Assembly (NCBI GenBank): GCA_945901405.1
Contig: CAMDLH010000002.1
Location: forward strand, 20,227-84,226
From: Bordetella parapertussis
GTDB lineage: Bacteria; Pseudomonadota; Gammaproteobacteria; Burkholderiales; SG8-41
Direction: 5' to 3'
Length of the DNA: 64,000 nucleotides
Part shown: piece after piece, positions 1 through 64,000 of the stretch
How positions within the stretch are numbered: the first letter of the stretch is position 1
Layout of the letters: each line of letters starts with the position of its first letter
The notes under the pieces: generated by a model
The model's database searches: none
What the model saw: the letters and a program-made list of their open reading frames with translations, nothing else
Told to the model about the DNA's origin: nothing
Translations under genes and position numbers: made by a program

Positions 1-517
1 TTTCGCGCGCCGCGGCGGCTCTCGCGTCGGCGGTCGCTTGCGCCTTCGCCGCATTCGCGGCATCCGCCTCGCGTTCCTTGCGGATCAGATCGAGGTCGCG
101 CCTTGCCGCCTCCTCGCGCTGCTTCGTTGCTTCCGCTTCCTTGGCGCGCCGCGCTTTCTCCGCCTTGTCGTCATCCACCTTCCTCGGCTCGGTCTTTACC
201 GGCTCCGGCTTTTTTTTCTCGACTTCTTTTTTCTTGAAGGCGATGTCGGGCTTTATCACCGGCTTGGGATCAACCTTGGGCGCGGGCTTGGGCGGCTCTG
301 GCACGGGCTGCGGCGGCGTGACCGGAGTAACTTTTGGCGGCGCGATCGGCGGCAGGCTCGACCACAAATCGGCCTGCGCCGGCGGCTCGTATTTTTTTTG
401 CCACGACACGCCGAATATCAGCAGCACGATGAACAACGCGTGCATCGCCAACGCCAGCGCGCCCGCGAGTGTCTTTTCGCCTTGCATCGAGCTGTTCATG
501 GTTGCCGCGCCGCTCAT
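1..517 (-). CDS. tolA: TolA, cell-envelope Tol-Pal protein (N-terminal part, runs off the left edge)
   Basis: TolA links the TolQR motor of the inner membrane to Pal and the outer membrane during constriction. The ORF track misses it because it runs off the window, but the minus strand reads [10 protein letters not shown], then one membrane segment at about residues 17-38 ([15 protein letters not shown]), a Pro/Lys-rich stretch (about 45-100) and a Lys/Glu/Ala-rich helical domain that continues past base 1. This is the usual TolA layout: anchor, then long coiled coil. The ATG at 517 overlaps the TolR stop (ATGA), so translation is probably coupled. A second ATG six codons in (499) is also possible. 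The C-terminal Pal-interacting domain lies outside the window. Confidence 0.88.
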
Positions 518-936
518 TTACCGCGCGGCTTGGCGAGCAAGCCGACCTTCTTAACCTGATTCTGTTGCAGCATGTCGAAGACCTCAAGCACCGCTTCGTA
601 GCGCACGTCCTTGTCGGCGGCGATGACCACCGCCTGCTCGGGGTTCTGCGCCTGCTTTTCGCGGATCGCCTTCAGCAAATCGGCGCGCGACACCTTGATT
701 TCCTCGGCGCCTTTTTCGCGGTCGCGCAGCGTGAGCGAACGGTCGCTGCGTATCGACACTTCCATCGGCTGCATCGGCGGCGCCGAGGTGTTGCCCACCT
801 GCGGCAACTCGACCTGGCCAGGATTCACCAGCGGCGCCGTGATCATGAATATCACCAGCAGCACCAGCATCACGTCGATGTACGGCACGACGTTGATCTG
901 GTTCATCAGCTTGTGACCGTGGCGCTTATCTATCAT
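514..936 (-). CDS. tolR: TolR, Tol-Pal proton-channel subunit
   Basis: TolR (140 aa, normal length) forms the proton-conducting channel with TolQ and energises outer-membrane constriction at division. After a short cytoplasmic start comes one membrane helix (about residues 17-38) with the conserved channel aspartate in [14 protein letters not shown] (Asp21), then a periplasmic ExbD-type domain ending in a conserved VFDMLQ segment. It sits in tolQ-tolR-tolA order and overlaps tolA by ATGA. Unusually, it is separated from tolQ by about 110 bases of repeated sequence, whereas these genes are usually tightly packed, so it may have its own translation signal. Confidence 0.93.
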
Positions 937-962
937 TTCTTAAGCCAATGCCGAGAGTTGAA

Positions 963-1030
963 TGTTGAGTGTTTAGTTTTTGTCGCCGTGCGAGATGTAA
1001 CTCAACACTAAACACTCAAAACTAAACACT
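963..1030. repeat. AC-rich inverted/direct repeat between tolQ and tolR
   Basis: The tolQ-tolR gap holds GAGTGTTTAGTTTT followed by two head-to-tail copies of its complement (CAACACTAAACACTC and AAAACTAAACACT). The arms can form a hairpin over a loop of about 20-35 bases. No T-run follows, so it does not look like a standard terminator. Short AACTCAACACTAAACACT-type repeats are known as dispersed intergenic elements in environmental proteobacteria, but that link is from memory. Confidence 0.6.
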
Positions 1031-1046
1031 GCCCTTAACACCGCCG

Positions 1047-1730
1047 TTATCTCACTTGCCGCTGCAAGATGTTCGAGAATTCCTCCATGAACGAATCAAA
1101 ACGCGTGGCGAGCCGGTTCACATCGCCCGCGAAGCGGTTGTAGGCCACCACCGCCGGTATCGCGGCGAAAAGCCCCATCGCGGTGGCCACCAGCGCCTCG
1201 GCGATGCCGGGTGCGACCGCCGCAAGCGTGGCTTGAGCGACGTTGGCCAGCCCGCGAAACGAATTCATGATGCCCCACACCGTGCCGAACAGCCCGACGT
1301 ATGGGCTGACCGAACCCACCGACGCGAGGAACGCCAGATGCGATTCGAGCTGATCCATCTCGCGCTGATAGGTTGCGCGCATGGCGCGGCGCGTGCCGTC
1401 CATCACCACTTGTACATCAAGGCCCGGCTGCTGGCGCAATTTCAGATACTCGCGAAAACCGGCCTCGAAAATGCGCTCCATGCTGCCCGCGCCGGCGCGT
1501 GCGTTCATCGCGCGCTGGTAGAGCTCGTTCATGTCCGCGCCCGCCCAGAACTGCTTCTCGAACTCCTCGGCGAGACTCATCGCCCGGCGCAAGGTGAAGT
1601 GCTTGAGAAATATGTAATACCACGACAGCAGCGACGCCAGCAGCAAAAGCGCCATCACCGCCTGCACCAGCACGCTTGCGCCGGACACCAGACTCCAGAT
1701 CGACATGTCATGACTGACCATCGGTTTCAC
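1047..1730 (-). CDS. tolQ: TolQ, Tol-Pal proton-channel subunit (MotA/TolQ/ExbB family)
   Basis: TolQ (227 aa) is the three-helix inner-membrane subunit of the Tol motor. Helix 1 lies at about residues 14-38. A cytoplasmic loop (40-130) follows, then the two signature segments: VSPYVGLFGTVWGIMNSF (about 140-157) and GIAEALVATAMGLFAAIPAVVAYN (about 172-198). These line the proton path in the ExbB/TolQ/MotA family. The start overlaps the ybgC stop by four bases (ATGA). A later ATG (M9, just before SIWSLV) is an alternative start and fits homologue length about as well. Confidence 0.93.
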   Translation of the reverse strand: MKPMVSHDMSIWSLVSGASVLVQAVMALLLLASLLSWYYIFLKHFTLRRAMSLAEEFEKQFWAGADMNELYQRAMNARAGAGSMERIFEAGFREYLKLRQQPGLDVQVVMDGTRRAMRATYQREMDQLESHLAFLASVGSVSPYVGLFGTVWGIMNSFRGLANVAQATLAAVAPGIAEALVATAMGLFAAIPAVVAYNRFAGDVNRLATRFDSFMEEFSNILQRQVR

Positions 1731-2152
1731 GTTTTTATCCTTATTTTTTCGAGCAGCGGCGGGGGCATTCTAATGGGCTTCATCGAGGACATATTCACGC
1801 AGGCCACCTTGACCTCGGCCGTTGCGAGCGCATCCGCCCCGCGCGTCACACGCTGCGTCACGACGATGAGACTCGCGCCCGCGTGCGCAAGTTCCACGGA
1901 TATGCCAAGTTCATCGTTGAACAGCGCCGGTTTGAGGTATTCGATGGCGAGCGAGCGCACCACGAACACGCTTTGATGTTGCGCCGCAAGATCGGTTTGC
2001 TCGAACCCCAGCGCGCGCAGCCACTCAGTGCGGGCGCGCTCCAGGTAGCGCAGATAGTTGGCGTAGTAGACGACGCCAGCGGAATCGGTGTCTTCATAGT
2101 AGACGCGAACGAACCACAAAAAAGGTTGCGTCTGGGCATGTTGCAAAGCCAT
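1727..2152 (-). CDS. ybgC: YbgC-type acyl-CoA thioesterase (HotDog fold)
   Basis: The 141-aa protein has the 4-hydroxybenzoyl-CoA thioesterase signature YYEDTDSAGVVYYANYLRYLER near residues 18-40, with the catalytic aspartate in the EDTD tetrapeptide. YbgC hydrolyses short acyl-CoA or acyl-ACP thioesters at the membrane and is the usual first gene of the tol-pal operon, which is its position here: it overlaps tolQ and follows ruvB after 143 bases. Its exact role in the Tol system is not settled. Length and context fit well. Confidence 0.9.
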   Translation of the reverse strand: MALQHAQTQPFLWFVRVYYEDTDSAGVVYYANYLRYLERARTEWLRALGFEQTDLAAQHQSVFVVRSLAIEYLKPALFNDELGISVELAHAGASLIVVTQRVTRGADALATAEVKVACVNMSSMKPIRMPPPLLEKIRIKT

Positions 2153-2295
2153 CGACCGTGCGTGCTTTCCGTAAATCTCCGCTGCAATGCGGTATGGGAA
2201 GTGATGTTATCACTTTGCGCCACGATGTACTACCCAGTGCAATCCCCTGTCTTGTGATTTGTCAGCCTGTAAACGGCGCAACCGGCACGATGGGG

Positions 2296-3348
2296 TTAAG
2301 CCGGGCCGCTGGAATCCCACAAGTCAGGCGTCGCCGCACCTTTGGGTTGCGCGAGGCCAAAATGACGGAACGCGCTGGCGGTGGCCATGCGCCCGCGCGG
2401 CGTGCGTTGCAGGTAGCCCTGCTGAATAAGATAGGGTTCGAGCACATCTTCGATGGTGTCGCGTTCCTCGCCGATGGCCGCCGCGAGATTATCCACTCCG
2501 ACCGGACCGCCGTCGAAACGTTCAATCACCGCCAGCAGCAGCTTGCGGTCCATCACGTCAAGGCCGAGCGAATCCACATCGAGCATCTTCAGCGCCAGGT
2601 CGGCGACAGCGCGCGTGATGTTGCCGTCGGCGCGCACCTCGGCGTAATCGCGCACGCGGCGCAACAGGCGGTTTGAGATACGCGGCGTGCCGCGCGAACG
2701 GCTCGCCACCTCGCGCGCGCCTTCCGGGTCTATCGGCACTTCAAGCAGCTTGGCCGAGCGCGTGACGATGCGCGTCAATTCCTCGACGCTATAGAACTCC
2801 AACCGCGCGACGATGCCGAAGCGGTCACGCAGCGGATTGGTGAGCATGCCCGCGCGGGTGGTCGCGCCCACCAGCGTGAACGGCGGCAGATCGAGCTTGA
2901 CCGAGCGCGCAGCCGGGCCTTCGCCAATCATGATGTCGATCTGAAAATCCTCCAGCGCCGGATACAGAATCTCCTCCACCACCGGCGACAGGCGATGTAT
3001 CTCGTCGATGAACAACACATCGTTCGGCTCAAGATTGGTGAGTATCGCCGCGAGGTCCCCCGCGCGCTCCAGCACCGGGCCAGAGGTATGGCGCAGATTC
3101 ACCCCCATCTCGCGCGCGATGATGTGCGCAAGCGTGGTCTTGCCCAGTCCCGGCGGCCCGAACAGCAACACGTGGTCCAGCGACTCTTTGCGTTTGCGCG
3201 CGGCCTCAATAAAGATCGACAACTGGCCGCGAATTTTTTCCTGGCCTATATATTCATCAAGCTGCTTTGGACGCAGCGCACGCTCGAACGCTTCCTCCTG
3301 TGGAGAGACGGGTGCGGCGGAAATCAGGCGATCGGTTTCTACGGTCAT
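2296..3348 (-). CDS. ruvB: RuvB, Holliday-junction branch-migration ATPase
   Basis: RuvB (350 aa, full length) is the hexameric AAA+ motor that drives RuvA-bound Holliday junctions. Visible motifs in order: N-terminal [13 protein letters not shown], Walker [13 protein letters not shown] (about residue 64), Walker B DEIHRL (about 115), sensor GATTRAG (about 160), arginine-finger region with DRFGI, and the C-terminal winged helix ending in TPRGRMAT. It lies upstream of ybgC-tol in the same orientation. ruvA and ruvC are not adjacent. The start codon is ATG at 3348. The 234 bases before it contain only a weak CTCTTT/AAAGAG hairpin near 3530. Confidence 0.95.
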
Positions 3349-3582
3349 GGGGTTAATGATACTTCACGCCGTGCGCACGCGTTTCGCCGATGCACGCAAC
3401 GTACGGATTCCCCGTGTTCGATTCAAATTAGTTGTTGGCTCATCCGGCATTCGTGAAAATCGAGAGCTACCTTGTCATTCCAGCAGATGTCAAAACCCGG
3501 TTCGTCCACCCTTGCGGCTCCTCTTTAAAAAGAGAGGGCTGTGCAATAGGCAAAAGGCAAGACCAGGAACCTTCCCCGCCGG

Positions 3583-4017
3583 TCAGTCAAGCAAAGGATT
3601 GCGAACCTTGATGCCGCCGAAACGGCTGAAATCACGGTCGGCTGACCATAGTTCGGCAACGCCGTGTTGCATGCACAACGCGGCTATCCGTGCATCGTGA
3701 ACCATCGGGCCGGCGGCACGTCCGGCGGCCAGCATTTCGCGCAGCGTTGTCCAATGCAAGTCGGATTCGCTCAGCAGCACAACACCCGGCGACTCCAGCC
3801 ACGCATCGATCTGATCGAGCGCCTTTTCACCTGGCGTGGGCGGCACGTAAATGCGCGGATGCGTAACAATCGCGAAAAATTCATGAACACATGGCCAGGG
3901 AATCGCCCATGGCGCGCGCGCTTCGGCCAGCGCGCTGACCTTGGCGTTCGCGGCGGCGTGCCATTCGGAATCCGCGCGATGCGCGTAGACCAGGATATTG
4001 GTATCGACAGCGATCAA
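3583..4017 (-). CDS. vapC: PIN-domain toxin, VapC family
   Basis: This 144-aa PIN-domain protein is the likely RNase toxin of a type II toxin-antitoxin pair. It starts MIAVDTNILVYAHR with the first PIN aspartate (Asp5), has a central glutamate in CVHEFFAIVTH, an aspartate in MVHDARIAALC and a terminal acidic residue in WSADRDFSRF, so the metal-binding quartet appears complete. It overlaps the upstream antitoxin gene by four bases (ATGA), the usual VapBC arrangement. Its RNA target cannot be read from sequence. Confidence 0.85.
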   Translation of the reverse strand: MIAVDTNILVYAHRADSEWHAAANAKVSALAEARAPWAIPWPCVHEFFAIVTHPRIYVPPTPGEKALDQIDAWLESPGVVLLSESDLHWTTLREMLAAGRAAGPMVHDARIAALCMQHGVAELWSADRDFSRFGGIKVRNPLLD

Positions 4018-4262
4018 CCGCCGCGTCCTTCGTAGGCGGCGTCACGTATTCGCCCCCAGTCAGCGCCGCTAACGCCGGGCGCCAAACCTTCGCCCTTGAA
4101 GGTGGCGTCACGTAGCCGAAAGCCGCCACGCCGCGGTTTGTTTTGCGCGAGCACCTGGCGCAGGCCGGTTTCCACCAACGCGCGCACGGTCGTTCGTTCC
4201 CGCGCCGCGAGTTTCTTCGCTTCTTCAAGCAACGAATCCGCGATGTCTATCGTGGTCTTCAT
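4014..4262 (-). CDS. vapB: VapB-type antitoxin (ribbon-helix-helix)
   Basis: The 82-aa protein begins MKTTIDIADSLLEEAKKLAARE, a typical N-terminal ribbon-helix-helix DNA-binding segment, followed by a basic linker (NKPRRGGFRLRDATF) and an acidic tail expected to wrap the toxin. It lies directly upstream of the PIN toxin and overlaps it by ATGA. It should neutralise the toxin and repress the pair. A 7-bp inverted repeat sits over the presumed promoter just upstream. Confidence 0.82.
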   Translation of the reverse strand: MKTTIDIADSLLEEAKKLAARERTTVRALVETGLRQVLAQNKPRRGGFRLRDATFKGEGLAPGVSGADWGRIRDAAYEGRGG

Positions 4263-4274
4263 ATGGTAGTAAAT

Positions 4275-4305
4275 ATTATAAAATATGCATACCCATATTT
4301 AACCA
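4275..4305 (-). promoter_or_regulatory. Promoter and operator of the VapBC pair
   Basis: On the minus strand a TATAAT box (plus 4275-4280) lies 13 bases before the antitoxin ATG, with a weak -35-like TGGTTA at 4300-4305 (19-base spacer). Between them is a perfect inverted repeat AAATATG-N6-CATATTT (4281-4287/4294-4300), a plausible site for autorepression by the ribbon-helix-helix antitoxin. The start lacks a clear Shine-Dalgarno. Confidence 0.45.
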
Positions 4306-4363
4306 CACTGAGTGCGACCAGCGCAAACCGTAGCCTCATGCATTCAGAGGAAAAATTATAAAT

Positions 4364-4390
4364 ATCTGTTTTTATTACATTTTTTCTATA
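4364..4390 (+). repeat. AT-rich dispersed motif, weak copy 1
   Basis: CTGTTTTTATTACATTTTTT matches the motif TTGTTTTTAWWSRHWWTTTT (see findings) with about three mismatches. It overlaps the stop codon of the minus-strand MFS gene. Confidence 0.35.
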
Positions 4391-5589
4391 GTTTGCATTG
4401 CCACTCCAGCATGCGCCCGTCCGCCGCGCCGCAGCCACATCAGCCACCCGGTCGCCGCCAGCGCCAGCAGCAAAAACGGGATCGTGCCGTAGTTCACGGC
4501 ATTCCAGCCGCTCACTTGCAGTAGCATGCCGGAGGACATCGACGAGATCGCCATGGTGACGAAGATCATGAAGTCGTTTGCCGCCTGTGACTTGGCGCGC
4601 TCCGCGGGCGTGTGACATTCGGTGAGCAGCGCCGAGCCGCCGACGTACATGAAATTCCAGCCAACGCCGAGCAGGAACAGCGCCCACCAGAAATTCATCA
4701 CGGCGTTGCCGGCCAGCGCGGCGAGCACCGCGACGAACAAGATCGCAATACCCGTGAGTATCACCGTCAACACGCCGAAACGCTGTATCAGAGAGCCGGC
4801 GAAGAATGACGGGCCGTACATGCCGAGCACGTGCCACTCAAGCACGAACGCGGCTTCGTTAAAGTGGTGGTTGTGCGCGTGCATCGCCAGTGGTGTCGAG
4901 GTCATGAACAGATTCATGATGCCGTATGACAGCGCGCCCGCCAGCGCCGCGACGATGAACACCGGCTGGCGCATGATCTCGCGCAGCGGCCTGCCGGATT
5001 CCTTGCGCTCTTCTTCCGTCAGATTCGGTATCTCAAGCTGGGTGAGCAGCAGCGCCGCGATCGCGCACACCACGATCAGCGACAGATACGACCCCAAAAA
5101 CATATAGTCAGTGAAAAAATCCTTGGTGCGCTTGGCCATCTCGGGCGCGAGAAACCCGCCCACGATGCCACCGGCAAGCGTGAGTGAAATCGCTTTTGCC
5201 TTGAAGCTCGCCTGCGCCACGTCGGCCGCGGCGAAACGGTAGTACTTGCCGAAGGCGGTGTAGCTCCCCATCAGCATCATGCCCGCACACAGTATCCAGA
5301 AGCTCGCCAGCCAGATCGCCAGCGCGCACACGCCCGCGCCCGCCATGCCGATGGCGGTGCCGGTCTGAAACCCGCCGCGCCGGCCGATCTTGTGCATCAA
5401 CAGCGAGGCGGGAATCGTCGATATCGCCGAGCCAAGCACATAACATGTGAGCGGCACCGTGGCCCACACTTTGTCGGTGGCGAGCGCGTAGCCCGCCAGC
5501 CCGGTGACAGCCACCAGCGTGACGCCGCCGGTTTGCAGCGTGGCCTGGCACGCCGAGAGTACGAGTACGTTGCGGTGTTGCTTTTCCAT
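4375..5589 (-). CDS. Major facilitator superfamily transporter
   Basis: A protein of about 404 aa with twelve hydrophobic segments in two six-helix halves. The loop between helices 2 and 3 carries MHKIGRRGGFQTG, the MFS motif-A region. A long cytoplasmic loop with LTEEERKESGRPLREI separates the halves, and the second half repeats the pattern (GSLIQRFGVLTV). The ORF starts at a TTG (5604), but the ATG at 5589 (MEKQHRN) is more natural. The substrate cannot be predicted. Its C-terminus overlaps an AT-rich motif that recurs elsewhere in the window. It points away from the Mo-hydroxylase operon that follows. Confidence 0.85.
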   Translation of the reverse strand: MEKQHRNVLVLSACQATLQTGGVTLVAVTGLAGYALATDKVWATVPLTCYVLGSAISTIPASLLMHKIGRRGGFQTGTAIGMAGAGVCALAIWLASFWILCAGMMLMGSYTAFGKYYRFAAADVAQASFKAKAISLTLAGGIVGGFLAPEMAKRTKDFFTDYMFLGSYLSLIVVCAIAALLLTQLEIPNLTEEERKESGRPLREIMRQPVFIVAALAGALSYGIMNLFMTSTPLAMHAHNHHFNEAAFVLEWHVLGMYGPSFFAGSLIQRFGVLTVILTGIAILFVAVLAALAGNAVMNFWWALFLLGVGWNFMYVGGSALLTECHTPAERAKSQAANDFMIFVTMAISSMSSGMLLQVSGWNAVNYGTIPFLLLALAATGWLMWLRRGGRAHAGVAMQTIEKM

Positions 5590-5774
5590 CTTTGATAATT
5601 CCAAACCGTAGTAAAAAATCAGTCCGCACTATACCGCAGGCGAAGACGGAACGCGCTTCGCCGGGGCAAAACAAGTCTGGATCGTGAACGGCGCCTGCGA
5701 GTACCGGTGCGCCGTTGCTATACAATAGTTTTCACCGCTGATCAATCCCTTGAAACATCCTTGAAACATCTGAA

Positions 5775-6647
5775 ATGAAACCCGCGCCATTTGCCTATCA
5801 CGATCCGCGCAGCAAGAGCGATGTGCTCGCCCTTCTTGCCGCAAACGAAAATTCACGCGTGCTCGCCGGCGGCCAGTCGCTGGTGCCGATGCTTAACTTT
5901 CGGCTCGCGGCCCCCGACCACCTCATCGATCTGAATCGCGTCGCGGATTTGCGCGGCATCACGCGCGCCGGTGACAAATTCGTGCTGGGCGCAATGACAC
6001 GCCAGAGCGAAATCGAAGCCTCGGATGAACTGCACGCGGCACTGCCGATCCTGCGCGAGGCGGTGTTGAATGTAGGCCACCGCCAAACGCGCAATCGCGG
6101 CACAATTGGCGGCTCGCTGTGTCACCTTGATCCGTCGGCGGAGTTGGTGACCGCGGCGGCGGCACTTGAAGCGACCTTGATCGCCGAGAGCGGCAAAGGC
6201 GCGCGCCGCATCGCCATTGCCGACTGGGGCCAGGGTTATCTCACCAACGCACTGGCCGACGGAGAAATACTCACTGCGGTGGAATTGCCTGTGTGGCCCG
6301 CTGGGCACGGCCATGCGTTTGTGGAATTTGCACGGCGGCATGGTGACTTTGCGATCGTCGCGGTGGCGGCACTACTCACGCTCGACGCCAACGGAAAGAT
6401 AGACCGCGTGGCGATTGCAATCGGCGGTTGCGCGGCAAATCCTTTGCGGCTCACTGAGGTGGAGGCCGCGCTCAAAGGCAACACGCCATCGGCGGAACTT
6501 TTCAAATCAACCGCGCGTCTGGCTTCAAAGATCGACGCGCTTTCCGATCCCTTCGTCAAGGCTGACTATCGAAAACACCTCGCGCGCGTGCTCACCGAGC
6601 GCGCGCTGGTTGCCGCCGCGCAACGCGCGCACGGAGCAAAATCATGA
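5775..6647 (+). CDS. Molybdenum hydroxylase FAD-binding subunit (CoxM/XdhB type)
   Basis: The medium subunit (290 aa) of a three-part xanthine-dehydrogenase-family hydroxylase carries electrons from the iron-sulfur subunit to FAD. FAD-binding motifs are AGGQSLVPMLNFR (about residues 31-43) and TIGGSLCHLDPSAEL (about 109-123), followed by the C-terminal CODH flavoprotein domain. It is first of three genes overlapping by ATGA (FAD, 2Fe-2S, Mo). A TACAAT box at 5721 and a direct repeat CCTTGAAACAT (5749-5769) lie upstream. There is no strong ribosome-binding site. The substrate is unknown. Confidence 0.9.
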   Translation: MKPAPFAYHDPRSKSDVLALLAANENSRVLAGGQSLVPMLNFRLAAPDHLIDLNRVADLRGITRAGDKFVLGAMTRQSEIEASDELHAALPILREAVLNVGHRQTRNRGTIGGSLCHLDPSAELVTAAAALEATLIAESGKGARRIAIADWGQGYLTNALADGEILTAVELPVWPAGHGHAFVEFARRHGDFAIVAVAALLTLDANGKIDRVAIAIGGCAANPLRLTEVEAALKGNTPSAELFKSTARLASKIDALSDPFVKADYRKHLARVLTERALVAAAQRAHGAKS

Positions 6648-7135
6648 GCACGACCCGCACCATCAAACTAACGGTCAACGGCATCACGTACGAGCGCACC
6701 GCCGAACCGCGCACGACACTCGCCGACTTTCTGCGCAATGAATTACGGCTCACCGGTACGCACATCGGCTGCGAGCACGGCGTATGCGGCGCATGCACGG
6801 TAATCGTCGACGGAAAATCGGCGCGCTCGTGCCTGATGTTCGCGGTGCAGGCTGATGGCACCGCCGTGCGCACCGTCGAATCCCTCGGCACCATGGTAAA
6901 ACTGAACCCGCTGCAACAGGCGTTCACCGATCACCACGCGTTGCAATGCGGCTTTTGCACGCCGGGCATTTTGATGACGCTGACCGAATACATGGAGCAA
7001 CGCAAACCCGGCTCGCCGCAACCCACCGACGCCGAGATACGTGATGTGTTGTCCGGCAACATCTGCCGCTGTACCGGCTATCAGTTCATTATTGATGCCG
7101 CACTCGCCGCCATCAACGCAGGGGCCGCGAAATGA
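6644..7135 (+). CDS. Molybdenum hydroxylase [2Fe-2S] subunit (CoxS/XdhC type)
   Basis: The small subunit (163 aa) has all eight cluster ligands: plant-ferredoxin-type C43, C48, C51 (CEHGVCGAC) and C63, then C102, C105 (CGFCTPG) and C141, C143 (CRCTGY). It passes electrons between the Mo centre and FAD. It overlaps both neighbours by ATGA, so the three subunits are probably made in fixed ratio. A Q-C-G-F-C-T-P-G segment is standard for active family members. Confidence 0.94.
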   Translation: MSTTRTIKLTVNGITYERTAEPRTTLADFLRNELRLTGTHIGCEHGVCGACTVIVDGKSARSCLMFAVQADGTAVRTVESLGTMVKLNPLQQAFTDHHALQCGFCTPGILMTLTEYMEQRKPGSPQPTDAEIRDVLSGNICRCTGYQFIIDAALAAINAGAAK

Positions 7136-9495
7136 GCGATCACGATCAAGCGCAAACGTATTTCGGTGCGTCGGTCGCGCGCAAGGAAGACCCCGCGTTT
7201 CTTACCGGCCAGGGCAAATACCTCGACGACATGCAGCCGCAGGGCCTGCTGCACGCATTGATGGTGCGCAGCCCGCACGCGCACGCGCGCATACGCGGCA
7301 TCGACAAAACCGCGGCACGCGCAGCGCCCGGCGTGCACGCCGTCTACACGCACGAGGATTTGCCGGAAAAGGTGCGCCGCAAACCGCTGCCGCTGCTGGT
7401 GTTAAGCCCCGCGTTCAAGAATGCCTCCACGCAATACGTGCTCGCCAAGGAAGAAACGCGTTACGCCGGAGAGCCGGTGGCCATCGTCGTCGCCGAGTCG
7501 CGCGCGCTGGCGGAAGATGCCGCCGACCTTTTGCAAATCGATTACGAGCCGTTGCCCGCAGTGTCCGACGTGATGGATGGTCTCGCTCCCGATGCGCCGA
7601 GAGTTCACACCGGCTCGCCGTCGAATGTCATCGCCACGGTGCCGTTCGAGCATGGCGACGCCGACGCGGCGTTCACGCGCGCGGCGAAGGTGGTGAAGGC
7701 TTCGTTTCGCACGCATCGCGGCGGCGGCTTCTCCATCGAGACGCGCGGCGCGATGGCGATGCACGACGAGGACATGGGCGTCACCAACCTGTATGCCACC
7801 TCGCAATCGCCACATCGCGTGAAGCGCATCCTGCTCGACATCCTCGAACTGGATGAACACAAAATACGCGTGATCGCGCCCGATGTCGGCGGCGGCTTTG
7901 GCCCCAAGGGCGGTTTTTATCCCGAGTACGTTTCGATCGTGTTCTGCGCGCAGGCGTTAAAGCGCCCGGTCAAATGGATTGAAGACCGGCGCGAAAATTT
8001 CATGGCCACGCATCAGGAGCGAGACCAGTATTGGGATCTCGAACTTGCGGTAGATGCCGATGCGCGCATCCTCGGCATCCGCGGGCGTATGGTGCACGAC
8101 AGTGGCGCGTACGTGGCGCCGCCGTTGGGCCCCGTGCTGCCGTGGATCGCGATGACGCATGTGCAGGGGCCATACGTCATTCCGAATTTCAAGGTTGAAC
8201 TGGTGGTGGCATTCACCAACAAGGTCGCGACTTCGCCCGTGCGCGGCGCGGGCAGGCCGCAAGCCGTGTTCGTGATGGAAAGGTTGATGGATCATCTGGC
8301 CAAGGCCACGGGGCTCGACCGTGCCGAAGTGCGGCGGCGCAATTTCATCAAGCCCGAGCAGATGCCGTTCAATTGTAAATTGCTCGCACGCGACGGGCGC
8401 CCGGTGATTTACGACAGCGGTGATTATCCGGAAACGCAGCGCCGCACATTGGCGAATGCCGACTACACAACGTTCCCCGCGCGTCAGGCGGCAGCACGCA
8501 AGCAGGGTCGCTACGTCGGCATCGGCATCGCGAATTTTGTCGAGGGCACGGGCTTGGGGCCGTACGAAGGCTCGACCGTACGCGTCGCGACCAACGGCAA
8601 GATCACCGTTTACACCGGTGCTGCGCCGCAGGGCCAATCGCACAAGACCACCTTCGCGCAGATTTGCGCCGATCAGCTCGGCGTGCCGCCGGAGCAGATC
8701 GAAATCGTCACCGGCGACACCGGCCTCATCGCGCAAGGCGTGGGCACGTTCGCGGCGCGCAGCGCGGTGAATGCCGGCAATGCCATGCATCTGGCGTCAA
8801 AAGAAGTGCGGCACAAAGCTATCCTGCTCGCCGCGCAAATGATGAAAATCTCGCCCGAGGAAATGGAAGTCGGCGACGGCTGCGTTTACAGCGTGAAAAA
8901 TCCCGATCTGCGCAAGACGCTGCGTGAAATCGCCGGCTACGGCGCGGGCCTGCCCGGCGTGATGCTGCCCGATGGCATCTCGCCTGGCCTCGAACACACG
9001 GCGTATTTCACCCCGGAGCGAAGCACCTACTCGAACGGCTGCCACGTGGTCGAAGCCGAAGTCGATATCGGCACCGGGCACGTGACGCTTAACCGCTATT
9101 GCGTGGTTGACGATTGCGGCCGGCCGATCAACCCGACCGTGGTGCACGGACAAGTGCTCGGCGGCATCGCGCACGGCATCGGCAACGCGCTGCTGGAGCG
9201 CATGCAATACGACGAAAACGCGCAGCCGCTGACCACCAGCTTCGCGGATTACCTGTTGCCGCTCGCCACCGACATGCCGCGCGTAGAGCTCGATCATACG
9301 ATTACGCCCTCGCCTCTCAATCCGCTGGGTGTGAAAGGCGCGGGCGAAGGCGGCACGCTGCCGGCGATTGCCGCGATTGTTTCCGCCATTGAAAACGCGC
9401 TGACTCCGTTTGGCGTGCGCATCGATGAGATGCCGGTGACGCCGATGCGCATTGTTGAGTTGATCCGCGAGGCGTCGCCTGAGGTTTACGATTAA
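7132..9495 (+). CDS. Molybdenum hydroxylase large (Mo-cofactor) subunit
   Basis: The large subunit (787 aa) binds molybdopterin cytosine dinucleotide and hydroxylates the substrate. Cofactor motifs are GGGFGPKGGFYPEY (about residue 254), SPVRGAGRPQ (about 368), GVGTFAARSAVNAGNA (about 536) and GVKGAGEGGTLPA (about 733), the last with the catalytic glutamate. It lacks the AYxCSFR loop of form I carbon monoxide dehydrogenase, so despite cox-like annotation it more likely oxidises an organic ring or aldehyde. A Bug receptor and a dioxygenase gene follow on the same strand, which suggests uptake, hydroxylation and further oxidation of one compound. Confidence 0.93.
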   Translation: MSDHDQAQTYFGASVARKEDPAFLTGQGKYLDDMQPQGLLHALMVRSPHAHARIRGIDKTAARAAPGVHAVYTHEDLPEKVRRKPLPLLVLSPAFKNASTQYVLAKEETRYAGEPVAIVVAESRALAEDAADLLQIDYEPLPAVSDVMDGLAPDAPRVHTGSPSNVIATVPFEHGDADAAFTRAAKVVKASFRTHRGGGFSIETRGAMAMHDEDMGVTNLYATSQSPHRVKRILLDILELDEHKIRVIAPDVGGGFGPKGGFYPEYVSIVFCAQALKRPVKWIEDRRENFMATHQERDQYWDLELAVDADARILGIRGRMVHDSGAYVAPPLGPVLPWIAMTHVQGPYVIPNFKVELVVAFTNKVATSPVRGAGRPQAVFVMERLMDHLAKATGLDRAEVRRRNFIKPEQMPFNCKLLARDGRPVIYDSGDYPETQRRTLANADYTTFPARQAAARKQGRYVGIGIANFVEGTGLGPYEGSTVRVATNGKITVYTGAAPQGQSHKTTFAQICADQLGVPPEQIEIVTGDTGLIAQGVGTFAARSAVNAGNAMHLASKEVRHKAILLAAQMMKISPEEMEVGDGCVYSVKNPDLRKTLREIAGYGAGLPGVMLPDGISPGLEHTAYFTPERSTYSNGCHVVEAEVDIGTGHVTLNRYCVVDDCGRPINPTVVHGQVLGGIAHGIGNALLERMQYDENAQPLTTSFADYLLPLATDMPRVELDHTITPSPLNPLGVKGAGEGGTLPAIAAIVSAIENALTPFGVRIDEMPVTPMRIVELIREASPEVYD

Positions 9496-9509
9496 CCCCG
9501 AAAACCTTC

Positions 9510-9580
9510 GACACGGATTTACGCGGATGAACGCAGATTACCCCAGAAAAAATCTGCGCAAATCTGCGTTAATCCGTGTC
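9510..9580. repeat. 30-bp imperfect inverted repeat overlapping a Bug start codon
   Basis: Left arm GACACGGATTTACGCGGATG... (9510-9539) and right arm ...GCGTTAATCCGTGTC (9551-9580) match at about 25 of 30 positions over an 11-base loop. The sequence resembles the widely dispersed ATCTGCGTTAATCCGTGTC intergenic repeat family of environmental bacteria (from memory). The right arm also holds an internal direct repeat AATCTGCG. Confidence 0.75.
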
Positions 9581-10552
9581 AAAAAAGCTTTTGACGTTGT
9601 TGTCGGCCTTTCCATCGCGTTGGGCACGTTGGGCGTATTCACTGCCCACGCCCAGCAATACCCCAACCGCCCAATCCGCCTTGTGCTGCCGGTCTCTTCC
9701 GGCGGCGGCGCGGATGTGATCGCGCGTACTGTTGGCAGCCGCATCGGCGCATCGCTCGGCCAGCAAGTCGTGGTTGATAATCGCGGCGGCGCGGGCGGCA
9801 ATATTTCCGCCGAGATCGTCGCCAAGAGCGACCCCGACGGCTACACCTTGGCGATGGTGCTTTCCAGTCACACCATCAATCCGAGTCTTTACAAAAAACT
9901 CAATTACGACGCGATCAGGGATTTCACGCCGATCGTGTTGCTCGCCACTTCACCGTTCGTGCTGGTAGTGCATCCGTCGCTGCCCGCGAAGAACGTGAAG
10001 GAATTTATCGCGCTGTCGAAAACTCGCAAGGGCGGCTTGCCGTATGGCTCATCAGGCTCCGGCCTGCTCGCGCATCTGGCGATGGAGTTGCTGAAAACCA
10101 TGGGCGGCTTCGAGGCCACGCACATCCCCTACAAGGGCACGGGGGCGGCGATGATGGACACCGTCGCGGGCCATATTTCCGCGAATTTTCCGACGATGAT
10201 CTCCGGGTTGAGCACCATACGCTCGGGCCGGCTGCGCGCGCTCGGCGTCACCAGTTTGCAGCGCTCGAAATTGCTGCCCGATGTGCCCACCGTCGCCGAG
10301 CAGGGGTTTGCGGGCTACGAAGTCAATGGCTGGTACGGGCTGCTCGCGCCCGCCGGCACGCCGCGTGAAATCATCGCGCTATTGAACAGCGAATCGATAA
10401 AGGCGCTTATCGCAACCGATGTGCGCGAGCGGCTCACCAATGATGGAGCGGTGCCGGTTGGCAACACGCCCGAGGAATTCGCCGCTTTTCTGCGCGCCGA
10501 GACGGCAAAGTGGGCGAGGGTTGTAAAATATTCCGGCGCGACAGCGGAGTAA
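9527..10552 (+). CDS. Bug family tripartite tricarboxylate transporter receptor 1
   Basis: Bug/TctC proteins are periplasmic receptors that bind small carboxylates through two water-mediated loops and pass them to TctAB or act as sensors. The mature part has YPNRPIRLVLP, a GGGADVIAR loop, VVDNRGGAGGN and DPDGYTLAM, the usual first-lobe motifs. The secretion signal is VVVGLSIALGTLGVFTAHAQ. The called ATG (9527) lies inside an inverted repeat, so about 18 residues before the signal core are repeat-encoded. A start at an in-frame CTG further on cannot be excluded. It follows the Mo-hydroxylase subunits by 31 bases and probably shares their transcript. Confidence 0.88.
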   Translation: MNADYPRKNLRKSALIRVKKAFDVVVGLSIALGTLGVFTAHAQQYPNRPIRLVLPVSSGGGADVIARTVGSRIGASLGQQVVVDNRGGAGGNISAEIVAKSDPDGYTLAMVLSSHTINPSLYKKLNYDAIRDFTPIVLLATSPFVLVVHPSLPAKNVKEFIALSKTRKGGLPYGSSGSGLLAHLAMELLKTMGGFEATHIPYKGTGAAMMDTVAGHISANFPTMISGLSTIRSGRLRALGVTSLQRSKLLPDVPTVAEQGFAGYEVNGWYGLLAPAGTPREIIALLNSESIKALIATDVRERLTNDGAVPVGNTPEEFAAFLRAETAKWARVVKYSGATAE

Positions 10553-10611
10553 TCCAACTTGAGTGTTGGAGTGACTATATAACGCAGCAAAAATTACGCA
10601 GGAGAAAACTC

Positions 10612-11529
10612 ATGCTGACCATCACACCAAACGGCAAAACATTGGGCGCTACGGTCACCGGCGTCGATCTATCAAAGCCGCTCTCCAGCGCCGACTTCGC
10701 GCAAACCCTGCGGGCGTTGGGCGAACACGGCGTATTGCGATTCTCCAATCAGCACATCGACGCCGGCGCGCTGCGCGATTTTTCGCAGCGCTTCGGGCCG
10801 ATACAGGTTGGCGTCAGTGAAAAATTTCGCCACCCGGACGTGCGCGAGGTGGGCATACTTTCCAACGTCACTGAGAACGGCCAGCCCATCGGGCTTGCGG
10901 ACGCCGGGCAGGATTGGCACACCGATATGTCGTACCGCGAGACTGTCGGCTTCGTGAACGTGCTGTATGCGGTGAAGGTGCCGGTGCGCAACGGGCAGGT
11001 GCTGGGCGACACGCTGTTCGCCAACATGCATGCGGCGTATGAGGGCCTCGCGCCCGAATGGAAAACGCGTCTCGCCGGAATGACCGCCACGCACGACTTC
11101 AATAAATTCTGGGACAACATGCGCATGAATCACGGCAGCAGCCGCCCGCCGTTGACACCGGAGCAGCGCGCCAAGCGCCCGCCGGTGGTGCATCCGGTTT
11201 TCATGACACACCCGCTCACCGGCCGCACGGTGCTGTATTGCAACCCTGGTTACGCCATCCGTATCAACGAGATGGATGAGGCCGAAAGCGATAAAACGCT
11301 CGACATGCTGTTCAAACATCAGTTGCAGGACAAATACATTTATCGTCACCAATGGCAATTGAACGACTTGCTGATCTGGGAGCACATCGGCACGCTGCAC
11401 AATGCATTGCCCGATTACGGCCCCAATGAACATCGCATGATGCTGCGCTGCCAGGTGATGACCACGCCCAAGGTGTTCGAGCCGGGTTTTCTTACGCGTG
11501 CCATCGAGCACGGCAGCGCGGCTCACTGA
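10612..11529 (+). CDS. TauD/TfdA family 2-oxoglutarate-dependent dioxygenase A
   Basis: A 305-aa non-haem iron, 2-oxoglutarate-dependent dioxygenase. The facial triad is visible: H103 and D105 in WHTDMSY, and the distal histidine in IGTLHNALPDY. The arginine that binds 2-oxoglutarate is in NEHRMMLR. The ORF track starts at 10510, inside the Bug gene. I chose the ATG at 10612 because AGGAG lies 9 bases upstream. It is the last gene in a run of the Mo-hydroxylase and Bug receptor. A close paralogue is at 62565-63446. The substrate is unknown. Confidence 0.9.
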   Translation: MLTITPNGKTLGATVTGVDLSKPLSSADFAQTLRALGEHGVLRFSNQHIDAGALRDFSQRFGPIQVGVSEKFRHPDVREVGILSNVTENGQPIGLADAGQDWHTDMSYRETVGFVNVLYAVKVPVRNGQVLGDTLFANMHAAYEGLAPEWKTRLAGMTATHDFNKFWDNMRMNHGSSRPPLTPEQRAKRPPVVHPVFMTHPLTGRTVLYCNPGYAIRINEMDEAESDKTLDMLFKHQLQDKYIYRHQWQLNDLLIWEHIGTLHNALPDYGPNEHRMMLRCQVMTTPKVFEPGFLTRAIEHGSAAH

Positions 11530-12529
11530 GCGCAACGCGCGCTTGAGCACGACCTGCCCGTGGTGCTCCGCCCCGCGCGACACGGGGCCAGTGTGCCCGC
11601 GCTGCGGCGCGGACTACGCCAAGGCCGAGGCGATCAAGGCTCACGGGCGCGCCGCCCCCGCCGCTGATCTGCCGGCAATTGCAATCGAGGAAGCCGAACC
11701 GGCTGCATTGGAGCGCGAGGCAACAGCCAACGGCGAGTGGGCGCACGTCGACGACGCCGATCTCGAATGGAAATTTTGCATCGGCGCGATGCCGATTGCC
11801 CTGTGCATCGCGCTGGTGTTTAACGTCTCCGGGCTAGGCGCATCGCTGCAACGCATTTTTCTCACCATGCCGGTACATGAATTGGGACACGCGGTCACGG
11901 CGTGGTTTTGCGGATTCGCGGCGATACCGACGTTGTGGAAAACACTGGTGCCCGAGACGCGCGGCTTTATTGCGCCGCTCGCGCTGCTAGGCGCGCTCGG
12001 CCACATGACGTATCGCGCCCATGCGGGGAATAAACGAATCGCCATGGTTGCCGGCATCGCGCTGATCGTGTTGCAGGCCATCGCCACCCTCGTCATCAAA
12101 CCCGACACCGCGACCATGTTGATCACCTTCGGCGGCGACGGCATGGGCATGATCCTCGCCGTGCTGCTGATGGCGAGCTTTTATTTCGGCAAGAACACGC
12201 AACTCTACAAAGGCTCGCTGCGCTGGGGCTTCGTGCTCATCGGCGCGGCGTCGTTCGTCGATATTTTTGCGACGTGGTGGAAAGCGCGCAGCGATGAAGG
12301 CGCGATACCCTACGGCACCACCGGCGGCATGGCCACGGATTCGATGACGCTGGTGGATGTGTATGGCTGGAGCATGCAGGCGCTGGTAAATCGCTACCTG
12401 TTTCTCGGCATCTGCTGCATGCTGCTATTGGCCGCCGTATACACGTGGGGCTTGCTCGCGGCGAAGGCCGAGATGGACAAACGGCAGCTCGCGCAAAAGC
12501 GCGGGGATTGGGCAATGCGCAAAAGGTAG
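11498..12529 (+). CDS. Zinc-ribbon membrane protein with HELGH metallopeptidase motif (M50-like)
   Basis: The 343-aa protein starts with a zinc ribbon (C20-x2-C23 ... C33-x2-C36, CPWC and CPRC), a spacer of about 50 residues, then six or seven membrane segments. The first region after helix 1 carries MPVHELGHAVTAW (about residue 127), the HExxH zinc site of site-2 (M50-type) membrane proteases. A downstream conserved aspartate of the LDG type is not obvious, so activity is uncertain. The ATG at 11498 overlaps the dioxygenase gene by 32 bases. A TTG at 11543 (before STTCPWC) is an alternative. It converges on sthA with a 24-base gap. Confidence 0.75.
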   Translation: MPSSTAARLTERNARLSTTCPWCSAPRDTGPVCPRCGADYAKAEAIKAHGRAAPAADLPAIAIEEAEPAALEREATANGEWAHVDDADLEWKFCIGAMPIALCIALVFNVSGLGASLQRIFLTMPVHELGHAVTAWFCGFAAIPTLWKTLVPETRGFIAPLALLGALGHMTYRAHAGNKRIAMVAGIALIVLQAIATLVIKPDTATMLITFGGDGMGMILAVLLMASFYFGKNTQLYKGSLRWGFVLIGAASFVDIFATWWKARSDEGAIPYGTTGGMATDSMTLVDVYGWSMQALVNRYLFLGICCMLLLAAVYTWGLLAAKAEMDKRQLAQKRGDWAMRKR

Positions 12530-12553
12530 GCACGTGGCTTCAGGCAGCGACGA

Positions 12554-13924
12554 TCACCCGCGCACGCGATTCAGCCCATTGAGCGCCGCAACGCGGTAGG
12601 CCTCCGCCATCGTCGGGTAGTTGAACGTGGTGTTGATGAAGTACATCAGCGTGTTCGCGCTGCCCGGTTGCGCCATGATCGCCTGACCGATGTGTATGAT
12701 CTCGGAGGCCTCGCTGCCAAAGCAATGGATGCCAAGTATTTGCAGCGTATCGCGGTGAAACAGTATTTTCAGCATGCCGGTGGTGCGCCCGGTGATCTGC
12801 GCGCGCGCGAGATGGCGAAAGAACGCGTGCCCCACTTCATAGGGCACCTTGCGCGCGGTGAGCTCGCGCTCTGTGGCGCCGAGCGAGCTGATTTCCGGCA
12901 CAGTGTAGATGCCCGCCGGGATGTCTTCCACCAGACGTTGCTCGCATGCACCGGTCAGGGCATGCGCCGCCGCAAAGCGGCCCTGGTCGTAAGCGGCGCT
13001 TGCAAGACTGGGATTGCCCACCACGTCGCCGGCGGCATAGATATGAGGCTGCGCGGTTTGATAAAACTCGTTCACAGTGATCGAGCCGCGCTCGTTGCGC
13101 TGGATGCCGAGCGCCTCCAGCCCCATGCCATCCGAATTTCCGGTGCGGCCCTGCGCCCACAACAACACGTCGCTCTGAATCACCTTGTTTGATTTGAGAT
13201 GCACGCGCACGCCGGTATCATCGGCCTCGACGCGCGCGTATTCCTCGCTGTGGCGGATCAACACGCCCTGCTCGCGCAGGTGATAGGCCAGCGCGTCGAT
13301 GATTTCATCATCGAGAAAAGCCAGCAGCTTGTCGCGGTTGTTGATGAGATTCACCTTGATGCGCAGGCCGCGGAATATCGACGCATATTCGCAGCCGATA
13401 ACACCCGCGCCATAAATCGAAATGCTGCGCGGCGTGGTTTTCAGGCGCAGCACGGTGTCGCTGTCGACGATGCGCGGGTGCGAAAAATCCACGTCCGGCG
13501 GACGATACGGGCGCGACCCGGTGGCAAGTATGATCTTGCCGGCGCGGCAACGATGCCGCGCGCCGTTGGCCACGGCAACCTCCAGACAGTGCGCATCCAC
13601 CATCGCCGCCCTGCCGCAAACCACCTCCACGCGGTTGCGCTCGTAGAAGCCGCCGCGCAAACGCACCTGACTGTGGATCACGCCCTCGGCCTTGCGTATC
13701 AGACTGTCGTAATCCGGCTCCGCGCCGGTGTCGTTATTGGCAAGCTGCTGAATCGCATGGCGCAGCGCCTTGCTCGGAATCGTGCCGCGGTGCGTACACG
13801 AGCCGCCAACTTCGGCATCCTGATCGATCACGGCGACATGGCGCCCCGACTTTGCCGCCGTCATGGCGGCGCCTTCGCCGGCAGGGCCGCTGCCGATAAC
13901 GATTACATCGTATTGTTCGCGCAT
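12554..13924 (-). CDS. sthA: Soluble (Si-specific) NAD(P)+ transhydrogenase
   Basis: SthA (456 aa) is a cytoplasmic FAD enzyme that equilibrates NADPH and NADH. It has an N-terminal FAD Rossmann motif [14 protein letters not shown], then [17 protein letters not shown] where the usual disulfide pair of this superfamily is reduced to one cysteine. That pattern separates SthA from lipoamide dehydrogenase and glutathione reductase. The NAD(P) fold begins [18 protein letters not shown] (about residue 175). The C-terminal dimerisation domain is complete. It stands alone, convergent with the gene before it and divergent from a Bug gene. Confidence 0.92.
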
Positions 13925-14014
13925 GGTGATTGTGAAGCTGGGAGCAGCCTTGACAATAAGCGGCGTATTTTACGCCGCCCGCTTGCACGGACGCCGCAAT
14001 GAGCGGAATTATAT

Positions 14015-14041
14015 AACTAATTGATTTTATTGGATATTATT
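14015..14041 (+). repeat. AT-rich dispersed motif, copy 2
   Basis: AACTAATTGATTTTATTGGA and following bases match the 27-base motif with about two mismatches. Unlike the other copies it lies about 90 bases upstream of a minus-strand gene start (sthA), in the 231-base divergent region before the next Bug gene. Nothing else in that region was recognised. Confidence 0.45.
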
Positions 14042-14155
14042 TCAATGTGCATTGCGTGAATAAACAGCCGCAATGATGGCATCCGCGATGTTGCCGATCA
14101 TTGACCCGATGAGGACACGCGGCTACATTGGCCTTGGAATAAAGCCGGAAGAAAA

Positions 14156-15151
14156 ATGATGACCAACACTCAAGCCCAAATGCTTAAACGCCGCCCGTTG
14201 ATGCGGCACGCCCTGCTGGGCTGCACGCTCCTTCTTGCGGCGACAAGCGCATGCGCGCAAGCATGGCCGGCAAAACCCATACGCATGATTGTTCCGTTCC
14301 CACCCGGCGGCGGCACCGATCTTGTCGGGCGCGCCGTGGCCAACCGATTGTCCGAAGGCACTGGCCAGCCGGTGGTGGTCGACAACCGCGGCGGCGCGGG
14401 CGGCGTCATTGGCAGCGACATCGTGGCGAAATCCGCGCCCGACGGCTATACGCTTGGCATAGCAACTTCGAGCACGCACCCGGTCGCGGGGCTGGTGCAA
14501 AAGGTGCCGTACGATGCACTCAAGAGCTTCGCGCCGGTGACGCTCGCCGGCGTGACACCGTACATACTCGTGGCCGCACCCGCGCTGCCGGCCGCCAGCA
14601 TCGCCGAATTCATCGCTCACATGAAAAACAACCCCGGCAAGGTCAACGTCGCGCATGTGGGCACGGGCACGCTGGGCTATCTGTTGACCGAGGCCTTCAA
14701 GAGCGCCACCGGTACCGACATGGTGGCGGTGCCCTACAAAGGCTCGGCGCTGGTGTATCCCGATCTGGTGTCGAACCGCGTGCAGGTATTTTTCGACAAC
14801 CCGGTTGCCTCCGCGCCGCAAGTCAAGGCCGGCCGCTTGAAGGCGCTGGCCGTGTCGCTGCCGACGGCGCTGCTGCCCAGCGTGCCCACGCTCGCGCAGG
14901 CAGGCGTCAAGGGCTTTGACGTAGGGTTCTGGTATGGCGTGGTCGCACCCGCGGGCACGCCCCGCGCCATCGTCGAGCGCGCACAACGCGTGATCGCGCA
15001 AGGCCTGAATTCGACAAGCGGCAAGGCCGAACTCGCGCAACTTGCGGTAGACCCCGTGGCATCAACGCCAGATCAGTTCACGGCCACGATACGCAGCGAC
15101 ATCGAACGCTGGGGCGCGGTGGCGCGCAGGCTCGGGTTGAAGCCGGAATGA
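14156..15151 (+). CDS. Bug family receptor 2
   Basis: A 331-aa periplasmic solute-binding protein. The signal peptide is RHALLGCTLLLAATSACAQ, followed by the mature start AWPAKPIRMIVPFPPGGGTDLVGR, a textbook Bug ligand loop. VVDNRGGAGGVIGSD and SAPDGYTLG follow. The ORF begins with two methionines, and ATGs at residues 10 and 16 would also leave a full signal peptide. GGAAG lies 8 bases before 14156, favouring the first. It faces Bug receptor 3 tail to tail. No enzyme gene is adjacent on its strand, so its partner is unknown. Confidence 0.92.
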   Translation: MMTNTQAQMLKRRPLMRHALLGCTLLLAATSACAQAWPAKPIRMIVPFPPGGGTDLVGRAVANRLSEGTGQPVVVDNRGGAGGVIGSDIVAKSAPDGYTLGIATSSTHPVAGLVQKVPYDALKSFAPVTLAGVTPYILVAAPALPAASIAEFIAHMKNNPGKVNVAHVGTGTLGYLLTEAFKSATGTDMVAVPYKGSALVYPDLVSNRVQVFFDNPVASAPQVKAGRLKALAVSLPTALLPSVPTLAQAGVKGFDVGFWYGVVAPAGTPRAIVERAQRVIAQGLNSTSGKAELAQLAVDPVASTPDQFTATIRSDIERWGAVARRLGLKPE

Positions 15152-15204
15152 CCATTACTGGCAAGCCCAAAGCCGCTCCGGTGTAGGTCTGACAGAGCGC
15201 TTTG

Positions 15205-16158
15205 TTAGTCTATCCGCGCATTGGATGCTTTAACTACCGTCGCCCATTTCTGCACGTCGGAAATCAACAGTTTCTGAAACTCCTCAGGCGTGGTGATCAG
15301 CGCTTCGGCACCCTGCGCCTTGAAGAAATCCTGCATCTCGCGCGTGCGCTGCACATCAGTCACGTCGCTGTTCACCTTGCGCACGATGCGTAAATCGGTG
15401 GCGGCGGGCGCGAGGATGCCCCACCACGGATTCACGTCAAAGCCGGCGAGGCCCGACTCGGCGATTGTCGGCACCGTGGGCGCTATCGCCACACGGCGCG
15501 CGCTGGTCACCGCAAGCGCGCGCACGCGGCCGCTCGATACATGCTGTATCACCGAAGGCACACTGGTAAACGCGGAATCGACCTGTCCGGCGATCACATC
15601 GGTGATCGATGGCGCAACGCCCTTGTAGGGGATGTGCAGCATATTGATACGTGCATCGATCTTGAGCATCTCGCCGAGCAGGTGATTGACCGAGCCATTG
15701 CCGGATGACGCATATGCCATCACACCTGGCCGGCCGCGCGCGAGTGCGATGAATTCCTTCAGCGATTTAGCGGGCAGGGTGTTATTGACGATGAGCAGAA
15801 AAGGCGTGACTGCCAGCGTCGCAACCGTCTGAAAATCCTTCACCGAATCATACGAGAGCTTCGGATAGAGGCTTTGGTTGATGGCCTGCGATCCGGCATA
15901 AGTGACAAGCAAGGTGTAGCCATCCGGCGGCGATTTCGCGACGACATCGGTACCGAGCGTGCCGCCCGCGCCGCCGCGGTTTTCCACTACGACGGTGCGC
16001 CCCCAGCGCTCGCCGAGCTTTTGCCCGACCGCGCGCGCGAACACATCCGTGGCGCCGCCGGGCACCTGCGGCACGATAAAGCGCACGTTGCGCACAGGGA
16101 ATTCCTGTGCGCTTACGTGAAGCGAACTTGCGGCAAGCAGCACCGCCAACAAGCGCAT
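15205..16158 (-). CDS. Bug family receptor 3
   Basis: A 317-aa Bug receptor. I place the start at the ATG at 16158 (MRLLAVLLAASSLHVSAQ, a clean signal peptide) rather than the track start at 16185, whose extra residues come from an AT-rich motif. The mature protein begins EFPVRNVRFIVPQVPGGATDVFAR, with VVENRGGAGGTLGTD and PPDGYTLL. It lies 36 bases downstream of an orphan Mo-hydroxylase large subunit on the same strand and is probably co-transcribed with it, so its ligand may be that enzyme's substrate or product. Confidence 0.91.
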   Translation of the reverse strand: MRLLAVLLAASSLHVSAQEFPVRNVRFIVPQVPGGATDVFARAVGQKLGERWGRTVVVENRGGAGGTLGTDVVAKSPPDGYTLLVTYAGSQAINQSLYPKLSYDSVKDFQTVATLAVTPFLLIVNNTLPAKSLKEFIALARGRPGVMAYASSGNGSVNHLLGEMLKIDARINMLHIPYKGVAPSITDVIAGQVDSAFTSVPSVIQHVSSGRVRALAVTSARRVAIAPTVPTIAESGLAGFDVNPWWGILAPAATDLRIVRKVNSDVTDVQRTREMQDFFKAQGAEALITTPEEFQKLLISDVQKWATVVKASNARID

Positions 16159-16163
16159 AACAC

Positions 16164-16190
16164 AACTATTTGTTTTTATTGACAATTTTA
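16164..16190 (+). repeat. AT-rich dispersed motif, copy 3
   Basis: TTGTTTTTATTGACAATTTT is a perfect match to the motif core. It sits 4 bases after the stop of the Mo-hydroxylase gene and 5 bases before the ATG of Bug receptor 3, both on the minus strand. It replaces any visible Shine-Dalgarno. Confidence 0.6.
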
Positions 16191-16194
16191 TGGT

Positions 16195-18477
16195 CTACTT
16201 CGCCACTTGTATCGCCCGCCAGATCCGCGCCGGTGTCAGCGGCATATCCAGGTGCTTCACGCCCACCGTGCCCAACGCATCCAGCGTGGCGCTCACCAGC
16301 GACGGGATCGACGCCGTGCAGCCCGACTCGCCCACGCCCTTCACACCGAGCGGACTGACCTTGCTGGTGGTGGCGTGTTCTTCGCCGCGAAACTCAGGCA
16401 CAAGGCCGGCGCGCGGCATGATGTAATCCATGAAGCTTGCGGAGAGCGGCTGGCCGGATTTCAGGTCGTAAACAATCTGCTCACCGAACACTTGCCCCGC
16501 GCCCTGCACCACGCCGCCGTGCATCTGGCCTTCGACGATGGCGTGGTTGATGACTACGCCGCAATCATCGACGGCACAATACGACACAATTTGCGGTGCG
16601 CCGGTGTCGGGGTCGATTTCGACTTCGGTGATGTGGCACCCGTTGGGGAAAGTTGAGCCGAATTTGCCGTCGGCCATGATGCTGATGGTTTTGGATTTGG
16701 CGAGTTCGCCGAGTTTGATGGTGCGCTTGGATTCGCTGGATTTGAATTCGCCGTTCGCGTAATGCACTTGCGACGGTTCGAGTTTCAGTTCGAGTGCGGC
16801 GAGCGCCTTGCCTTCCTCGATCAGCTTCAGCGCCGCGATGTGGCTCACGCTGCCAACGCCCACCGTGGTGCGAGAGCCGCCGGTGTGGTTGCCGTCGAGC
16901 TTGCTGCCCGGCGCGCATTGCACCACTTTCACTCTTGCCAGCGGGATGCCCAGCGCATTGGCGACGATCGTGCCCAGCGTGGTCTCGTGACCGTGGCCCT
17001 GCGACTTGGATACGGTGTAGAGCGTCACCGTACCGCTGGCGTCGAGTTGCATTTCGACTTCGTCCTTGGGCGCATTGCCCGCGCCGGAGCCTTCGATCAC
17101 GGTGGAAATACCGAGGCCGCGCAGCTTGCCGGCCTTCGCCGACAGCGCGCGGCGCGCGGCAAAGCCGGCCCAGTCGGCGAGCACCAGCGCCTTTGACAAC
17201 ACGCCCGGCAGATCGCCATTTTCATAAACAGAACCGGTGGCTGTTTTATACGGGAACGCATTCGTCGGTATGAAATTACGCCGCCGCAGATCGGCTTTAT
17301 CCATGCCGATGTCTATCGCGGCCTGATCGACAAAACGCTCGATTACATAGGCAATATCCGGCCGCCCCGCACCGCGATACGAGCCCATCGGCGTGGTGTT
17401 GGTGAGCGGCACGCGAAACATCACGTACGCTGCGGGGATGTGATACACGCCCGTCAAACAGGTGGTGGTGTTGCGGATATGCCCCGCCGAGCCGGGCGAG
17501 AGATACGCGCCCATGTCGGCGATCCAGTTCAAACGAAACGCGACGAAGCGCCCATCCTTGTCCAGCGCCAGTTCGCCCTCGGCAATGTTGCCGCGGCCGT
17601 GGTTGTCAGTGAGGAACGATTCGACACGGGTTGAAATCCATTTGACCGGCGCACCCAGCGCATTGGCCGCGATCATCAGCGCGATGTATTCCGGATACGC
17701 CGGCGTGCGCTGGCCAAAGCCGCCGCCGACATCGTGCGCCTCGAAAATCAATTTGTCTTCGGGCACCTTGGTCCACGACGCCATCATCTTGCGCAGCGTG
17801 GTGATGCCCTGTGTGCAAAGGTTAAAGCGATACTCGCCGCTGTCCGCGTTGTAGGCCACCAGACACGCGCGCGGCTCCATCGGGCAAGGCGTCACGCGTG
17901 TGGAATCGACACGCAGCCGCGTTACATGCGCGGCATTCTTGATGGCTTCGGCAACGGCGGCCTCGTTGCCCGCTTCGGATTCGTACACCAGATTGCCGGG
18001 CACGGCCTCATCCAACAGCGGCGCGCCGGGTGCGAGCGCCTGCTCCGGGTCAACAATCGGCTGCAACTCGCGGTATTCAACCTCCACCAACTCTACGGCA
18101 TCCGCTGCTGCACCCGCACTATCCGCCACCACCAACGCCACCGCCTCGCCGACAAAGCGCACCTTGCCATGCGCCAGCACCGGCCGATCCAGCGCGCGCG
18201 CCTTCATGCCGCCCTTGCCCGGCGCGGCCAACACATGCGCCGCACGCACATAGCCTTCACGCACCGCGTCCCCTCCGGTGTACACGGCCTTCACACCCGG
18301 ATGCGCAAGCGCCTTCGCGGTGTTAACCGAAACGATCTCCGCATGCGCATGATCCGAACGCACGAAGTGCCCGTACAGTTGCCCCGGCACATTCCAGTCG
18401 GCGGCATATTTGCCGGTGCCGGTGATGAGGCGTTGGTCTTCGACGCGTTTACCGTCGTGGGGTGCGTGCATGTCCAT
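16195..18477 (-). CDS. Orphan molybdenum hydroxylase large subunit 1
   Basis: A 760-aa xanthine-dehydrogenase-family Mo subunit. Motifs: GGGFGQRTPAYPEY, GSYRGAGRPDIAY, GGSRTTVGVGSVSHIAALK and the catalytic-glutamate segment GVKGVGESGCTAS. The track ORF (841 aa) starts too early. The ATG at 18477 gives MDMHAPHDGKRVEDQRL, which aligns with the paralogue at 30732-33038 over nearly its whole length. Neither FAD nor 2Fe-2S subunit genes flank it, which is unusual because the family needs both to pass electrons on. It may borrow those encoded at 5.8-7.1 kb or elsewhere. A Bug gene follows. Confidence 0.9.
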   Translation of the reverse strand: MDMHAPHDGKRVEDQRLITGTGKYAADWNVPGQLYGHFVRSDHAHAEIVSVNTAKALAHPGVKAVYTGGDAVREGYVRAAHVLAAPGKGGMKARALDRPVLAHGKVRFVGEAVALVVADSAGAAADAVELVEVEYRELQPIVDPEQALAPGAPLLDEAVPGNLVYESEAGNEAAVAEAIKNAAHVTRLRVDSTRVTPCPMEPRACLVAYNADSGEYRFNLCTQGITTLRKMMASWTKVPEDKLIFEAHDVGGGFGQRTPAYPEYIALMIAANALGAPVKWISTRVESFLTDNHGRGNIAEGELALDKDGRFVAFRLNWIADMGAYLSPGSAGHIRNTTTCLTGVYHIPAAYVMFRVPLTNTTPMGSYRGAGRPDIAYVIERFVDQAAIDIGMDKADLRRRNFIPTNAFPYKTATGSVYENGDLPGVLSKALVLADWAGFAARRALSAKAGKLRGLGISTVIEGSGAGNAPKDEVEMQLDASGTVTLYTVSKSQGHGHETTLGTIVANALGIPLARVKVVQCAPGSKLDGNHTGGSRTTVGVGSVSHIAALKLIEEGKALAALELKLEPSQVHYANGEFKSSESKRTIKLGELAKSKTISIMADGKFGSTFPNGCHITEVEIDPDTGAPQIVSYCAVDDCGVVINHAIVEGQMHGGVVQGAGQVFGEQIVYDLKSGQPLSASFMDYIMPRAGLVPEFRGEEHATTSKVSPLGVKGVGESGCTASIPSLVSATLDALGTVGVKHLDMPLTPARIWRAIQVAK

Positions 18478-18591
18478 ATTGAGTTTATTCCTTGAAGCGG
18501 ATGGGAGCGAATGGAGATACTTAAAAGCGGATGTTAAACCTGGCGGGCGATGGTTGCCAGCGCGCCATGTCAGTTGCTGAGAATTATCAAT

Positions 18592-18610
18592 TGTGACACA
18601 CTGTGACACA
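18592..18610 (+). promoter_or_regulatory. Double TGTGACACA operator at antitoxin start
   Basis: Two copies of the palindrome TGTGACACA (18592-18600, 18602-18610) lie 10 bases apart, one helical turn. The second overlaps the ATG. This is a plausible autorepression site for the Phd-type antitoxin. There is no Shine-Dalgarno, so the transcript may be leaderless. Confidence 0.5.
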
Positions 18611-18861
18611 TGAAAACCATCTCCATTCGAGAACTGCACGAAAAGACCGGCGATTGGGTCAGGCGCAGCGTAACGCTCGGCCCCATTACCGTGACCGATC
18701 ACGGCAAAGTCGTCGCGCAAATCGTGCCCGTGCAGGCAATGCCGACGGTTAACCCCTTCGCCACGCGCAAGCTGCGCAAGGGTTATGCGCGACTGCGCGG
18801 CAAACTCAAAGGCGGCACGGACAGCACACTATTGGTTTCCGAAGACCGGGGCCGTGCGTGA
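18610..18861 (+). CDS. Phd/YefM-type antitoxin
   Basis: The 83-aa protein starts MKTISIRELHEKTGDWVRR and continues with PITVTDHGKVVAQIVP, the Phd/YefM DNA-binding fold that pairs with PIN or Doc toxins. The C-terminal basic and acidic tail (from about residue 50) would cover the toxin. It lies just upstream of a PIN toxin in another frame. Two palindromic TGTGACACA boxes over the start codon suggest tight autoregulation. It is the only intact toxin-antitoxin pair of this accessory island. Confidence 0.83.
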   Translation: MKTISIRELHEKTGDWVRRSVTLGPITVTDHGKVVAQIVPVQAMPTVNPFATRKLRKGYARLRGKLKGGTDSTLLVSEDRGRA

Positions 18862-18865
18862 AGCC

Positions 18866-19294
18866 GTGAGTTATTTCGACTCCGCATACATCGCCAAGTT
18901 CTACGTGGACGAGCCGGAAAGCGATGCCGTCAGGCGATTGGCAGAGGCCCTCGGGCGCGTGCATTGCAGCGCACTGGGCCGCGTCGAAGTCACGAGCGTG
19001 TTTCATCGCAAGTGGCGTGAGGGCGCTTTCACGGAAAGCCAATTTCGCGAAGTCTCCGCGCAATTCACCGACGATTGCGCAGCAGGGTTGTGGACATGGA
19101 TATCGATCACCGACAAGCTGATCGCCGATACTGCAGAATCCATTCGCACGCTAGGAAAAACCACGACAATCCGTTCCGCAGATGCGTTGCACTTGGTGTG
19201 CGCCAGAGCGCACGGGCTACGGCGTGTCTATACCAACGACCGGCACATGTTGTTGGCGGCGGCAATGTTTGGGGTTGAGGCAGTGGCGGCTTGA
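18866..19294 (+). CDS. vapC: PIN-domain toxin (VapC-like)
   Basis: A PIN-domain RNase toxin of about 142 aa beginning SYFDSAYIAKFYVDEPES, with the first catalytic aspartate at residue 4, a central glutamate (GRVEVTSVFHRKW), RSADALHLVCA with the third acidic residue, and YTNDRHML with the fourth. The ORF track starts at 18785, inside the antitoxin frame. Family members start just before the YFDS motif, so I chose the GTG at 18866 (another GTG at 18854 overlaps the antitoxin stop). It is preceded by its Phd-type antitoxin. Confidence 0.82.
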   Translation: MSYFDSAYIAKFYVDEPESDAVRRLAEALGRVHCSALGRVEVTSVFHRKWREGAFTESQFREVSAQFTDDCAAGLWTWISITDKLIADTAESIRTLGKTTTIRSADALHLVCARAHGLRRVYTNDRHMLLAAAMFGVEAVAA

Positions 19295-19343
19295 GGCGAC
19301 TGGCGCAATGAACAGAAAACCAAATTGAGCGACTTGTTGAACG

Positions 19344-19374
19344 TACGATAATGAAAGACTTGACCCCTCGCCCA
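19344..19374 (+). repeat. Dispersed repeat GATAATGMAAGACTTGACCCCT, copy A
   Basis: The sequence CGATAATGAAAGACTTGACC, followed by CCTCGCCC, matches an inverted copy at 22313-22341 at all but about three positions. Both copies abut broken toxin genes, so the repeat marks mobile-element or recombination junctions. Similar CAAGACTTGACCCC sequences recur in many proteobacterial intergenic regions (from memory). Confidence 0.55.
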
Positions 19375-19458
19375 CTGCTCACGGGCAACGTCAAGCACTT
19401 TGCCCCGATCAAAGGTTTGGTCATCGAACGATTCGATTTAACGCAAGACGCAAGCTAG
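19351..19458 (+). pseudogene. C-terminal remnant of a PIN-domain toxin
   Basis: In frame with an ATG at 19351 the sequence reads PLLTGNVKHFAPIKGLVIERF and stops at 19456-19458. This is the typical last segment of VapC toxins: a TGN motif carrying the last acidic site, then a hydrophobic strand. Everything upstream has been replaced by the dispersed repeat, so the toxin is dead. The first residues (MKDLTPR) come from the repeat and are not VapC-like. Confidence 0.6.
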
Positions 19459-19545
19459 AACGGCTGCACCAGATTTGGGCGAACCAGCGATGATCAAACC
19501 CATCAAAACCAAAGTCGGCTATCCGGTCCATTACAGACCGACGTT

Positions 19546-19576
19546 CGCTTTTTATGGAAAGTCAAATGTTATGGAA
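19546..19576 (+). repeat. Left terminal inverted repeat of RIT-like element
   Basis: Begins CGCTTTTTATGGAAAGTCAA. All 31 bases are identical to the complement of 21343-21373, and the next bases (TGCTAAGC versus GGTAAGC) are still related. Confidence 0.85.
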
Positions 19577-19629
19577 TGCTAAGCGGGTCGAACCCAGGGA
19601 AAGTAGCGTTCTGATCCTCTGATTGCTTT

Positions 19630-20625
19630 TCATAATACTTTGCCATGTAACGATGCGATCAATTTGTCCGGGACGGTGAACCGTCCCGGCCGAAGGGACG
19701 GCGGTACTGTGCCCTCAATGGTTTCAATTTTTTCCACAGGGTCGGCGTGAAGATACATTTCTGTCGTTTGCATAAAAGCGTGACCAAGCCATAACGAAAC
19801 CTTTCGCAAATCGCCGGTCGCCTGGTAAATCATCATGCCGCAGGTGTGTCGAAGCACATGAGGGGAAACATTCTTTCGCTCCAGCGTCGGACAGATCGGC
19901 GTAGCGACCCGCACATATTTGTCGAGTAAATATGCAAATCCGACCCGAGTCATGGACTCGCCCCTTGCATTGACGAAGAGTTCGGGCGTCGAGACGTTGC
20001 CCCGCACTGCCAGCCACGCTCGAATATCACTCGCGGTTTGTTTCCACAATGGCAGCGAGCGCTGCTTCCGTCCCTTGCCCATGACTGAGATCGTTGGTGT
20101 TGGCTGCAATGTCACCGCGTTGAGCCATAAACCAAGCAGTTCGGATACCCGAAGTCCGGTAGCAAAGCCAAGGTGCAGCATTGCCCGGTCGCGAATTCCT
20201 GAGCGAGTCCGGACGTCCGGTGCATTCAGGATCGCTTCCATCTCGGTTTTGGTGAGGTAGCTGATCAACGGGATGTCTGTTTTTTTTGATGGAATCGCAA
20301 GAATGCGCAGGCTTTGGTTAAGCACAGATGGCACGCGGTGCTCGACAAAGCGCATAAAAGATTTGATCGCAGCCAACCGGATATTGCGGGTGCGCGGGCT
20401 GTTACCTCTTTGCGATTCGATATACGCAAGAAAGTCCATAACCAGTGACGCATCCAGCTGCTCCAGGCACAGTTTGGAGGGCGTCGCCTTGAAGCGCTGG
20501 CTGGCGAACTCGAAGAACAACTGATAGGTATAGGCATAGCTTTCACAGGTATGGGGACTCGCTCCGAGCTGTACGGGCAGTCGTTCGCGCAAGAAAGCGG
20601 TGATATGAGGCGCAATCGGGGTCAT
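19630..20625 (-). CDS. Tyrosine recombinase, third member of a RIT-like trio
   Basis: A full-length 331-aa tyrosine recombinase. An N-terminal SAM-like core-binding domain (about 1-110, with GASPHTCESYAYTYQ) is followed by a catalytic domain with R159 (ATGLRVSELLG), K184 (GKGRKQR), H256 and R259 (HVLRH), H282 (LGHAFMQTTEMYLH) and the nucleophile Y291, so all catalytic residues are present. I start at the ATG at 20625: AGGAG lies upstream, and the ATGA overlaps the stop of the preceding recombinase remnant. The gene lies within 31-bp inverted repeats. It may still be active on them. Confidence 0.88.
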   Translation of the reverse strand: MTPIAPHITAFLRERLPVQLGASPHTCESYAYTYQLFFEFASQRFKATPSKLCLEQLDASLVMDFLAYIESQRGNSPRTRNIRLAAIKSFMRFVEHRVPSVLNQSLRILAIPSKKTDIPLISYLTKTEMEAILNAPDVRTRSGIRDRAMLHLGFATGLRVSELLGLWLNAVTLQPTPTISVMGKGRKQRSLPLWKQTASDIRAWLAVRGNVSTPELFVNARGESMTRVGFAYLLDKYVRVATPICPTLERKNVSPHVLRHTCGMMIYQATGDLRKVSLWLGHAFMQTTEMYLHADPVEKIETIEGTVPPSLRPGRFTVPDKLIASLHGKVL

Positions 20626-21220
20626 GGCTGATCTCCTGTTATGAAGGATTCGCACCTGTCGGCGATGTCTGTCATGAGTAGTGGGGTGCTCTCAAGGTAC
20701 CAGTAGGTACTCTTCGGGTGAGCGTGCCCCATGTAGGTGCCGAGCGCGAGCATATGGCGTGCGATGCGGTCCCGAGTATCGGGACATGACTAAGCGTACT
20801 ATCCCGGACGCCGCGCTGTGTCCGCATCCATTCCATAAATTCCAACAACAGGACCGGGGATTCAGCCAAACAAGGGGACGCGCAAGAAATTACAGCCCCG
20901 GTCGCTTCAAGGAAATCCACAAAAACACGGGAACCATGGTAGGCAGAGCTATGGTCGCCATTCGGCTTCCGAAGCACCCCTCGCTTCGCGAGGGCGTTCT
21001 GATATCGATGCAGCGTGTCTTGATCTAAATCACACACTGTTAGTCCATCCGCTTGTGCCCAGGCTGCGCAACGATGGGCCTCACGGGCATGACTGCGGAT
21101 GCATGCGCGGCGATATCCGCGGATTTCCAGCCACTTGATGAACTGAGCTAAATGACCACCAGCCGGTCCAGACTGAAATGCCGCGAGCGTACGGGGATCT
21201 TTGAAATAAGTTGCCAGCAT
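20622..21220 (-). pseudogene. Deletion fusion of first and second RIT-like recombinases
   Basis: From the ATG at 21220 (AAGGAG upstream) the frame reads MLATYFKDPRTLAAF through a SAM-like N-terminal domain to QRGVRDSTLS. It then goes out of frame near 20800 and the track ORF ends in unrelated residues. Read in the other frame, the DNA from about 20785 to the TGA at 20622 encodes RHMLALGTYMGHAHPKSTYW and YLESTPLLM, the C-terminal tail of the second trio member, with its catalytic histidine and tyrosine. One deletion therefore removed the first catalytic domain and most of the second gene. This cannot make an active recombinase. Confidence 0.75.
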
Positions 21221-21342
21221 GTTGCTCTCCTTCAAGGGTCACGCCCTGAAAGACAGCAGCATTATGGAAAGAAGATCAGGGCTTTCTCGATCAAAAAGGC
21301 CTCAGCAACGAGCCTATTGCCACCGCCTACCAACAGCTTACC

Positions 21343-21373
21343 TTCCATAACATTTGACTTTCCATAAAAAGCG
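21343..21373 (-). repeat. Right terminal inverted repeat of RIT-like element
   Basis: Complement of the left repeat over all 31 bases. It abuts and shares bases with a 36-bp palindrome on its outer side. Confidence 0.85.
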
Positions 21374-21401
21374 TCATGGAAAGCTTTCCATGACGCTTTT
21401 T
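21366..21401. terminator. 36-bp perfect palindrome (possible bidirectional terminator)
   Basis: AAAAAGCGTCATGGAAAG followed directly by its exact complement. The G/C-containing stem with A-run and T-run flanks would terminate transcription in both directions. It overlaps the outer end of the right terminal repeat and shares the TATGGAAAG/CATGGAAAG sequence, so it may instead be part of the recombination site. Confidence 0.6.
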
Positions 21402-21403
21402 CC

Positions 21404-21876
21404 ACGTTCCTCAGCCCACACTTCCATCAGCCTTCCTTGCGGTCGGCTTGCCCTCATCGGGCGAAAATACGGGTTTACCCTGTTTCGCTTGAGTAACATG
21501 AGTGGGTTAGACCCTGCCTATTCACCGGTGGCGTACATGTCCGCGTACTCCCATCCTATAAAGGAATAACCTGCCACGTGCCGTTTTGGCCCGAGCCTGT
21601 CAGCAGCTTTGGCTCGACTTGATTTACGATGTTTATCAGCAGTTCACTTACATTGGTCATACCATCCAGCCTAGCTTCTATCCGCATTGCTGCTCGCAGA
21701 TCGCGTCCCTTCCTCACGGCCGGAGCGCTGCCTTTCGGCGGGCTACATTGTCCCGATCGCTTCACACACAGCCGTTGCCAGTCGTGCATGGATCGGTAGG
21801 CTACTGGTGACGGAACACCAGGTTTCTCTATGTCAAAGTCCATTGAAACAATTACTCCAGCAACTTCAGGTCGCAC
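21404..21876 (-). ncRNA. Possible group II intron (ribozyme domain I) remnant
   Basis: The minus strand carries strings that resemble the 5' ribozyme part of bacterial group II introns: GCGAAACAGGGTAAACCCGT, ACCGGTGAATAGGCAGGG, TGACCGCAAGG-like segments and AATGTAAGTGAACTGC. The RIT-like element cuts it off at the 3' side, and no reverse transcriptase ORF remains. The ORFs in this stretch have no recognisable protein motif. The call rests on remembered resemblance only. Confidence 0.33.
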
Positions 21877-22105
21877 ATAGGAATTTCAAACCACCTTTGT
21901 GCATAGGTTGCACTGTATGCCCGGCTCGACTGCCGGTCAACCACGCTGCCATTGCCTCGAACCCTGTCGATTGCAAGCATAATCCGGCCATTTCCCCGCA
22001 AAACCAGCACCGCGCATCCTGTAAAGCCCGCTGTTTTCCCTCTGTCCGCGCGCAACCTCCGAGCCGCCCCCTCGGTCCGTGTAAAACCCAGCCGATACAT
22101 TAAAT

Positions 22106-22340
22106 TCACTCCAGCAAATCCACCCGCCGCCGCGCCGGTGCAATCGCAGGTGGCCGCGGATCAAGCCCGATGTGCGCAAGTATCTTTCCGATCACCGCTG
22201 GTTCTTCAATTACAGCAACGCGCTTCAACTTTCCCCCGCACGCACAGCGCTCAATGTCGATGTCGAACACACGCTTGAGCAATCGCGCCCATGTCATGCG
22301 CACAGGCTTGCCGGGCAAGGGGTCAAGTCTTGCATTATCG
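22106..22340 (-). pseudogene. C-terminal fragment of an IS91-family transposase
   Basis: The frame reads DPLPGKPVRMTWARLLKRVF, then IDIERCACGGKLKRVAVIEEPAVIGKIL and a short Pro/Arg-rich end. This is the conserved tail (cysteine motif plus IEEPAVI helix) of IS91/ISCR-type rolling-circle transposases, normally near residues 320-400. No upstream catalytic part with HUH or tyrosine motifs is present. The fragment begins at the dispersed repeat copy B, where it is joined to a broken toxin gene. Confidence 0.65.
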
Positions 22341-22341
22341 C
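22313..22341 (-). repeat. Dispersed repeat GATAATGMAAGACTTGACCCCT, copy B
   Basis: Minus strand reads CGATAATGCAAGACTTGACC then CCTTGCCC. It lies in inverted orientation to copy A at 19344 and at the junction between a toxin fragment and a transposase fragment. Confidence 0.55.
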
Positions 22342-22392
22342 AAGCAGGCGCGCAAGTTGCCATGACAGCGATTCATCAAGCAACAGGCGCAT
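22341..22392 (-). pseudogene. N-terminal fragment of a DUF5615-type PIN-like toxin
   Basis: An ATG at 22392, overlapping the end of the antitoxin pseudogene, starts MRLLLDESLSWQLARLLA, the typical opening of DUF5615 PIN-like toxins that pair with DUF433 antitoxins. After about 17 codons the gene is cut by the dispersed repeat. Confidence 0.55.
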
Positions 22393-22590
22393 GCTCGGAT
22401 GCGGCCTCTCGTACAAGCTTCAGATCCGTCACGGCTTGTTCGCGTGTCACGGATGGATAATCCGCCAGAAATTGATCAAGGCTCTCGCCCGCTTCAAGGC
22501 AATCGAAAAGATTAGTGGCACGCGTGTCCCGACAAATACAGGAACACCACCCTGGATGTCGGGATCACGGTGTATGACGAGCTGGTTCAT
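22376..22590 (-). pseudogene. Frameshifted DUF433 antitoxin
   Basis: GGAGG precedes an ATG at 22590. The first frame reads MNQLVIHRDPDIQGGVPVFV then GTRVPL. Near 22512 the frame breaks, and the remaining family sequence NLFDCLEAGESLDQFLADYP and SVTREQAVTDL continues in another frame to the TGA at 22376. Together these make a complete DUF433 antitoxin with one small deletion. The cognate toxin start overlaps its end, as in intact pairs. Confidence 0.7.
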
Positions 22591-22656
22591 GAATTCACCT
22601 CCGATGCGGCACATCATAACGCGCTTAGTTTGCCGCGAATAGCATCACGGGTACGT

Positions 22657-22854
22657 TCATGGTGCAAGGCGTTCGTCCTCGACAGGATCAGGCGAGCTGA
22701 ACGGGCAATGCTTGCTCTCGTAGGCCTCGATCTGCGTCACAAGCGCTTCCATTTCCTCGGCCTCCGGCGTGCCTGCGGGCGCCTGAAAAATCACATCGAG
22801 ACGCTTGAATGCCGCACGCAAATCTTGTTCGTTACGGATTGGCTTGATTGTCAT
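22657..22854 (-). pseudogene. Truncated HigA-type antitoxin
   Basis: From the ATG at 22854 the 65 residues MTIKPIRNEQDLRAAFKRLD to EAYESKHCPFSSPDPVEDER match the N-terminal domain of HigA antitoxins (MTIKPIR, then VEAYExKHxP). The helix-turn-helix DNA-binding half that should follow is missing, and no HigB toxin is nearby. It could still be translated as a short protein but could not bind DNA as a normal HigA. Confidence 0.6.
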
Positions 22855-22993
22855 TGGCAACTCGAACGTTGGGGTTCGCTGCACTCACCGCCAACCTACA
22901 ATTTCATCGCGTCTTGCGAGTAGCTCTCGTTTCACTTGCTGTAAAGAAGGGGTTTAAGTGCTGCAATAATAAAACTGTTAGTCCGCGCAACCG

Positions 22994-24211
22994 CTATTCC
23001 CGAAAAGCCCTACCCGCCCGGTATAACACCAGCCGCTCTTGCGCGCTGGCATCCTTGGCGAGTTTTGCGTCTTGCAGCGCCTTCTCCTGCCACTGCACGG
23101 CTTCCTTGAAATTACCTGCCTCGGCATGCGCGGCGGCCAGCGTGTCCATGTTATAGAGATCCTCCCACGCCGTCAGTTCACACGCGCGGCGCGCCAATGC
23201 CACGGCACGTTTACGATCACGCAAGGCATCGAGCTTGCTGGTGGCAAGCAACCACGCCAAATGGTTGAGCCGTACGCTGTTGTCGGGGTCGAGTTTCAAC
23301 GCCTGATTGAAATCAGCCAGCGCACGGGCGGCATTATTTTTTGCCAGCCAGGCCTCGGCGCGGTTTTGGAATGCCCGCACATAACGCGGATCGAGCCGGA
23401 TCGCCTCGTCGAAATCGGCAATCGCGCGGTCGAAATCGCGCTTGGCGCTCCACGCATGGCCGCGATTGTTATAAGCCGTGGCATGCTTGGGCGCACGGCG
23501 TGTGGCTTGGCTGTAATCCGCGATGGCGCGATCAAAATCGCGCTTGCTCAACCACGCGGTTCCCCTGCTGCGGTACGCCTGCGCGTCCTCGGGCTCAAGA
23601 CGTATCGCCTCGTTGTAATCGGCGATGGCTTTGTCGTGATCGCCCTTGCTCTGCCAGGCATCGCCGCGATTGCGCCAGGTTGAGCCTTCCCTAGGGTTCA
23701 CCCGCAAAGCCTCGCCATAGTCGGCGATGGCGCGATCATGGTTGCCTTTCTCGCTCCACGCGTTGCCGCGGTTGTTGTAGGCCACTTCATCACGCGGGTT
23801 CAGCCGCAGGCCCTCGTCGTAATCCGCTATCGCGCGATCATGGTTACCGAGCTCGCCATGCGCGTTGCCGCGCTGCACATAGGCTTGCGCGTATTGCGGA
23901 TGCAGACGTATGGCCTCGTTCAGATCGGCGAGCGCTCGTTTGTGATCGCGCTTGTCGCTCCAATGTTCGGCGCGGTTGCGATAGGCGCGCGCTTGGTCTA
24001 TCGCGGGCAGCTTCCCCGGCGCGAGCGCGCGCGTACAGGCGGCGATGCGTTCATCCACCGTTCCGGCGGGGCCGACGCAGTAGTCCAGATCGGCGGCGGT
24101 TTGGGCAGACGCGCTGATTGCGCACGATAGTGCTGCCACCAGAATGGCCCGTGAAATCAAACCACGGGAAAATGTGTAACCAATTGTTTTTAACGCATTA
24201 TTAACCTCCAC
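22994..24211 (-). CDS. Exported tetratricopeptide-repeat protein
   Basis: A 405-aa protein with a signal-like N-terminus (ILVAALSCAISASAQ) and about eight TPR units of 34 residues, each with the pattern RGxAWxxKxxxDRAIADYxEAIRLxP (about residues 65-350). A more degenerate C-terminal helical part follows. It is probably a periplasmic protein-protein scaffold. The track start is a GTG at 24211. A later in-frame TTG (24160) would place the AT-rich motif in the leader. It follows two Bug genes on the same strand but is not an obvious functional partner. Confidence 0.82.
   Translation of the reverse strand: MEVNNALKTIGYTFSRGLISRAILVAALSCAISASAQTAADLDYCVGPAGTVDERIAACTRALAPGKLPAIDQARAYRNRAEHWSDKRDHKRALADLNEAIRLHPQYAQAYVQRGNAHGELGNHDRAIADYDEGLRLNPRDEVAYNNRGNAWSEKGNHDRAIADYGEALRVNPREGSTWRNRGDAWQSKGDHDKAIADYNEAIRLEPEDAQAYRSRGTAWLSKRDFDRAIADYSQATRRAPKHATAYNNRGHAWSAKRDFDRAIADFDEAIRLDPRYVRAFQNRAEAWLAKNNAARALADFNQALKLDPDNSVRLNHLAWLLATSKLDALRDRKRAVALARRACELTAWEDLYNMDTLAAAHAEAGNFKEAVQWQEKALQDAKLAKDASAQERLVLYRAGRAFRE
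24177..24203 (+). repeat. AT-rich dispersed motif, weak copy 4
   Basis: CAATTGTTTTTAACGCATTA matches the motif start exactly but drifts in the second half (three to four mismatches). It lies 26 bases after the stop of Bug receptor 4 and at the start of the TPR gene, both on the minus strand. Confidence 0.4.
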
Positions 24212-24229
24212 TGATTACAGCGCCCGCCA

Positions 24230-25192
24230 TCAATCGGCGGTAATGTTGTTATCCCTCACCACCCTGGCCCAGCGCGCGTAGTCCTCGCGCACCACCTTGC
24301 CCATCAACTCCGGCGTACCGCCGGCAACATCGGCACCCTGCGCGGCGAAGCTCTTCTTGAACTCGCGGTCGTCGAGTATCCGGTTCATCGCGGCATTCAG
24401 CGTGCCGATAATGGCGCGTGGCGTGCCGCGCGGCGCAAAAATGCCGTACCACGTATACACCACGTACCCCGGCACGGTGTCCTGCACCGGGGGCGCGTCG
24501 GGCAACTCCGGCAAGCGTGTGTTGCCCGTGACCGCCACCGCGCGCAGGCGGCCCGTCTGATAGTGCGCCATCATGGATGCAGCCGGATTGACGATGACCG
24601 GCGTGCGGCCCGCGAGAATGTCGGGCATCGCGGCACCCGCGCCCTTGTACGGCACGTGGGTCATGCGCACCTTCGCCATGTTGAGCAGCAGTTCGGTTGC
24701 CAGATGCGTGAGGCCGCCAATGCCGGTGCTGGCGTAGCCGAGCGCGCCGGGTTTGGCGCGCGCAAGATCGAGCAGCGCCGGCATCGCCGCCGGCAGCGAC
24801 GGATGCACCGACACCACATACGGCGCGGCCGCCACCTGACTTACCGGCGCAAGACTGCTCAACAATGCGTAGGAAGATTTGCGTAACGCCATCGCCGCCG
24901 CGTAACTCGCCGACGAAAACAGTATGGTGTAGCCATCGGGCGCGGCAGTCGCGGTGAGCTCCATGCCGATCAGCCCGCCACCGCCGCCGCGATTGTCGAT
25001 CACGAATTGCTGCCCGATACGTTCCGACAGCTTGGCGGCGCTCTGGCGCGCGAAAATGTCGGCGCCGCCGCCGGCGACGAAGGGGACGATCACGCGGACC
25101 GGGCGCACAGGGTACGCTGGCAACTGGGCGCGCGTCTCACCCGCGAATCCGCATCCCGCGAGTGCCGCGCCGGCGAGCAAGTGCCGCAGCAT
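24230..25192 (-). CDS. Bug family receptor 4
   Basis: A 320-aa Bug receptor. The true start is the ATG at 25192 (MLRHLLAGAALAGCGFAGETRAQ), not the track's 25414, whose extra 74 residues are a shadow of the upstream gene. The mature part starts LPAYPVRPVRVIVPFVAGGGADIFAR, with VIDNRGGGGGLIGME and APDGYTILF. Its ATG shares one base with the stop of Bug receptor 5 (TGATG), so the two are translationally coupled. That implies the two receptors are made together and may bind related ligands. Confidence 0.9.
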   Translation of the reverse strand: MLRHLLAGAALAGCGFAGETRAQLPAYPVRPVRVIVPFVAGGGADIFARQSAAKLSERIGQQFVIDNRGGGGGLIGMELTATAAPDGYTILFSSASYAAAMALRKSSYALLSSLAPVSQVAAAPYVVSVHPSLPAAMPALLDLARAKPGALGYASTGIGGLTHLATELLLNMAKVRMTHVPYKGAGAAMPDILAGRTPVIVNPAASMMAHYQTGRLRAVAVTGNTRLPELPDAPPVQDTVPGYVVYTWYGIFAPRGTPRAIIGTLNAAMNRILDDREFKKSFAAQGADVAGGTPELMGKVVREDYARWARVVRDNNITAD

Positions 25193-26172
25193 CAGTCGAT
25201 CTTGATCCCCGCCGCGCGAACGACCTCGAGCCACTTCCTGCTTTCGCTGGCGATAAACCTCGTCACGTCCTCGGGGGCGCCGCCCATGACGGTCACGCCC
25301 ATGTCCGTCACGCGCTTGCGGAAGACCGGGTCTGCGAGTGTCTGATTGATCTGCCTGTTGAGCTTGGCGATAACTGGCTTGGGGGTTCCGGCAGGTCCCA
25401 TGACCGTGTACCAAGTACCCGCTTCGAGTCCGGGCAGACCTGCCTCGGTAGTGGTCGGCACCTCAGGCAGCACGGCGGTTCTGACGGACGACAGCACCGC
25501 CAGCGCACGCAGGTTGCCCGCCAACGCCTGCTGCGCGACCGCCGGCAGCAGGTGAAAAATAAGCTGGGTGCGGTTGGCCATCGTATCCTGCGTGGCAAGC
25601 CCCGGCGACACATAAGGTATGTGGCGCATTTTTGTGCCGGTCATCTTCTGGAACAGCTCCGAGGCCATGTGCATGCTGCTGCCGTTACCGGCGGAGGCGT
25701 AATTGAGTTCGTCGGGGCGACCCCTGGCATACTGGGTGAATTCCGCCAGCGTGCGCGCTGGTATCGACGGATGCACCACCAGCACGTTTGGCACGGCGCC
25801 AAACTTGATGACCGGCGCGAAGTCCTTTTGCGGGTCGAAGCCCAGCGATTTGTAGACGTGCGGGTTGATGGTGAAGGTCGTTCCCGATGCGAACAACAAT
25901 ACGTAGCCATCCGCGCTGGATTTCGCCGCGAGCGCCGTGCCGATATTGCCGTTGCCGCCGCCGCGGTTGTCGACGACGAATTGTTGTCCCAGCGCCTTGG
26001 TCAGCGCATCGGCGAGCAGGCGGCACGACGGATCACTGCTGCCGCCCGGCGGGAACGGATTGATCATGCGCACCGGGCGCAGCGGATAACTCCTCGCCTC
26101 GTCCGCAGCCTGCACAACAACGGAAAAGAGCGCGATTCCGAGCGATAATACGATTCGTACGATTCGTTTCAT
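25192..26172 (-). CDS. Bug family receptor 5
   Basis: A 326-aa Bug receptor with signal peptide RIVLSLGIALFSVVVQA. The mature start is SYPLRPVRMINPFPPGGSSDPSCR, in which Asn replaces the usual Val before PF and the ligand loop carries SSDPSCR rather than TDxxAR. VVDNRGGGNGNIG and SADGYVLL follow. This loop change suggests a different ligand from neighbouring receptors. It is first of a coupled pair with receptor 4 and diverges from the Rid-domain gene across 98 bases. Confidence 0.91.
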   Translation of the reverse strand: MKRIVRIVLSLGIALFSVVVQAADEARSYPLRPVRMINPFPPGGSSDPSCRLLADALTKALGQQFVVDNRGGGNGNIGTALAAKSSADGYVLLFASGTTFTINPHVYKSLGFDPQKDFAPVIKFGAVPNVLVVHPSIPARTLAEFTQYARGRPDELNYASAGNGSSMHMASELFQKMTGTKMRHIPYVSPGLATQDTMANRTQLIFHLLPAVAQQALAGNLRALAVLSSVRTAVLPEVPTTTEAGLPGLEAGTWYTVMGPAGTPKPVIAKLNRQINQTLADPVFRKRVTDMGVTVMGGAPEDVTRFIASESRKWLEVVRAAGIKID

Positions 26173-26270
26173 GACGATCCTCGCAGCGTGGGCGGCGGCT
26201 CAAATTATGCACCAATCGCAGGTAGCCGATGCTGGTGAGGACCAATCTTCAGTTTCGGAGGCAAGCGCGC

Positions 26271-27575
26271 ATGGCCAGAAGCAAGCAAACCACGGTCAGG
26301 GTCATCAACCCTGTCACCATAAACCAAGGCAACATCCGCTACGCACCAGGCATACGCGCGGGACGCTGGGTGTTTGCCACCGGGCATAAGGGCACGGCGG
26401 ATTACACGGACGGGATGTCAGCAGCAGTCATGCGCGAAGCCGCGCCGCATTGGGACAAACCCAAGCTGCGGCGCGAAGCCGAACAGATCTTTCGCAATGT
26501 CGGCGGCGTACTGAAAGCTGGCGGCAGCAATCTGCAAAGCATCGTGCGCGTCGACCAGAACTACACCTCCGGCCGCGCCGTCGAGTCCTACCATGACGCC
26601 CGCCGCGCCATACTCAAGGACCATATCCCGCCGAGCACCTCGACACTGACGCAGGGTTTTCTGCTGCCGGGGCAGGAAATCGAGGTGCACATGATCTGCA
26701 TCGTGCCACAGGGCGAATTTCGTCCGCGGCACATACGGCCGGCGGACCAGTCGGTGCACCACACCTCCGGCTACAGCCTTGCGCTCGCCGCCGGCGATTA
26801 CGTGTTCGTTGCCGGGCGCATGGCGGATTCGTTCACGTTCGGCGAGGGGCTCGCGCAGGAGGCACGCATGCCCGAAGGCCATTTGTGGAAAGGCCTGCCG
26901 ATCAAGCTGCAAGCCGAATTCATCATCCGTGAAAAACTGATTCCTACACTAAAAGCCGCCGGCTCTTCGCTGAAGAACGTGGTGAAGTGCCAGGTCTATA
27001 TGCGCGACATCGAGGATTTCGCCGCGTTCAACGAAGTGTGGGATGCGTTTTTCCCGACCGCGAAGCCCGCGACTACGCTGATACCCGCCGCGACGCCGGG
27101 CTTTTTCCTGTCCGATGCGCGCATCGAAATCAACACCATCGCGTTGCGCGACGAAGGCAAGACGAGAAAGCAGATCATCGACGCAGGCGTGAGCACCGCA
27201 TTTGCGGGCTATACGCAAGCGGTGCGCGCCGGCGACCTGCTGTTCATCTCAGGCATGCTGGCCGCGGACCGCAATGGGTTGATCGAGGGCGCGCGCATAG
27301 CTCCGGCGCAACCGTATCTTGGCTCCAGCGTGCAGGCGCAGATGGATTACCTGCTCACCAGCGCGCAGAAGCTCTGCAAGGCAGCGGGCGCCTCGCTCGC
27401 CAACGTCGTGCGCATCCAGCAGTTTCATACCGACCTGAAGGATTTTTATCCGGCGTATCAAACATGGCAGCAACACCTGCCGGGGCAGCACCTGCCGTTC
27501 TCCGCCGTGGAGGTGCCGTTTCTACCGGTGCCCGGCTGCACGGTGCAGCTCGATCTGTGGGTGTACGCGCCGTAG
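26271..27575 (+). CDS. Triple Rid (YjgF/YER057c/UK114) domain fusion protein
   Basis: A 434-aa protein made of three successive Rid-fold units: about 8-145 (APGIRAGRWVFATGHKG to EIEVHMICI), 165-300 (SLALAAGDYVFVAGRM to RIEINTIAL) and 315-434 (TQAVRAGDLLFISGML to VQLDLWVYAP). RidA deaminates reactive enamines through an arginine in the P-A-R-S motif. At that point the three units have STS, PATT and PFS, so none keeps the arginine. I start at 26271 because GGAGG lies 10 bases upstream. Divergent from the Bug 5-4 pair. Its role may be binding or a different hydrolytic reaction. Confidence 0.85.
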   Translation: MARSKQTTVRVINPVTINQGNIRYAPGIRAGRWVFATGHKGTADYTDGMSAAVMREAAPHWDKPKLRREAEQIFRNVGGVLKAGGSNLQSIVRVDQNYTSGRAVESYHDARRAILKDHIPPSTSTLTQGFLLPGQEIEVHMICIVPQGEFRPRHIRPADQSVHHTSGYSLALAAGDYVFVAGRMADSFTFGEGLAQEARMPEGHLWKGLPIKLQAEFIIREKLIPTLKAAGSSLKNVVKCQVYMRDIEDFAAFNEVWDAFFPTAKPATTLIPAATPGFFLSDARIEINTIALRDEGKTRKQIIDAGVSTAFAGYTQAVRAGDLLFISGMLAADRNGLIEGARIAPAQPYLGSSVQAQMDYLLTSAQKLCKAAGASLANVVRIQQFHTDLKDFYPAYQTWQQHLPGQHLPFSAVEVPFLPVPGCTVQLDLWVYAP

Positions 27576-27713
27576 ATGCCTTAATGGTGGCCAAATATTT
27601 TGGCCACAACAATCACCCGGTTGTCCGGGATAGAATAGATTTTGGGCTCGTGAAAAATGGTGTTTGAAATTCTGTTTGAAATTTCCTACCCCGCCTGTTT
27701 GAGGAGAACCGCG

Positions 27714-28697
27714 ATGAAGACTGCGCCTGTCGTATTCGTGCTCACCGCTACCGCCGCTACGTTTAGCCTTGCAGCCACTGCATTCGCACAGAACTATCCG
27801 GCCCGGCCGGTCAGCATCGTCGTGCCGTTTCCCGCCGGCGGCCCCACTGACACCATCGCGCGCATCATGGCCGAGCGCATGACGCGCGCGCTTGGCCAGT
27901 CGGTGCTGGTCGAGAACCCCACCGGCGCTGGAGGCACCATCGGCGCCGGCAAGGTGGCGCGCTCACCGCCAGACGGTTACACCGTCGCCATAGGACACAT
28001 CGGCACCCATGTGATCAACGGCGCGATTTACCAACTGCCGTACGACGTGTTCAAGGATTTCCAGCCGATTGCGATGATCGCGAGCAATCCCCAAGTACTA
28101 GTGTCGAAGAATGCGGTCTCGGCGAAGGACCTGAAGGAACTGATCATTTGGGTGCAGGCGAACCAGAACAAGGCAACTATTGCAACCGGCGGCCCCGGCA
28201 CGCCCTCGCACGTGAGCGGGGTGTACTTCCAAAAGGTCACCGGCACGCAGCCGCAGATCGTGCATTACAGGGGCGGGGCGCCGGCAATGCAGGACGTGCT
28301 GGGCGGCCAGATCGACCTCTTTTTCGACCAGGCCGCAACCGCCCTGCCGCAGGTGCGCGGCGGCAAGGTGAGGGCTTACGCCGTAACCGCGAAATCGCGT
28401 CTCGCCGCCGCCCCAGAAATTCCGTCGATGGATGAAGCGGGGCTGCCCGGCTTCTACATGGCCGTCTGGCACGGCATGTGGTTACCCAACGGTGCCGCGC
28501 CCGCTGTCGCGGCACGACTGAACACCGCGATTATGGAAGCTCTGGCGGACTCTACGGTGCGGCAGCGGCTTGCCGACCTCGGTCAGGAAATTCCGCCGCG
28601 CGAACAGCAGTCGCCCGATGCACTACGCGCTCACCACAAGGCCGAAATCGAAAAGTGGTGGCCTGTGATCAAGGCCGCCGGGATCAAGGTGGAGTGA
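27714..28697 (+). CDS. Bug family receptor 6
   Basis: A 327-aa Bug receptor starting at the ATG at 27714 (GAGGAG upstream) rather than the track's 27657. The signal peptide is FVLTATAATFSLAATAFAQ. The mature part has NYPARPVSIVVPFPAGGPTDTIAR, VENPTGAGGTIGAG (Asn-Pro-Thr in place of the common DNRxGA) and PPDGYTVA. It follows the triple Rid gene by 138 bases on the same strand, so the Rid protein may handle the compound that this receptor binds. The 277 bases after it hold no recognisable gene. Confidence 0.91.
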   Translation: MKTAPVVFVLTATAATFSLAATAFAQNYPARPVSIVVPFPAGGPTDTIARIMAERMTRALGQSVLVENPTGAGGTIGAGKVARSPPDGYTVAIGHIGTHVINGAIYQLPYDVFKDFQPIAMIASNPQVLVSKNAVSAKDLKELIIWVQANQNKATIATGGPGTPSHVSGVYFQKVTGTQPQIVHYRGGAPAMQDVLGGQIDLFFDQAATALPQVRGGKVRAYAVTAKSRLAAAPEIPSMDEAGLPGFYMAVWHGMWLPNGAAPAVAARLNTAIMEALADSTVRQRLADLGQEIPPREQQSPDALRAHHKAEIEKWWPVIKAAGIKVE

Positions 28698-28974
28698 ACA
28701 AAACGTCCGCGCTTTTCTCGGTTTAAACGCGTGTCCGGCGCGCGCTTGCGCGGGCACGGGGTATTGCACTATCGTTCGGCAACGAGAGCAATGATCTTGC
28801 TGTGATGATTTCAATTATCCGAGCAACACCTCGGTCGCATTTGGATTCGAAGCGACGATCTTAAGTACGCGTCGGGGTCAATGCTTGACATTGCACGTAA
28901 ACGCCATTCAAGCTCATAGAAAGTTAGTTGCCACATCGGGGCGCAACGCCATATTCACACTCACCGGAGCAACA

Positions 28975-29523
28975 ATGCCGCGAAAAAAGCTCGTCGCCTA
29001 TGTGTTTACTTTTCTGGCCGCGTTGGGGCTGGGCATGTACCTGCTGCTGCCAGCGGAATCCGAGTTGCGTTTTTTGGGGCTGATCGTTGTGATTTTCTGG
29101 CTGCCCATGGCGCTGCGCTACTTGAACAGAGTGTTCAAGGAACGCGCCACCGCGATGCTGCAGCCCAAGACAAGCCCGCCGACCGCGTTCCACCCGCGCG
29201 AGGTGAATGCGACGCTTGAAGCGACGTTTTCCGTGACGGTCGGAACGGACTTGATGCGCGTGGACGTGGATGGCGGCATTCTGGATTTGCGCTGCCTGCT
29301 GGCACTGGGCGCCGACGGGTTCAGCGCAAGACTATGGCGCGCGGACAAAATCACGGGGCCCTGGCCCTGCGATGAAAAGCTGATCCTGAACGCGGAATTC
29401 CTGGTTCCAGAACGCGCGTTGCCGCGTTTCCCCACCGATACGATTGCACAGGTACTGTTGCGCAACACCGTTATCGGCACGGTCAGGGTATTGAGCGTAA
29501 ACGCGCCGGCGAGTGCGGCGTGA
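28975..29523 (+). CDS. Conserved-looking two-helix membrane protein of unknown function
   Basis: The 182-aa protein begins MPRKKLVAYVFTFLAALGLG with two closely spaced membrane segments (about 7-25 and 31-50), then a soluble part of about 125 residues that is mostly beta-prone with no motif I recognise. I start at the ATG at 28975 because GGAG lies nearby and the preceding 30 codons of the track ORF have no such signal. The upstream 277 bases contain a TTGACA near 28887 with no clear -10 box. It converges on the NHL gene with a one-base gap. Confidence 0.6.
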   Translation: MPRKKLVAYVFTFLAALGLGMYLLLPAESELRFLGLIVVIFWLPMALRYLNRVFKERATAMLQPKTSPPTAFHPREVNATLEATFSVTVGTDLMRVDVDGGILDLRCLLALGADGFSARLWRADKITGPWPCDEKLILNAEFLVPERALPRFPTDTIAQVLLRNTVIGTVRVLSVNAPASAA

Positions 29524-29524
29524 A

Positions 29525-30505
29525 TTATCCCGCCGTCACCTTGACCAGCTTTTGCAAACAGCGAATCCGCGCCGGCTTCGGAATATCCGGAAACGACCGC
29601 GAGAACGACACATAGGCGACTTCACCCACGTAAAGATCGCCGTGTGAATCCACCGTCATGCCGTGCGGTGAAATGAATTGCCCCGGCCCGGTGCCGCGCG
29701 CGGGGTCTGCCTGCACGGTGGCGAGCAGCTTGCCTTTGTTGTCCATCACGCTGATGCGCGGGCCTATGTTCGGGTGGTTGCGGTTCACCGACAGATGCGG
29801 CCCGAGTTCGGAGATATAACACAGCGGACACTTACCACTGGTGCCACTGGTCATAAAAAGGCCGCTGGGGCGATGCAGGTTGTTCCATTGCGTTTCATAG
29901 CGGCCATTGCCGTCGAACACCTGCACGCGATGATTTTCGCGGTCCGCCACATACACCCAGCCATCCGCGTCACAGGTGATGTTGTGCGCGATGTTGAATT
30001 CGCCCGGCCGCGTACCGGGGCCGCCCCAGGAAAACAGCAATTTCCCATCGGGCGAGTATTTATGTACGCGGGCGTTACCGTAGCCATCCGAGATGTAGAT
30101 GTCGCCTTGCGGCGACAGCGCCGTGTGCGTGCAACGATTAAACGGCTCGCCGCTCATATACGCCGATGATTTGCCGGGAATGCCGATGGTCAGCAGCACC
30201 TTGCCGCCGAGCGTGCATTGGCGCATGGTGTGATCGCCATCGTCGGTGAGGTAGATGGTGTCGTCGGCGCCCATGTGTACGCCGTGTGCGTTTTTGAAAA
30301 TGCCTTCGCCCCAGGAGCGCAGAAAATTGCCTTCGCGGTCGAACACCACCATCGGGTGCGGGCCACGATTGAAGGCATAAACATTGTCGTGGCGGTCAAC
30401 GCCCACCGCGGCGACATCGCCGCTATCCCAGCCCTCGGGCCACTTCGCCCAACCGTCCTGCGCGCGGTAGGCGAAATCGCCGCTGCCCATGATGCTGCTG
30501 CTCAT
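29525..30505 (-). CDS. NHL-repeat beta-propeller protein (peptidyl-alpha-hydroxyglycine lyase-like)
   Basis: A 326-aa protein with six NHL-type blades. Repeated units include GVDRHDNVYAFNRGPHPMVVFD, DIYISDGYGNARVHKYSPDG, WVYVADRENHRVQVFDGNG and GMTVDSHGDLYVGEV. It has no signal peptide, so it is probably cytoplasmic. It resembles the lyase half of peptide-amidating enzymes and other NHL sugar or lactone hydrolases, but I cannot assign a reaction. It is the last gene of a minus-strand series tctB-tctA-tctC-Mo-hydroxylase, though 226 bases with a stem-loop and the AT-rich motif separate it from the hydroxylase. Confidence 0.82.
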   Translation of the reverse strand: MSSSIMGSGDFAYRAQDGWAKWPEGWDSGDVAAVGVDRHDNVYAFNRGPHPMVVFDREGNFLRSWGEGIFKNAHGVHMGADDTIYLTDDGDHTMRQCTLGGKVLLTIGIPGKSSAYMSGEPFNRCTHTALSPQGDIYISDGYGNARVHKYSPDGKLLFSWGGPGTRPGEFNIAHNITCDADGWVYVADRENHRVQVFDGNGRYETQWNNLHRPSGLFMTSGTSGKCPLCYISELGPHLSVNRNHPNIGPRISVMDNKGKLLATVQADPARGTGPGQFISPHGMTVDSHGDLYVGEVAYVSFSRSFPDIPKPARIRCLQKLVKVTAG

Positions 30506-30647
30506 GTTTGATTCCTTTTGGGGGTGTTGATTGTTGTACCGTTATTTTCAAATGGCCGCGGGTTGGGCGAGGGCAATCGCAATTGCCCGATATTTTTACA
30601 GTGGATCGACGCAATGCCTGCGGCGATTGCGCCCTACCCTATGCCCA

Positions 30648-30674
30648 TTGAAGCGGCCTATTTCACCGCTTCAA
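30648..30674. repeat. 9-bp perfect inverted repeat between Mo-hydroxylase 2 and NHL gene
   Basis: TTGAAGCGG and CCGCTTCAA are separated by 9 bases. This could be an operator or an RNA stem-loop in the intergenic part of the transcript. No T-run follows on the minus strand, so it is not a classic terminator. Confidence 0.45.
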
Positions 30675-30697
30675 TAATTGCTATTTCACGCTTGAGC

Positions 30698-30724
30698 AAC
30701 TAATTGTTTTTAAACGATTTTTTA
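30698..30724 (+). repeat. AT-rich dispersed motif, copy 5
   Basis: TTGTTTTTAAACGATTTTTT is a perfect match to the motif core. It lies 7 bases beyond the stop codon of the minus-strand Mo-hydroxylase 2 gene. Confidence 0.6.
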
Positions 30725-30731
30725 GTGTCGT

Positions 30732-33038
30732 CTACTTCACGTCCCGCATCGCCCGCCAAAGCTTGGAAGCCGTCAGCGGCATATCCAGTTGCTTCACCCC
30801 CACCGGGCGCAGTGCATCAATCACCGCATCCACCAGCGAAGGAATCGACGCCGTGCACCCCGACTCGCCCATGCCCTTCACACCGAGCGGGCTGACCTTG
30901 CTGGTGGTCGGGTGTTCTTCGCCGCGCAACTCGCGCAGCAAGCCCGCGCGCGGCATGTAGTAATCCATGAAGCTCGCGGTCAGCGATTGGCCTGATGTCT
31001 GGTCGTAGACGATGTGTTCACCGAAAACTTGCCCCGCGCCCTGCACCACGCCGCCGTGCAACTGGCCTTCGACGATGGCGTGGTTGATGACTACGCCGCA
31101 ATCATCCACCGCGTGGTACGACACAATTTCCGGCGCGCCGGTTTCTTTATCCACTTCGACTTCGGTGATGTGGCAACCATTCGGGAAAGTCGAGCCGAAT
31201 TTGCCGTCGGCTTTCAGAGTCAGCGTTTTTGTTTTTGCGAGATCCGCGAGCTTGACGACACGCGCGGATTCGTTCGTGCGGAATTCACCCTTGGCATATT
31301 GCACCTGTGACGGCTCGACCTTGAGATCGAGTGCGGCGAGCGACTTGCCTTCCTCGATCAGCTTTTGCGCGGCAAGGTAACACACGCTACCCGCGCCCAC
31401 CATGGTGCGCGAGCCGCCGGTGCCGTTTCCTTGCAACTTGGTGCCCGGCTCGCATTGCACCACCTTGACGTTTTCCATGCCAATGCCGAGCGCATCGGAC
31501 ACGATCATCGCCATGGTCGTCTCGTGGCCGTGGCCCTGCGTCTTGGCCACGGTGTAAACAGTGATCGTGCCGCTCGCCTCAAGCGTCAATTCGATTTCGT
31601 CAATAAAGTTGCCCGCACCGGTGGGCTCGATCACCACCGCGATGCCTCTGCCGCGCAGTTTTCCTGCCGCCACCGATTGCGCGCGGCGCGCTTCAAAGCC
31701 CTGCCAGTCGGCAAACTTCAGCGCCTGCGCGAGCAGCCCCGGCAAATCGGCGTTTTCATACACGGAGCCGGTCGGCGTTTTGTACGGGTAGGCGTCGTTG
31801 GGGATGAAGTTGCGGCGCCGCAGCTCGGCCGCGTCGATGCCCATTTCGACGGCGGCCTGACTCACGATGCGCTCGACCGCATAGGCGACATCCGGGCGCC
31901 CCGCGCCGCGATACGCGCCCACCGGCGTGGTGTTGGTGAGCGGCACGCGGTAGCTCGCGTACAACGCGGGGATGCGATACACACCCGTCATGCAGGTTGC
32001 GGTATTACGGATGTGGCCTTGCGGCCCCGGCGCGAGATACGCACCAAAGTCGCTGATCCAGTCAAAGCGCAGCGCGAGAAATTTACCGTCGCGATCCATC
32101 GCAAGCTGGCCATCGATGATGGTGTTGCGCCCGTGGTTGTCGGTGAGAAACGCTTCCACGCGGCTCGATATCCATTTCACCGGCCTGCCCGTGGTCTTGG
32201 CCGCGATCATCAGCGCCACATATTCGGGATACGCCGGCGAGCGCTGGCCAAAGCCGCCGCCGACATCGCGCACTTCGAGTATCAGTTTGTCCTCCGGCAC
32301 CTTGGAATAAACCGACAGCGCCTTGCGTATGGTGGTCACACCCTGCATCGGCACGTTAAAGCGATACACACCGCTCGCCGCGTCGTATTGCACAAGCGCC
32401 GCGCGCGGCTCCATCGGGCTGGGCGACACGCGGGTGGACACCACCTTGAGCCGCGTGATGTGCGCGGCATTCTTCATCGCGGCGGCGACGGATTGCTCGT
32501 CGCCAGTTTCGGATTCAAACACCAGATTGCCCGGTACCGCCTCATCCAGTTGCGGCGCGCCGGGCGCGAGCGCTTCTTCCGCGTTGACGATGGGTTTCAA
32601 TTCGCGGTATTCGACTTCCACCAGCTCGGCGGCGTCCGCTGCGGCAACCGCACTTTCCGCCACCACCAGTGCCACCGCCTCGCCGGCGAAGCGCACTTTG
32701 CCGTGCGCCAACGCCGGACGATTCAACACGCGCGGCTTCATGCCATTGCGTCCGGGGAAGGCCGACAACGAATCCTGCCCCTTCAGATAACCCTCGCGCA
32801 CCGCGTCCTCGCCAGTGAACACATGCGTGACGCCGGGGTGCGCGAGCGCGCGTTTGGTGTTAACCGACAGTATCTCCGCATGTGCGTGATCCGAGCGCAC
32901 GAAGTGTCCGTGGAGTTGATTCGGCGCATTCCAGTCGGCGGCGAATTTGCCGGCGCCGGTGATGAGGCGGAAATCTTCCACGCGTTTGCCGTCGTGGTGG
33001 TGATCGTTGTGGATATCGTGCTGCGCGTGCGTGTTCAT
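30732..33038 (-). CDS. Orphan molybdenum hydroxylase large subunit 2
   Basis: A 768-aa Mo subunit closely related to the one at 16195-18477, sharing most residues over its length by eye. A His-rich start (HDIHNDHHHDGKRVEDFRL) is unique to this copy. Cofactor motifs are GGGFGQRSPAYPEY, GAYRGAGRPDVAY, GGSRTMVGAGSVCYLAAQK and GVKGMGESGCTAS with the catalytic glutamate. No FAD or 2Fe-2S subunit is adjacent. It lies 115 bases downstream of tctC with the tctAB membrane pair before that. Its likely substrate is therefore a small acid brought in by that transporter. Confidence 0.9.
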   Translation of the reverse strand: MNTHAQHDIHNDHHHDGKRVEDFRLITGAGKFAADWNAPNQLHGHFVRSDHAHAEILSVNTKRALAHPGVTHVFTGEDAVREGYLKGQDSLSAFPGRNGMKPRVLNRPALAHGKVRFAGEAVALVVAESAVAAADAAELVEVEYRELKPIVNAEEALAPGAPQLDEAVPGNLVFESETGDEQSVAAAMKNAAHITRLKVVSTRVSPSPMEPRAALVQYDAASGVYRFNVPMQGVTTIRKALSVYSKVPEDKLILEVRDVGGGFGQRSPAYPEYVALMIAAKTTGRPVKWISSRVEAFLTDNHGRNTIIDGQLAMDRDGKFLALRFDWISDFGAYLAPGPQGHIRNTATCMTGVYRIPALYASYRVPLTNTTPVGAYRGAGRPDVAYAVERIVSQAAVEMGIDAAELRRRNFIPNDAYPYKTPTGSVYENADLPGLLAQALKFADWQGFEARRAQSVAAGKLRGRGIAVVIEPTGAGNFIDEIELTLEASGTITVYTVAKTQGHGHETTMAMIVSDALGIGMENVKVVQCEPGTKLQGNGTGGSRTMVGAGSVCYLAAQKLIEEGKSLAALDLKVEPSQVQYAKGEFRTNESARVVKLADLAKTKTLTLKADGKFGSTFPNGCHITEVEVDKETGAPEIVSYHAVDDCGVVINHAIVEGQLHGGVVQGAGQVFGEHIVYDQTSGQSLTASFMDYYMPRAGLLRELRGEEHPTTSKVSPLGVKGMGESGCTASIPSLVDAVIDALRPVGVKQLDMPLTASKLWRAMRDVK

Positions 33039-33153
33039 GGTGTGGGTTTTCCTTGAATCAGACGGGGATGGCGAATGGTAAACCGCGCGCGCGCGGGCCG
33101 CCAGTGCGCCTCTGGTTTAACGGCGGGTATGTTCGACGAAACTTGCGCGCCTG

Positions 33154-34140
33154 TCACTCGACGCGGATGCCCGCACGCTTGACTATCTCGCGGATTTTCT
33201 CGATTTCGGTGCGGACGAAGCGAGTGAACTCCTCCGGCGTGCTGGTTTTGCCCTCCTCGCCCTGACTGTGGAACTGCTTCTTGATGTCCGGGAGTTCCAC
33301 GATGCGCGCTATCTCCCTGCTGATCTGGTTGAGCACCGGCCGCGGCGTACCGGTCGGAGCGAACACTCCAAACCATGCCTGAAATTCGTAACCGGGCAAT
33401 GCAGCCTCAGCCATCGTCGGCACCTCGGGCAATATTGCCACGCGGCGCGCGGTGGTCACCGCCAGCGGCAGCAACCGCCCGTCCCGCATGAACGGCATCG
33501 CCGGCACCAGCGGCGAGAGCAGATAATGTATGCGCCCGGTCACGGTGTCGACGAGCTGCTCGGGCACGCCCTTGTACGGCACGTGCACGACATCAAGACC
33601 AGCGGCAAAACGGAACTGCTCCGAATTCAGATGCATGCCGCTGCCGACGCCGGACGTACTGAAGTTCAACTCCCCCGGTTTTTGCTTTGCCAGCGCGATG
33701 AGTTCCTTGACCGATTTCACGCCGAGCGATGGCGCTACCAACAGTAGACTGGTCGTGACCGTAATCTGGCTCACGCCCGTGAGGTCCTTCAGCGGATCGA
33801 AAGGCAGCTTCGAGTACAGCGCCGCATTCATCGCATAGGCGATGGAATGCACTAATAGCGTGTAGCCGTCGGGATTGGCCTTGGCGACAATGTTCGACGC
33901 TACCGATCCGCCCGCGCCGCCGCGATTGTCCACCACCACCTGTTGGTTCCATTGGTCAGTCATCTTGAACGAAAGCCGGCGCGCGATCAGGTCGGTCGCA
34001 CTGCCGGCGGTGAACGGCACGATCATGCGTATCGGCTTACTCGGAAATTTCTCTGCTGTCCGCGCGGGTGCCGGCACTGCAAGTAGTGCCAGACCGATCA
34101 CAACAAGATGAGCGAATGAAGCTCTTTGCACAGTACGCAT
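33154..34140 (-). CDS. tctC: TctC/Bug receptor 7, linked to TctAB
   Basis: A 328-aa Bug receptor, the only one beside membrane components. I start at the ATG at 34140 (MRTVQRASF, GGAGGC upstream) rather than the track's 34152. The signal peptide is VVIGLALLAVPAPARTA, then KFPSKPIRMIVPFTAGSATDLIARR, VVDNRGGAGGSVASN and NPDGYTLL. It follows tctA by 35 bases on the minus strand, so receptor and membrane proteins are probably made together and form a working transporter. The ligand loop carries SATD instead of GGxD, as in receptor 11. Confidence 0.93.
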   Translation of the reverse strand: MRTVQRASFAHLVVIGLALLAVPAPARTAEKFPSKPIRMIVPFTAGSATDLIARRLSFKMTDQWNQQVVVDNRGGAGGSVASNIVAKANPDGYTLLVHSIAYAMNAALYSKLPFDPLKDLTGVSQITVTTSLLLVAPSLGVKSVKELIALAKQKPGELNFSTSGVGSGMHLNSEQFRFAAGLDVVHVPYKGVPEQLVDTVTGRIHYLLSPLVPAMPFMRDGRLLPLAVTTARRVAILPEVPTMAEAALPGYEFQAWFGVFAPTGTPRPVLNQISREIARIVELPDIKKQFHSQGEEGKTSTPEEFTRFVRTEIEKIREIVKRAGIRVE

Positions 34141-34175
34141 GGTGCCTCCCATTGCGTGTCAATTTGCGGCCGGAC

Positions 34176-35675
34176 TCAGCCCGCGCCTGCCTGCGGTTTG
34201 ATGCGGCGCACCGCGGGCGCGAGCATGACGATCAATATCAGCACGGTGGCAATCATGAACACGAGGCTCAGCGGGCGTGTGAAGAACACCGACGGGTCGC
34301 CGCGCGATATCAGCAAGGCGCGCCGCAGATATTCCTCCATCAGCGGGCCGAGCACATAGCCGAGCAGCAGCGGCGCCGGTTCGCACTCGAGCTTCATGAG
34401 TACGTAGCCCAGCACACCAACGAAGGCGCACAGATAAAGATCGACCGGATTGTTGCTGACGCTGTAGTTGCCGATGCAGCAGAACATGATGATCGACGGG
34501 AACAGCCAGCGGTACGGCACGCGCAGCATGCGCACCCAGATGCCGACCAGCGGCAGGTTGAGAATGACCAGCATCAAATTGCCGATCCACATGCTCGCGA
34601 TGAGGCCCCAGAACAACTCCGGCTTGGACATCATCACGTGCGGCCCGGGTTCGATGCCCTGCATGGTCATCGCCCCCAGCATCAGCGCCATCGTCGCGCT
34701 GGTGGGGATGCCGAGTGTGAGCATGGGTATGAACGAGGTTTGCGCTGCAGCGTTGTTGGCCGCTTCCGGCGCAGCCACGCCCTCGATCGCGCCCTTGCCG
34801 AAGCGCGATGGATCCTTCGCCAGTTTCTTTTCGAGCATGTAAGCCGCGAACGTGGACAACGCAGGGCCTGTGCCCGGCAGCACGCCAAAGATCGCGCCCA
34901 CAATCGTGCCGCGCACGGTGGGCCAACTTGCATCCTTGATGTCCTGCTTGACCGGCATGAGATTCTCGATGCGGCCGGTGAATACTTCGCGCGCCTCCTT
35001 TTTCTCCAGATTGGTGACGATCTCCGCCACCGCGAACAGTCCCACTGCGATTACCGTGAAGCCGATGCCGTCGGACAGTTGCGGGATGCCAAAGGAGTAG
35101 CGTGACATTCCCGAATTGACATCGGTGCCCACCAGCCCCAGCACCAGCCCGAGTACCACCATCGCCAGCCCCTTGACCACGTCGCCCTGAGTCATCACCG
35201 CGGACGCCACCAGGCCCATCAGCATCAGCGAGCAGTATTCGGCGGAGCCGAACGCGAGCGCCCATTCGCCCATCGGCGGCCCGGCTACCGCGATCAGCAA
35301 GGTGCCGGCGCAGCCGGCGAAGAATGATGCAAGCGCCGCCGTCGCGAGCGCCGGCCCGGCGCGCCCCTGCCGCGCCATCTGGTAGCCGTCGATGCAGGTC
35401 ACCGCGGAAGCAGTTTCGCCCGGCAGGTTGACGAGGATCGAGGTGGTGGAGCCGCCGTACTGCGCGCCGTAAAAAATGCCCGCGAGCATGATCAACGCCG
35501 GCAGCGGAGGCAAATTGAATGTGATCGGAAACAGCATCGCTATCGTGACCAGCGGACCGACGCCCGGCAGCACGCCGATCAACGTGCCGAGCAGCACGCC
35601 GATGAAACAGTACGCCAGACTCTGCAGCGAAAACGCCACGCTGAAACCGAGCATGAGGTTGTTCAGGATGTCCAT
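34176..35675 (-). CDS. tctA: TctA, large membrane subunit of tripartite tricarboxylate transporter
   Basis: A 499-aa polytopic protein with about eleven or twelve membrane helices and the TctA signatures GVLLGTLIGVLPGVGPLVTI (about residues 27-46), YGAQYGGSTTSILVNLPGE (about 70-88) and the repeat GAIFGVLPGTGPALSTFAAY in the second half. The paired LPGxGP loops mark the inverted-repeat substrate channel. It takes ligand from the periplasmic receptor and uses the ion gradient for uptake. It lies 1 base after tctB and 35 before tctC. It is the only such subunit for 18 receptors here. Confidence 0.95.
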   Translation of the reverse strand: MDILNNLMLGFSVAFSLQSLAYCFIGVLLGTLIGVLPGVGPLVTIAMLFPITFNLPPLPALIMLAGIFYGAQYGGSTTSILVNLPGETASAVTCIDGYQMARQGRAGPALATAALASFFAGCAGTLLIAVAGPPMGEWALAFGSAEYCSLMLMGLVASAVMTQGDVVKGLAMVVLGLVLGLVGTDVNSGMSRYSFGIPQLSDGIGFTVIAVGLFAVAEIVTNLEKKEAREVFTGRIENLMPVKQDIKDASWPTVRGTIVGAIFGVLPGTGPALSTFAAYMLEKKLAKDPSRFGKGAIEGVAAPEAANNAAAQTSFIPMLTLGIPTSATMALMLGAMTMQGIEPGPHVMMSKPELFWGLIASMWIGNLMLVILNLPLVGIWVRMLRVPYRWLFPSIIMFCCIGNYSVSNNPVDLYLCAFVGVLGYVLMKLECEPAPLLLGYVLGPLMEEYLRRALLISRGDPSVFFTRPLSLVFMIATVLILIVMLAPAVRRIKPQAGAG

Positions 35676-35676
35676 A

Positions 35677-36129
35677 TCAATAGCTCCCGAACAACGGATA
35701 GGGCAGCTTCAAGCCGTAGACGAAAACCGCAGCGGCAAACGCGCTCATCAGAATGGCGAGCAGCAGCACTTCCCTGAGGCGGAACTCACGGCCGGCGAGC
35801 GCCGCGATGACTAACAACAACATGAGCGCCGGCACCAACCCCAGCTTCTCCATGGTGAGGCCGAATGTCACGATCGACAGCGTGATCAGCGCCAGAGGCC
35901 GCCAGCCCCACGTGCCGCGCACCGGCTCGCCGGTGCGGATGCCGCGTATCATTATGTACACGCCGAACAGGCAGAGTATGCCGCCCAGCACTGTTGGAAA
36001 ATAGCCCGGCCCCATGCGCGCCGCCAGACCCATCGGATAATCGCGCGCGAAGAAAACGGTAAGCACGCCAAGCGCAAGAAACAGCAGCCCGGCAAGGAAA
36101 TCCTTGTTGTTGCGCAGTTCCGGCTTCAT
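35677..36129 (-). CDS. tctB: TctB, small membrane subunit of tripartite tricarboxylate transporter
   Basis: A 150-aa protein with four membrane helices. The N-terminus FLAGLLFLALGVLTVFFARDYP is followed by MGPGYFPTVLGGILCLFG, the TctB (DUF1468) signature, with the other two helices at about 75-135. It assists TctA in an unclear way, like the small subunit of TRAP transporters. It is first of the tctB-tctA-tctC unit on the minus strand and diverges from a broken aldolase gene. Its promoter should lie in 36130-36230. Confidence 0.9.
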   Translation of the reverse strand: MKPELRNNKDFLAGLLFLALGVLTVFFARDYPMGLAARMGPGYFPTVLGGILCLFGVYIMIRGIRTGEPVRGTWGWRPLALITLSIVTFGLTMEKLGLVPALMLLLVIAALAGREFRLREVLLLAILMSAFAAAVFVYGLKLPYPLFGSY

Positions 36130-36202
36130 GTGTGGAACAGGAATTTTGCGTACTCCTCTTCACATAATGGAACTGTATTCCCGGACAGGCGGGCGGTCAA
36201 TC

Positions 36203-36226
36203 GCGCAAAATATTGCGCAAAATATT
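36203..36226. repeat. Tandem 12-bp repeat GCGCAAAATATT
   Basis: Two exact head-to-tail copies lie directly before the aldolase fragment, in the presumed tctB upstream region. It may mark the deletion or insertion junction that removed the aldolase N-terminus, or serve as a regulator site. Confidence 0.6.
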
Positions 36227-36232
36227 GGGTAG

Positions 36233-36676
36233 CGCGCCTCCGGAGGGGCGGCTTGCACCACTGCCTACGGCCATTTCCACGAGATGGTCGATATCGTGCG
36301 TTACGCGCGGCCCAAGGATCATACCGACAAAATCGTCATCATCATGGTCGAGACGCCCGCCGCGATCGAAAAGATCGATGAGATCACCGACGTGGAAGGC
36401 GTCGATGTGATCAACATCGGCGTAAATGATGTGGCTCTGGCGCTGGGCTATCCGGGCCAGCCGGAGCACCCTGGGGTCACCGCGCTGCTCGAAAAAGCCA
36501 TTGCGCGCGTTGTCAAAGGCGGCAAGACTCCGGGGTTGAATGTGCTCGTCAACTGGGAGCAACGCATGCCATGGCTGCTGTCACAAGGCGTGCGATGGTT
36601 GAACGCGCGCACCAACAATATTATTGCGCGTGGGGCGCGGCAGTACACTGATTTGCTGAAACAGCACCGTCCCTGA
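36233..36676 (+). pseudogene. 5'-truncated HpcH/HpaI family aldolase
   Basis: An open frame follows a TAG at 36230, reading RASGGAACTTAYGHFHEMVD and then KIVIIMVETPAAIEKIDEI, VDVINIGVNDVALALGYPG and a C-terminal helix. These match the second half of the class II (metal-dependent) HpcH/HpaI aldolase barrel, including the glutamate of MVET and the GxND loop. About 110-120 N-terminal residues, including the catalytic arginine and base region, are absent. The track start (ATG 36284) would make an even shorter product. An intact relative of a different subtype lies at 38588-39370. Confidence 0.72.
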
Positions 36677-36850
36677 ACACGACTATTTCGCCAACCCCTA
36701 TTACGCCCGGTGGTTAACGCATTACCGCGATGCTTGCCAGTTCGCACCCGTTATCAGACGCGACATTATTGGCTGGGCGGCACGCAGGAAAGAAACCGCG
36801 AATCCATTCTGCTATCATTCGCGTGCCAACCGTTTGAATGGAGCCGAAAA

Positions 36851-37840
36851 ATGACGACGCGGGTTCGCGCGAGCTGCATCATCAACGCGGTCGCAGTGAT
36901 TGCGTTCGGCGCCAGTTGCGGCACGATATGTGCGGCGGAAACCCAATATCCACCCCGTCCGGTACGCATGGTGGTGCCGTTCGCGCCGGGCGGTGGCCTG
37001 GATATTTTGGCACGAACCCTGTCACCGGCCCTGACTGCCGCGACGGGGCAGACGTGGGTCGTGGATAATCGCAGCGGCGCCGCCGGCAACCTGGGGGCGG
37101 AGATCGCCGCCCGGGCAAATCCGGACGGCCAGACGGTCCTGATGGCTCTGAATACGCAGCTCACCGCGAACCCGTCGCTTTACAAGCTTTCGTTCAGCGC
37201 GGAAAAAGATTTCCAGCCGCTCACGATGCTCGGTACGACGGAGCACGTTATTACGCTCCATCCAGGTGTGCAGGCCAAGACGCTGAAGGAGTTTCTCGCG
37301 CTTGCGAAACAGAAGCCAGGCGCCCTCAATTACGCATCTGCTGGCGTGGGCAGTGCAATCCACATGGCCGCCGAGCTGCTCAAGCAACGCGCCGCCATCG
37401 ACCTGGTGCATATCGCGTACAAGGGAGGCGGGCCGGCCGTCGCCGCGGTGCTCGCGGGTGAAAGCCAGGTAATTCTTGCCACGTCCGCGTCAGCCATACA
37501 GTTTATAACGGCCGGACGGCTGCGTGCGCTCGCGACGACCGGGCCAACGCGTTCCAAGGTGCTGCCAGAGTTGGCGACCGTGGCTGAATCCGGTTATGCC
37601 GGATTCGACACGAGCCAGTGGTATGGCGCGCTCGTGCCGGTTGCCACGCCGAAATGGATTGCGGAACGTATTCGCGATGAGCTACTGAAAGCAATGCAGC
37701 ACGCCGACGTGCGGGCAGCCCTGGCAAGCCAGGGCGTGGAGCCCAAGACCACTACGCCCCTCGAGCTTGCGGCCCGCATTAAGAGCGAAACCGCCATGTG
37801 GGCTTCGGTAATCAAAACCGCAGGCATTCGTGCCGAATAG
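36851..37840 (+). CDS. Bug family receptor 8
   Basis: A 329-aa Bug receptor. I choose the ATG at 36851 (GGAG upstream, MTTRVRASCIIN), not the track's 36710. Signal peptide AVAVIAFGASCGTICAAE. The mature part has QYPPRPVRMVVPFAPGGGLDILAR, VVDNRSGAAGNLGAE and NPDGQTVLM, where Gln replaces the usual Tyr of PDGYT. It sits between the aldolase fragment and a small NTF2-like gene, followed by an intact aldolase, and probably serves uptake or sensing of an aldolase-pathway acid. Confidence 0.91.
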   Translation: MTTRVRASCIINAVAVIAFGASCGTICAAETQYPPRPVRMVVPFAPGGGLDILARTLSPALTAATGQTWVVDNRSGAAGNLGAEIAARANPDGQTVLMALNTQLTANPSLYKLSFSAEKDFQPLTMLGTTEHVITLHPGVQAKTLKEFLALAKQKPGALNYASAGVGSAIHMAAELLKQRAAIDLVHIAYKGGGPAVAAVLAGESQVILATSASAIQFITAGRLRALATTGPTRSKVLPELATVAESGYAGFDTSQWYGALVPVATPKWIAERIRDELLKAMQHADVRAALASQGVEPKTTTPLELAARIKSETAMWASVIKTAGIRAE

Positions 37841-37877
37841 ACATCGAGCGCGCGGTGAGTTACGCAGTACGGCCGCT

Positions 37878-38363
37878 CTACCGCGGCAGAAAGGGCTTTA
37901 CCGCATCCGCTTCGTACTGCCACAACTGGATGTGCGTGCGCTTTTGGATTCGCCATTGTTCGGAATCCGTCCGTACGAACTCGTCAATGTACTTGAGTCC
38001 GCGAATGCGCACGCGATTCCCCTCGACCACATGCGCGATGGCAAACGTGTTGACCGTGGCCGTTTTGCCGGTCAGCTCGATAACCGAATTACAAGCCGTA
38101 TGGTTGCTCGCCGTAAACTTGCGCATCAAGGTGCAAAAGTAGTGTGCGATCGCCGCGCCGCCGGTCAACGTGAACTCCGTATCGCTGCCGCTGTGGTGAG
38201 TCGCTACCGCGTCTTCGGTGAAGCAGGCGGCGAGGCGGCCTTCCTCTCTTCCATCCAGGCCATGGCAGTAGTTGTCGAGGACCTCGCGCACCTTGGATTT
38301 GTCGACAAATTCCCGCAACGTTGCCGTGTCAATGGGGGTCGGGCGCACGTTAGATATCCTCAT
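37878..38363 (-). CDS. SnoaL/NTF2-like small protein
   Basis: A protein of about 161 aa with the cystatin-like SnoaL/NTF2 fold pattern: helix VREVLDNYCHGLDGREEGRLAACFTEDAVAT, then ITHYF-like helix and strands through NRVRIRGLKYIDEFVRTDSEQWRIQKRTHIQLWQ. Family members include ring hydroxylase beta subunits, isomerases and dehydratases with no fixed catalytic set. The track ORF is 212 aa. The ATG at 38363 (MRISNV) fits family length better. It is encoded opposite to the flanking Bug and aldolase genes. Confidence 0.7.
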   Translation of the reverse strand: MRISNVRPTPIDTATLREFVDKSKVREVLDNYCHGLDGREEGRLAACFTEDAVATHHSGSDTEFTLTGGAAIAHYFCTLMRKFTASNHTACNSVIELTGKTATVNTFAIAHVVEGNRVRIRGLKYIDEFVRTDSEQWRIQKRTHIQLWQYEADAVKPFLPR

Positions 38364-38587
38364 TTCAGCAAATTCGAGACAGCGCGCGGCTGCTCGACAT
38401 TGGTTGCTCCGCCAGCGGTACTCACGAACTGTCCGATCGACTGACTTTACTGGCGTCACGAGCATACCATAGTGCTCCACCAGGAAAAACGAGCGGGAAT
38501 GCTTGCGGCGGCACATCCGATCCAGGCTGGGGCTCGGTATAAAACAGTTCCATCATCGCGGCAAAGGGCATCGTGGAGGAGAACAAA

Positions 38588-39370
38588 ATGAAGACCGTAC
38601 GAATCAACAAAACAAAGCGCCTGCTGGCGTCAGGCCAACTGGCTGTTGGCGCCGTACTCACATCGCCGGCGCCCGATCTCGTCGAAGTCGCGGCAGTCGC
38701 GGGTTTCGATTTCGTGACGATCGACGCGGAACATGAGCCGATCGACGACGCGCAACTCGTTCACCTCATTCGTGCGGCCGAGGCGTTCGATATCACGCCG
38801 ATCGTTCGCGTCGCCAAGGACCCCGACCGGCTGTTGCGCTTGCTGGACGCGGGAGCGCAGGGTATCCACGTGCCTCGTTGCAATACGGCCAGCGACATGC
38901 GGCAGGTCGTCGAATGGACGCGTTTCCATCCGCATGGGCAGCGGACGTTTTACCGATTGGGCCGTGGCGGAAACTTCAGCCGTGACATGACTGATGATGA
39001 ATGGGCGAAGGAAGCCGATGCGCAACTGCTGGTTATCGCCATGATCGAGGAAGCATCCGCTCTCGCCCATCTTGACTCGATGCTGGCCGTCCCGGGGATC
39101 GATGCAATACACATCGGCCCGAAAGACCTGTGGCAATCGCTGGGTATGCCATCTGACGCGGAAGTCGACCGCGCAATAGACCAGATCGCGACAGCGGTGC
39201 GCGCGAGCGGCAAGCAGCTGAGCATGCAGGTTCGGGCCGTCGACGATCTGCCGCCCCAAATCGCGCGTCACCAAGCCAGAGGCGTCACCATGATAAGCAT
39301 CCCGCTCCTGGGTTTACTGCTGCGCAACAGCGCCGATCTGGTGCGGACGATCCGTGGAGGGAAGGCGTAA
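38588..39370 (+). CDS. HpcH/HpaI family aldolase
   Basis: A full-length (260 aa) pyruvate-type class II aldolase of the HpcH/HpaI/citrate-lyase-beta barrel. Signatures: FDFVTIDAEHEPID with the metal or base region (about 45-58), IVRVAKDPDRLLRLLDAGAQGIHVPRC (about 77-103), VIAMIEEASALAHLD (about 150-164) with metal-binding glutamate, and IHIGPKDLWQSLG (about 173-185). It cleaves 4-hydroxy-2-oxo acids to pyruvate and an aldehyde, or a related reaction. The start at 38588 has GGAGGA upstream. A Bug gene lies upstream on the same strand. Confidence 0.88.
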   Translation: MKTVRINKTKRLLASGQLAVGAVLTSPAPDLVEVAAVAGFDFVTIDAEHEPIDDAQLVHLIRAAEAFDITPIVRVAKDPDRLLRLLDAGAQGIHVPRCNTASDMRQVVEWTRFHPHGQRTFYRLGRGGNFSRDMTDDEWAKEADAQLLVIAMIEEASALAHLDSMLAVPGIDAIHIGPKDLWQSLGMPSDAEVDRAIDQIATAVRASGKQLSMQVRAVDDLPPQIARHQARGVTMISIPLLGLLLRNSADLVRTIRGGKA

Positions 39371-39460
39371 CGCGTACTGCGAGATTCTCATCTCATGTCA
39401 TCCTTGCGTGGCCGCTCGATTACATCGAAATCAAGGCAATACACCCGCAAACGCGATTTT

Positions 39461-40324
39461 TCATTGGCGTGAGGATGATAGCGACCGCACTCGTTTTTCG
39501 ATGCGCGCGACGTAGCGTTCGAGCGGCTGCAAGCTGACTTCGGTGTGCCCCCGGCCGAAATCGAAGGGGTTGTCGATGTCGCGTATCAGGCGATAGAGAT
39601 ACCAGTAAGTGAGGCTCAAGAAACCCGTTACCACCGCCGCCACCGCCGGCGTGCGAAAGCTGCATGCAAGCAAAAGCAGAAATACGAATACGATGAAAAA
39701 CTCGAACAGCGCATAGGCCGAACCCATGAACTCGGTGCGCGTGATGGTGTAGGCGCGCGTGAGGGCGCGGCGCAACTGGTTAATGTCGCCCAGCATGCGC
39801 ACGGTGATCTTGTCCAGCCCGGCGTGTTCCATGCGCTTGATCTGCTCGTCGAGGCGTTTTACCGCGGGGAAAATATCCTCGGAGCGCTTGGCCGAACCCT
39901 GGAACCACGCGAGCGTTTCGCGCGCGGTGTCGAGCACCACGCCAAGCAGTTCGCTGTGCGTGGGCGCATCGGCCGGATAGTCCTTGGTGCGCGAGGCCAT
40001 CACCGACGCCTCGACGAACCAGTCTTCCATGATTTCGAGCTGGCAGGCGATTTCGCCCGGCAGCCGCTCGGCTTCCTTGAAATCGGTGATGGTGCCGGCA
40101 AGGATAAACCCCATGATGAAGACCAGCGCGGTAAAAATCACGTTGAGATCGGAATTAAATTCGATGAACCCCTTGAAACCCATCAATTCGTCCAGCACGA
40201 GCTTCAGCGCGGTGAGCGCGGCCGCGACCGGTACGCTGGTCCAAAAAAGCCGCCAGCGGGTTAACGGGACGTGCGGCGCCGGGGCGGACGAAGGGGTATG
40301 GGTAGGGGACGAATGCTTGCTCAT
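39461..40324 (-). CDS. Four-helix membrane protein, DUF4239/bestrophin-like
   Basis: A 287-aa protein with two N-terminal membrane helices (about 28-48 and 60-82), a long helical cytoplasmic region (90-200) and two more helices (about 203-248). The segment RDIDNPFDFGRG after the last helix resembles the NPF motif after the pore helices in bestrophin-like and DUF4239 proteins. A Pro/Ser-rich N-terminus (SSPTHTPSSAPAP) precedes helix 1. Function unknown, possibly an anion channel. A 43-codon ORF with a good ribosome-binding site lies 45 bases upstream on the same strand. Confidence 0.65.
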   Translation of the reverse strand: MSKHSSPTHTPSSAPAPHVPLTRWRLFWTSVPVAAALTALKLVLDELMGFKGFIEFNSDLNVIFTALVFIMGFILAGTITDFKEAERLPGEIACQLEIMEDWFVEASVMASRTKDYPADAPTHSELLGVVLDTARETLAWFQGSAKRSEDIFPAVKRLDEQIKRMEHAGLDKITVRMLGDINQLRRALTRAYTITRTEFMGSAYALFEFFIVFVFLLLLACSFRTPAVAAVVTGFLSLTYWYLYRLIRDIDNPFDFGRGHTEVSLQPLERYVARIEKRVRSLSSSRQ

Positions 40325-40369
40325 GTGATGATTCCTTTTCCGTTTTTGGGATGTTCCCGCGCTTGCGGC

Positions 40370-40501
40370 TTAAGCAGAACGGCGGGCTTGATTCTGATTC
40401 ACGCGATAACCGGTTGAATCACAATCACGATTGCGCCGCGCACCATCACCCGTGCCGCGTACCGTGCGTTGAGGCATATCCGCATACGGCGAATTTTTCA
40501 T
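40370..40501 (-). CDS. Small ORF (43 aa) with strong ribosome-binding site
   Basis: GGGAGG stands 8 bases before an ATG at 40501. The product, MKNSPYADMPQRTVRG then TGDGARRNRDCDSTGYRVNQ and so on, is hydrophilic, Arg/Asn-rich and has no motif I know. It ends at a TAA 45 bases before the DUF4239-like gene on the same strand, so it could be its leader peptide or operon partner. The ORF track buries it in a longer shadow ORF. Expression is unproven. Confidence 0.4.
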   Translation of the reverse strand: MKNSPYADMPQRTVRGTGDGARRNRDCDSTGYRVNQNQARRSA

Positions 40502-40600
40502 CCCGGTATCCTCCCAAGTCAGTGTAAACCGAATTGTATTGCCGCTGCGTTCTTGCGGCGTAGAATGGCGCATCTTCCATATCGGTATTGGACTAACGCC

Positions 40601-41569
40601 ATGTTCAAATACACTCTCCCGCGCTGGCTGCCGGCCACGTTCACTCTGTTGCTGTCGATGGCAAGCGCCGGCGCCGCCGACTACCCCACGCGCCCGGTGC
40701 GCGTGATCGTGCCGTTCGTGGCGGGCGGCGGCACGGATCTGCTGGGGCGCTTTGTGTCTCAACGGCTCACCGACATACTGGGCCAGCAGTTCATCGTGGA
40801 TAACCGCGGCGGCGCCGGCAGCATACTCGGCACGCAGATACTCGCGAAATCAACACCTGATGGTTATACGCTGGGCGTGCTGGATACCGCGTTCGCCATC
40901 AATCATTCGTTCGCCGACAAGCTGCCGTATGACAGCGAGCGTGATTTCGTGTTTGTCGCGATCATCGCCACCTCGCCCTCGCTGATCGTGACGCATCCGG
41001 GGCTGAAAGTGCGTACGGTGCCGGAACTCATCGCGGCGGCGAAACGCCAGCCGGGCAAAATCTCCTTCGGCTCGGCGGGCGTGGGGTCATCCAGCCACCT
41101 CACGCTGCAAATGTTCCTCACCGCCGCGAAGATCGACATCCTGCACGTCCCGTTCAAGGGCGCGGGCGCGGCAATCGTTGACGTACTGGGCGGGCACACC
41201 GATCTCACGTCCGTGGTGCCGGGCACGGTGATGCAGCACATTAAATCCGGAGCAATGATTCCGCTGGTGATCACCGGCAAGGCGGCCTATCACATGCTGC
41301 CATCGGTACCCACGTTCGCGGGCGCGGGATTCCCAACCGTGGATCCGGGCGCGTTTCGTTTTCTGGCGGCGCCGGCGGGTTTGCCCGCGGCAATTCAGAA
41401 AAGACTAGGCGCCGCGATGCGCACCGCCTTGGAACCGCAGGATTTCCGCACGCGCCTGATCGACAATGGCTTTGACCCTGAATTGCTGCTGGAAGCCGGT
41501 GCGCGCAAGTATATCGATCAGGAGTTGATCAAGTGGCGCCAGGCGGTGAAGGACGCGAAGGCGAAGTAA
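40601..41569 (+). CDS. Bug family receptor 9
   Basis: A 322-aa Bug receptor starting at the ATG at 40601 (MFKYTLPRWLPATFTLLLSMASAGAA), not the track's 40469. Mature DYPTRPVRVIVPFVAGGGTDLLGR, VDNRGGAGSILGTQ and TPDGYTLG. It faces Bug receptor 10 tail to tail with a 5-base gap. Its only upstream neighbours are a membrane protein and a small ORF on the other strand, so no enzyme partner is evident. No clear Shine-Dalgarno precedes the start. Confidence 0.91.
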   Translation: MFKYTLPRWLPATFTLLLSMASAGAADYPTRPVRVIVPFVAGGGTDLLGRFVSQRLTDILGQQFIVDNRGGAGSILGTQILAKSTPDGYTLGVLDTAFAINHSFADKLPYDSERDFVFVAIIATSPSLIVTHPGLKVRTVPELIAAAKRQPGKISFGSAGVGSSSHLTLQMFLTAAKIDILHVPFKGAGAAIVDVLGGHTDLTSVVPGTVMQHIKSGAMIPLVITGKAAYHMLPSVPTFAGAGFPTVDPGAFRFLAAPAGLPAAIQKRLGAAMRTALEPQDFRTRLIDNGFDPELLLEAGARKYIDQELIKWRQAVKDAKAK

Positions 41570-41574
41570 CCTTT

Positions 41575-42552
41575 CTATTGCGCCACCATGCCAAGCTCAG
41601 CCAGCGTTTTGCGCAAGCGCGCGTATTCGCGGTCGAGCTGGCCGGGCAGTTCTTTCGATCCAACCAGATCGATGCTCCAGTTGTTGGCCTCGGCGAATTT
41701 TTTTGCGTCCGCGTGGCGCATGGCCTTGCCGATCACCTCTTCCCAGTATGCCGCCTGCGCGGCCGTGATGCCCTTGGGGCCGAAGAGGGTGAACCACGTC
41801 GAGGCCACCACATCGTAGCCCTGCTCGCGCAACGTCGGCAAGTCCGGCAACAGCGGCAAGCGCTGATTCGAGATCGTGCCGATCAGCCGCAACTTGCCCG
41901 TGCCCGACATCGCGCTCGCGCTGCCCGAACTCGAAATACCCACGCCGACATGACCGCCCGCGACTTGAGTCGCTGTGATGCTGCCCGAGGCGTTGACCAC
42001 CAGCCGCAACTTGCGTGCATCGTATCCCGCGATGCGCGCGAGTTCGGCGAGCGCAATGTGCGACGCGTTTCCAGCCGAGGTGGAAAACGCGAAGCTTAAC
42101 GGGGCCGCGCCTTTCACCAGCGTATCGGCCACGTCCTTCATCGAGCGCATCGGCGAACCGGCCGCCACATACATCACCAGATCAGTATCGAACAGCTTGA
42201 TGATCGGTGTCAGATCACGGTGCGTGAGCGTGCTGCCAGTGGTGATCGCCGTGGTCACCCAGCTTGATCCCAAAATCAGCAGGTAATGCGCGTCCGCCGC
42301 ATGCGCGTTCACATAGGCGATGGCCAGCGTCTGCCCCTGGCCGGGTTTGTTCATCACGGTAAGCGGCGCCGGCGCCGCCGCGCTATCGGTCAATATCTTT
42401 TGCAGCATGCGCCCGACGCGGTCGTTCGCTCCCGCGGGTTGCGCGCCGACCACCACCTCTACCACCTTGCGCGGCTTCCACGCCGTGTCGGCCGCGCGGG
42501 CAGGGAGCGCACCCGACCCAATCGCAATCACAATCAACAAACAACGGAGCAT
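41575..42552 (-). CDS. Bug family receptor 10 (divergent subgroup)
   Basis: A 325-aa receptor of a divergent Bug branch. Start at 42552 (MLRCLLIVIAIGSGALPARAA); the track start at 42726 adds 58 spurious residues. The mature N-terminus WKPRKVVEVVVGAQPAGANDR lacks the usual IVPFxxGG block. VMNKPGQGQTLA replaces DNRxGAxG, and the PDGYTL element becomes DAHYLLIL. Receptor 12 shows similar changes. It diverges from the leuC-like gene across 158 bases with a 7-bp inverted-repeat operator candidate, suggesting that receptor and hydro-lyase respond to the same signal. Confidence 0.83.
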   Translation of the reverse strand: MLRCLLIVIAIGSGALPARAADTAWKPRKVVEVVVGAQPAGANDRVGRMLQKILTDSAAAPAPLTVMNKPGQGQTLAIAYVNAHAADAHYLLILGSSWVTTAITTGSTLTHRDLTPIIKLFDTDLVMYVAAGSPMRSMKDVADTLVKGAAPLSFAFSTSAGNASHIALAELARIAGYDARKLRLVVNASGSITATQVAGGHVGVGISSSGSASAMSGTGKLRLIGTISNQRLPLLPDLPTLREQGYDVVASTWFTLFGPKGITAAQAAYWEEVIGKAMRHADAKKFAEANNWSIDLVGSKELPGQLDREYARLRKTLAELGMVAQ

Positions 42553-42575
42553 AATTCGCCTATTCAGAATCGTGG

Positions 42576-42599
42576 AGTCAACAATTGAAGCAGTTGACT
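42576..42599. promoter_or_regulatory. Candidate operator in Bug 10/leuC divergent region
   Basis: Perfect inverted repeat AGTCAAC-N10-GTTGACT between the divergent Bug 10 and leuC-like genes. Spacing and symmetry suit a dimeric regulator, but no regulator gene is nearby. Confidence 0.45.
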
Positions 42600-42710
42600 T
42601 AGTCTTCGAAGTCTGCGACAACCCGCTCGATACTGTCAATTTTGCGTTGCATTTTACGTTGCAGTTTTCTTGTCCATTATGCGCTTGCGATTTTTCAGGA
42701 GGCGAACCGC

Positions 42711-44144
42711 GTGACATCCATGACATCCTCGATTACCGCACCACGAACACTGGTCAATAAAATCTGGGATAGACACGTCATCAAGGAGTTGAGCGACGGC
42801 CGCACGCTGCTGCACATCGACCGGCATTTTTTGCACGACGGCACCAGCCGCCAGGCGTTCGACGGCATGCGCCGCATCAAGCGCCCGGTGCGCAATCGCA
42901 ATCTCACTTTCGCGGTGGTCGACCACATACTCTCGACCCTGCCTGGGCGCACCGGCGAATCTCACCCGCCCGGCATTGAGCGTATCCACGCGCTACGCGA
43001 CAACTGCCGCGAATTCGCGGTCGAACTCTACGACGTGGATAGTCCGCTGCAAGGCATCGCGCATGTGATCGCGCCCGAACTCGGTATCACGCTGCCGGGC
43101 GCGACACTGGTGTGCGGCGACAGCCACACCGCCACCAACGGCGGGCTAGGCGCGCTGGCGTGGGGCATCGGCACCACCGAGGTGATGCACGTGATCGCCA
43201 CGCAGGCGCTGCTGCAACGCAAACCCAAACAAATGCGCATCACGTTTAACGGCAGCATCGGCCCCGGCGTTTATGCGAAGGATCTGATTCTTTATTTCAT
43301 GTCGCGGCACGGCGTCGCTTCGGGCACGGGTTGCGCGGTCGAGTATGCCGGCCCCGCGATGCGCGCGCTGCCCATCGAGGCGCGCATGACCATCTGTAAT
43401 ATGTCGATCGAATTCGGCGCACGCATGGGCATCGTCGCACCGGACGACAAGACGATCAGCTATGTCGCCGATCGCCCGTTCGCTCCGAAAGGCGCGCAGT
43501 GGGATCGCGCCGTTGCCGAATGGCGCTCGCTTGCATCGGACGCGGATGCGGTGCTCGACAACGATGTCGAAATCGACTGCAACCAGATCGGACCACAAGT
43601 CACCTGGGGCAATTCGCCGATGGACGCCGCCGCCATTGATGAAGCGCTGCCCGATCCGTCAACATTCACCGACGCCGCCCGGCGTCAGGCATTGGAGCGG
43701 GCGTATACGTACATGAACCTCGCGCCGGGCCGCACGCTTGAAGGCGTGCCAATCGACTATGCGTTCATAGGCTCGTGCACCAATAGCCGTCTCTCGGACC
43801 TCGAGGCAGCAGCGCAGGTCGTACGCGGACGTAAAGTGCGCGCAAGTGTTACGGCGCTGGTGGTGCCAGGCTCAATGGCGGTCAAAGCGGCGGCGGAAGC
43901 CGCGGGGCTCGATAAAGTGTTTATAGAAGCGGGCTTCGAGTGGCGCAACGCGGGTTGCTCGATGTGTGTGGGCAGCAACGGCGACCTGGTGCCGCCCGGC
44001 AAACGTTCGATCTCGACCACCAATCGCAATTTCGAGCATCGGCAAGGGCCGCACAGCCGCACGCACTTGGCAGGCCCAGCGATGGTCGCTGCGGCGGCGG
44101 TAAGCGGGTGCATTACCGACGTGCGCAAACTGCTCAATACATAA
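42711..44144 (+). CDS. leuC: 3-isopropylmalate dehydratase-like large subunit (aconitase family)
   Basis: A 477-aa aconitase-superfamily hydro-lyase large subunit. The [4Fe-4S] ligands are in [13 protein letters not shown] (one cysteine) and [13 protein letters not shown] (two). [20 protein letters not shown] binds substrate. I use the GTG at 42711, which has AGGAGG 8 bases upstream. The next ATG (42720) is too far from it. Genuine LeuC proteins have HLVHEVTSPQAFEGL where this has [15 protein letters not shown], and leuA and leuB are absent, so it may act on another C4-C6 hydroxy acid (a 2-methylmalate, maleate or homoaconitate-type substrate). Confidence 0.87.
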
Positions 44145-44157
44145 TTGGAGCGCAATC

Positions 44158-44775
44158 ATGGAACCTTTCACCGTAGTCACCGGCATCGCCGCTCCAATGA
44201 TGATGTCCAATATCAACACCGACGCCATCACGCCGATGGCGGCCGGGCGCTCGACCTCCGCGGACCTCGGCAAGCTGATGTTCGCCAACTGGCGCTACAG
44301 CCTTGATGGCAGCGAGATTCCAGAATTCATTTTGAATCGGCCGCCATTCCGGCACAGCAAAATCATCGTCGCGGGCGCGAATTTTGGTTGCGGCAGCTCA
44401 CGCGAACGCGCTGTATGGGCGCTGATGAAATTCGGCATCCGTGCCGTCATCGCGCCGAGCTTCGCCGATATTTTCAGGGACAATTCGTTTCAGAATGGAT
44501 TGCTGCCGGTCGCCATCGGCGCTGATGATTGCGCGGCACTGGGCGCCGCGCTGGAGCACGCGAGTGATCCGCAAATCACCGTTGATCTCGAACGTTGCGT
44601 GGTGCGCACACTCGATGGACGCGAGATTTCGTTCAGCGTGCCTGCCGAGAGGCGCACGGCGCTGCTCGCGGGGCTGGATGAAATCGACGTGATTCTGAGC
44701 ATGGCACCGGACATCGAAAATTTCCAGCGCGCGGATCGCGCCGAGCGGCCATGGATTTATCTCGACCGCACGTAA
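44158..44775 (+). CDS. leuD: 3-isopropylmalate dehydratase-like small subunit
   Basis: A 205-aa swivelling domain that completes the active site of the large subunit 13 bases upstream. Signatures: [14 protein letters not shown] (LeuD normally has NVDTDQIIPxxFL) and [17 protein letters not shown], the phosphate or carboxylate-binding loop. Both the altered first motif and the altered large-subunit motif point to a paralogue with changed substrate rather than leucine biosynthesis. A Bug gene follows by 42 bases on the same strand and another diverges upstream, consistent with catabolism of an imported acid. Confidence 0.87.
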
Positions 44776-44817
44776 GCCGTTGACTCACGCCCGATATTCG
44801 CTCGAGGAGAGAAGCTC

Positions 44818-45789
44818 ATGAGACTGCCAATGATTACTTCCACTGGTTTCACAATGGCGCTACTGGCTTTTGTAGTTACGCCGGCATGCGCGCAGTATCC
44901 GGACCGCGCGGTCCGCATGATCATTCCGTTCGCCGCTGGCAGCGCCACAGACATTTCGGCCAGACTCTATGCGGTGGAACTGTCGCGGCAGATGGGTCAA
45001 CAGTTTGTTCCAGACAATCGCGCCGGGGCGGGAGGAGCAATTGGCATGCAAGCGCTTGTTAAAGCCGTGCCGGATGGCTATACCATCGCTTACGCCGGCT
45101 CCGGCCCGCTTACCATCAATCGCAGCATCACGCCCAACCTGCCATATGATGTTGAAAAGGAAGTTCAGGCGATCTCCCAAGCGGTCAGCGCGCCGTTGTT
45201 TCTCGCAATTTCTCCGACATTGCCAGTCAGGACCGTGAAGCAACTGATTGCGCTGGCGAAAACCAAGCCCGGACAACTGGCAAACGGCTCGTCAGGAACT
45301 GGAACGGTCGGCCACCTTGCGGGAGAGTACTTCAAGATGCTGAGCGAAACCCAGATCCTTCATGTGCCTTACAAAGGCGGCGCACAGGCCGCAACCGACG
45401 TGATGTCCGGTTTCGTTCAACTCCTGTTTGATCCCGCAACCAGCGTCGCGCCGTACATCCGCTCGGGCAGGCTGCGTGGGCTTGCGGTAACGGGGGCAAG
45501 GCGAACCAAGGCCTTTCCCGATTTAGCGACTATTGCAGAGGCCGGGGTGCCGGGTTACGAGGTGACTACGTGGGGCGGCATCATCGCGCCTGTTGGCGTC
45601 CCTAGGGCAATTGTCAGCAGGCTAAGCGAGGAAGTGCAAAAAGCCGCAAAATCCGCCGTCGTGACCGAACGCTACGAGGCAGTAGGCGCCGATCCTGTAT
45701 CGAGTACGCCCGAGGAATTCACGGCCTATATTCGTCAGGAATTCATTAAGTGGGCGAAAATCGTGAAACGCGCGGGGATAAAACTTTGA
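44818..45789 (+). CDS. Bug family receptor 11
   Basis: A 323-aa Bug receptor, third gene of the leuC-leuD-like unit (42-base gap, GAGGAGAG before the ATG). Signal peptide TMALLAFVVTPACA, mature QYPDRAVRMIIPFAAGSATDISAR, PDNRAGAGGAIGMQ and VPDGYTIA. The ligand loop has SATD like TctC (receptor 7). Codon usage and base composition seem slightly less GC-rich than in the neighbours. It probably binds the substrate of the adjacent hydro-lyase or a precursor. Confidence 0.92.
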   Translation: MRLPMITSTGFTMALLAFVVTPACAQYPDRAVRMIIPFAAGSATDISARLYAVELSRQMGQQFVPDNRAGAGGAIGMQALVKAVPDGYTIAYAGSGPLTINRSITPNLPYDVEKEVQAISQAVSAPLFLAISPTLPVRTVKQLIALAKTKPGQLANGSSGTGTVGHLAGEYFKMLSETQILHVPYKGGAQAATDVMSGFVQLLFDPATSVAPYIRSGRLRGLAVTGARRTKAFPDLATIAEAGVPGYEVTTWGGIIAPVGVPRAIVSRLSEEVQKAAKSAVVTERYEAVGADPVSSTPEEFTAYIRQEFIKWAKIVKRAGIKL

Positions 45790-45884
45790 CGCGCATTTAG
45801 TAAACGACGCATTGAATGCCTGTATCGGCCGCGGCATTCATGAGCACGGCTTTCTACGACAGGCCTTGGATTACCGGGCAAACA

Positions 45885-46862
45885 TCACGGCTTCTTCGTC
45901 GCCCCAATGGACTGCAAAAATTCCTGCATCGTCAGCCGCCGTTGCGTGAGGTAGCGGCTGAACTCCGCGCTGCCCATCCACAGATTTTCGTATTGACTGC
46001 CTTGCGCGTGTGCCTTCCATGCCGCGCTGTTGTAAACGCGCTCGATGATCGCTTCCCACGCATCCACCGCGGCCTTGGGCACGCCGCCCGGCAGCGCCAC
46101 GCCGCGCGCCGTGCCCACGCTTATGTTGTAGCCGAGTTCGCGCAACGTGGGCACGTCGGGCAATGCGGGCATGCGCTGGCCCGACGACACCGCCAGCACG
46201 CGCAGCCTTTTCGCCTCAACCGCTGCGATGCTTTCGGAAACATTCTCGGTTGAAAAATGTGCGTGTCCGCCCATCACCGCCGTGAGCGCTTCCGATCCGC
46301 TCTTGAAACTCACGAACCTGAATTTGACGCCGGCTTCGCGCTCGACCATCCAGCCCAGCATGCGCCCGGAACTGGTGGGCGAGGTGATGCTGGCGGAAAA
46401 TCCGCCTGGCTCGCGCTTCGCGGCGTCGATGAATTCCTTGAACGTGCGGTACGGCGACTCAGCGCCGACGATGATCGCCTGCGGATCCTGCGCCAGCAGC
46501 GCGACGGGCGTGAAGTCGTCCATGCCGATGCCCATCTCGGGCCGCAGCGTTGCCGACAGCAGCGCGCTGCCCGCGCTGGTGAGCAGGGTGTGCGGATCGC
46601 CGCGTTTGCTCTTCATGTAGCTGTAGGCCACGCCGCCCGCGCCGCCCGGTTTGTTGAGCACCGTAATCGGCACGGACACCAGTTTCTCGCGCGTCAAAAT
46701 CTCCGCCAGCGTGCGCGCCACTCGATCAGGGCCGCCGCCCGGTGAAGTGTGCACCACGAGCTCCAGCGGGCGCGTCAACACGCCCTGCGCAAAACTGGCG
46801 CTGGCATTCGCGGCGGCAATGGCAAACACCACGCAGCATACGGTAATACGAATCAGGTTCAT
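45885..46862 (-). CDS. Bug family receptor 12 (divergent subgroup)
   Basis: A 325-aa receptor. The start is the ATG at 46862 (MNLIRITVCCVVFAIAAANASASFA). Like receptor 10 it lacks the IVPF block: the mature protein starts GVLTRPLELVVHTSPGGGPDRVAR, has VLNKPGGAGGVAY instead of DNRxGAxG, and lacks PDGYTL (KSKRGDPHTLL). This subgroup probably binds a different ligand class. It is the second of two tandem Bug genes, 28 bases after receptor 13 on the minus strand. Confidence 0.84.
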   Translation of the reverse strand: MNLIRITVCCVVFAIAAANASASFAQGVLTRPLELVVHTSPGGGPDRVARTLAEILTREKLVSVPITVLNKPGGAGGVAYSYMKSKRGDPHTLLTSAGSALLSATLRPEMGIGMDDFTPVALLAQDPQAIIVGAESPYRTFKEFIDAAKREPGGFSASITSPTSSGRMLGWMVEREAGVKFRFVSFKSGSEALTAVMGGHAHFSTENVSESIAAVEAKRLRVLAVSSGQRMPALPDVPTLRELGYNISVGTARGVALPGGVPKAAVDAWEAIIERVYNSAAWKAHAQGSQYENLWMGSAEFSRYLTQRRLTMQEFLQSIGATKKP

Positions 46863-46890
46863 ACCGTCTCTTTCTCCAATGTGGCTGCGA

Positions 46891-47859
46891 TTATTCCGGC
46901 TGTATGCCGGCATCGCGCGTCACCTTCAGCCACTTTGCGATTTCAGTTTTGATCATCGCGGCTTGTTCTTCCGGCGTGCTGCCGACTTTCTCCGCGCCCT
47001 GGCTGGCAAGCCGGCTGTTAACCGCGGGATCGGCGAGTGCATCGAGCAATGCGCCACGCACGCGCTCGATCACCGGGCGTGGCGTGCCCGCCGGCGCGAG
47101 CAAGCCGAAGTTGCTGGTCATGATAAAACCCGGCAGTCCCGATTCGATGAACGTCGGCACATTGGGCACTGATGCCGAGCGCGTCTTGCCGCCCTGCGCG
47201 AGCATGCGCAGTTTTCCGTCACGCACGAACTGCACCACGCCCGGCATCGCGGCGATCAGCGAATGCACGTGGCCCGCCATCAAATCCACCAGCGCGGGCG
47301 CGGCGCCCTTGTACGGCACGTGCACCATTTTCACCCCCGCCACTGAACCAAACCACTCGGCGGCCAGATGGCCGACCGTGCCGCGTCCGGGGCTGGAATA
47401 GTTGAGTTCGCCCGGGCGCGCCTTTGCGAGCGCGATGAATTCCTTCACGTTCTTCACCGGCAGACTCGGGTTCACCACCAGCACCGAGGGAATCTCGGCA
47501 ATGATCGATATCGGCGCGAAGTCCTTGATGGAGTCGTACGGCAATTTCTTTACCATGGCCGGGTTGATGACGAAGCTGCCGGACACCAGCGCCAGCGTGT
47601 AACCATCCGGCGGCGCAACCGCCACCGCCTCGGTACCTATGGTGCTGCCGCCGCCACCGCGGTTATCGACGATGATCTGCTGCTTGAGCACATCACTCAT
47701 CTTCGGCGCGATGCCGCGCGCAACAATATCGACCGGGCCGCCCGCCGCAAAAGGCACCACCAGCCGTATCGGTTTGGACGGGTAGCCCTGTGCATGCGCG
47801 GCGAGGTGCAACGCGGCAAACGCAGGCGCCGCGCACCACCGGAACAATATAAACCTCAT
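46891..47859 (-). CDS. Bug family receptor 13
   Basis: A 322-aa Bug receptor. ATG at 47859 (MRFILFRWCAAPAFAALHLAAHAQ) with GGGGGAG upstream; the track's 47979 start is too long. Mature GYPSKPIRLVVPFAAGGPVDIVAR, VDNRGGGGSTIGTE and PPDGYTLA are canonical. It is first of a tandem pair with the divergent receptor 12, and diverges from the SelA-like gene across 125 bases. Pairing of one canonical and one divergent receptor could give two ligand specificities from one transcript. Confidence 0.92.
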   Translation of the reverse strand: MRFILFRWCAAPAFAALHLAAHAQGYPSKPIRLVVPFAAGGPVDIVARGIAPKMSDVLKQQIIVDNRGGGGSTIGTEAVAVAPPDGYTLALVSGSFVINPAMVKKLPYDSIKDFAPISIIAEIPSVLVVNPSLPVKNVKEFIALAKARPGELNYSSPGRGTVGHLAAEWFGSVAGVKMVHVPYKGAAPALVDLMAGHVHSLIAAMPGVVQFVRDGKLRMLAQGGKTRSASVPNVPTFIESGLPGFIMTSNFGLLAPAGTPRPVIERVRGALLDALADPAVNSRLASQGAEKVGSTPEEQAAMIKTEIAKWLKVTRDAGIQPE

Positions 47860-47984
47860 GGCGCTCCCCCCGAACAAGATTGACTCCGCGCAAGGATAAA
47901 TCAATTCGAGTGTGTTCACTGCTTGACGAATGAAATTGCATGCCTCTATTCTTCGGCTTCTCCCACTCGCACGAGGCAAAAATC

Positions 47985-49253
47985 ATGGCCACCGCCACCG
48001 ACCGTTACGGCAATCCTGTAGACCCCATCGTGCGTTACGCGCGCGGCTCGATTCTCAAAAGCACGGATGAAGAAGTCAGACGTATGCTGCTCGCGCGCAA
48101 GATCGCGGGTGATCGTGTGCGCACGCAGGGCAAGGAAAGTGTTTACGACTTGTCAGGCATGAATCGCGGCTGTGGTCTCACCGCCGATGAAGTGGCCGAT
48201 CTCACCAGCCATGTGCCGTTTTTTAATCGCTTCGAGGGCAAGACCGAGCCGTTCGCGTTGAAACACATGGCGGGTGATCCCGCCAAACACGCCGCGCTGA
48301 TTCTCAATCGTGTGTCGGCTGCAAACTTCATTGCGCTGACCACGGTGCTCAAAGCGGGGGATCGCGTGTTTTGTCTCGCGCCGCTCGGCGGCATCACGCA
48401 TCCGTCGGCGGTGCGTCCGATGTCGATGGCGGGGGCGAATTTCACCGAATACTTTTCGTTCGCCGATCTGGAGCACGCTTGGAACACCGAAGGCGCGCCG
48501 CGCCTGCTGCTGATCACGCCGATCACCGCTTCGAAGAAGCATCTGGATTATTCCGAGTTCAAGCGCGCGCTGGCGCTGCCGCGCGCGGCGCACACCTTGG
48601 TGTTCGTCGACGATGCGCACATGGCCTCGCGTATCGGCTTCTTCGACGAGCCGCCGACGTTTGCAGTGGGTGACATCGACTTCGCCGTGTGCTCGGCGGA
48701 TAAACACGTGGCGGGGCCGCGCGCCGGCGTGTTCGTCGGGCGCAAGGATCTGGTCACCGCCATCGGCTCGCGCGCCTACGAACTCGGCCTTGAAGCGCAG
48801 GCCGGGCAATACGTCGGTGTCGCCAACGCGCTGCGTGATTTCGATCCGAAGGTGATCAAGCGCGCGGGCGAACTCGCCAAGCAGGTCGTCGGCGTGCTGC
48901 AAGGACAATATGGCGAAACGCGCGCGTACCTCGGCGGGCCGGGCGTGTCGATTTCAGGCGATGACATACTCGATATCGCGCGAGAGCAAAGCGGCAAGTC
49001 GGGCAAGCCGGCACTGGTCGCGGTGGAAGCCGCGGGCATTGTCGCGATGGAGATGCTGGAGAAAGACGGCGTGCTCACCATCGGCGCGGTGTCGATGCCC
49101 GGCAGTTCGCCGGCCGTGCGGCTGATGATGTATCCGGACGGCAGCAAGCTCGGCGTCGAGCGCATCGCGGCCTCGCTCGAAGGCGGCATCTCGCGCTTGG
49201 CGAAGATCATGGACGACAAAGATGAAGCGCGCGCGCAGTTGCTGGGCGAGTAA
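47985..49253 (+). CDS. SelA-like PLP-dependent enzyme
   Basis: A 422-aa fold-type I PLP enzyme of the SelA/D-glucosaminate-6-phosphate ammonia-lyase branch. The Schiff-base lysine is K240 in CSADKHVAGPRAGVFVGRKD, which matches the SADKLLGGPQAG motif of this branch, and the cofactor aspartate pair is in FVDDAH (209-210). True SelA needs an N-terminal tRNA-binding domain that is absent, and no selB or selD is near, so selenocysteine synthesis is unlikely. More likely it is a lyase or aldolase on an amino or sugar acid. GAGG precedes the ATG at 47985. Bug receptor 14 follows by 4 bases. Confidence 0.78.
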   Translation: MATATDRYGNPVDPIVRYARGSILKSTDEEVRRMLLARKIAGDRVRTQGKESVYDLSGMNRGCGLTADEVADLTSHVPFFNRFEGKTEPFALKHMAGDPAKHAALILNRVSAANFIALTTVLKAGDRVFCLAPLGGITHPSAVRPMSMAGANFTEYFSFADLEHAWNTEGAPRLLLITPITASKKHLDYSEFKRALALPRAAHTLVFVDDAHMASRIGFFDEPPTFAVGDIDFAVCSADKHVAGPRAGVFVGRKDLVTAIGSRAYELGLEAQAGQYVGVANALRDFDPKVIKRAGELAKQVVGVLQGQYGETRAYLGGPGVSISGDDILDIAREQSGKSGKPALVAVEAAGIVAMEMLEKDGVLTIGAVSMPGSSPAVRLMMYPDGSKLGVERIAASLEGGISRLAKIMDDKDEARAQLLGE

Positions 49254-49257
49254 ATCG

Positions 49258-50220
49258 ATGTACACGCGGCTGCTGTGCGCGCTCGCCGCCGCCGTATGTG
49301 CAACGGGCGTGCACGCACAAACGTGGCCAGTAAAGCCGCTGCGCCTCATCGTGCCGTTTCCGGCGGGCGGCGGCTCCGACATCGTGGGCCGCATCCTCGC
49401 GCAACGCTTGGGTGAACAACTCAAGCAACAAGTGGTGGTGGACAACCGCGCGGGCGCGGGCGGCTCCATCGGCACCGAGGCCGCGGTGCGTGCCGCGCCG
49501 GATGGCTATACGCTGGTGCTTGCATCCACTTCCGAGATCGCGGTGAATCCGGCACTGTATTCGCGGCTGGGCTACGACACGGTGCGCGACCTCACGCCGT
49601 TGACGATGGTGGCCGCGACACCGATAGTCGTGGTCGTGCATCCGGCGTTGCCGGTGAAAACCGTGCGCGAGCTTGCGGCACTCGCCCGCGCCAAACCCGG
49701 TGACATCAATCTTGCATCGGCGGGCAACGGCACCTTCACCCATCTCGCGGGCGAGTTGTTTCGCTCAGTGATGGGGATCAAGTGGACGCACGTGCCGTAC
49801 AAAGGCGCACCGCCCGCGCTGACCGATCTTGCCAGCGGTCAGGTGCAGGTGATGTTCTCCACCTTGCCGGCGGCGATGGGCTTGATCACCGCGCAGCGGT
49901 TAAAACCAATCGCAGTGTCCGCGCCCGCGCGCGTCGCAACGCTGCCCAACGTGCCGACCGCAAAAGAATCCGGCGCGCCCGATTACGAAGTTGAATACTG
50001 GTATGGCGCGTTCACCGCGGCTGCGGTTTCAAAAGACATCGTCGCGCAACTGTCGAACGAAATCTCGCAGGCCGTACGCTCACCCGACGTGATTGCCAAT
50101 CTGGCGAAACAGGGTGCAACGCCCGGTACGCTCACGCAAGCGCGCTTCGCCGAACTGGTGAAATCCGAGGTTGGCAAATGGGGCAAGGTCGTGGCAAGCG
50201 CCGGCGTCAAAATCGATTGA
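49258..50220 (+). CDS. Bug family receptor 14
   Basis: A 320-aa Bug receptor whose ATG (49258) lies 4 bases after the SelA-like stop codon, so the two are surely co-transcribed. The signal peptide is MYTRLLCALAAAVCATGVHAQ. Mature TWPVKPLRLIVPFPAGGGSDIVGR, VVDNRAGAGGSIGTE and APDGYTLV. The track start at 49222 lies inside the enzyme gene. This is the tightest enzyme-receptor coupling in the window and makes the receptor ligand a good guide to the enzyme's substrate. Confidence 0.93.
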   Translation: MYTRLLCALAAAVCATGVHAQTWPVKPLRLIVPFPAGGGSDIVGRILAQRLGEQLKQQVVVDNRAGAGGSIGTEAAVRAAPDGYTLVLASTSEIAVNPALYSRLGYDTVRDLTPLTMVAATPIVVVVHPALPVKTVRELAALARAKPGDINLASAGNGTFTHLAGELFRSVMGIKWTHVPYKGAPPALTDLASGQVQVMFSTLPAAMGLITAQRLKPIAVSAPARVATLPNVPTAKESGAPDYEVEYWYGAFTAAAVSKDIVAQLSNEISQAVRSPDVIANLAKQGATPGTLTQARFAELVKSEVGKWGKVVASAGVKID

Positions 50221-50243
50221 CTCCGCCTGCGGTGATAATACGT

Positions 50244-50270
50244 AAGTAATTGTTTTTATTGATTTTTTTA
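50244..50270 (+). repeat. AT-rich dispersed motif, copy 6
   Basis: TTGTTTTTATTGATTTTTTT matches the motif core fully. It lies between the convergent Bug 14 and M48 peptidase genes and overlaps the minus-strand stop codon. Confidence 0.6.
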
Positions 50271-51347
50271 CTTTGCGTTATTGAGCGCATCGATGCGCTC
50301 ACGCGTCGCCGGATGTGACGCAAGATAATCGCTGACTCCGCCGCGCCTGGATGATTGCTCTACATCCGTCTCGTTCTGTTTATCCTTCGGCTTGCCCGGC
50401 TTCGCGCGGTGCGACGCTTCGAGCTTGGCGAGCATGTCCGCAAGCCTGCGCGGCGACATGCCGTTGGCCTTCAACATAGCCGCGCCGAATTCATCGGCCT
50501 CGCGTTCGTGGTTGCGCGAATACTTTGCTTGCAACACCAGCGTGGGCAAACCCGCCGCGACGCTGCTGACATCGCCGATGTACCACGACACCACGAACGC
50601 CACGATGGAGCCTTGAATCAGCATGCGCAGCCCATGGCGGCGGTTGATGTGCCCCAGCTCGTGCGTGAGCACCGCAAGAATTTCCTCGTCGTGCGCGGCG
50701 AGCGCGATCAACTGATCGGTCACCACCATGGTGCCATCGGGCAGCGCCATCGCGTTGGCGCCCGCGCCGCCGCCGTCGCGAAACAGCAGGGTGTATTTGG
50801 GCTTGCTTCCATCCGGCGGCGCCAACCGGTCAAACGCGCTGGTCAGCGCCTTTTGCCGCTCCTCCGGCAATTTTGATGGCTTGAAAATCGCCTTGTCCAG
50901 CACGCGCATGGTGCCGCCGCCCAGTTGCGCGAGTATGGTGTCGGGCACCTGATAGGCGACCCACTCCGAGGCGGCGGGCAAACCCCAGTGGTAGCCCGCG
51001 AACACCGCCGCCACGGCAACCACGATGGAAGCAACCGCCCAGCGCCAACGATGTTGCAGGCGCACCACCAGGCTGTCCTCGAAGTGGCTCGCGGCGAGCA
51101 TGGCGTTCATGCCCGCGTGATCGCGCACTTCGCAATGCGCGCCATCCGGATACGAGATCAGGCGCGGCGCGGCGCCCATCGGCTCCGACACGCGCAGCGT
51201 GGTGATCGGCTCATCGCGTTGCAGCGTCTCGCCGCGCACCGACAGCACGCCATCGACAAGCGTAATGGTTACCGGATGCGCCCTGGCGCTAACGCCGTCG
51301 AAATACTGCGCGCCGACTGACAATGGCTCAGAACGAGATGTCGACAT
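50268..51347 (-). CDS. M48-family zinc metallopeptidase, membrane-anchored
   Basis: A 359-aa protein. An N-terminal domain of about 105 residues without recognised motif (start at the ATG at 51347, MSTSRSEPLS) is followed by one membrane helix (about 104-124), then the M48 catalytic domain with ILAVLTHELGHINRRHG (HExxH) and the third-ligand glutamate in NHEREADEFGA. The C-terminal KLEASHR and DYLASHPATRERI segments are typical of BepA/LoiP/HtpX-like peptidases. It overlaps the upstream DUF898 gene by 20 bases. The pair YjgN/DUF898-peptidase occurs in many proteobacteria and probably acts in envelope quality control. Confidence 0.88.
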   Translation of the reverse strand: MSTSRSEPLSVGAQYFDGVSARAHPVTITLVDGVLSVRGETLQRDEPITTLRVSEPMGAAPRLISYPDGAHCEVRDHAGMNAMLAASHFEDSLVVRLQHRWRWAVASIVVAVAAVFAGYHWGLPAASEWVAYQVPDTILAQLGGGTMRVLDKAIFKPSKLPEERQKALTSAFDRLAPPDGSKPKYTLLFRDGGGAGANAMALPDGTMVVTDQLIALAAHDEEILAVLTHELGHINRRHGLRMLIQGSIVAFVVSWYIGDVSSVAAGLPTLVLQAKYSRNHEREADEFGAAMLKANGMSPRRLADMLAKLEASHRAKPGKPKDKQNETDVEQSSRRGGVSDYLASHPATRERIDALNNAK

Positions 51348-52413
51348 CGAATACGTTGGCGGTCTCCTGGCCCATTGCATTGACCGTCTGTTGCTCCTGC
51401 GCGAAGAACTCATCCAGGCTGCCTTGTAGGTTCAAGCCCATGTGCGTGAGCCGATACCTGGCAAGCCGGATATCGGCGAACGGCTTGAACAAGCCCAGCG
51501 TGAGTATGATGGCGATGAAATTCGTCAGGTAAATCACGAAAAGGCCGCGCGCGCGCACGTTGCTCGTGAACGCATGCGGCCCCAGCGCCGTGTGGTTCCA
51601 CACGAGGTTCTGTATGCGCGCCGCGAACCACGGGCCGAAGAACATGAACAACAACAAATAAAAAATAATGAAAACGATCATCATTTGGGTTACGAACTTG
51701 TTGATCTGCGCCGGGTCTTTCATGTCACCCATGCCCGAAAACACGCCCGTAAACATGCCCGACATCGCGGCGAGCATGACAGCCACAATCACCGCCAGGA
51801 TGGTTGCGCCAAACAGCTTCAGGTAGATAATATAAAACGGACTGGGCAGGGCACCGAAGGTAAATGACGAAGTGCCATACACGCTGTTGTTGTGCTGATA
51901 AGCCTTGATGCGTTGATGCGCCAACGGCATCAAAAACCCCATCGAGAAATAGCCGGCGATGGGCCACGCCAGAAACGCCTGATACGCGCCGCCCATGGAG
52001 CCGTTGAAGCGAAAGCGCAGCCCGCGATAACTGCTGTTGAGGAGCTTGAAGCAGATCGAGCGTTGCAGGAGCCACGGCAGCGCCACGATCAGCGCCAGAA
52101 ATACCAGCAAACCGAGAACTATGTTGAAGCTGAGCGTCACCTGATAAACCGCCAGCAGCAGCACGCCGATGATGCGGCCCTTCAGGATCGCAATGGGGTT
52201 GCCGTGATAATCGAAGCCGTTCCCCAGAAGCGATGTGTTGCGATAAAAATATTGCATCCGCCGCACCTTGGCCCACGCGGAGTAGATGCCGAGCGTGAGG
52301 ATGGTCAGCGCAAGATTGACGATCCAGATACGGAAGTATTCGCCGCCCTTGCCGGTGAATTCAATCGGGCTGTTTGTGGAGGGATTGCCGGCGCCATTGA
52401 TTTCTGAATCCAT
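51328..52413 (-). CDS. YjgN/DUF898 family membrane protein
   Basis: A 361-aa polytopic protein. Family signatures: YFRIWIVNLALTILTLGIYSAWAKVRRMQYFYRNT (about 25-60) and the repeat LFVIYLTNFIAIILTLGLFKPFADIRLARYRLTHM near the end. There are six to eight membrane helices. The ATG at 52413 has GGGAG upstream; the track start at 52482 is too long. Function unknown. Its 3' end overlaps the M48 peptidase gene, so the two are translated together and the peptidase may process or regulate it. Confidence 0.87.
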   Translation of the reverse strand: MDSEINGAGNPSTNSPIEFTGKGGEYFRIWIVNLALTILTLGIYSAWAKVRRMQYFYRNTSLLGNGFDYHGNPIAILKGRIIGVLLLAVYQVTLSFNIVLGLLVFLALIVALPWLLQRSICFKLLNSSYRGLRFRFNGSMGGAYQAFLAWPIAGYFSMGFLMPLAHQRIKAYQHNNSVYGTSSFTFGALPSPFYIIYLKLFGATILAVIVAVMLAAMSGMFTGVFSGMGDMKDPAQINKFVTQMMIVFIIFYLLLFMFFGPWFAARIQNLVWNHTALGPHAFTSNVRARGLFVIYLTNFIAIILTLGLFKPFADIRLARYRLTHMGLNLQGSLDEFFAQEQQTVNAMGQETANVFDVDISF

Positions 52414-52698
52414 GTGATCTCCCTTGCAATAGACATTGTTTTTTTGACACAGCGTGCAATTCTGATGGCAGAAACCAGACACCAGCGGGAACTCTATCGC
52501 CCCGCGCCGCCGCGGTCAATTACCCGTCATTTCTATGGCGATGCGCCCGGCCGCCCGATACACTCGCCAGGCGCGCATTCGCCATCCGGCGCGAGCGTCC
52601 GATAAACACCTCAAGCTGGCATAAAAATGGTCAAGCGGGCCACTAAACCCCGGCAAACGCTCACCGCGGAGACGCCCTTCTTCTTTTGAGAGCACCAC

Positions 52699-53790
52699 AT
52701 GACCATACGCTCCATCACACCAATTAACCTCGATCTACCTTTCGAGGTCGGCGGCCCCAAATCACAATTCGCCGGACGCCCGCGCCAGATGGCGATGCTG
52801 CTGGTACGCGTCGAGACCGACGACGGCATCGTCGGCTGGGGCGACGCGTTCGGCTACGCGGTGTGGCCGGTGACACGTGTCGCCATCGACAAACTCGTCG
52901 CACCCATGGCCATCGGCCGCGAGGAAACCGACATCGTGGGCCTGATGGACGATCTGCAACGCAAGCTGCACATCGTCGGACGCACCGGGCCGGTGGTGTA
53001 TGCGTTGTCGGGGCTGGACATTGCTCTATGGGATATCGCCGGCAAACGGGCCGGCAAGCCCGTGTGCGAACTGCTCGGCGGCGCACGCCGTGACAGCGTG
53101 CCCGCCTATGCGAGCCTCGTGCGTTATGGCGACGCGGCGCTGGTTGCGCGCAACGCGAGTGCGGCAGTAGCGCGCGGCTTCAAGGCGATCAAGCTACATG
53201 AAATCACTGCCACCGAGGTGAAAGCCGCGCGCGAAGCGGTTGGCCCCGACATCAAGATCATGATGGACACCAACTGCCCGTGGACGGTGGATGAAGCCAT
53301 CGCCGCCGCCAAAACCGTGAAGCCCTACGATCTACTCTGGCTCGAAGAACCGGTTTATCCGCCGGAAGATTTCGCGGGCCTTGCGCGCGTGCGGCGCGAA
53401 TGCGGCATTCCGCTTTCGGCGGGCGAGAATGCAATGAGCCCGATGGATTTTCGCGCGATGTTTACCGCCGGTGCGGTGGACGTGGCGCAACCGAGTGTCA
53501 CCAAAATCGGCGGCATCAGCGAGATGATGCGTACCGCGAAGCTGGCTGATGAGCACGACATTCAGCTCGTGCCGCACTCGCCGTACTTCGGCCCGGGGCT
53601 GCTCGCCAGCATCCACATGGCCGCCACGTTCGCGCGCGAAACCATGGTCGAATATTCATTCGTCGAACTCGGCGCAAACCCGCTGGGTGACGCAATTGTA
53701 GTCATCGATGGACGGCTCAAAGTGCCCGCTGGGCCGGGTCTGGGACGCGATCCTGATGCACGGATTATTGCGCGGCATAGAGCGGAATAA
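52699..53790 (+). CDS. Enolase-superfamily enzyme (mandelate racemase/muconate lactonising type)
   Basis: A 363-aa two-domain protein. The N-terminal capping domain (1-125) ends with YALSGLDIALWDIAGKRAGKPV. The barrel carries the catalytic KAIKLHE lysine strand, metal ligands in IMMDTNCPW (Asp), LWLEEPVYP (Glu) and LSAGENAMSP (Glu), then VAQPSVTKIGG and the late histidine of VPHSPYFGPG. This combination (Lys on strand 2, His on strand 7) fits the mandelate racemase or acid-sugar dehydratase groups that abstract a proton alpha to a carboxylate. It stands between a DUF898 gene and two Bug genes on the other strand. Confidence 0.87.
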   Translation: MTIRSITPINLDLPFEVGGPKSQFAGRPRQMAMLLVRVETDDGIVGWGDAFGYAVWPVTRVAIDKLVAPMAIGREETDIVGLMDDLQRKLHIVGRTGPVVYALSGLDIALWDIAGKRAGKPVCELLGGARRDSVPAYASLVRYGDAALVARNASAAVARGFKAIKLHEITATEVKAAREAVGPDIKIMMDTNCPWTVDEAIAAAKTVKPYDLLWLEEPVYPPEDFAGLARVRRECGIPLSAGENAMSPMDFRAMFTAGAVDVAQPSVTKIGGISEMMRTAKLADEHDIQLVPHSPYFGPGLLASIHMAATFARETMVEYSFVELGANPLGDAIVVIDGRLKVPAGPGLGRDPDARIIARHRAE

Positions 53791-53938
53791 GGTGGATTAA
53801 CTTTTCGGTGCGAGAGCTTGCTTCCCCGATAGTTTTGGCCGTGCTGTGTGGAAGGAAGTTATTCTGCAACACACGAAGGCGCGGGCGACGAGACCCCATG
53901 TGAGCCGCCGGGCAGCGCAGCCGCGCCGGGGGAAGTCG

Positions 53939-53961
53939 GCGAGGACTGTCTGAGTCCTCGC
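53939..53961. repeat. Perfect 9-bp hairpin in intergenic region
   Basis: GCGAGGACT-GTCTG-AGTCCTCGC forms a perfect stem with a 5-base loop. No T-run follows. It may terminate or protect transcripts of the convergent genes. Confidence 0.55.
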
Positions 53962-54046
53962 GGGGGTATCGCGAGGGCGAGTTCCGCAGCCGCCGGGCTG
54001 CCCCCGGCGAACTTGAAGCGCCGAATATCGATTGCTGCGTTGATTG

Positions 54047-54088
54047 CCCCCTCACCCCAACCCTCTCCCCGCAAGCGGGGCGAGGGAG
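54047..54088. repeat. CCCTCACCCCAACCCTCTCC palindromic repeat
   Basis: The C-rich lead-in is followed by CTCTCCCCGC-AA-GCGGGGCGAG, a near-perfect stem. This sequence type is a widespread intergenic repeat in proteobacterial genomes (from memory) and was probably acquired as a dispersed element. Confidence 0.65.
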
Positions 54089-54172
54089 CCGTGTCGTGGA
54101 ATGCGAAGATATCAAAGCATTGACGAATTAGTATCCAAAGCAACACAACTACTACTTCCCAACACTCCACAA

Positions 54173-55150
54173 CTACTCAGGCCGTATCCCAGCCGCCTTC
54201 ACCACCAGCGCCCATTTTGCGATCTCTGATTTCAGAAACGCTTCAAACACCCGAGGCGTGCTGCCGACTGTTTCAAGCCCCTGCGCGATGAGTTTTTCCT
54301 GCACTGCTGGCAGCGCCATGATGCGCACGATCTCGGTGTGCAAACGCGTCACCGCAACTGGCGGCGTGCCCGCCGGCGCCACCACGCCGTACCAGTTATC
54401 CACTTCAAACCCCGGCAGCGTTTCGCTTGCAGTGGGCACTTCGGGCAACAGCGCGATGCGTTTTTTGGTGGTGGTGGCAATCGCTTTCAGGCGCCCGGTC
54501 TTCACGTGCTGCAAGCCGCTCACCACCGCGCTCACCGCGTATTGCACCTCGCCGCTCAATAGCGCGGTGAACGCCGGCGCCGTGCCTTTGTAGGGCACAT
54601 GCACGGTTTTTATTTTTGCCGCGACGTTGAGCAGTTCGCCCGCGAGGTGCGGGATGCCGCCGCTGCCGCTGGACGAAAAATGAATCTTGCCGGGATTGGC
54701 GTTCACATGCGCGATGAATTCACCCAACGTTTTCACCGGCATCGACGGGTGCACGTAGATCAGCGAAGAAGTCGATACCAGATGGCTCACCGGCGCAAAA
54801 TCGCGCGTGATGTTGAACGGCAGTTTGGGATACAGCGATGGATTCACCGCGAGATTGCCGGTGGTGCCGAGAAACAGCGTGTTGCCGTCGGGCGCGGCCT
54901 TGGCCACGATGTCGGTGGCGATGATGCCGTTCGCACCCGCGCGATTGTCGACGATCGCGTTCTGCCCCAGGCCATCGGCGAAATGCGGCGCGAGCAAACG
55001 CGCGGCGGTGTCGATGGGGCCGCCGGGCGGAAAGCCGACCACCAGACGTATAGGTTTGGCTTGCTGCATCTGCGCGTGCGCCAAACACGGCATCAGCACA
55101 AGCCACAACGCGCCTGCCAAGTAGTTACTTAACTTATTGTTTTTAAACAC
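54173..55150 (-). CDS. Bug family receptor 15
   Basis: A 325-aa Bug receptor. The only in-frame start before the signal peptide is a GTG at 55150, which lies within the AT-rich motif, so the motif encodes the first residues (MFKNNKLSNY). The signal core is LAGALWLVLMPCLAHAQ. Mature MQQAKPIRLVVGFPPGGPIDTAAR, VDNRAGANGIIATD and APDGNTLFL, with Gly for Pro before the PPGG loop (as in receptor 18) and Asn for Tyr in PDGYT. It is the second of a tandem pair, 27 bases after receptor 16. Confidence 0.89.
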   Translation of the reverse strand: MFKNNKLSNYLAGALWLVLMPCLAHAQMQQAKPIRLVVGFPPGGPIDTAARLLAPHFADGLGQNAIVDNRAGANGIIATDIVAKAAPDGNTLFLGTTGNLAVNPSLYPKLPFNITRDFAPVSHLVSTSSLIYVHPSMPVKTLGEFIAHVNANPGKIHFSSSGSGGIPHLAGELLNVAAKIKTVHVPYKGTAPAFTALLSGEVQYAVSAVVSGLQHVKTGRLKAIATTTKKRIALLPEVPTASETLPGFEVDNWYGVVAPAGTPPVAVTRLHTEIVRIMALPAVQEKLIAQGLETVGSTPRVFEAFLKSEIAKWALVVKAAGIRPE

Positions 55151-55157
55151 TATTTTA
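55131..55157 (+). repeat. AT-rich dispersed motif, copy 7
   Basis: TTGTTTTTAAACACTATTTT is a perfect match to the motif core. It lies 20 bases beyond the stop of Bug receptor 16 and overlaps the GTG start and first codons of Bug receptor 15, both on the minus strand. Confidence 0.6.
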
Positions 55158-55177
55158 CATCGCTGAGACGGGCTAAT

Positions 55178-56155
55178 TTATTGCGTGCGTATGTTCGCCA
55201 CCTTCGCGACATTCGCCCACTTCGCCATTTCCACCGGCAGAAACTTGCGCACTTCATCGGGCGTGCGGAAATCCGCATCCACGCCTTCCGCCTCGAAGCG
55301 TTTGATGGTCTCGGGCAATTTAAGGTAACGCGCGATTTCCGTGTTGAGCTTGCTGACAATGCCGGGCGCGGCGCCCGCGGGCGCGCCTATGGCCCACCAG
55401 TTGTTCGCCTCGTAGCCCGGTATGCCCGACTCCGCGATGGTCGGCAAATCAGGCGTGGGCAACGCGCGTTTGGCGCCACTCGTCGCAAGCGCGCGGATCT
55501 TGCCGCCCTTCAGATGCGGAATGGTTTGTATCAGCGCACCCAGATTGATGTGCCCCTGCCCCGCCATCACATCGACCAGCGCCGGAAAGCCGCCTTTGTA
55601 AATCACCACGATCAATTTCATGCCCGACATGTGATGAAACAACTCGGTGCTGAAGTGCGCATAGCCGCCGGACGAGGCCATCACCAGCTTGCCGGGGTTG
55701 GCCTTGCCGTGCGCGATCAACTCCTTCACGCTGGTCGCCGGCAGCGACGCGTGCACAGACAGCACGCTCGGCCCCAGCCCCAGCGTGCCCGCCCACGCGA
55801 AAGAATTGATCGGATCATACGGCAGCTTGCGCGTGCCGCCGTTGACCGCGTGCGCGGCGGATGCCACCAGCAGCGTGTACCCATCGGGCGCGGCGCGCGC
55901 GACGATCTCGGTGCCGATGATGCCGTCCGCACCCGGACGATTGTCGAGCACCACCTGCTGCCCGAAACGTTGCGTTAGGTACTGCGCCAGATAGCGCCCC
56001 ATGATGTCGTTGCTGCCGCCGGGTGCGAAAGGCACGATCATGCGGATCGGCCGCGCGGGGTAGCCGGGCGCGGAGTCGGCGCCGCCCTGTGCCGCGGCGG
56101 CGTTGACCACAATGCCCAGCAACGCAGCCACGCCCATCGTGAAGCGTATCGGCAT
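55178..56155 (-). CDS. Bug family receptor 16
   Basis: A 325-aa Bug receptor. The ATG at 56155 (MPIRFTMGVAALLGIVVNAAAAQ) has GGGAG upstream; the track start at 56323 is in an aldolase-like or hydrolase remnant region and adds 56 spurious residues. Mature GYPARPIRMIVPFAPGGSNDIMGR, LDNRPGADGIIGTE and APDGYTLL. It is first of a tandem pair with receptor 15, on the opposite strand to a broken amidohydrolase gene with which it overlaps no real coding sequence. Confidence 0.91.
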   Translation of the reverse strand: MPIRFTMGVAALLGIVVNAAAAQGGADSAPGYPARPIRMIVPFAPGGSNDIMGRYLAQYLTQRFGQQVVLDNRPGADGIIGTEIVARAAPDGYTLLVASAAHAVNGGTRKLPYDPINSFAWAGTLGLGPSVLSVHASLPATSVKELIAHGKANPGKLVMASSGGYAHFSTELFHHMSGMKLIVVIYKGGFPALVDVMAGQGHINLGALIQTIPHLKGGKIRALATSGAKRALPTPDLPTIAESGIPGYEANNWWAIGAPAGAAPGIVSKLNTEIARYLKLPETIKRFEAEGVDADFRTPDEVRKFLPVEMAKWANVAKVANIRTQ

Positions 56156-56183
56156 GAAATTCTCCCGTATTTCGTGAAATGAG

Positions 56184-56432
56184 TTGAAGCGGATTGTCGC
56201 GTGCTGTCGTTCGCTTGTCGAGCAAGCCAGCGCGCAGGCGTGCGCGCAAGCACTGGTAAAACACTGCGGGCCGGAGCGATTGTTATGGGGCAGCGACTGG
56301 CCATTCGCCGCGTTTGAAGACAAAGTGACCTACGGCGACTGCCTTGAAGCATTCAAGCGCTGGGTGCCGGACTAGACCGCCCGGCGCATCATCGGCGGCG
56401 AGACGGCGTTGAAGCTCTACTTCACTTCGTGA
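56184..56432 (+). pseudogene. C-terminal remnant of an amidohydrolase (with in-frame stop)
   Basis: The frame reads AQALVKHCGPERLLWGSDWP then FAAFEDKVTYGDCLEAFKRW VPD, a TAG, and then TARRIIGGETALKLYFTS to a TGA at 56430. This is the end of an amidohydrolase-2 protein (GSDWP carries the metal-binding aspartate), a family that includes 2-pyrone-4,6-dicarboxylate lactonase. The first 200 or so residues are missing, and the TAG cuts the remaining end. It is a decayed catabolic gene next to a Bug pair that may have served it. Confidence 0.7.
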
Positions 56433-56528
56433 CTGTGTTGCCGCGCGAGCGCGGTGAGCGTGGGGTTAGGCCCGCCGGTATTTTCTGATAACCTTGGGTT
56501 TTACCTACAGAAACGAGACGAGGCTACC

Positions 56529-56942
56529 ATGGCGCTACGCCCCCCCGAAGAACGCGGCAACGACGCGAGGATGGACGCGGACAATCTTTACCGCGAGGAA
56601 ATTATCACCGACCGCAAGGTAGGCACGCTGCGCATGATGTCGCCGCTCAAAAGCGACGGCACGCCCGACGCATCACGCCCGGTGCTCTACATCGGCGAAG
56701 CGCAGATCATGACCCAAGCCGGCCCGCTACCGATCAACTTTGAAGTCGAGGCCAAAAATCTCGGCGACGCCGTGGCGCAATTCGGCGACGCGGCGAAAGA
56801 GGCCGTCGAACGCACGGTGCGCGAACTGCAAGAGCTGCGCCGCCAGCAGCAATCTTCCATCGTCGTGCCCGGCGCGGGCGGCATGGGTGGGATGGGTGGC
56901 ATGGGTGGCATGGGTGGCGGCGGCAAGCTGCAACTGCCTTAA
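56529..56942 (+). CDS. Conserved-looking hypothetical protein with Gly-Met tail
   Basis: A protein of about 137 aa. The ATG at 56529 (MALRPPEERG) follows GAGACGAGG. The central part NLYREEIITDRKVGTLRMM to VEAKNLGDAVAQFGDAAKEAVER is beta-rich followed by one long helix, and a Gly-Met repeat tail (GGMGGMGGMGGMGGGG, encoded by GGTGGSATG repeats) closes it. I recall similar conserved hypothetical proteins in Burkholderiales but know no function. It is cytoplasmic, with no signal peptide. A methyltransferase gene follows by 30 bases on the same strand. Confidence 0.7.
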   Translation: MALRPPEERGNDARMDADNLYREEIITDRKVGTLRMMSPLKSDGTPDASRPVLYIGEAQIMTQAGPLPINFEVEAKNLGDAVAQFGDAAKEAVERTVRELQELRRQQQSSIVVPGAGGMGGMGGMGGMGGGGKLQLP

Positions 56943-56972
56943 GCTCGGCGACAGGTAACCGTTGAGAAGAGT

Positions 56973-57620
56973 ATGGGCTTGAAGCGGTTCTCGCTAATTC
57001 TTGCTCTACTGGCTTTTGCCGGCTTTGCGCCCGCGCAGGATCACCACCAGCATCGTTTCAAGGATGCCGAGAAGTGGTCTCGGATATTCGACGATCCGGC
57101 GCGCGATGCATGGCAAAAGCCCGCCGAGGTCGTCGCCGCGTTGAAGCTCGCGCCCGATGCGGTGATCGCCGATATCGGCGCGGGCACGGGTTACTTTGCG
57201 GTGCGTCTCGCGCGCGCCGTGCCCAGGGGCCGCGTGCTTGCGATCGACAACGAACCGGACATGGTGAAATATCTCGCGCAACGTGCAACGCGCGAGAAAC
57301 TCGACAACCTCACCGCGTTGCAAGCCGGCGACAACGACGCGAAACTCGCCTCCCCGGTGGATATCGCGATACTGGTCGACGTCTATCACCACGTGCCGCA
57401 ACGCGAAAAATATTTCGCCCGGCTGCGCGAATCGTTAAAACCCGGCGGCCAGCTTGTGATCATCGACTTCACGCTCGATTCGCCCGTCGGCCCGCCCAAG
57501 CACGCGCGCATCCCCGCCGAGCGGGTGAAGCAGGAACTCAGCCGCGCCGGTTACACGCTGACTGTCGAGCATGGGTTTTTACCGAACCAGTATTTCCTCG
57601 TTTTCCGTCCAGCCCCGTAA
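56973..57620 (+). CDS. SAM-dependent methyltransferase with N-terminal signal peptide
   Basis: A 215-aa class I methyltransferase. AVIADIGAGTGYFAVRLA is the SAM-binding motif I (about residue 64), VLAIDNEPDMVKYL the acidic loop and DIAILVDVYHHVPQREKY the motif IV region. It starts with FSLILALLAFAGFAPAQ, a convincing secretion signal, then a His-rich stretch DHHQHR. SAM is not expected in the periplasm, so either the protein is held at the membrane or it has another role. A Bug gene follows by 10 bases. Confidence 0.82.
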   Translation: MGLKRFSLILALLAFAGFAPAQDHHQHRFKDAEKWSRIFDDPARDAWQKPAEVVAALKLAPDAVIADIGAGTGYFAVRLARAVPRGRVLAIDNEPDMVKYLAQRATREKLDNLTALQAGDNDAKLASPVDIAILVDVYHHVPQREKYFARLRESLKPGGQLVIIDFTLDSPVGPPKHARIPAERVKQELSRAGYTLTVEHGFLPNQYFLVFRPAP

Positions 57621-57630
57621 AGGAAGAAAA

Positions 57631-58629
57631 ATGAATGCTGCCTTCGCGCGCACCCTGTGTACCCTTGGCGCAAGCGTGTTGATCGCCGCCGCGCCTTTCG
57701 CGTCTTCGGCGCTTGCTCAGAAAGCCGCCGACTATCCGAATCGACCGATACGCGTCATCGTGCCTTTTGTCGCCGGCGGGCCGATGGATGTGATCGGCCG
57801 CCTGGTCGGGCAGAAAATCACCGGTGTATGGAACCAGAACTTCATCATCGACAACCGCGCGGGCGCGGGCGGCATCATCGGCACCGAGGCCGTGGCGAAA
57901 GCGCCGCCCGACGGCTACACCGTGCTGCACACCTCAAGCGCGCATGCGCAACTGCCCGCGTTCAACAAGCTGCCTTACGACCCGGTGCGCGACTTCGCGC
58001 CCGTCACCACTGCAACGCGCACCATCGGCTACGTGCTCGCGGTGCATCCCTCGATACCGGTTCATTCCGTGAAGGAATTGATCGCGATGGCAAAGAAAAG
58101 CCCCGACAAGCTCAACTACGGCAACACCGGCATCGGCGGCGTGTTGTATGTCGGCACGGAGATGTTCAACGCCGCGGCCGGAGGCCTTAAGATGCAGACC
58201 GTGCAATACAAAGGCATCGGGCAGATGGTCACCGATCTTGCCGGCGGGCACATCGATCTGTCGTTTCTCACCACATCGAGCGCGGTGGGCATGGTGAGAA
58301 CCGGCAAGGTCAGGGCCATCGGCATCAGTGGCGCCAAGCGCTGGAAGCAACTGCCCGATGTGCCGACCATCGACGAGTCGGGCGTGAAGGGCTTCGAGTA
58401 CTACGCGTGGTTCGGCTTCTGGTATCCGGCGAATACGCCCGCGGAGATCGTCAATAAATTCCATGGCGAGTTGTCGAAGGCGGTGGCCGCGCCCGACGTG
58501 CTCCAGCGCTTCGATGAACTTGGGTTCGAGCCGCACATCCTCAAGCCGGAAGAATTCGGCAAGCTGGTGCAGACGGATATGGAAGTCACGCGCAAGATCG
58601 CCGCCAAGCTCGGCATGAAGCCGCAATAA
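57631..58629 (+). CDS. Bug family receptor 17
   Basis: A 332-aa Bug receptor starting at the ATG at 57631 (AAGGAAG upstream), 10 bases after the methyltransferase. Signal peptide LGASVLIAAAPFASSALAQ. Mature DYPNRPIRVIVPFVAGGPMDVIGR, IDNRAGAGGIIGTE and PPDGYTVL. It precedes an acyl-CoA-dehydrogenase-like gene by 11 bases on the same strand, so the unit methyltransferase-Bug-oxidoreductase is probably one transcript, and the oxidoreductase's substrate is a good guess for the ligand. Confidence 0.92.
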   Translation: MNAAFARTLCTLGASVLIAAAPFASSALAQKAADYPNRPIRVIVPFVAGGPMDVIGRLVGQKITGVWNQNFIIDNRAGAGGIIGTEAVAKAPPDGYTVLHTSSAHAQLPAFNKLPYDPVRDFAPVTTATRTIGYVLAVHPSIPVHSVKELIAMAKKSPDKLNYGNTGIGGVLYVGTEMFNAAAGGLKMQTVQYKGIGQMVTDLAGGHIDLSFLTTSSAVGMVRTGKVRAIGISGAKRWKQLPDVPTIDESGVKGFEYYAWFGFWYPANTPAEIVNKFHGELSKAVAAPDVLQRFDELGFEPHILKPEEFGKLVQTDMEVTRKIAAKLGMKPQ

Positions 58630-58640
58630 CAAACACCAGC

Positions 58641-59849
58641 ATGGACAACAACAACACCATACGCAGAAGTTTCGCCGACGTAGATTACGCCGAGGCGCTG
58701 CGCCGCGCCGAATCGCTGATTCCGCTGTTAAAGGCCGAAGCCGATGCTTCGGAGAAGCTCACCCACATCACGCCGGCCGTGCTCAACGCCTTTCACGAGA
58801 CGGGCCTGCTGCGTTACATGCAGCCCAAGCGCTGGGGCGGCATGGAGCTCGATTTCGCCGCGGTGTTTGATATCCCCGAGATGCTGGGGCGTGGCGATGC
58901 GTCGGCGTCGTGGACGTTCACCAATCTGTCCGCGCATCACCGCCTGCTGGCGCTTTGGGACAACAAGGCGCAGGAAGAAATCTGGGGGGAGAACCCCGAT
59001 GCGTGCATCGCATCGGGCATTGCTTATCCGCAAGGGCGCGGTCGCAAGGTTGATGGCGGCTACGTAATCAGCGGCAAGTGGGGGTTTTCGTCCGGCGTCG
59101 ATGTCTCCACCTGGAACATGCTGGCGTGCATGGTGTACGAAGGCGACAAGCCCGTCGATTGGCGCATGTGTCTCGTGCCGCTGCCGGATTTTGAAGTGAT
59201 CGACGATTGGCAAACGCTCGGCATGCGCGGCACCGGCAGCCGCAGCGTGCAATGCAAGGATGTGTTCGTGCCCGAACACCGCGCGCTGTGCATGCACACC
59301 GCCAAGCCCGGCTTCGAGTATGCAGGGTGGAAAGTCAACACCGCACCGCAGTACCGCATCCCCCTGTCGGGCTTCGGCGGCACCGGAATCGGCGGCAGCA
59401 TGACCGGCAACGCGCGCGCCATGTTGAATGAAGTCATCGCCATGGTGAAGTCGCGCAGCACCGCCTACACGGGTGCGAAGATGCGCGACTTTCAGGCGGT
59501 GCAACTGCGCATCGGCATGGCCGGCGCAAAAATCGACGCGGCAAGCACGCTGATGCGCAACGACTGCATCGAGGCGCAACGCGCCATCGAGGCCGGCGGC
59601 GCCGTCAGCATCGAGGCGCGGCTGCGCTACAAGCGCAACAGCTCGGCCTGCATCAAGCTCGTCACCGAGGCGGTGGACAGCCTCTTTGAGATGTGCGGCG
59701 CGCACGGCATCTACGACGCCGGCCCCATGCAACGCCTGTTTCGCGACGCGCACGCCGGCGGCGCACACATCAACTTCAACGTGGATGTGAATCTTTCGCC
59801 GTGGGCGCTGGTCGCGCTCGGCGGCGAGTTCAAGAGCCCGACGTTATAG
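58641..59849 (+). CDS. Acyl-CoA-dehydrogenase-like flavin oxidoreductase/monooxygenase
   Basis: A 402-aa protein with the acyl-CoA dehydrogenase fold. The N-terminal helical domain has LLRYMQPKRWGGMELDFAA, the middle beta domain GYVISGKWGFSSGVDVSTW, and the C-terminal helical bundle SACIKLVTEAVDSLFEMCGAHGIYDAGPMQRLFRDAHAG. The last segment, without the catalytic glutamate of dehydrogenases, is typical of the group D flavin monooxygenases (HpaB/HsaA/DszC-like). It would need a separate flavin reductase, none of which is nearby. It is last in a methyltransferase-Bug-oxidoreductase unit. Confidence 0.84.
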   Translation: MDNNNTIRRSFADVDYAEALRRAESLIPLLKAEADASEKLTHITPAVLNAFHETGLLRYMQPKRWGGMELDFAAVFDIPEMLGRGDASASWTFTNLSAHHRLLALWDNKAQEEIWGENPDACIASGIAYPQGRGRKVDGGYVISGKWGFSSGVDVSTWNMLACMVYEGDKPVDWRMCLVPLPDFEVIDDWQTLGMRGTGSRSVQCKDVFVPEHRALCMHTAKPGFEYAGWKVNTAPQYRIPLSGFGGTGIGGSMTGNARAMLNEVIAMVKSRSTAYTGAKMRDFQAVQLRIGMAGAKIDAASTLMRNDCIEAQRAIEAGGAVSIEARLRYKRNSSACIKLVTEAVDSLFEMCGAHGIYDAGPMQRLFRDAHAGGAHINFNVDVNLSPWALVALGGEFKSPTL

Positions 59850-59868
59850 CAGCTTCATTCAATAGCGC

Positions 59869-60762
59869 GTGTTCAGAATCGGCATTGATCTCGGCGGCAC
59901 CAAGACCGAAATCGCTGCGTTCGATGCCAGTGGCGCGCAACTGCTGCGCTGGCGCGAAGCCACGCCATCTGGCAATTACGCTGCAACACTTGCGCTGATC
60001 GCTCGGCTGGTCGGCGACGCCGAGAAATCACTCGATGCAAAAGCCACGATAGGCATAGGCACGCCCGGCGCGCTCTCGCCCGCCACGGGCCGCATGCGCA
60101 ACTCGAATTCAACGTGTCTTAACAACCAGCTTCTGCACGAGGATTTGCAGCGCGTGCTGGCGCGCGAGGTGCGTCTGGCCAATGACGCCAATTGTTTTGC
60201 GCTGTCCGAGGCACGTGACGGCGCGGCGGCAAGTGCAAAGTCGGTATTCGGCGTGATCATCGGCACCGGCGTCGGCGGCGGCATCGTCATCAACGGCCGC
60301 GTGCTCGACGGCCCTAATGCCATCGCCGGCGAGTGGGGCCACAATCCGCTGCCGTGGCCGAACGACAATGAGCGCCCCGGCACGTTGTGTTATTGCGGCA
60401 AGCATGGCTGTATCGAAACGTTTCTCTCGGGGCCGGGGCTGGCGCGCGATCACGCTGTAGCGGGCATGAGCGCCGAACAGATCGTCGCACGCGCCGCATA
60501 CGACGCTCGCGCAAGTGAAACGCTGGCGCGCTACGAGGAGCGCCTCGCCCGCGCGCTTGCCAGCGTAATCAACCTGCTCGACCCCGAAGTCATCGTGCTG
60601 GGCGGCGGCTTGTCGAATATCGCGCGGCTCTACGAAAACGTGCCCGCGCTGTGGGGAAAGTGGGTATTCTCCGATGTGGTGCGCACGCGGCTCGCTCCAA
60701 ACAAGCATGGCGACTCCAGCGGCGTGCGGGGTGCTGCGTGGTTGTGGGAACAGGAGCATTAA
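59869..60762 (+). CDS. ROK-family sugar kinase
   Basis: A 297-aa ROK kinase starting at a GTG (59869). ATP-binding GIDLGGTKTEIAAFD at the start, the zinc motif GTLCYCGKHGCIETFLSG (about 170-187) with three cysteines, and the EWGHNPLP histidine that completes the zinc site. VGGGIVINGRVLDG and VIVLGGGLSNIARLYENVP finish the fold. Likely a fructokinase or N-acetylglucosamine or mannose kinase. It is full length and looks like an ordinary housekeeping gene, with a nudix gene 19 bases downstream. Confidence 0.88.
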   Translation: MFRIGIDLGGTKTEIAAFDASGAQLLRWREATPSGNYAATLALIARLVGDAEKSLDAKATIGIGTPGALSPATGRMRNSNSTCLNNQLLHEDLQRVLAREVRLANDANCFALSEARDGAAASAKSVFGVIIGTGVGGGIVINGRVLDGPNAIAGEWGHNPLPWPNDNERPGTLCYCGKHGCIETFLSGPGLARDHAVAGMSAEQIVARAAYDARASETLARYEERLARALASVINLLDPEVIVLGGGLSNIARLYENVPALWGKWVFSDVVRTRLAPNKHGDSSGVRGAAWLWEQEH

Positions 60763-60781
60763 TTTGTATCAAGGCATTCCA

Positions 60782-61216
60782 ATGAACTTCGATAAACCCT
60801 CGGAAATCATCAAGATTTTTTCCTGCGGTGTGATCCCCGTGCGCTACGACGGCGGTTGGAAGCTGCTGGTGCTGCGCGCCCAGAACGTGTGGGATTTCCC
60901 CAAGGGCATCGTCCACGCCAACGAAGACCCGCAGGAGGCGGCCACGCGCGAGACCGAAGAAGCCACCGGCATCACCGATCTTGATTTCGTGTTCGGCGAG
61001 GATTACAAAGAAACCGCGCCGTACGAGGGCAACAAGGTCGCGCGCTACTATGCCGCCGAGACACGCACGGATGAAATCATCCTGCGCGTCGCGAAAGAAA
61101 TCGGCCGCCCCGAACACAACGAATGGCGCTGGATCACCTGCGAGGAAGCGGAAGACTTTCTGCCGCCGCGGCTGGCCAATGTGCTCGAATGGGTGTGCCG
61201 GAAAATCAACGAATGA
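60782..61216 (+). CDS. Nudix hydrolase
   Basis: A 144-aa protein with a full nudix box GIVHANEDPQEAATRETEEATGI (about residues 40-62), which cleaves nucleoside diphosphate-linked compounds. The short domain and the WDFPKGIVHANE motif resemble the Ap4A hydrolase/NUDT2 branch or prokaryotic RppH-like forms. The ATG at 60782 follows GGCATTCC. It is cytoplasmic and co-oriented with the ROK kinase, perhaps one operon. No substrate can be given. Confidence 0.87.
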   Translation: MNFDKPSEIIKIFSCGVIPVRYDGGWKLLVLRAQNVWDFPKGIVHANEDPQEAATRETEEATGITDLDFVFGEDYKETAPYEGNKVARYYAAETRTDEIILRVAKEIGRPEHNEWRWITCEEAEDFLPPRLANVLEWVCRKINE

Positions 61217-61224
61217 TGGCTTGA

Positions 61225-61350
61225 TTAAATGGGCACCAGGGATCTCATGCCAGTCGTGATGCGCTATTCATCCCCAACGGCGAAGAACATGCGCACTACG
61301 CTACGCCGTTGACCGAGACCGTCACGGCACTTTTTGTGGGAAATGCGTAA
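61225..61350 (+). pseudogene. Possible C-terminal remnant of an unidentified gene
   Basis: Directly after a TGA, one frame reads LNGHQGSHASRDALFIPNGE then EHAHYATPLTETVTALFVGN to a TAA. The sequence looks protein-like but I cannot name the family. It has no start codon at its left end. Confidence 0.25.
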
Positions 61351-61376
61351 CCGCAACGAATCCGCATCCACATCCG

Positions 61377-62354
61377 TTACTCCGCTTTAACCCCGGACGC
61401 CTTGATCACGCGCGCCCAGCGTTCGTGATCCTTCTTCAGAAATTTCAGATACTCCCCCGGCGTGTCGCCGACGGTGATGGCGCCCAGCCCTTTCATGCGC
61501 GCGACGGTTTCGGGCCGCGCCAGTGATTTGCGCATGTCTTCGGACAGGCGATTGACGATGGCCGCGTGCGTGCCGGCGGGTGCGAGCAGGCCCACCCACG
61601 GCGCGGTTTCCTCGAAGCCGGGAAAGCCCGCTTCGCCCATGGTCGGCACGTCGGGAAAATCGCCATGGCGTTTGGCCGTGCCCACCGCGAGCGCACGCAG
61701 GCGTTTGCTGGCGACATGTTCGGCGATGCCAAGTATGGGATAGAACATGAACGTCACCTGCCCCGACATCACATCGGTCAACGCGGGCGCGTTGCCGCGA
61801 AACGGTATGGTGGTCATTTTCGTGCCACTCAGGTTTTCGAGTAGCGCGCCGGCAAGATGCCCGGAGCCGCCATGCCCCGGCGCGCCGTACGTCACCGCGC
61901 CCGGCCTGGCTTTCGCGGCAGCCAGTAATTCCTGCAAACTGTTTATTTTTGTTGGCGCGCCCGCGACCACCACCATCGGCAGCACCGCGACGTTGCTGAT
62001 GGGCGCGAAATCCTTGAACGGATCGTAGCGCGCCTTGTCCTGCAACAATATCGAATTGACCAGCAGCGACAACGACGAGAACAGCAGCGTGTGCCCGTCG
62101 GGCGTGGCGCGCGCCACCAGCTCGGTGGCGATCTGCGCGTTCGCACCCGCGCGATTTTCGACCACCACGGTTTGCCCCAGCGTCGCGCTCATGTCCTGCG
62201 CCGTGATGCGCGCGATCACGTCGGTGGGGCCGCCGGCGGCGAAGCCCACGACGAAACGGATGGGGCGAGCCGGATAGTTTGCGTTTGACTGCGCCTGCGC
62301 AAAGCTCGCGGCCAGCGCGGTGAGCGCACTGAACACGTAAAGGGCGTATTTCAT
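61377..62354 (-). CDS. Bug family receptor 18
   Basis: A 325-aa Bug receptor with signal peptide ALYVFSALTALAASFAQAQ. Mature ANYPARPIRFVVGFAAGGPTDVIAR (Gly for the usual Pro before the loop, as in receptor 15), VENRAGANAQIATE and TPDGHTLLF with His for Tyr. The AT-rich motif touches the ATG at 62354, so there is no Shine-Dalgarno. The upstream gene on its strand is the TauD-like dioxygenase B 211 bases away, mirroring the TauD-Bug pair at 9.5-11.5 kb. Confidence 0.91.
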   Translation of the reverse strand: MKYALYVFSALTALAASFAQAQSNANYPARPIRFVVGFAAGGPTDVIARITAQDMSATLGQTVVVENRAGANAQIATELVARATPDGHTLLFSSLSLLVNSILLQDKARYDPFKDFAPISNVAVLPMVVVAGAPTKINSLQELLAAAKARPGAVTYGAPGHGGSGHLAGALLENLSGTKMTTIPFRGNAPALTDVMSGQVTFMFYPILGIAEHVASKRLRALAVGTAKRHGDFPDVPTMGEAGFPGFEETAPWVGLLAPAGTHAAIVNRLSEDMRKSLARPETVARMKGLGAITVGDTPGEYLKFLKKDHERWARVIKASGVKAE

Positions 62355-62381
62355 AAGTATTTGTTATTAAACGATATTTTT
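62355..62381 (+). repeat. AT-rich dispersed motif, copy 8
   Basis: TTGTTATTAAACGATATTTT matches the motif core with one mismatch. It directly abuts the ATG of Bug receptor 18 on the minus strand. Confidence 0.55.
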
Positions 62382-62420
62382 GGATGAATAAACTGCGGTT
62401 AGGCAACACAACAACCCCGG

Positions 62421-62533
62421 CGTCATTCCGGGCTTGGCCCGGAATCCAGGTCGTTCACGCATGCGCGGCATCAATATTTGGCGCCTTCGGCGCGGCGTTA
62501 CGCACTGGATTCCGGGTCAAGCCCGGAATGACG
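62421..62533. repeat. CGTCATTCCGGGC inverted repeat pair
   Basis: Left arm CGTCATTCCGGGCTTGGCCC... (62421-62449) and right arm ...GCCCGGAATGACG (62505-62533) match at 28 of 29 positions. Each arm is also internally palindromic. This is a common dispersed intergenic repeat in proteobacteria (from memory). It lies between Bug 18 and the dioxygenase. Confidence 0.75.
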
Positions 62534-62564
62534 GATGTAGTTTGTTCGGTTCCGTTCAAAAGAA

Positions 62565-63446
62565 TCACTGCGCGAAATCTTCACCGAAATCCGACGCCAT
62601 CACCTGACAACGCTTGATATAACGATGTTCATCGGGGCCGTAGTCGGCAACCGCGTTGTGGATGGTGCCGATGTCTTCCCACAGCATCAGGTCGCCCTCT
62701 TCCCACACATGCGCGTAGCGGTATTCGGGCTTGGTTTGATGCTCGAACAGAAACGCGAGTATCTCGTCGCTTTCCCGTTCCGGCAGTTCGTTGATGCGCA
62801 TCGAGTAGCCGGGGTTCGCGTACAACACGCGGCGGCCGGTGAGCGGGTGCGTCAAAAAAATCGGATGCGACACCGGCGGCTTCGCGCGGCGCTGCGCTTC
62901 GGTCAGCGGCGGACGCTTGCTGCCTTTTTCGCGCCGCATCATCTCCCAGAATTTATTGAAGTCGTGCAGCACGGTTTTGCCTTCGAGTTTTGTTTTCAAC
63001 TCATCGGGTAAGCCCTCGTACGCCGCATGCATGTTACAGAATTCGGTGTTGCCCAGCGTCTTGTCGTTGCGCCGCGGAATCTTGATGCCGTAGAGCACGT
63101 TGGCGAACGCAATGGTCTTGCTGTACGACATATCGGTATGCCAGCTTTGCCCGGCATCGGACATGCCGACCGGCTTGCCGTTCTCGACGACGTTCGACAG
63201 GATCATCACCTCCGGCAGGCCCGGTTCCTGATACGCATTGGCGATATTGATTTCAAGCTTGCCAAAGCGCGCGCTGAAATCAACCAGTTGGCGCGCGGTA
63301 AGTTGCTGTTTGGGAAACCGCAGCACGCTGTAGTCGCCCAACGCGCGTTGCACCAGATCAAACTCCGCTTTCGACAACGGCTTTGCGAGATCGAGACCCT
63401 CCACCGTGGCACCCAGTGTCTTGCCGCTGGGAATTACATTCAACAT
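62565..63446 (-). CDS. TauD/TfdA family 2-oxoglutarate-dependent dioxygenase B
   Basis: A 293-aa iron/2-oxoglutarate dioxygenase and clear paralogue of the gene at 10612-11529: shared SGKTLGATVxGxDLxKPLS start, WHTDMSY iron site, NxHAAYEGLPxE, KRPPLTEAQR-like and HPLTGRRVLYANPGYSMRINE blocks. The distal iron histidine is in GTIHNAVADYG and the 2-oxoglutarate arginine in DEHRYIKRC. It is upstream of Bug receptor 18 on the minus strand, so again a dioxygenase is paired with a Bug. Substrate unknown. Confidence 0.9.
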   Translation of the reverse strand: MLNVIPSGKTLGATVEGLDLAKPLSKAEFDLVQRALGDYSVLRFPKQQLTARQLVDFSARFGKLEINIANAYQEPGLPEVMILSNVVENGKPVGMSDAGQSWHTDMSYSKTIAFANVLYGIKIPRRNDKTLGNTEFCNMHAAYEGLPDELKTKLEGKTVLHDFNKFWEMMRREKGSKRPPLTEAQRRAKPPVSHPIFLTHPLTGRRVLYANPGYSMRINELPERESDEILAFLFEHQTKPEYRYAHVWEEGDLMLWEDIGTIHNAVADYGPDEHRYIKRCQVMASDFGEDFAQ

Positions 63447-63470
63447 TTTGTTTCCTTCACGTCACAACCT

Positions 63471-64000
63471 TCAGATCAAGGGCCAGAAGCGTTGCGCGAT
63501 ATACGCCGAGCCCGGCGCGTGCGTAAGCTCATTCACGATCTTGTCGCCCCATGCCACCATTTCGGGATGGCCGTCTTCGTGCCTGGTGAAATGCTCGTTG
63601 CGCGCGGCGAGCGAGGTGAACTCATAGAGTATCGAATGTTTCGCCCAGCCCGCCACCGAGGCGAGCTTGCGGGTGCGTATACAGCCAGGCAGGCGCGCAA
63701 GTGCCGGCATGCGCCACTGCGCGTACCACGCCATCATTTCTTCCTCGTACTCTGGCGTGCAATTGAATTGGCCGATCTGGATGCACGGCGCTAGCTGCGC
63801 GCCCTCGCGATACGCCGGCAGTTCGGGGCCTTCGACTCGCGCAGCTTCGGTCATGATGTTCACGCGTTCACCTGTGCGCAGCGCCAGCATCTTTCGATCC
63901 GCCTCTGGCAACGACGCGTTGATCGTCGAGGGCGCGCATGCGCCGAACACCGCGGTATCGGCCGCGCCGAAAAACAGCAGGTAGTCCTGACCGGCTGGCA
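63471..64000 (-). CDS. EthD-like/dimeric alpha-beta barrel protein (N-terminal part beyond the right edge)
   Basis: The frame is open to the window edge (PAGQDYLLFFGAADTAVFGA is the first part visible), so the track's start at a GTG (63950) is not the true start. The C-terminal 85 residues, IQIGQFNCTPEYEEEMMAWY to RTRKLASVAGWAKHSILYEF, look like a ferredoxin-like dimeric alpha-beta barrel of the EthD or polyketide-cyclase kind. It lies 25 bases upstream of the dioxygenase on the same strand and is probably in its operon. The function is unknown. Confidence 0.6.
   Translation of the reverse strand, partial: PAGQDYLLFFGAADTAVFGACAPSTINASLPEADRKMLALRTGERVNIMTEAARVEGPELPAYREGAQLAPCIQIGQFNCTPEYEEEMMAWYAQWRMPALARLPGCIRTRKLASVAGWAKHSILYEFTSLAARNEHFTRHEDGHPEMVAWGDKIVNELTHAPGSAYIAQRFWPLI

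Follow-up and report, generated by a model that had tools for sequence, protein, structure and literature searches.

The 64-kb stretch of DNA that we analysed (hereafter the window), from an uncultured betaproteobacterium, encodes a 434-aa protein in which three Rid units follow one another in one chain and none of them carries the catalytic arginine of RidA (Arg105). The gene lies at 26271..27575 on the plus strand, and about 40 homologues have the same three-unit layout, which places the arginine-free triple-Rid pattern far beyond chance. Our results showed that this family is real and restricted to one lineage.

The open reading frame was taken from the ATG at 26271; a further in-frame ATG is present at 26229, and the alignments of the close homologues begin at 26271. 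When the 434-aa chain was searched against Pfam, Rid (PF01042) was the sole family matched (136.7 bits), and no fused DNA-binding or signalling domain was found. The NCBIfam model TIGR00004 scored 108.8 bits against a cut-off of 106.25 bits, with its match split over three stretches of the chain. A preliminary description of this DNA, made from the letters alone, had claimed three consecutive Rid units, and this was borne out when the units were cut apart and scored as separate pieces, as each one surpassed the PF01042 cut-off of 27.3 bits (32.8, 61.5 and 54.1 bits for units 1, 2 and 3, respectively). Unit 1 comprises aa 8-150 (26292..26720, with the PF01042 match at 26337-26702), unit 2 aa 151-296 (26721..27158, match at 26766-27146) and unit 3 aa 297-434 (27159..27572, match at 27198-27554), all on the plus strand. 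PF01042 was matched by all 42 of the aligned family members. A decayed or accidental open reading frame was ruled out by the full-length homologues, in which both the layout and the invariant residues are kept.

The structure predicted by AlphaFold2 from a 42-sequence alignment (pLDDT 93.0, pTM 0.92) displayed the succession of helices and strands that is typical of a Rid fold three times within one assembly, in agreement with the three folds initially described, and the pTM indicates confidence in how the units are placed relative to one another. In a fold search of the PDB, RidA-type structures matched the single units with TM values of 0.8-0.87 of the target length. In AtRidA of Arabidopsis, K136 and E182 form an inter-subunit salt bridge (PMC4960622), and by our own alignment K136 is equivalent to Lys73 of RidA. 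This position is occupied by Arg93 in unit 1 (26547..26549), Lys239 in unit 2 (26985..26987) and Arg381 in unit 3 (27411..27413), all on the plus strand and each present in 39/39 members of the main family; an arginine or lysine at this place in all three units fits an intramolecular trimer. The model and the conserved salt-bridge position support the view that the protein would be a covalent pseudo-trimer built from a single chain. While this part of the preliminary description gained support, the idea itself dates from 2015, when covalently linked trimers were proposed for proteins named '3x-RidA', such as EF_0115 from Enterococcus faecalis (Niehaus et al., 2015; PMC4433059).

At the position of Arg105 we found the motifs PPSTS in unit 1, PATT in unit 2 and PFSA in unit 3, just as the earlier reading of STS, PATT and PFS had stated, and the alignment showed no arginine there in any unit of the 39 main-family members (0/39). 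Instead, the residue is Ser or Thr in unit 1, Thr, Leu or Val in unit 2, and Phe, Leu, Tyr or Ile in unit 3. An arginine at an offset position was not conserved in these 39 members either, and a distant relative that does have arginines (the L071 protein, see below) has them at the aligned position. The pocket of TdcF is made up of Tyr17, Gly31, Asn56, Asn88, Arg105, Pro114 and Glu120, among which Asn88 sets the orientation of Arg105, and Glu120 extends over the subunit boundary to residue 107 (PMC1884159). Only Gly31 is common to all three units in the 39-member alignment. On the other hand, several polar residues at cleft positions are invariant in one particular unit. Unit 1 has the motif P[ST]TS in all 39 members, with Ser122-Thr123-Ser124 (26634..26642, plus strand) at the place of RidA residues 105-107; Ser122 is found in 37/39 members, the others having Thr, and both Thr123 and Ser124 in 39/39. 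His108 of unit 1 (26592..26594, plus strand) stands at the position of the arginine-orienting Asn88, also in 39/39. The equivalent of Glu120 is invariant in unit 2 only (Glu286, 27126..27128, plus strand; 39/39), is present in 25/39 members in unit 1 and is absent from unit 3.

Rid proteins that lack Arg105 have lost their imine deaminase activity entirely or almost so, and the activity is absent or nearly so in the Arg-to-Ala variants of RidA and RutC (PMC8113886, PMC4433059). By analogy with these published mutants, it is unlikely that the triple-Rid protein is an imine deaminase, and we infer that the arginine-free protein may have a new function.

Next, we consider the distribution and history of the family. 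Many genomes of uncultured Burkholderiales encode full-length homologues, with identities of 38-79%, and the named relatives are betaproteobacterial MAGs. At E<=1e-30, a match was obtained in 26 of 149 related genomes and in 2 of the 369 genomes of a class sample, the source genome counted; with the family profile at E<=1e-40, 15 of 399 genomes were matched in an order sample and 1 of 399, the source genome itself, in a phylum sample. Spread by plasmids was rejected, as the plasmid records gave no match to the triple-Rid protein at 1e-20 and no record covering 80% of the query. In a tree, units 1, 2 and 3 formed three separate clades across the family, and each unit scored 225-238 bits against its own profile and 26-57 bits against the profiles of the other units. 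The triplication is old relative to the spread of the family.

The source genome carries a second full-length copy on contig C143 (58% identity) as well as a distant triple-Rid protein of 425 aa on contig C157 (L071:1241-2515, minus strand; ~28% identity), with three PF01042 units and Bug genes on both flanks. The latter has an arginine at the aligned position in two of its three units (PPARTT in unit 1 and PPGRAS in unit 2), so that arginine-bearing and arginine-free triple-Rid proteins are found in one genome. On whether the window protein and the L071 protein are circularly permuted relative to each other, the tree and the unit-to-unit scores disagree. The arginine was also missing from 7 of the 12 single-domain Rids examined in the source genome, as we read the aligned motifs. 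A second type of triple-Rid protein, of 461 aa and with 22-25% identity, was found at the locus L064; its model is also one assembly (pLDDT 88, pTM 0.91). Two divergent triple-Rid proteins without the arginine (L115:4987-6363 and L119:1176-2567) share 23-28% identity with this second-type protein, and their sequences suggest that several triple-Rid lineages exist in these Burkholderiales.

The preliminary description had related the protein to adjacent Bug receptors, and their presence was confirmed. A Bug/TctC solute-binding protein gene lies divergently at 25192..26172 (minus strand; PF03401, 218.6 bits), another at 24230..25255 (minus strand; PF03401, 185.2 bits), whose start is uncertain, with the longest open reading frame beginning at 25414, and a third directly downstream of the triple-Rid gene at 27714..28697 (plus strand; PF03401, 192.2 bits). 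Farther away are genes for an NHL-repeat protein, a molybdopterin oxidoreductase subunit, another Bug protein and a TctA membrane subunit. With 18 Bug/TctC genes in the 64 kb of the window and 84 in 800 kb sampled from the source genome (about 10 per 100 kb), Bug genes are so common in this genome that the neighbours in the window alone prove little. Extrapolation gives about 675 such genes in 6.4 Mb, an estimate made on a draft assembly with 6.8% contamination. This estimated number is above the 434 Bug/TctC genes of Rhodoplanes sp. Z2-YC6860, which were reported as unprecedented (PMC5994714).

When all the loci were considered, a Bug gene was located within 600 bp of 35 of the 49 triple-Rid genes, on either side of the gene and in either orientation, compared with 26 of 120 background open reading frames of at least 300 aa (Fisher p about 2e-9) and with 11% of random 1.3-kb positions, a comparison in which the 49 loci share ancestry and are hence non-independent, at least L066 and L114 are one locus counted twice, and the background was drawn from one genome. 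Eight loci of one clade (L048, L049, L050, L052, L053, L054, L074 and L076) have the order triple-Rid, Bug and single PF14588 Rid (157-163 aa), and in L055 and L056 a single PF14588 Rid gene is divergent and upstream of the triple-Rid gene. Genes for an amidohydrolase, a second-type triple-Rid protein, a single Rid, a Bug protein and a triple-Rid protein occur together in L064 (G050:C42:112000-127000) and L065 (G028:C192). L065 also has two additional single Rids on the opposite strand. Besides Bug and Rid genes, no recurring enzyme gene that points to a pathway was found in the clade of the window protein. Altogether, the context favours a catabolic role tied to the ligands of the Bug receptors.

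We tentatively propose, as a reading that falls a little short of probable, that three anciently diverged Rid units, all of which have lost the imine-deaminase arginine, are joined as a single-chain pseudo-trimer that would work as a cytoplasmic enzyme on a class of substrates, probably small carboxylates, which the adjacent Bug receptors would bring into the cell. We suggest less confidently that the three clefts between the units may be non-equivalent. One of them would have been rebuilt, with His108 and Ser122-Thr123-Ser124 of unit 1 replacing Asn88 and Arg105-Ser106-Cys107, and would face Glu286 of unit 2, the counterpart of Glu120 in RidA. Such a cleft might carry out chemistry of a water-activating, hydrolytic or isomerising kind without a carboxylate-binding arginine, and the remaining two clefts could be structural or have another role. 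What points to a single specialised cleft is the paired change in unit 1 (Asn88 to His and Arg105 to Ser/Thr) together with a glutamate that is invariant only in unit 2. The broader proposition, that these proteins constitute a new enzyme family of obligate single-chain Rid pseudo-trimers in which the loss of threefold symmetry gave rise to an arginine-independent cleft, encoded in catabolic loci with dedicated Bug receptors, is possible and rather doubtful.

The protein might instead have remained an imine or enamine deaminase in which another carboxylate anchor replaces Arg105. Suitable candidates are Arg93 and Arg111 of unit 1, which are invariant (Arg93, 39/39) or nearly so, and the single-domain Rids of the source genome that also lack the arginine indicate that its loss is tolerated in this lineage; moreover, catabolic operons often contain working Rid proteins (PMC8113886). 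However, Arg93 aligns with Lys73 of RidA, which is a structural residue (PMC4960622), and the near loss of activity in the arginine-less Rids and variants mentioned above also weighs against this explanation, which we regard as unlikely. The same low likelihood is given to a non-catalytic protein that would bind ligands or regulate, as a cytoplasmic sensor or stabiliser of the compounds imported by the Bug receptors, with no turnover. Such a role would be congruent with the retention of Gly31 alone from the TdcF pocket in all three units, and some Rid proteins do have non-enzymatic roles (chaperone activity cited in PMC4433059), but the Pfam search revealed no DNA-binding or signalling domain joined to the Rid units, and the invariance of His108, Thr123, Ser124 and Glu286, each in its own unit, suggests chemistry and not decay.

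Cyanuric acid hydrolase and barbiturase (AtzD/TrzD/barbiturase, the Toblerone fold) resemble the window protein in that three YjgF-like units are concatenated in one chain with pseudo-threefold symmetry, and amidohydrolase-family genes lie close to several of the homologues. Given that the same evolutionary trick is used, the window protein could be conceived as a ring-opening amidase with its active site in the central barrel, as in AtzD, which has a potential Ser-Lys dyad per unit. Nevertheless, the profile search gave no match to the AtzD/TrzD family at E<=1, no AtzD chain was present among the 60 PDB sequence matches listed (E<=10) or among the listed fold matches, and a Ser-Lys pair repeated in each unit was not apparent among the columns conserved at 95% or more. 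An AtzD-type hydrolase was rejected for want of a sequence match, and a ring-opening amidase of this kind is very improbable.

A Bug-linked pseudo-trimer with one specialised cleft, the reading that we prefer, also has to be set beside the Rid proteins already described. The 3x-RidA proteins, which are a subset of the RidA proteins, likewise have three tandem Rid domains in one chain, and about 10% of RidA proteins have Ser in place of the arginine (PMC4433059). Unlike the RidA subfamily, the window protein lacks Arg105 in all of its units; its three units are very different from one another, and nearly all of the family members found come from a single group of Burkholderiales genomes. The subfamilies Rid4-Rid7 lack the catalytic arginine as the window protein does, and their function is an acknowledged open question, but fused triples are not described there. 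Rid4 and Rid7 have Trp at the position of Arg105, a residue found in none of the units of the window family, and the description of Rid5 and Rid6 (a variable residue at 105, with the glutamate kept) fits unit 2 alone.

The best fold matches in the PDB for the whole chain were chorismatases of the FkbO/Hyg5 type (5ag3 and 4bps), with TM values of 0.57-0.58 of the target length over ~390 aligned columns, 12-18% identity and an rmsd of 5-6.5 A. No chorismatase chain was present among the listed sequence-profile matches, and the likeness is in fold only; chorismatases perform a different chemistry on a related fold. In a viral fold library, the significant matches were mostly YjgF-family proteins of Pandoravirus, the best of them a protein of 387 residues with TM values of 0.54/0.60.

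The absence of the arginine from all three divergent fused units, in combination with the Bug link, was not found in the literature searched. While the three-in-one idea was already known, the lineage-restricted, arginine-free, Bug-linked family of 3x-Rid proteins with three divergent units is new. The clefts of a homotrimer are identical; in a fused chain they can differ and be mutated singly, which makes this family a clean way to ask what a Rid cleft does without the arginine. Beside AtzD and 3x-RidA, it would be a further case of innovation by fusing the subunits of a Rid trimer. The adjoining Bug receptors offer an experimental handle on the substrate, and the family is a good target for enzyme discovery.

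Finally, the window contains a tyrosine recombinase gene (PF00589) at 19633-20655 on the minus strand, behind which lies a second recombinase-like open reading frame, possibly truncated. The pair spans 19630-21235 (minus strand) and is possibly the trace of a mobile element.
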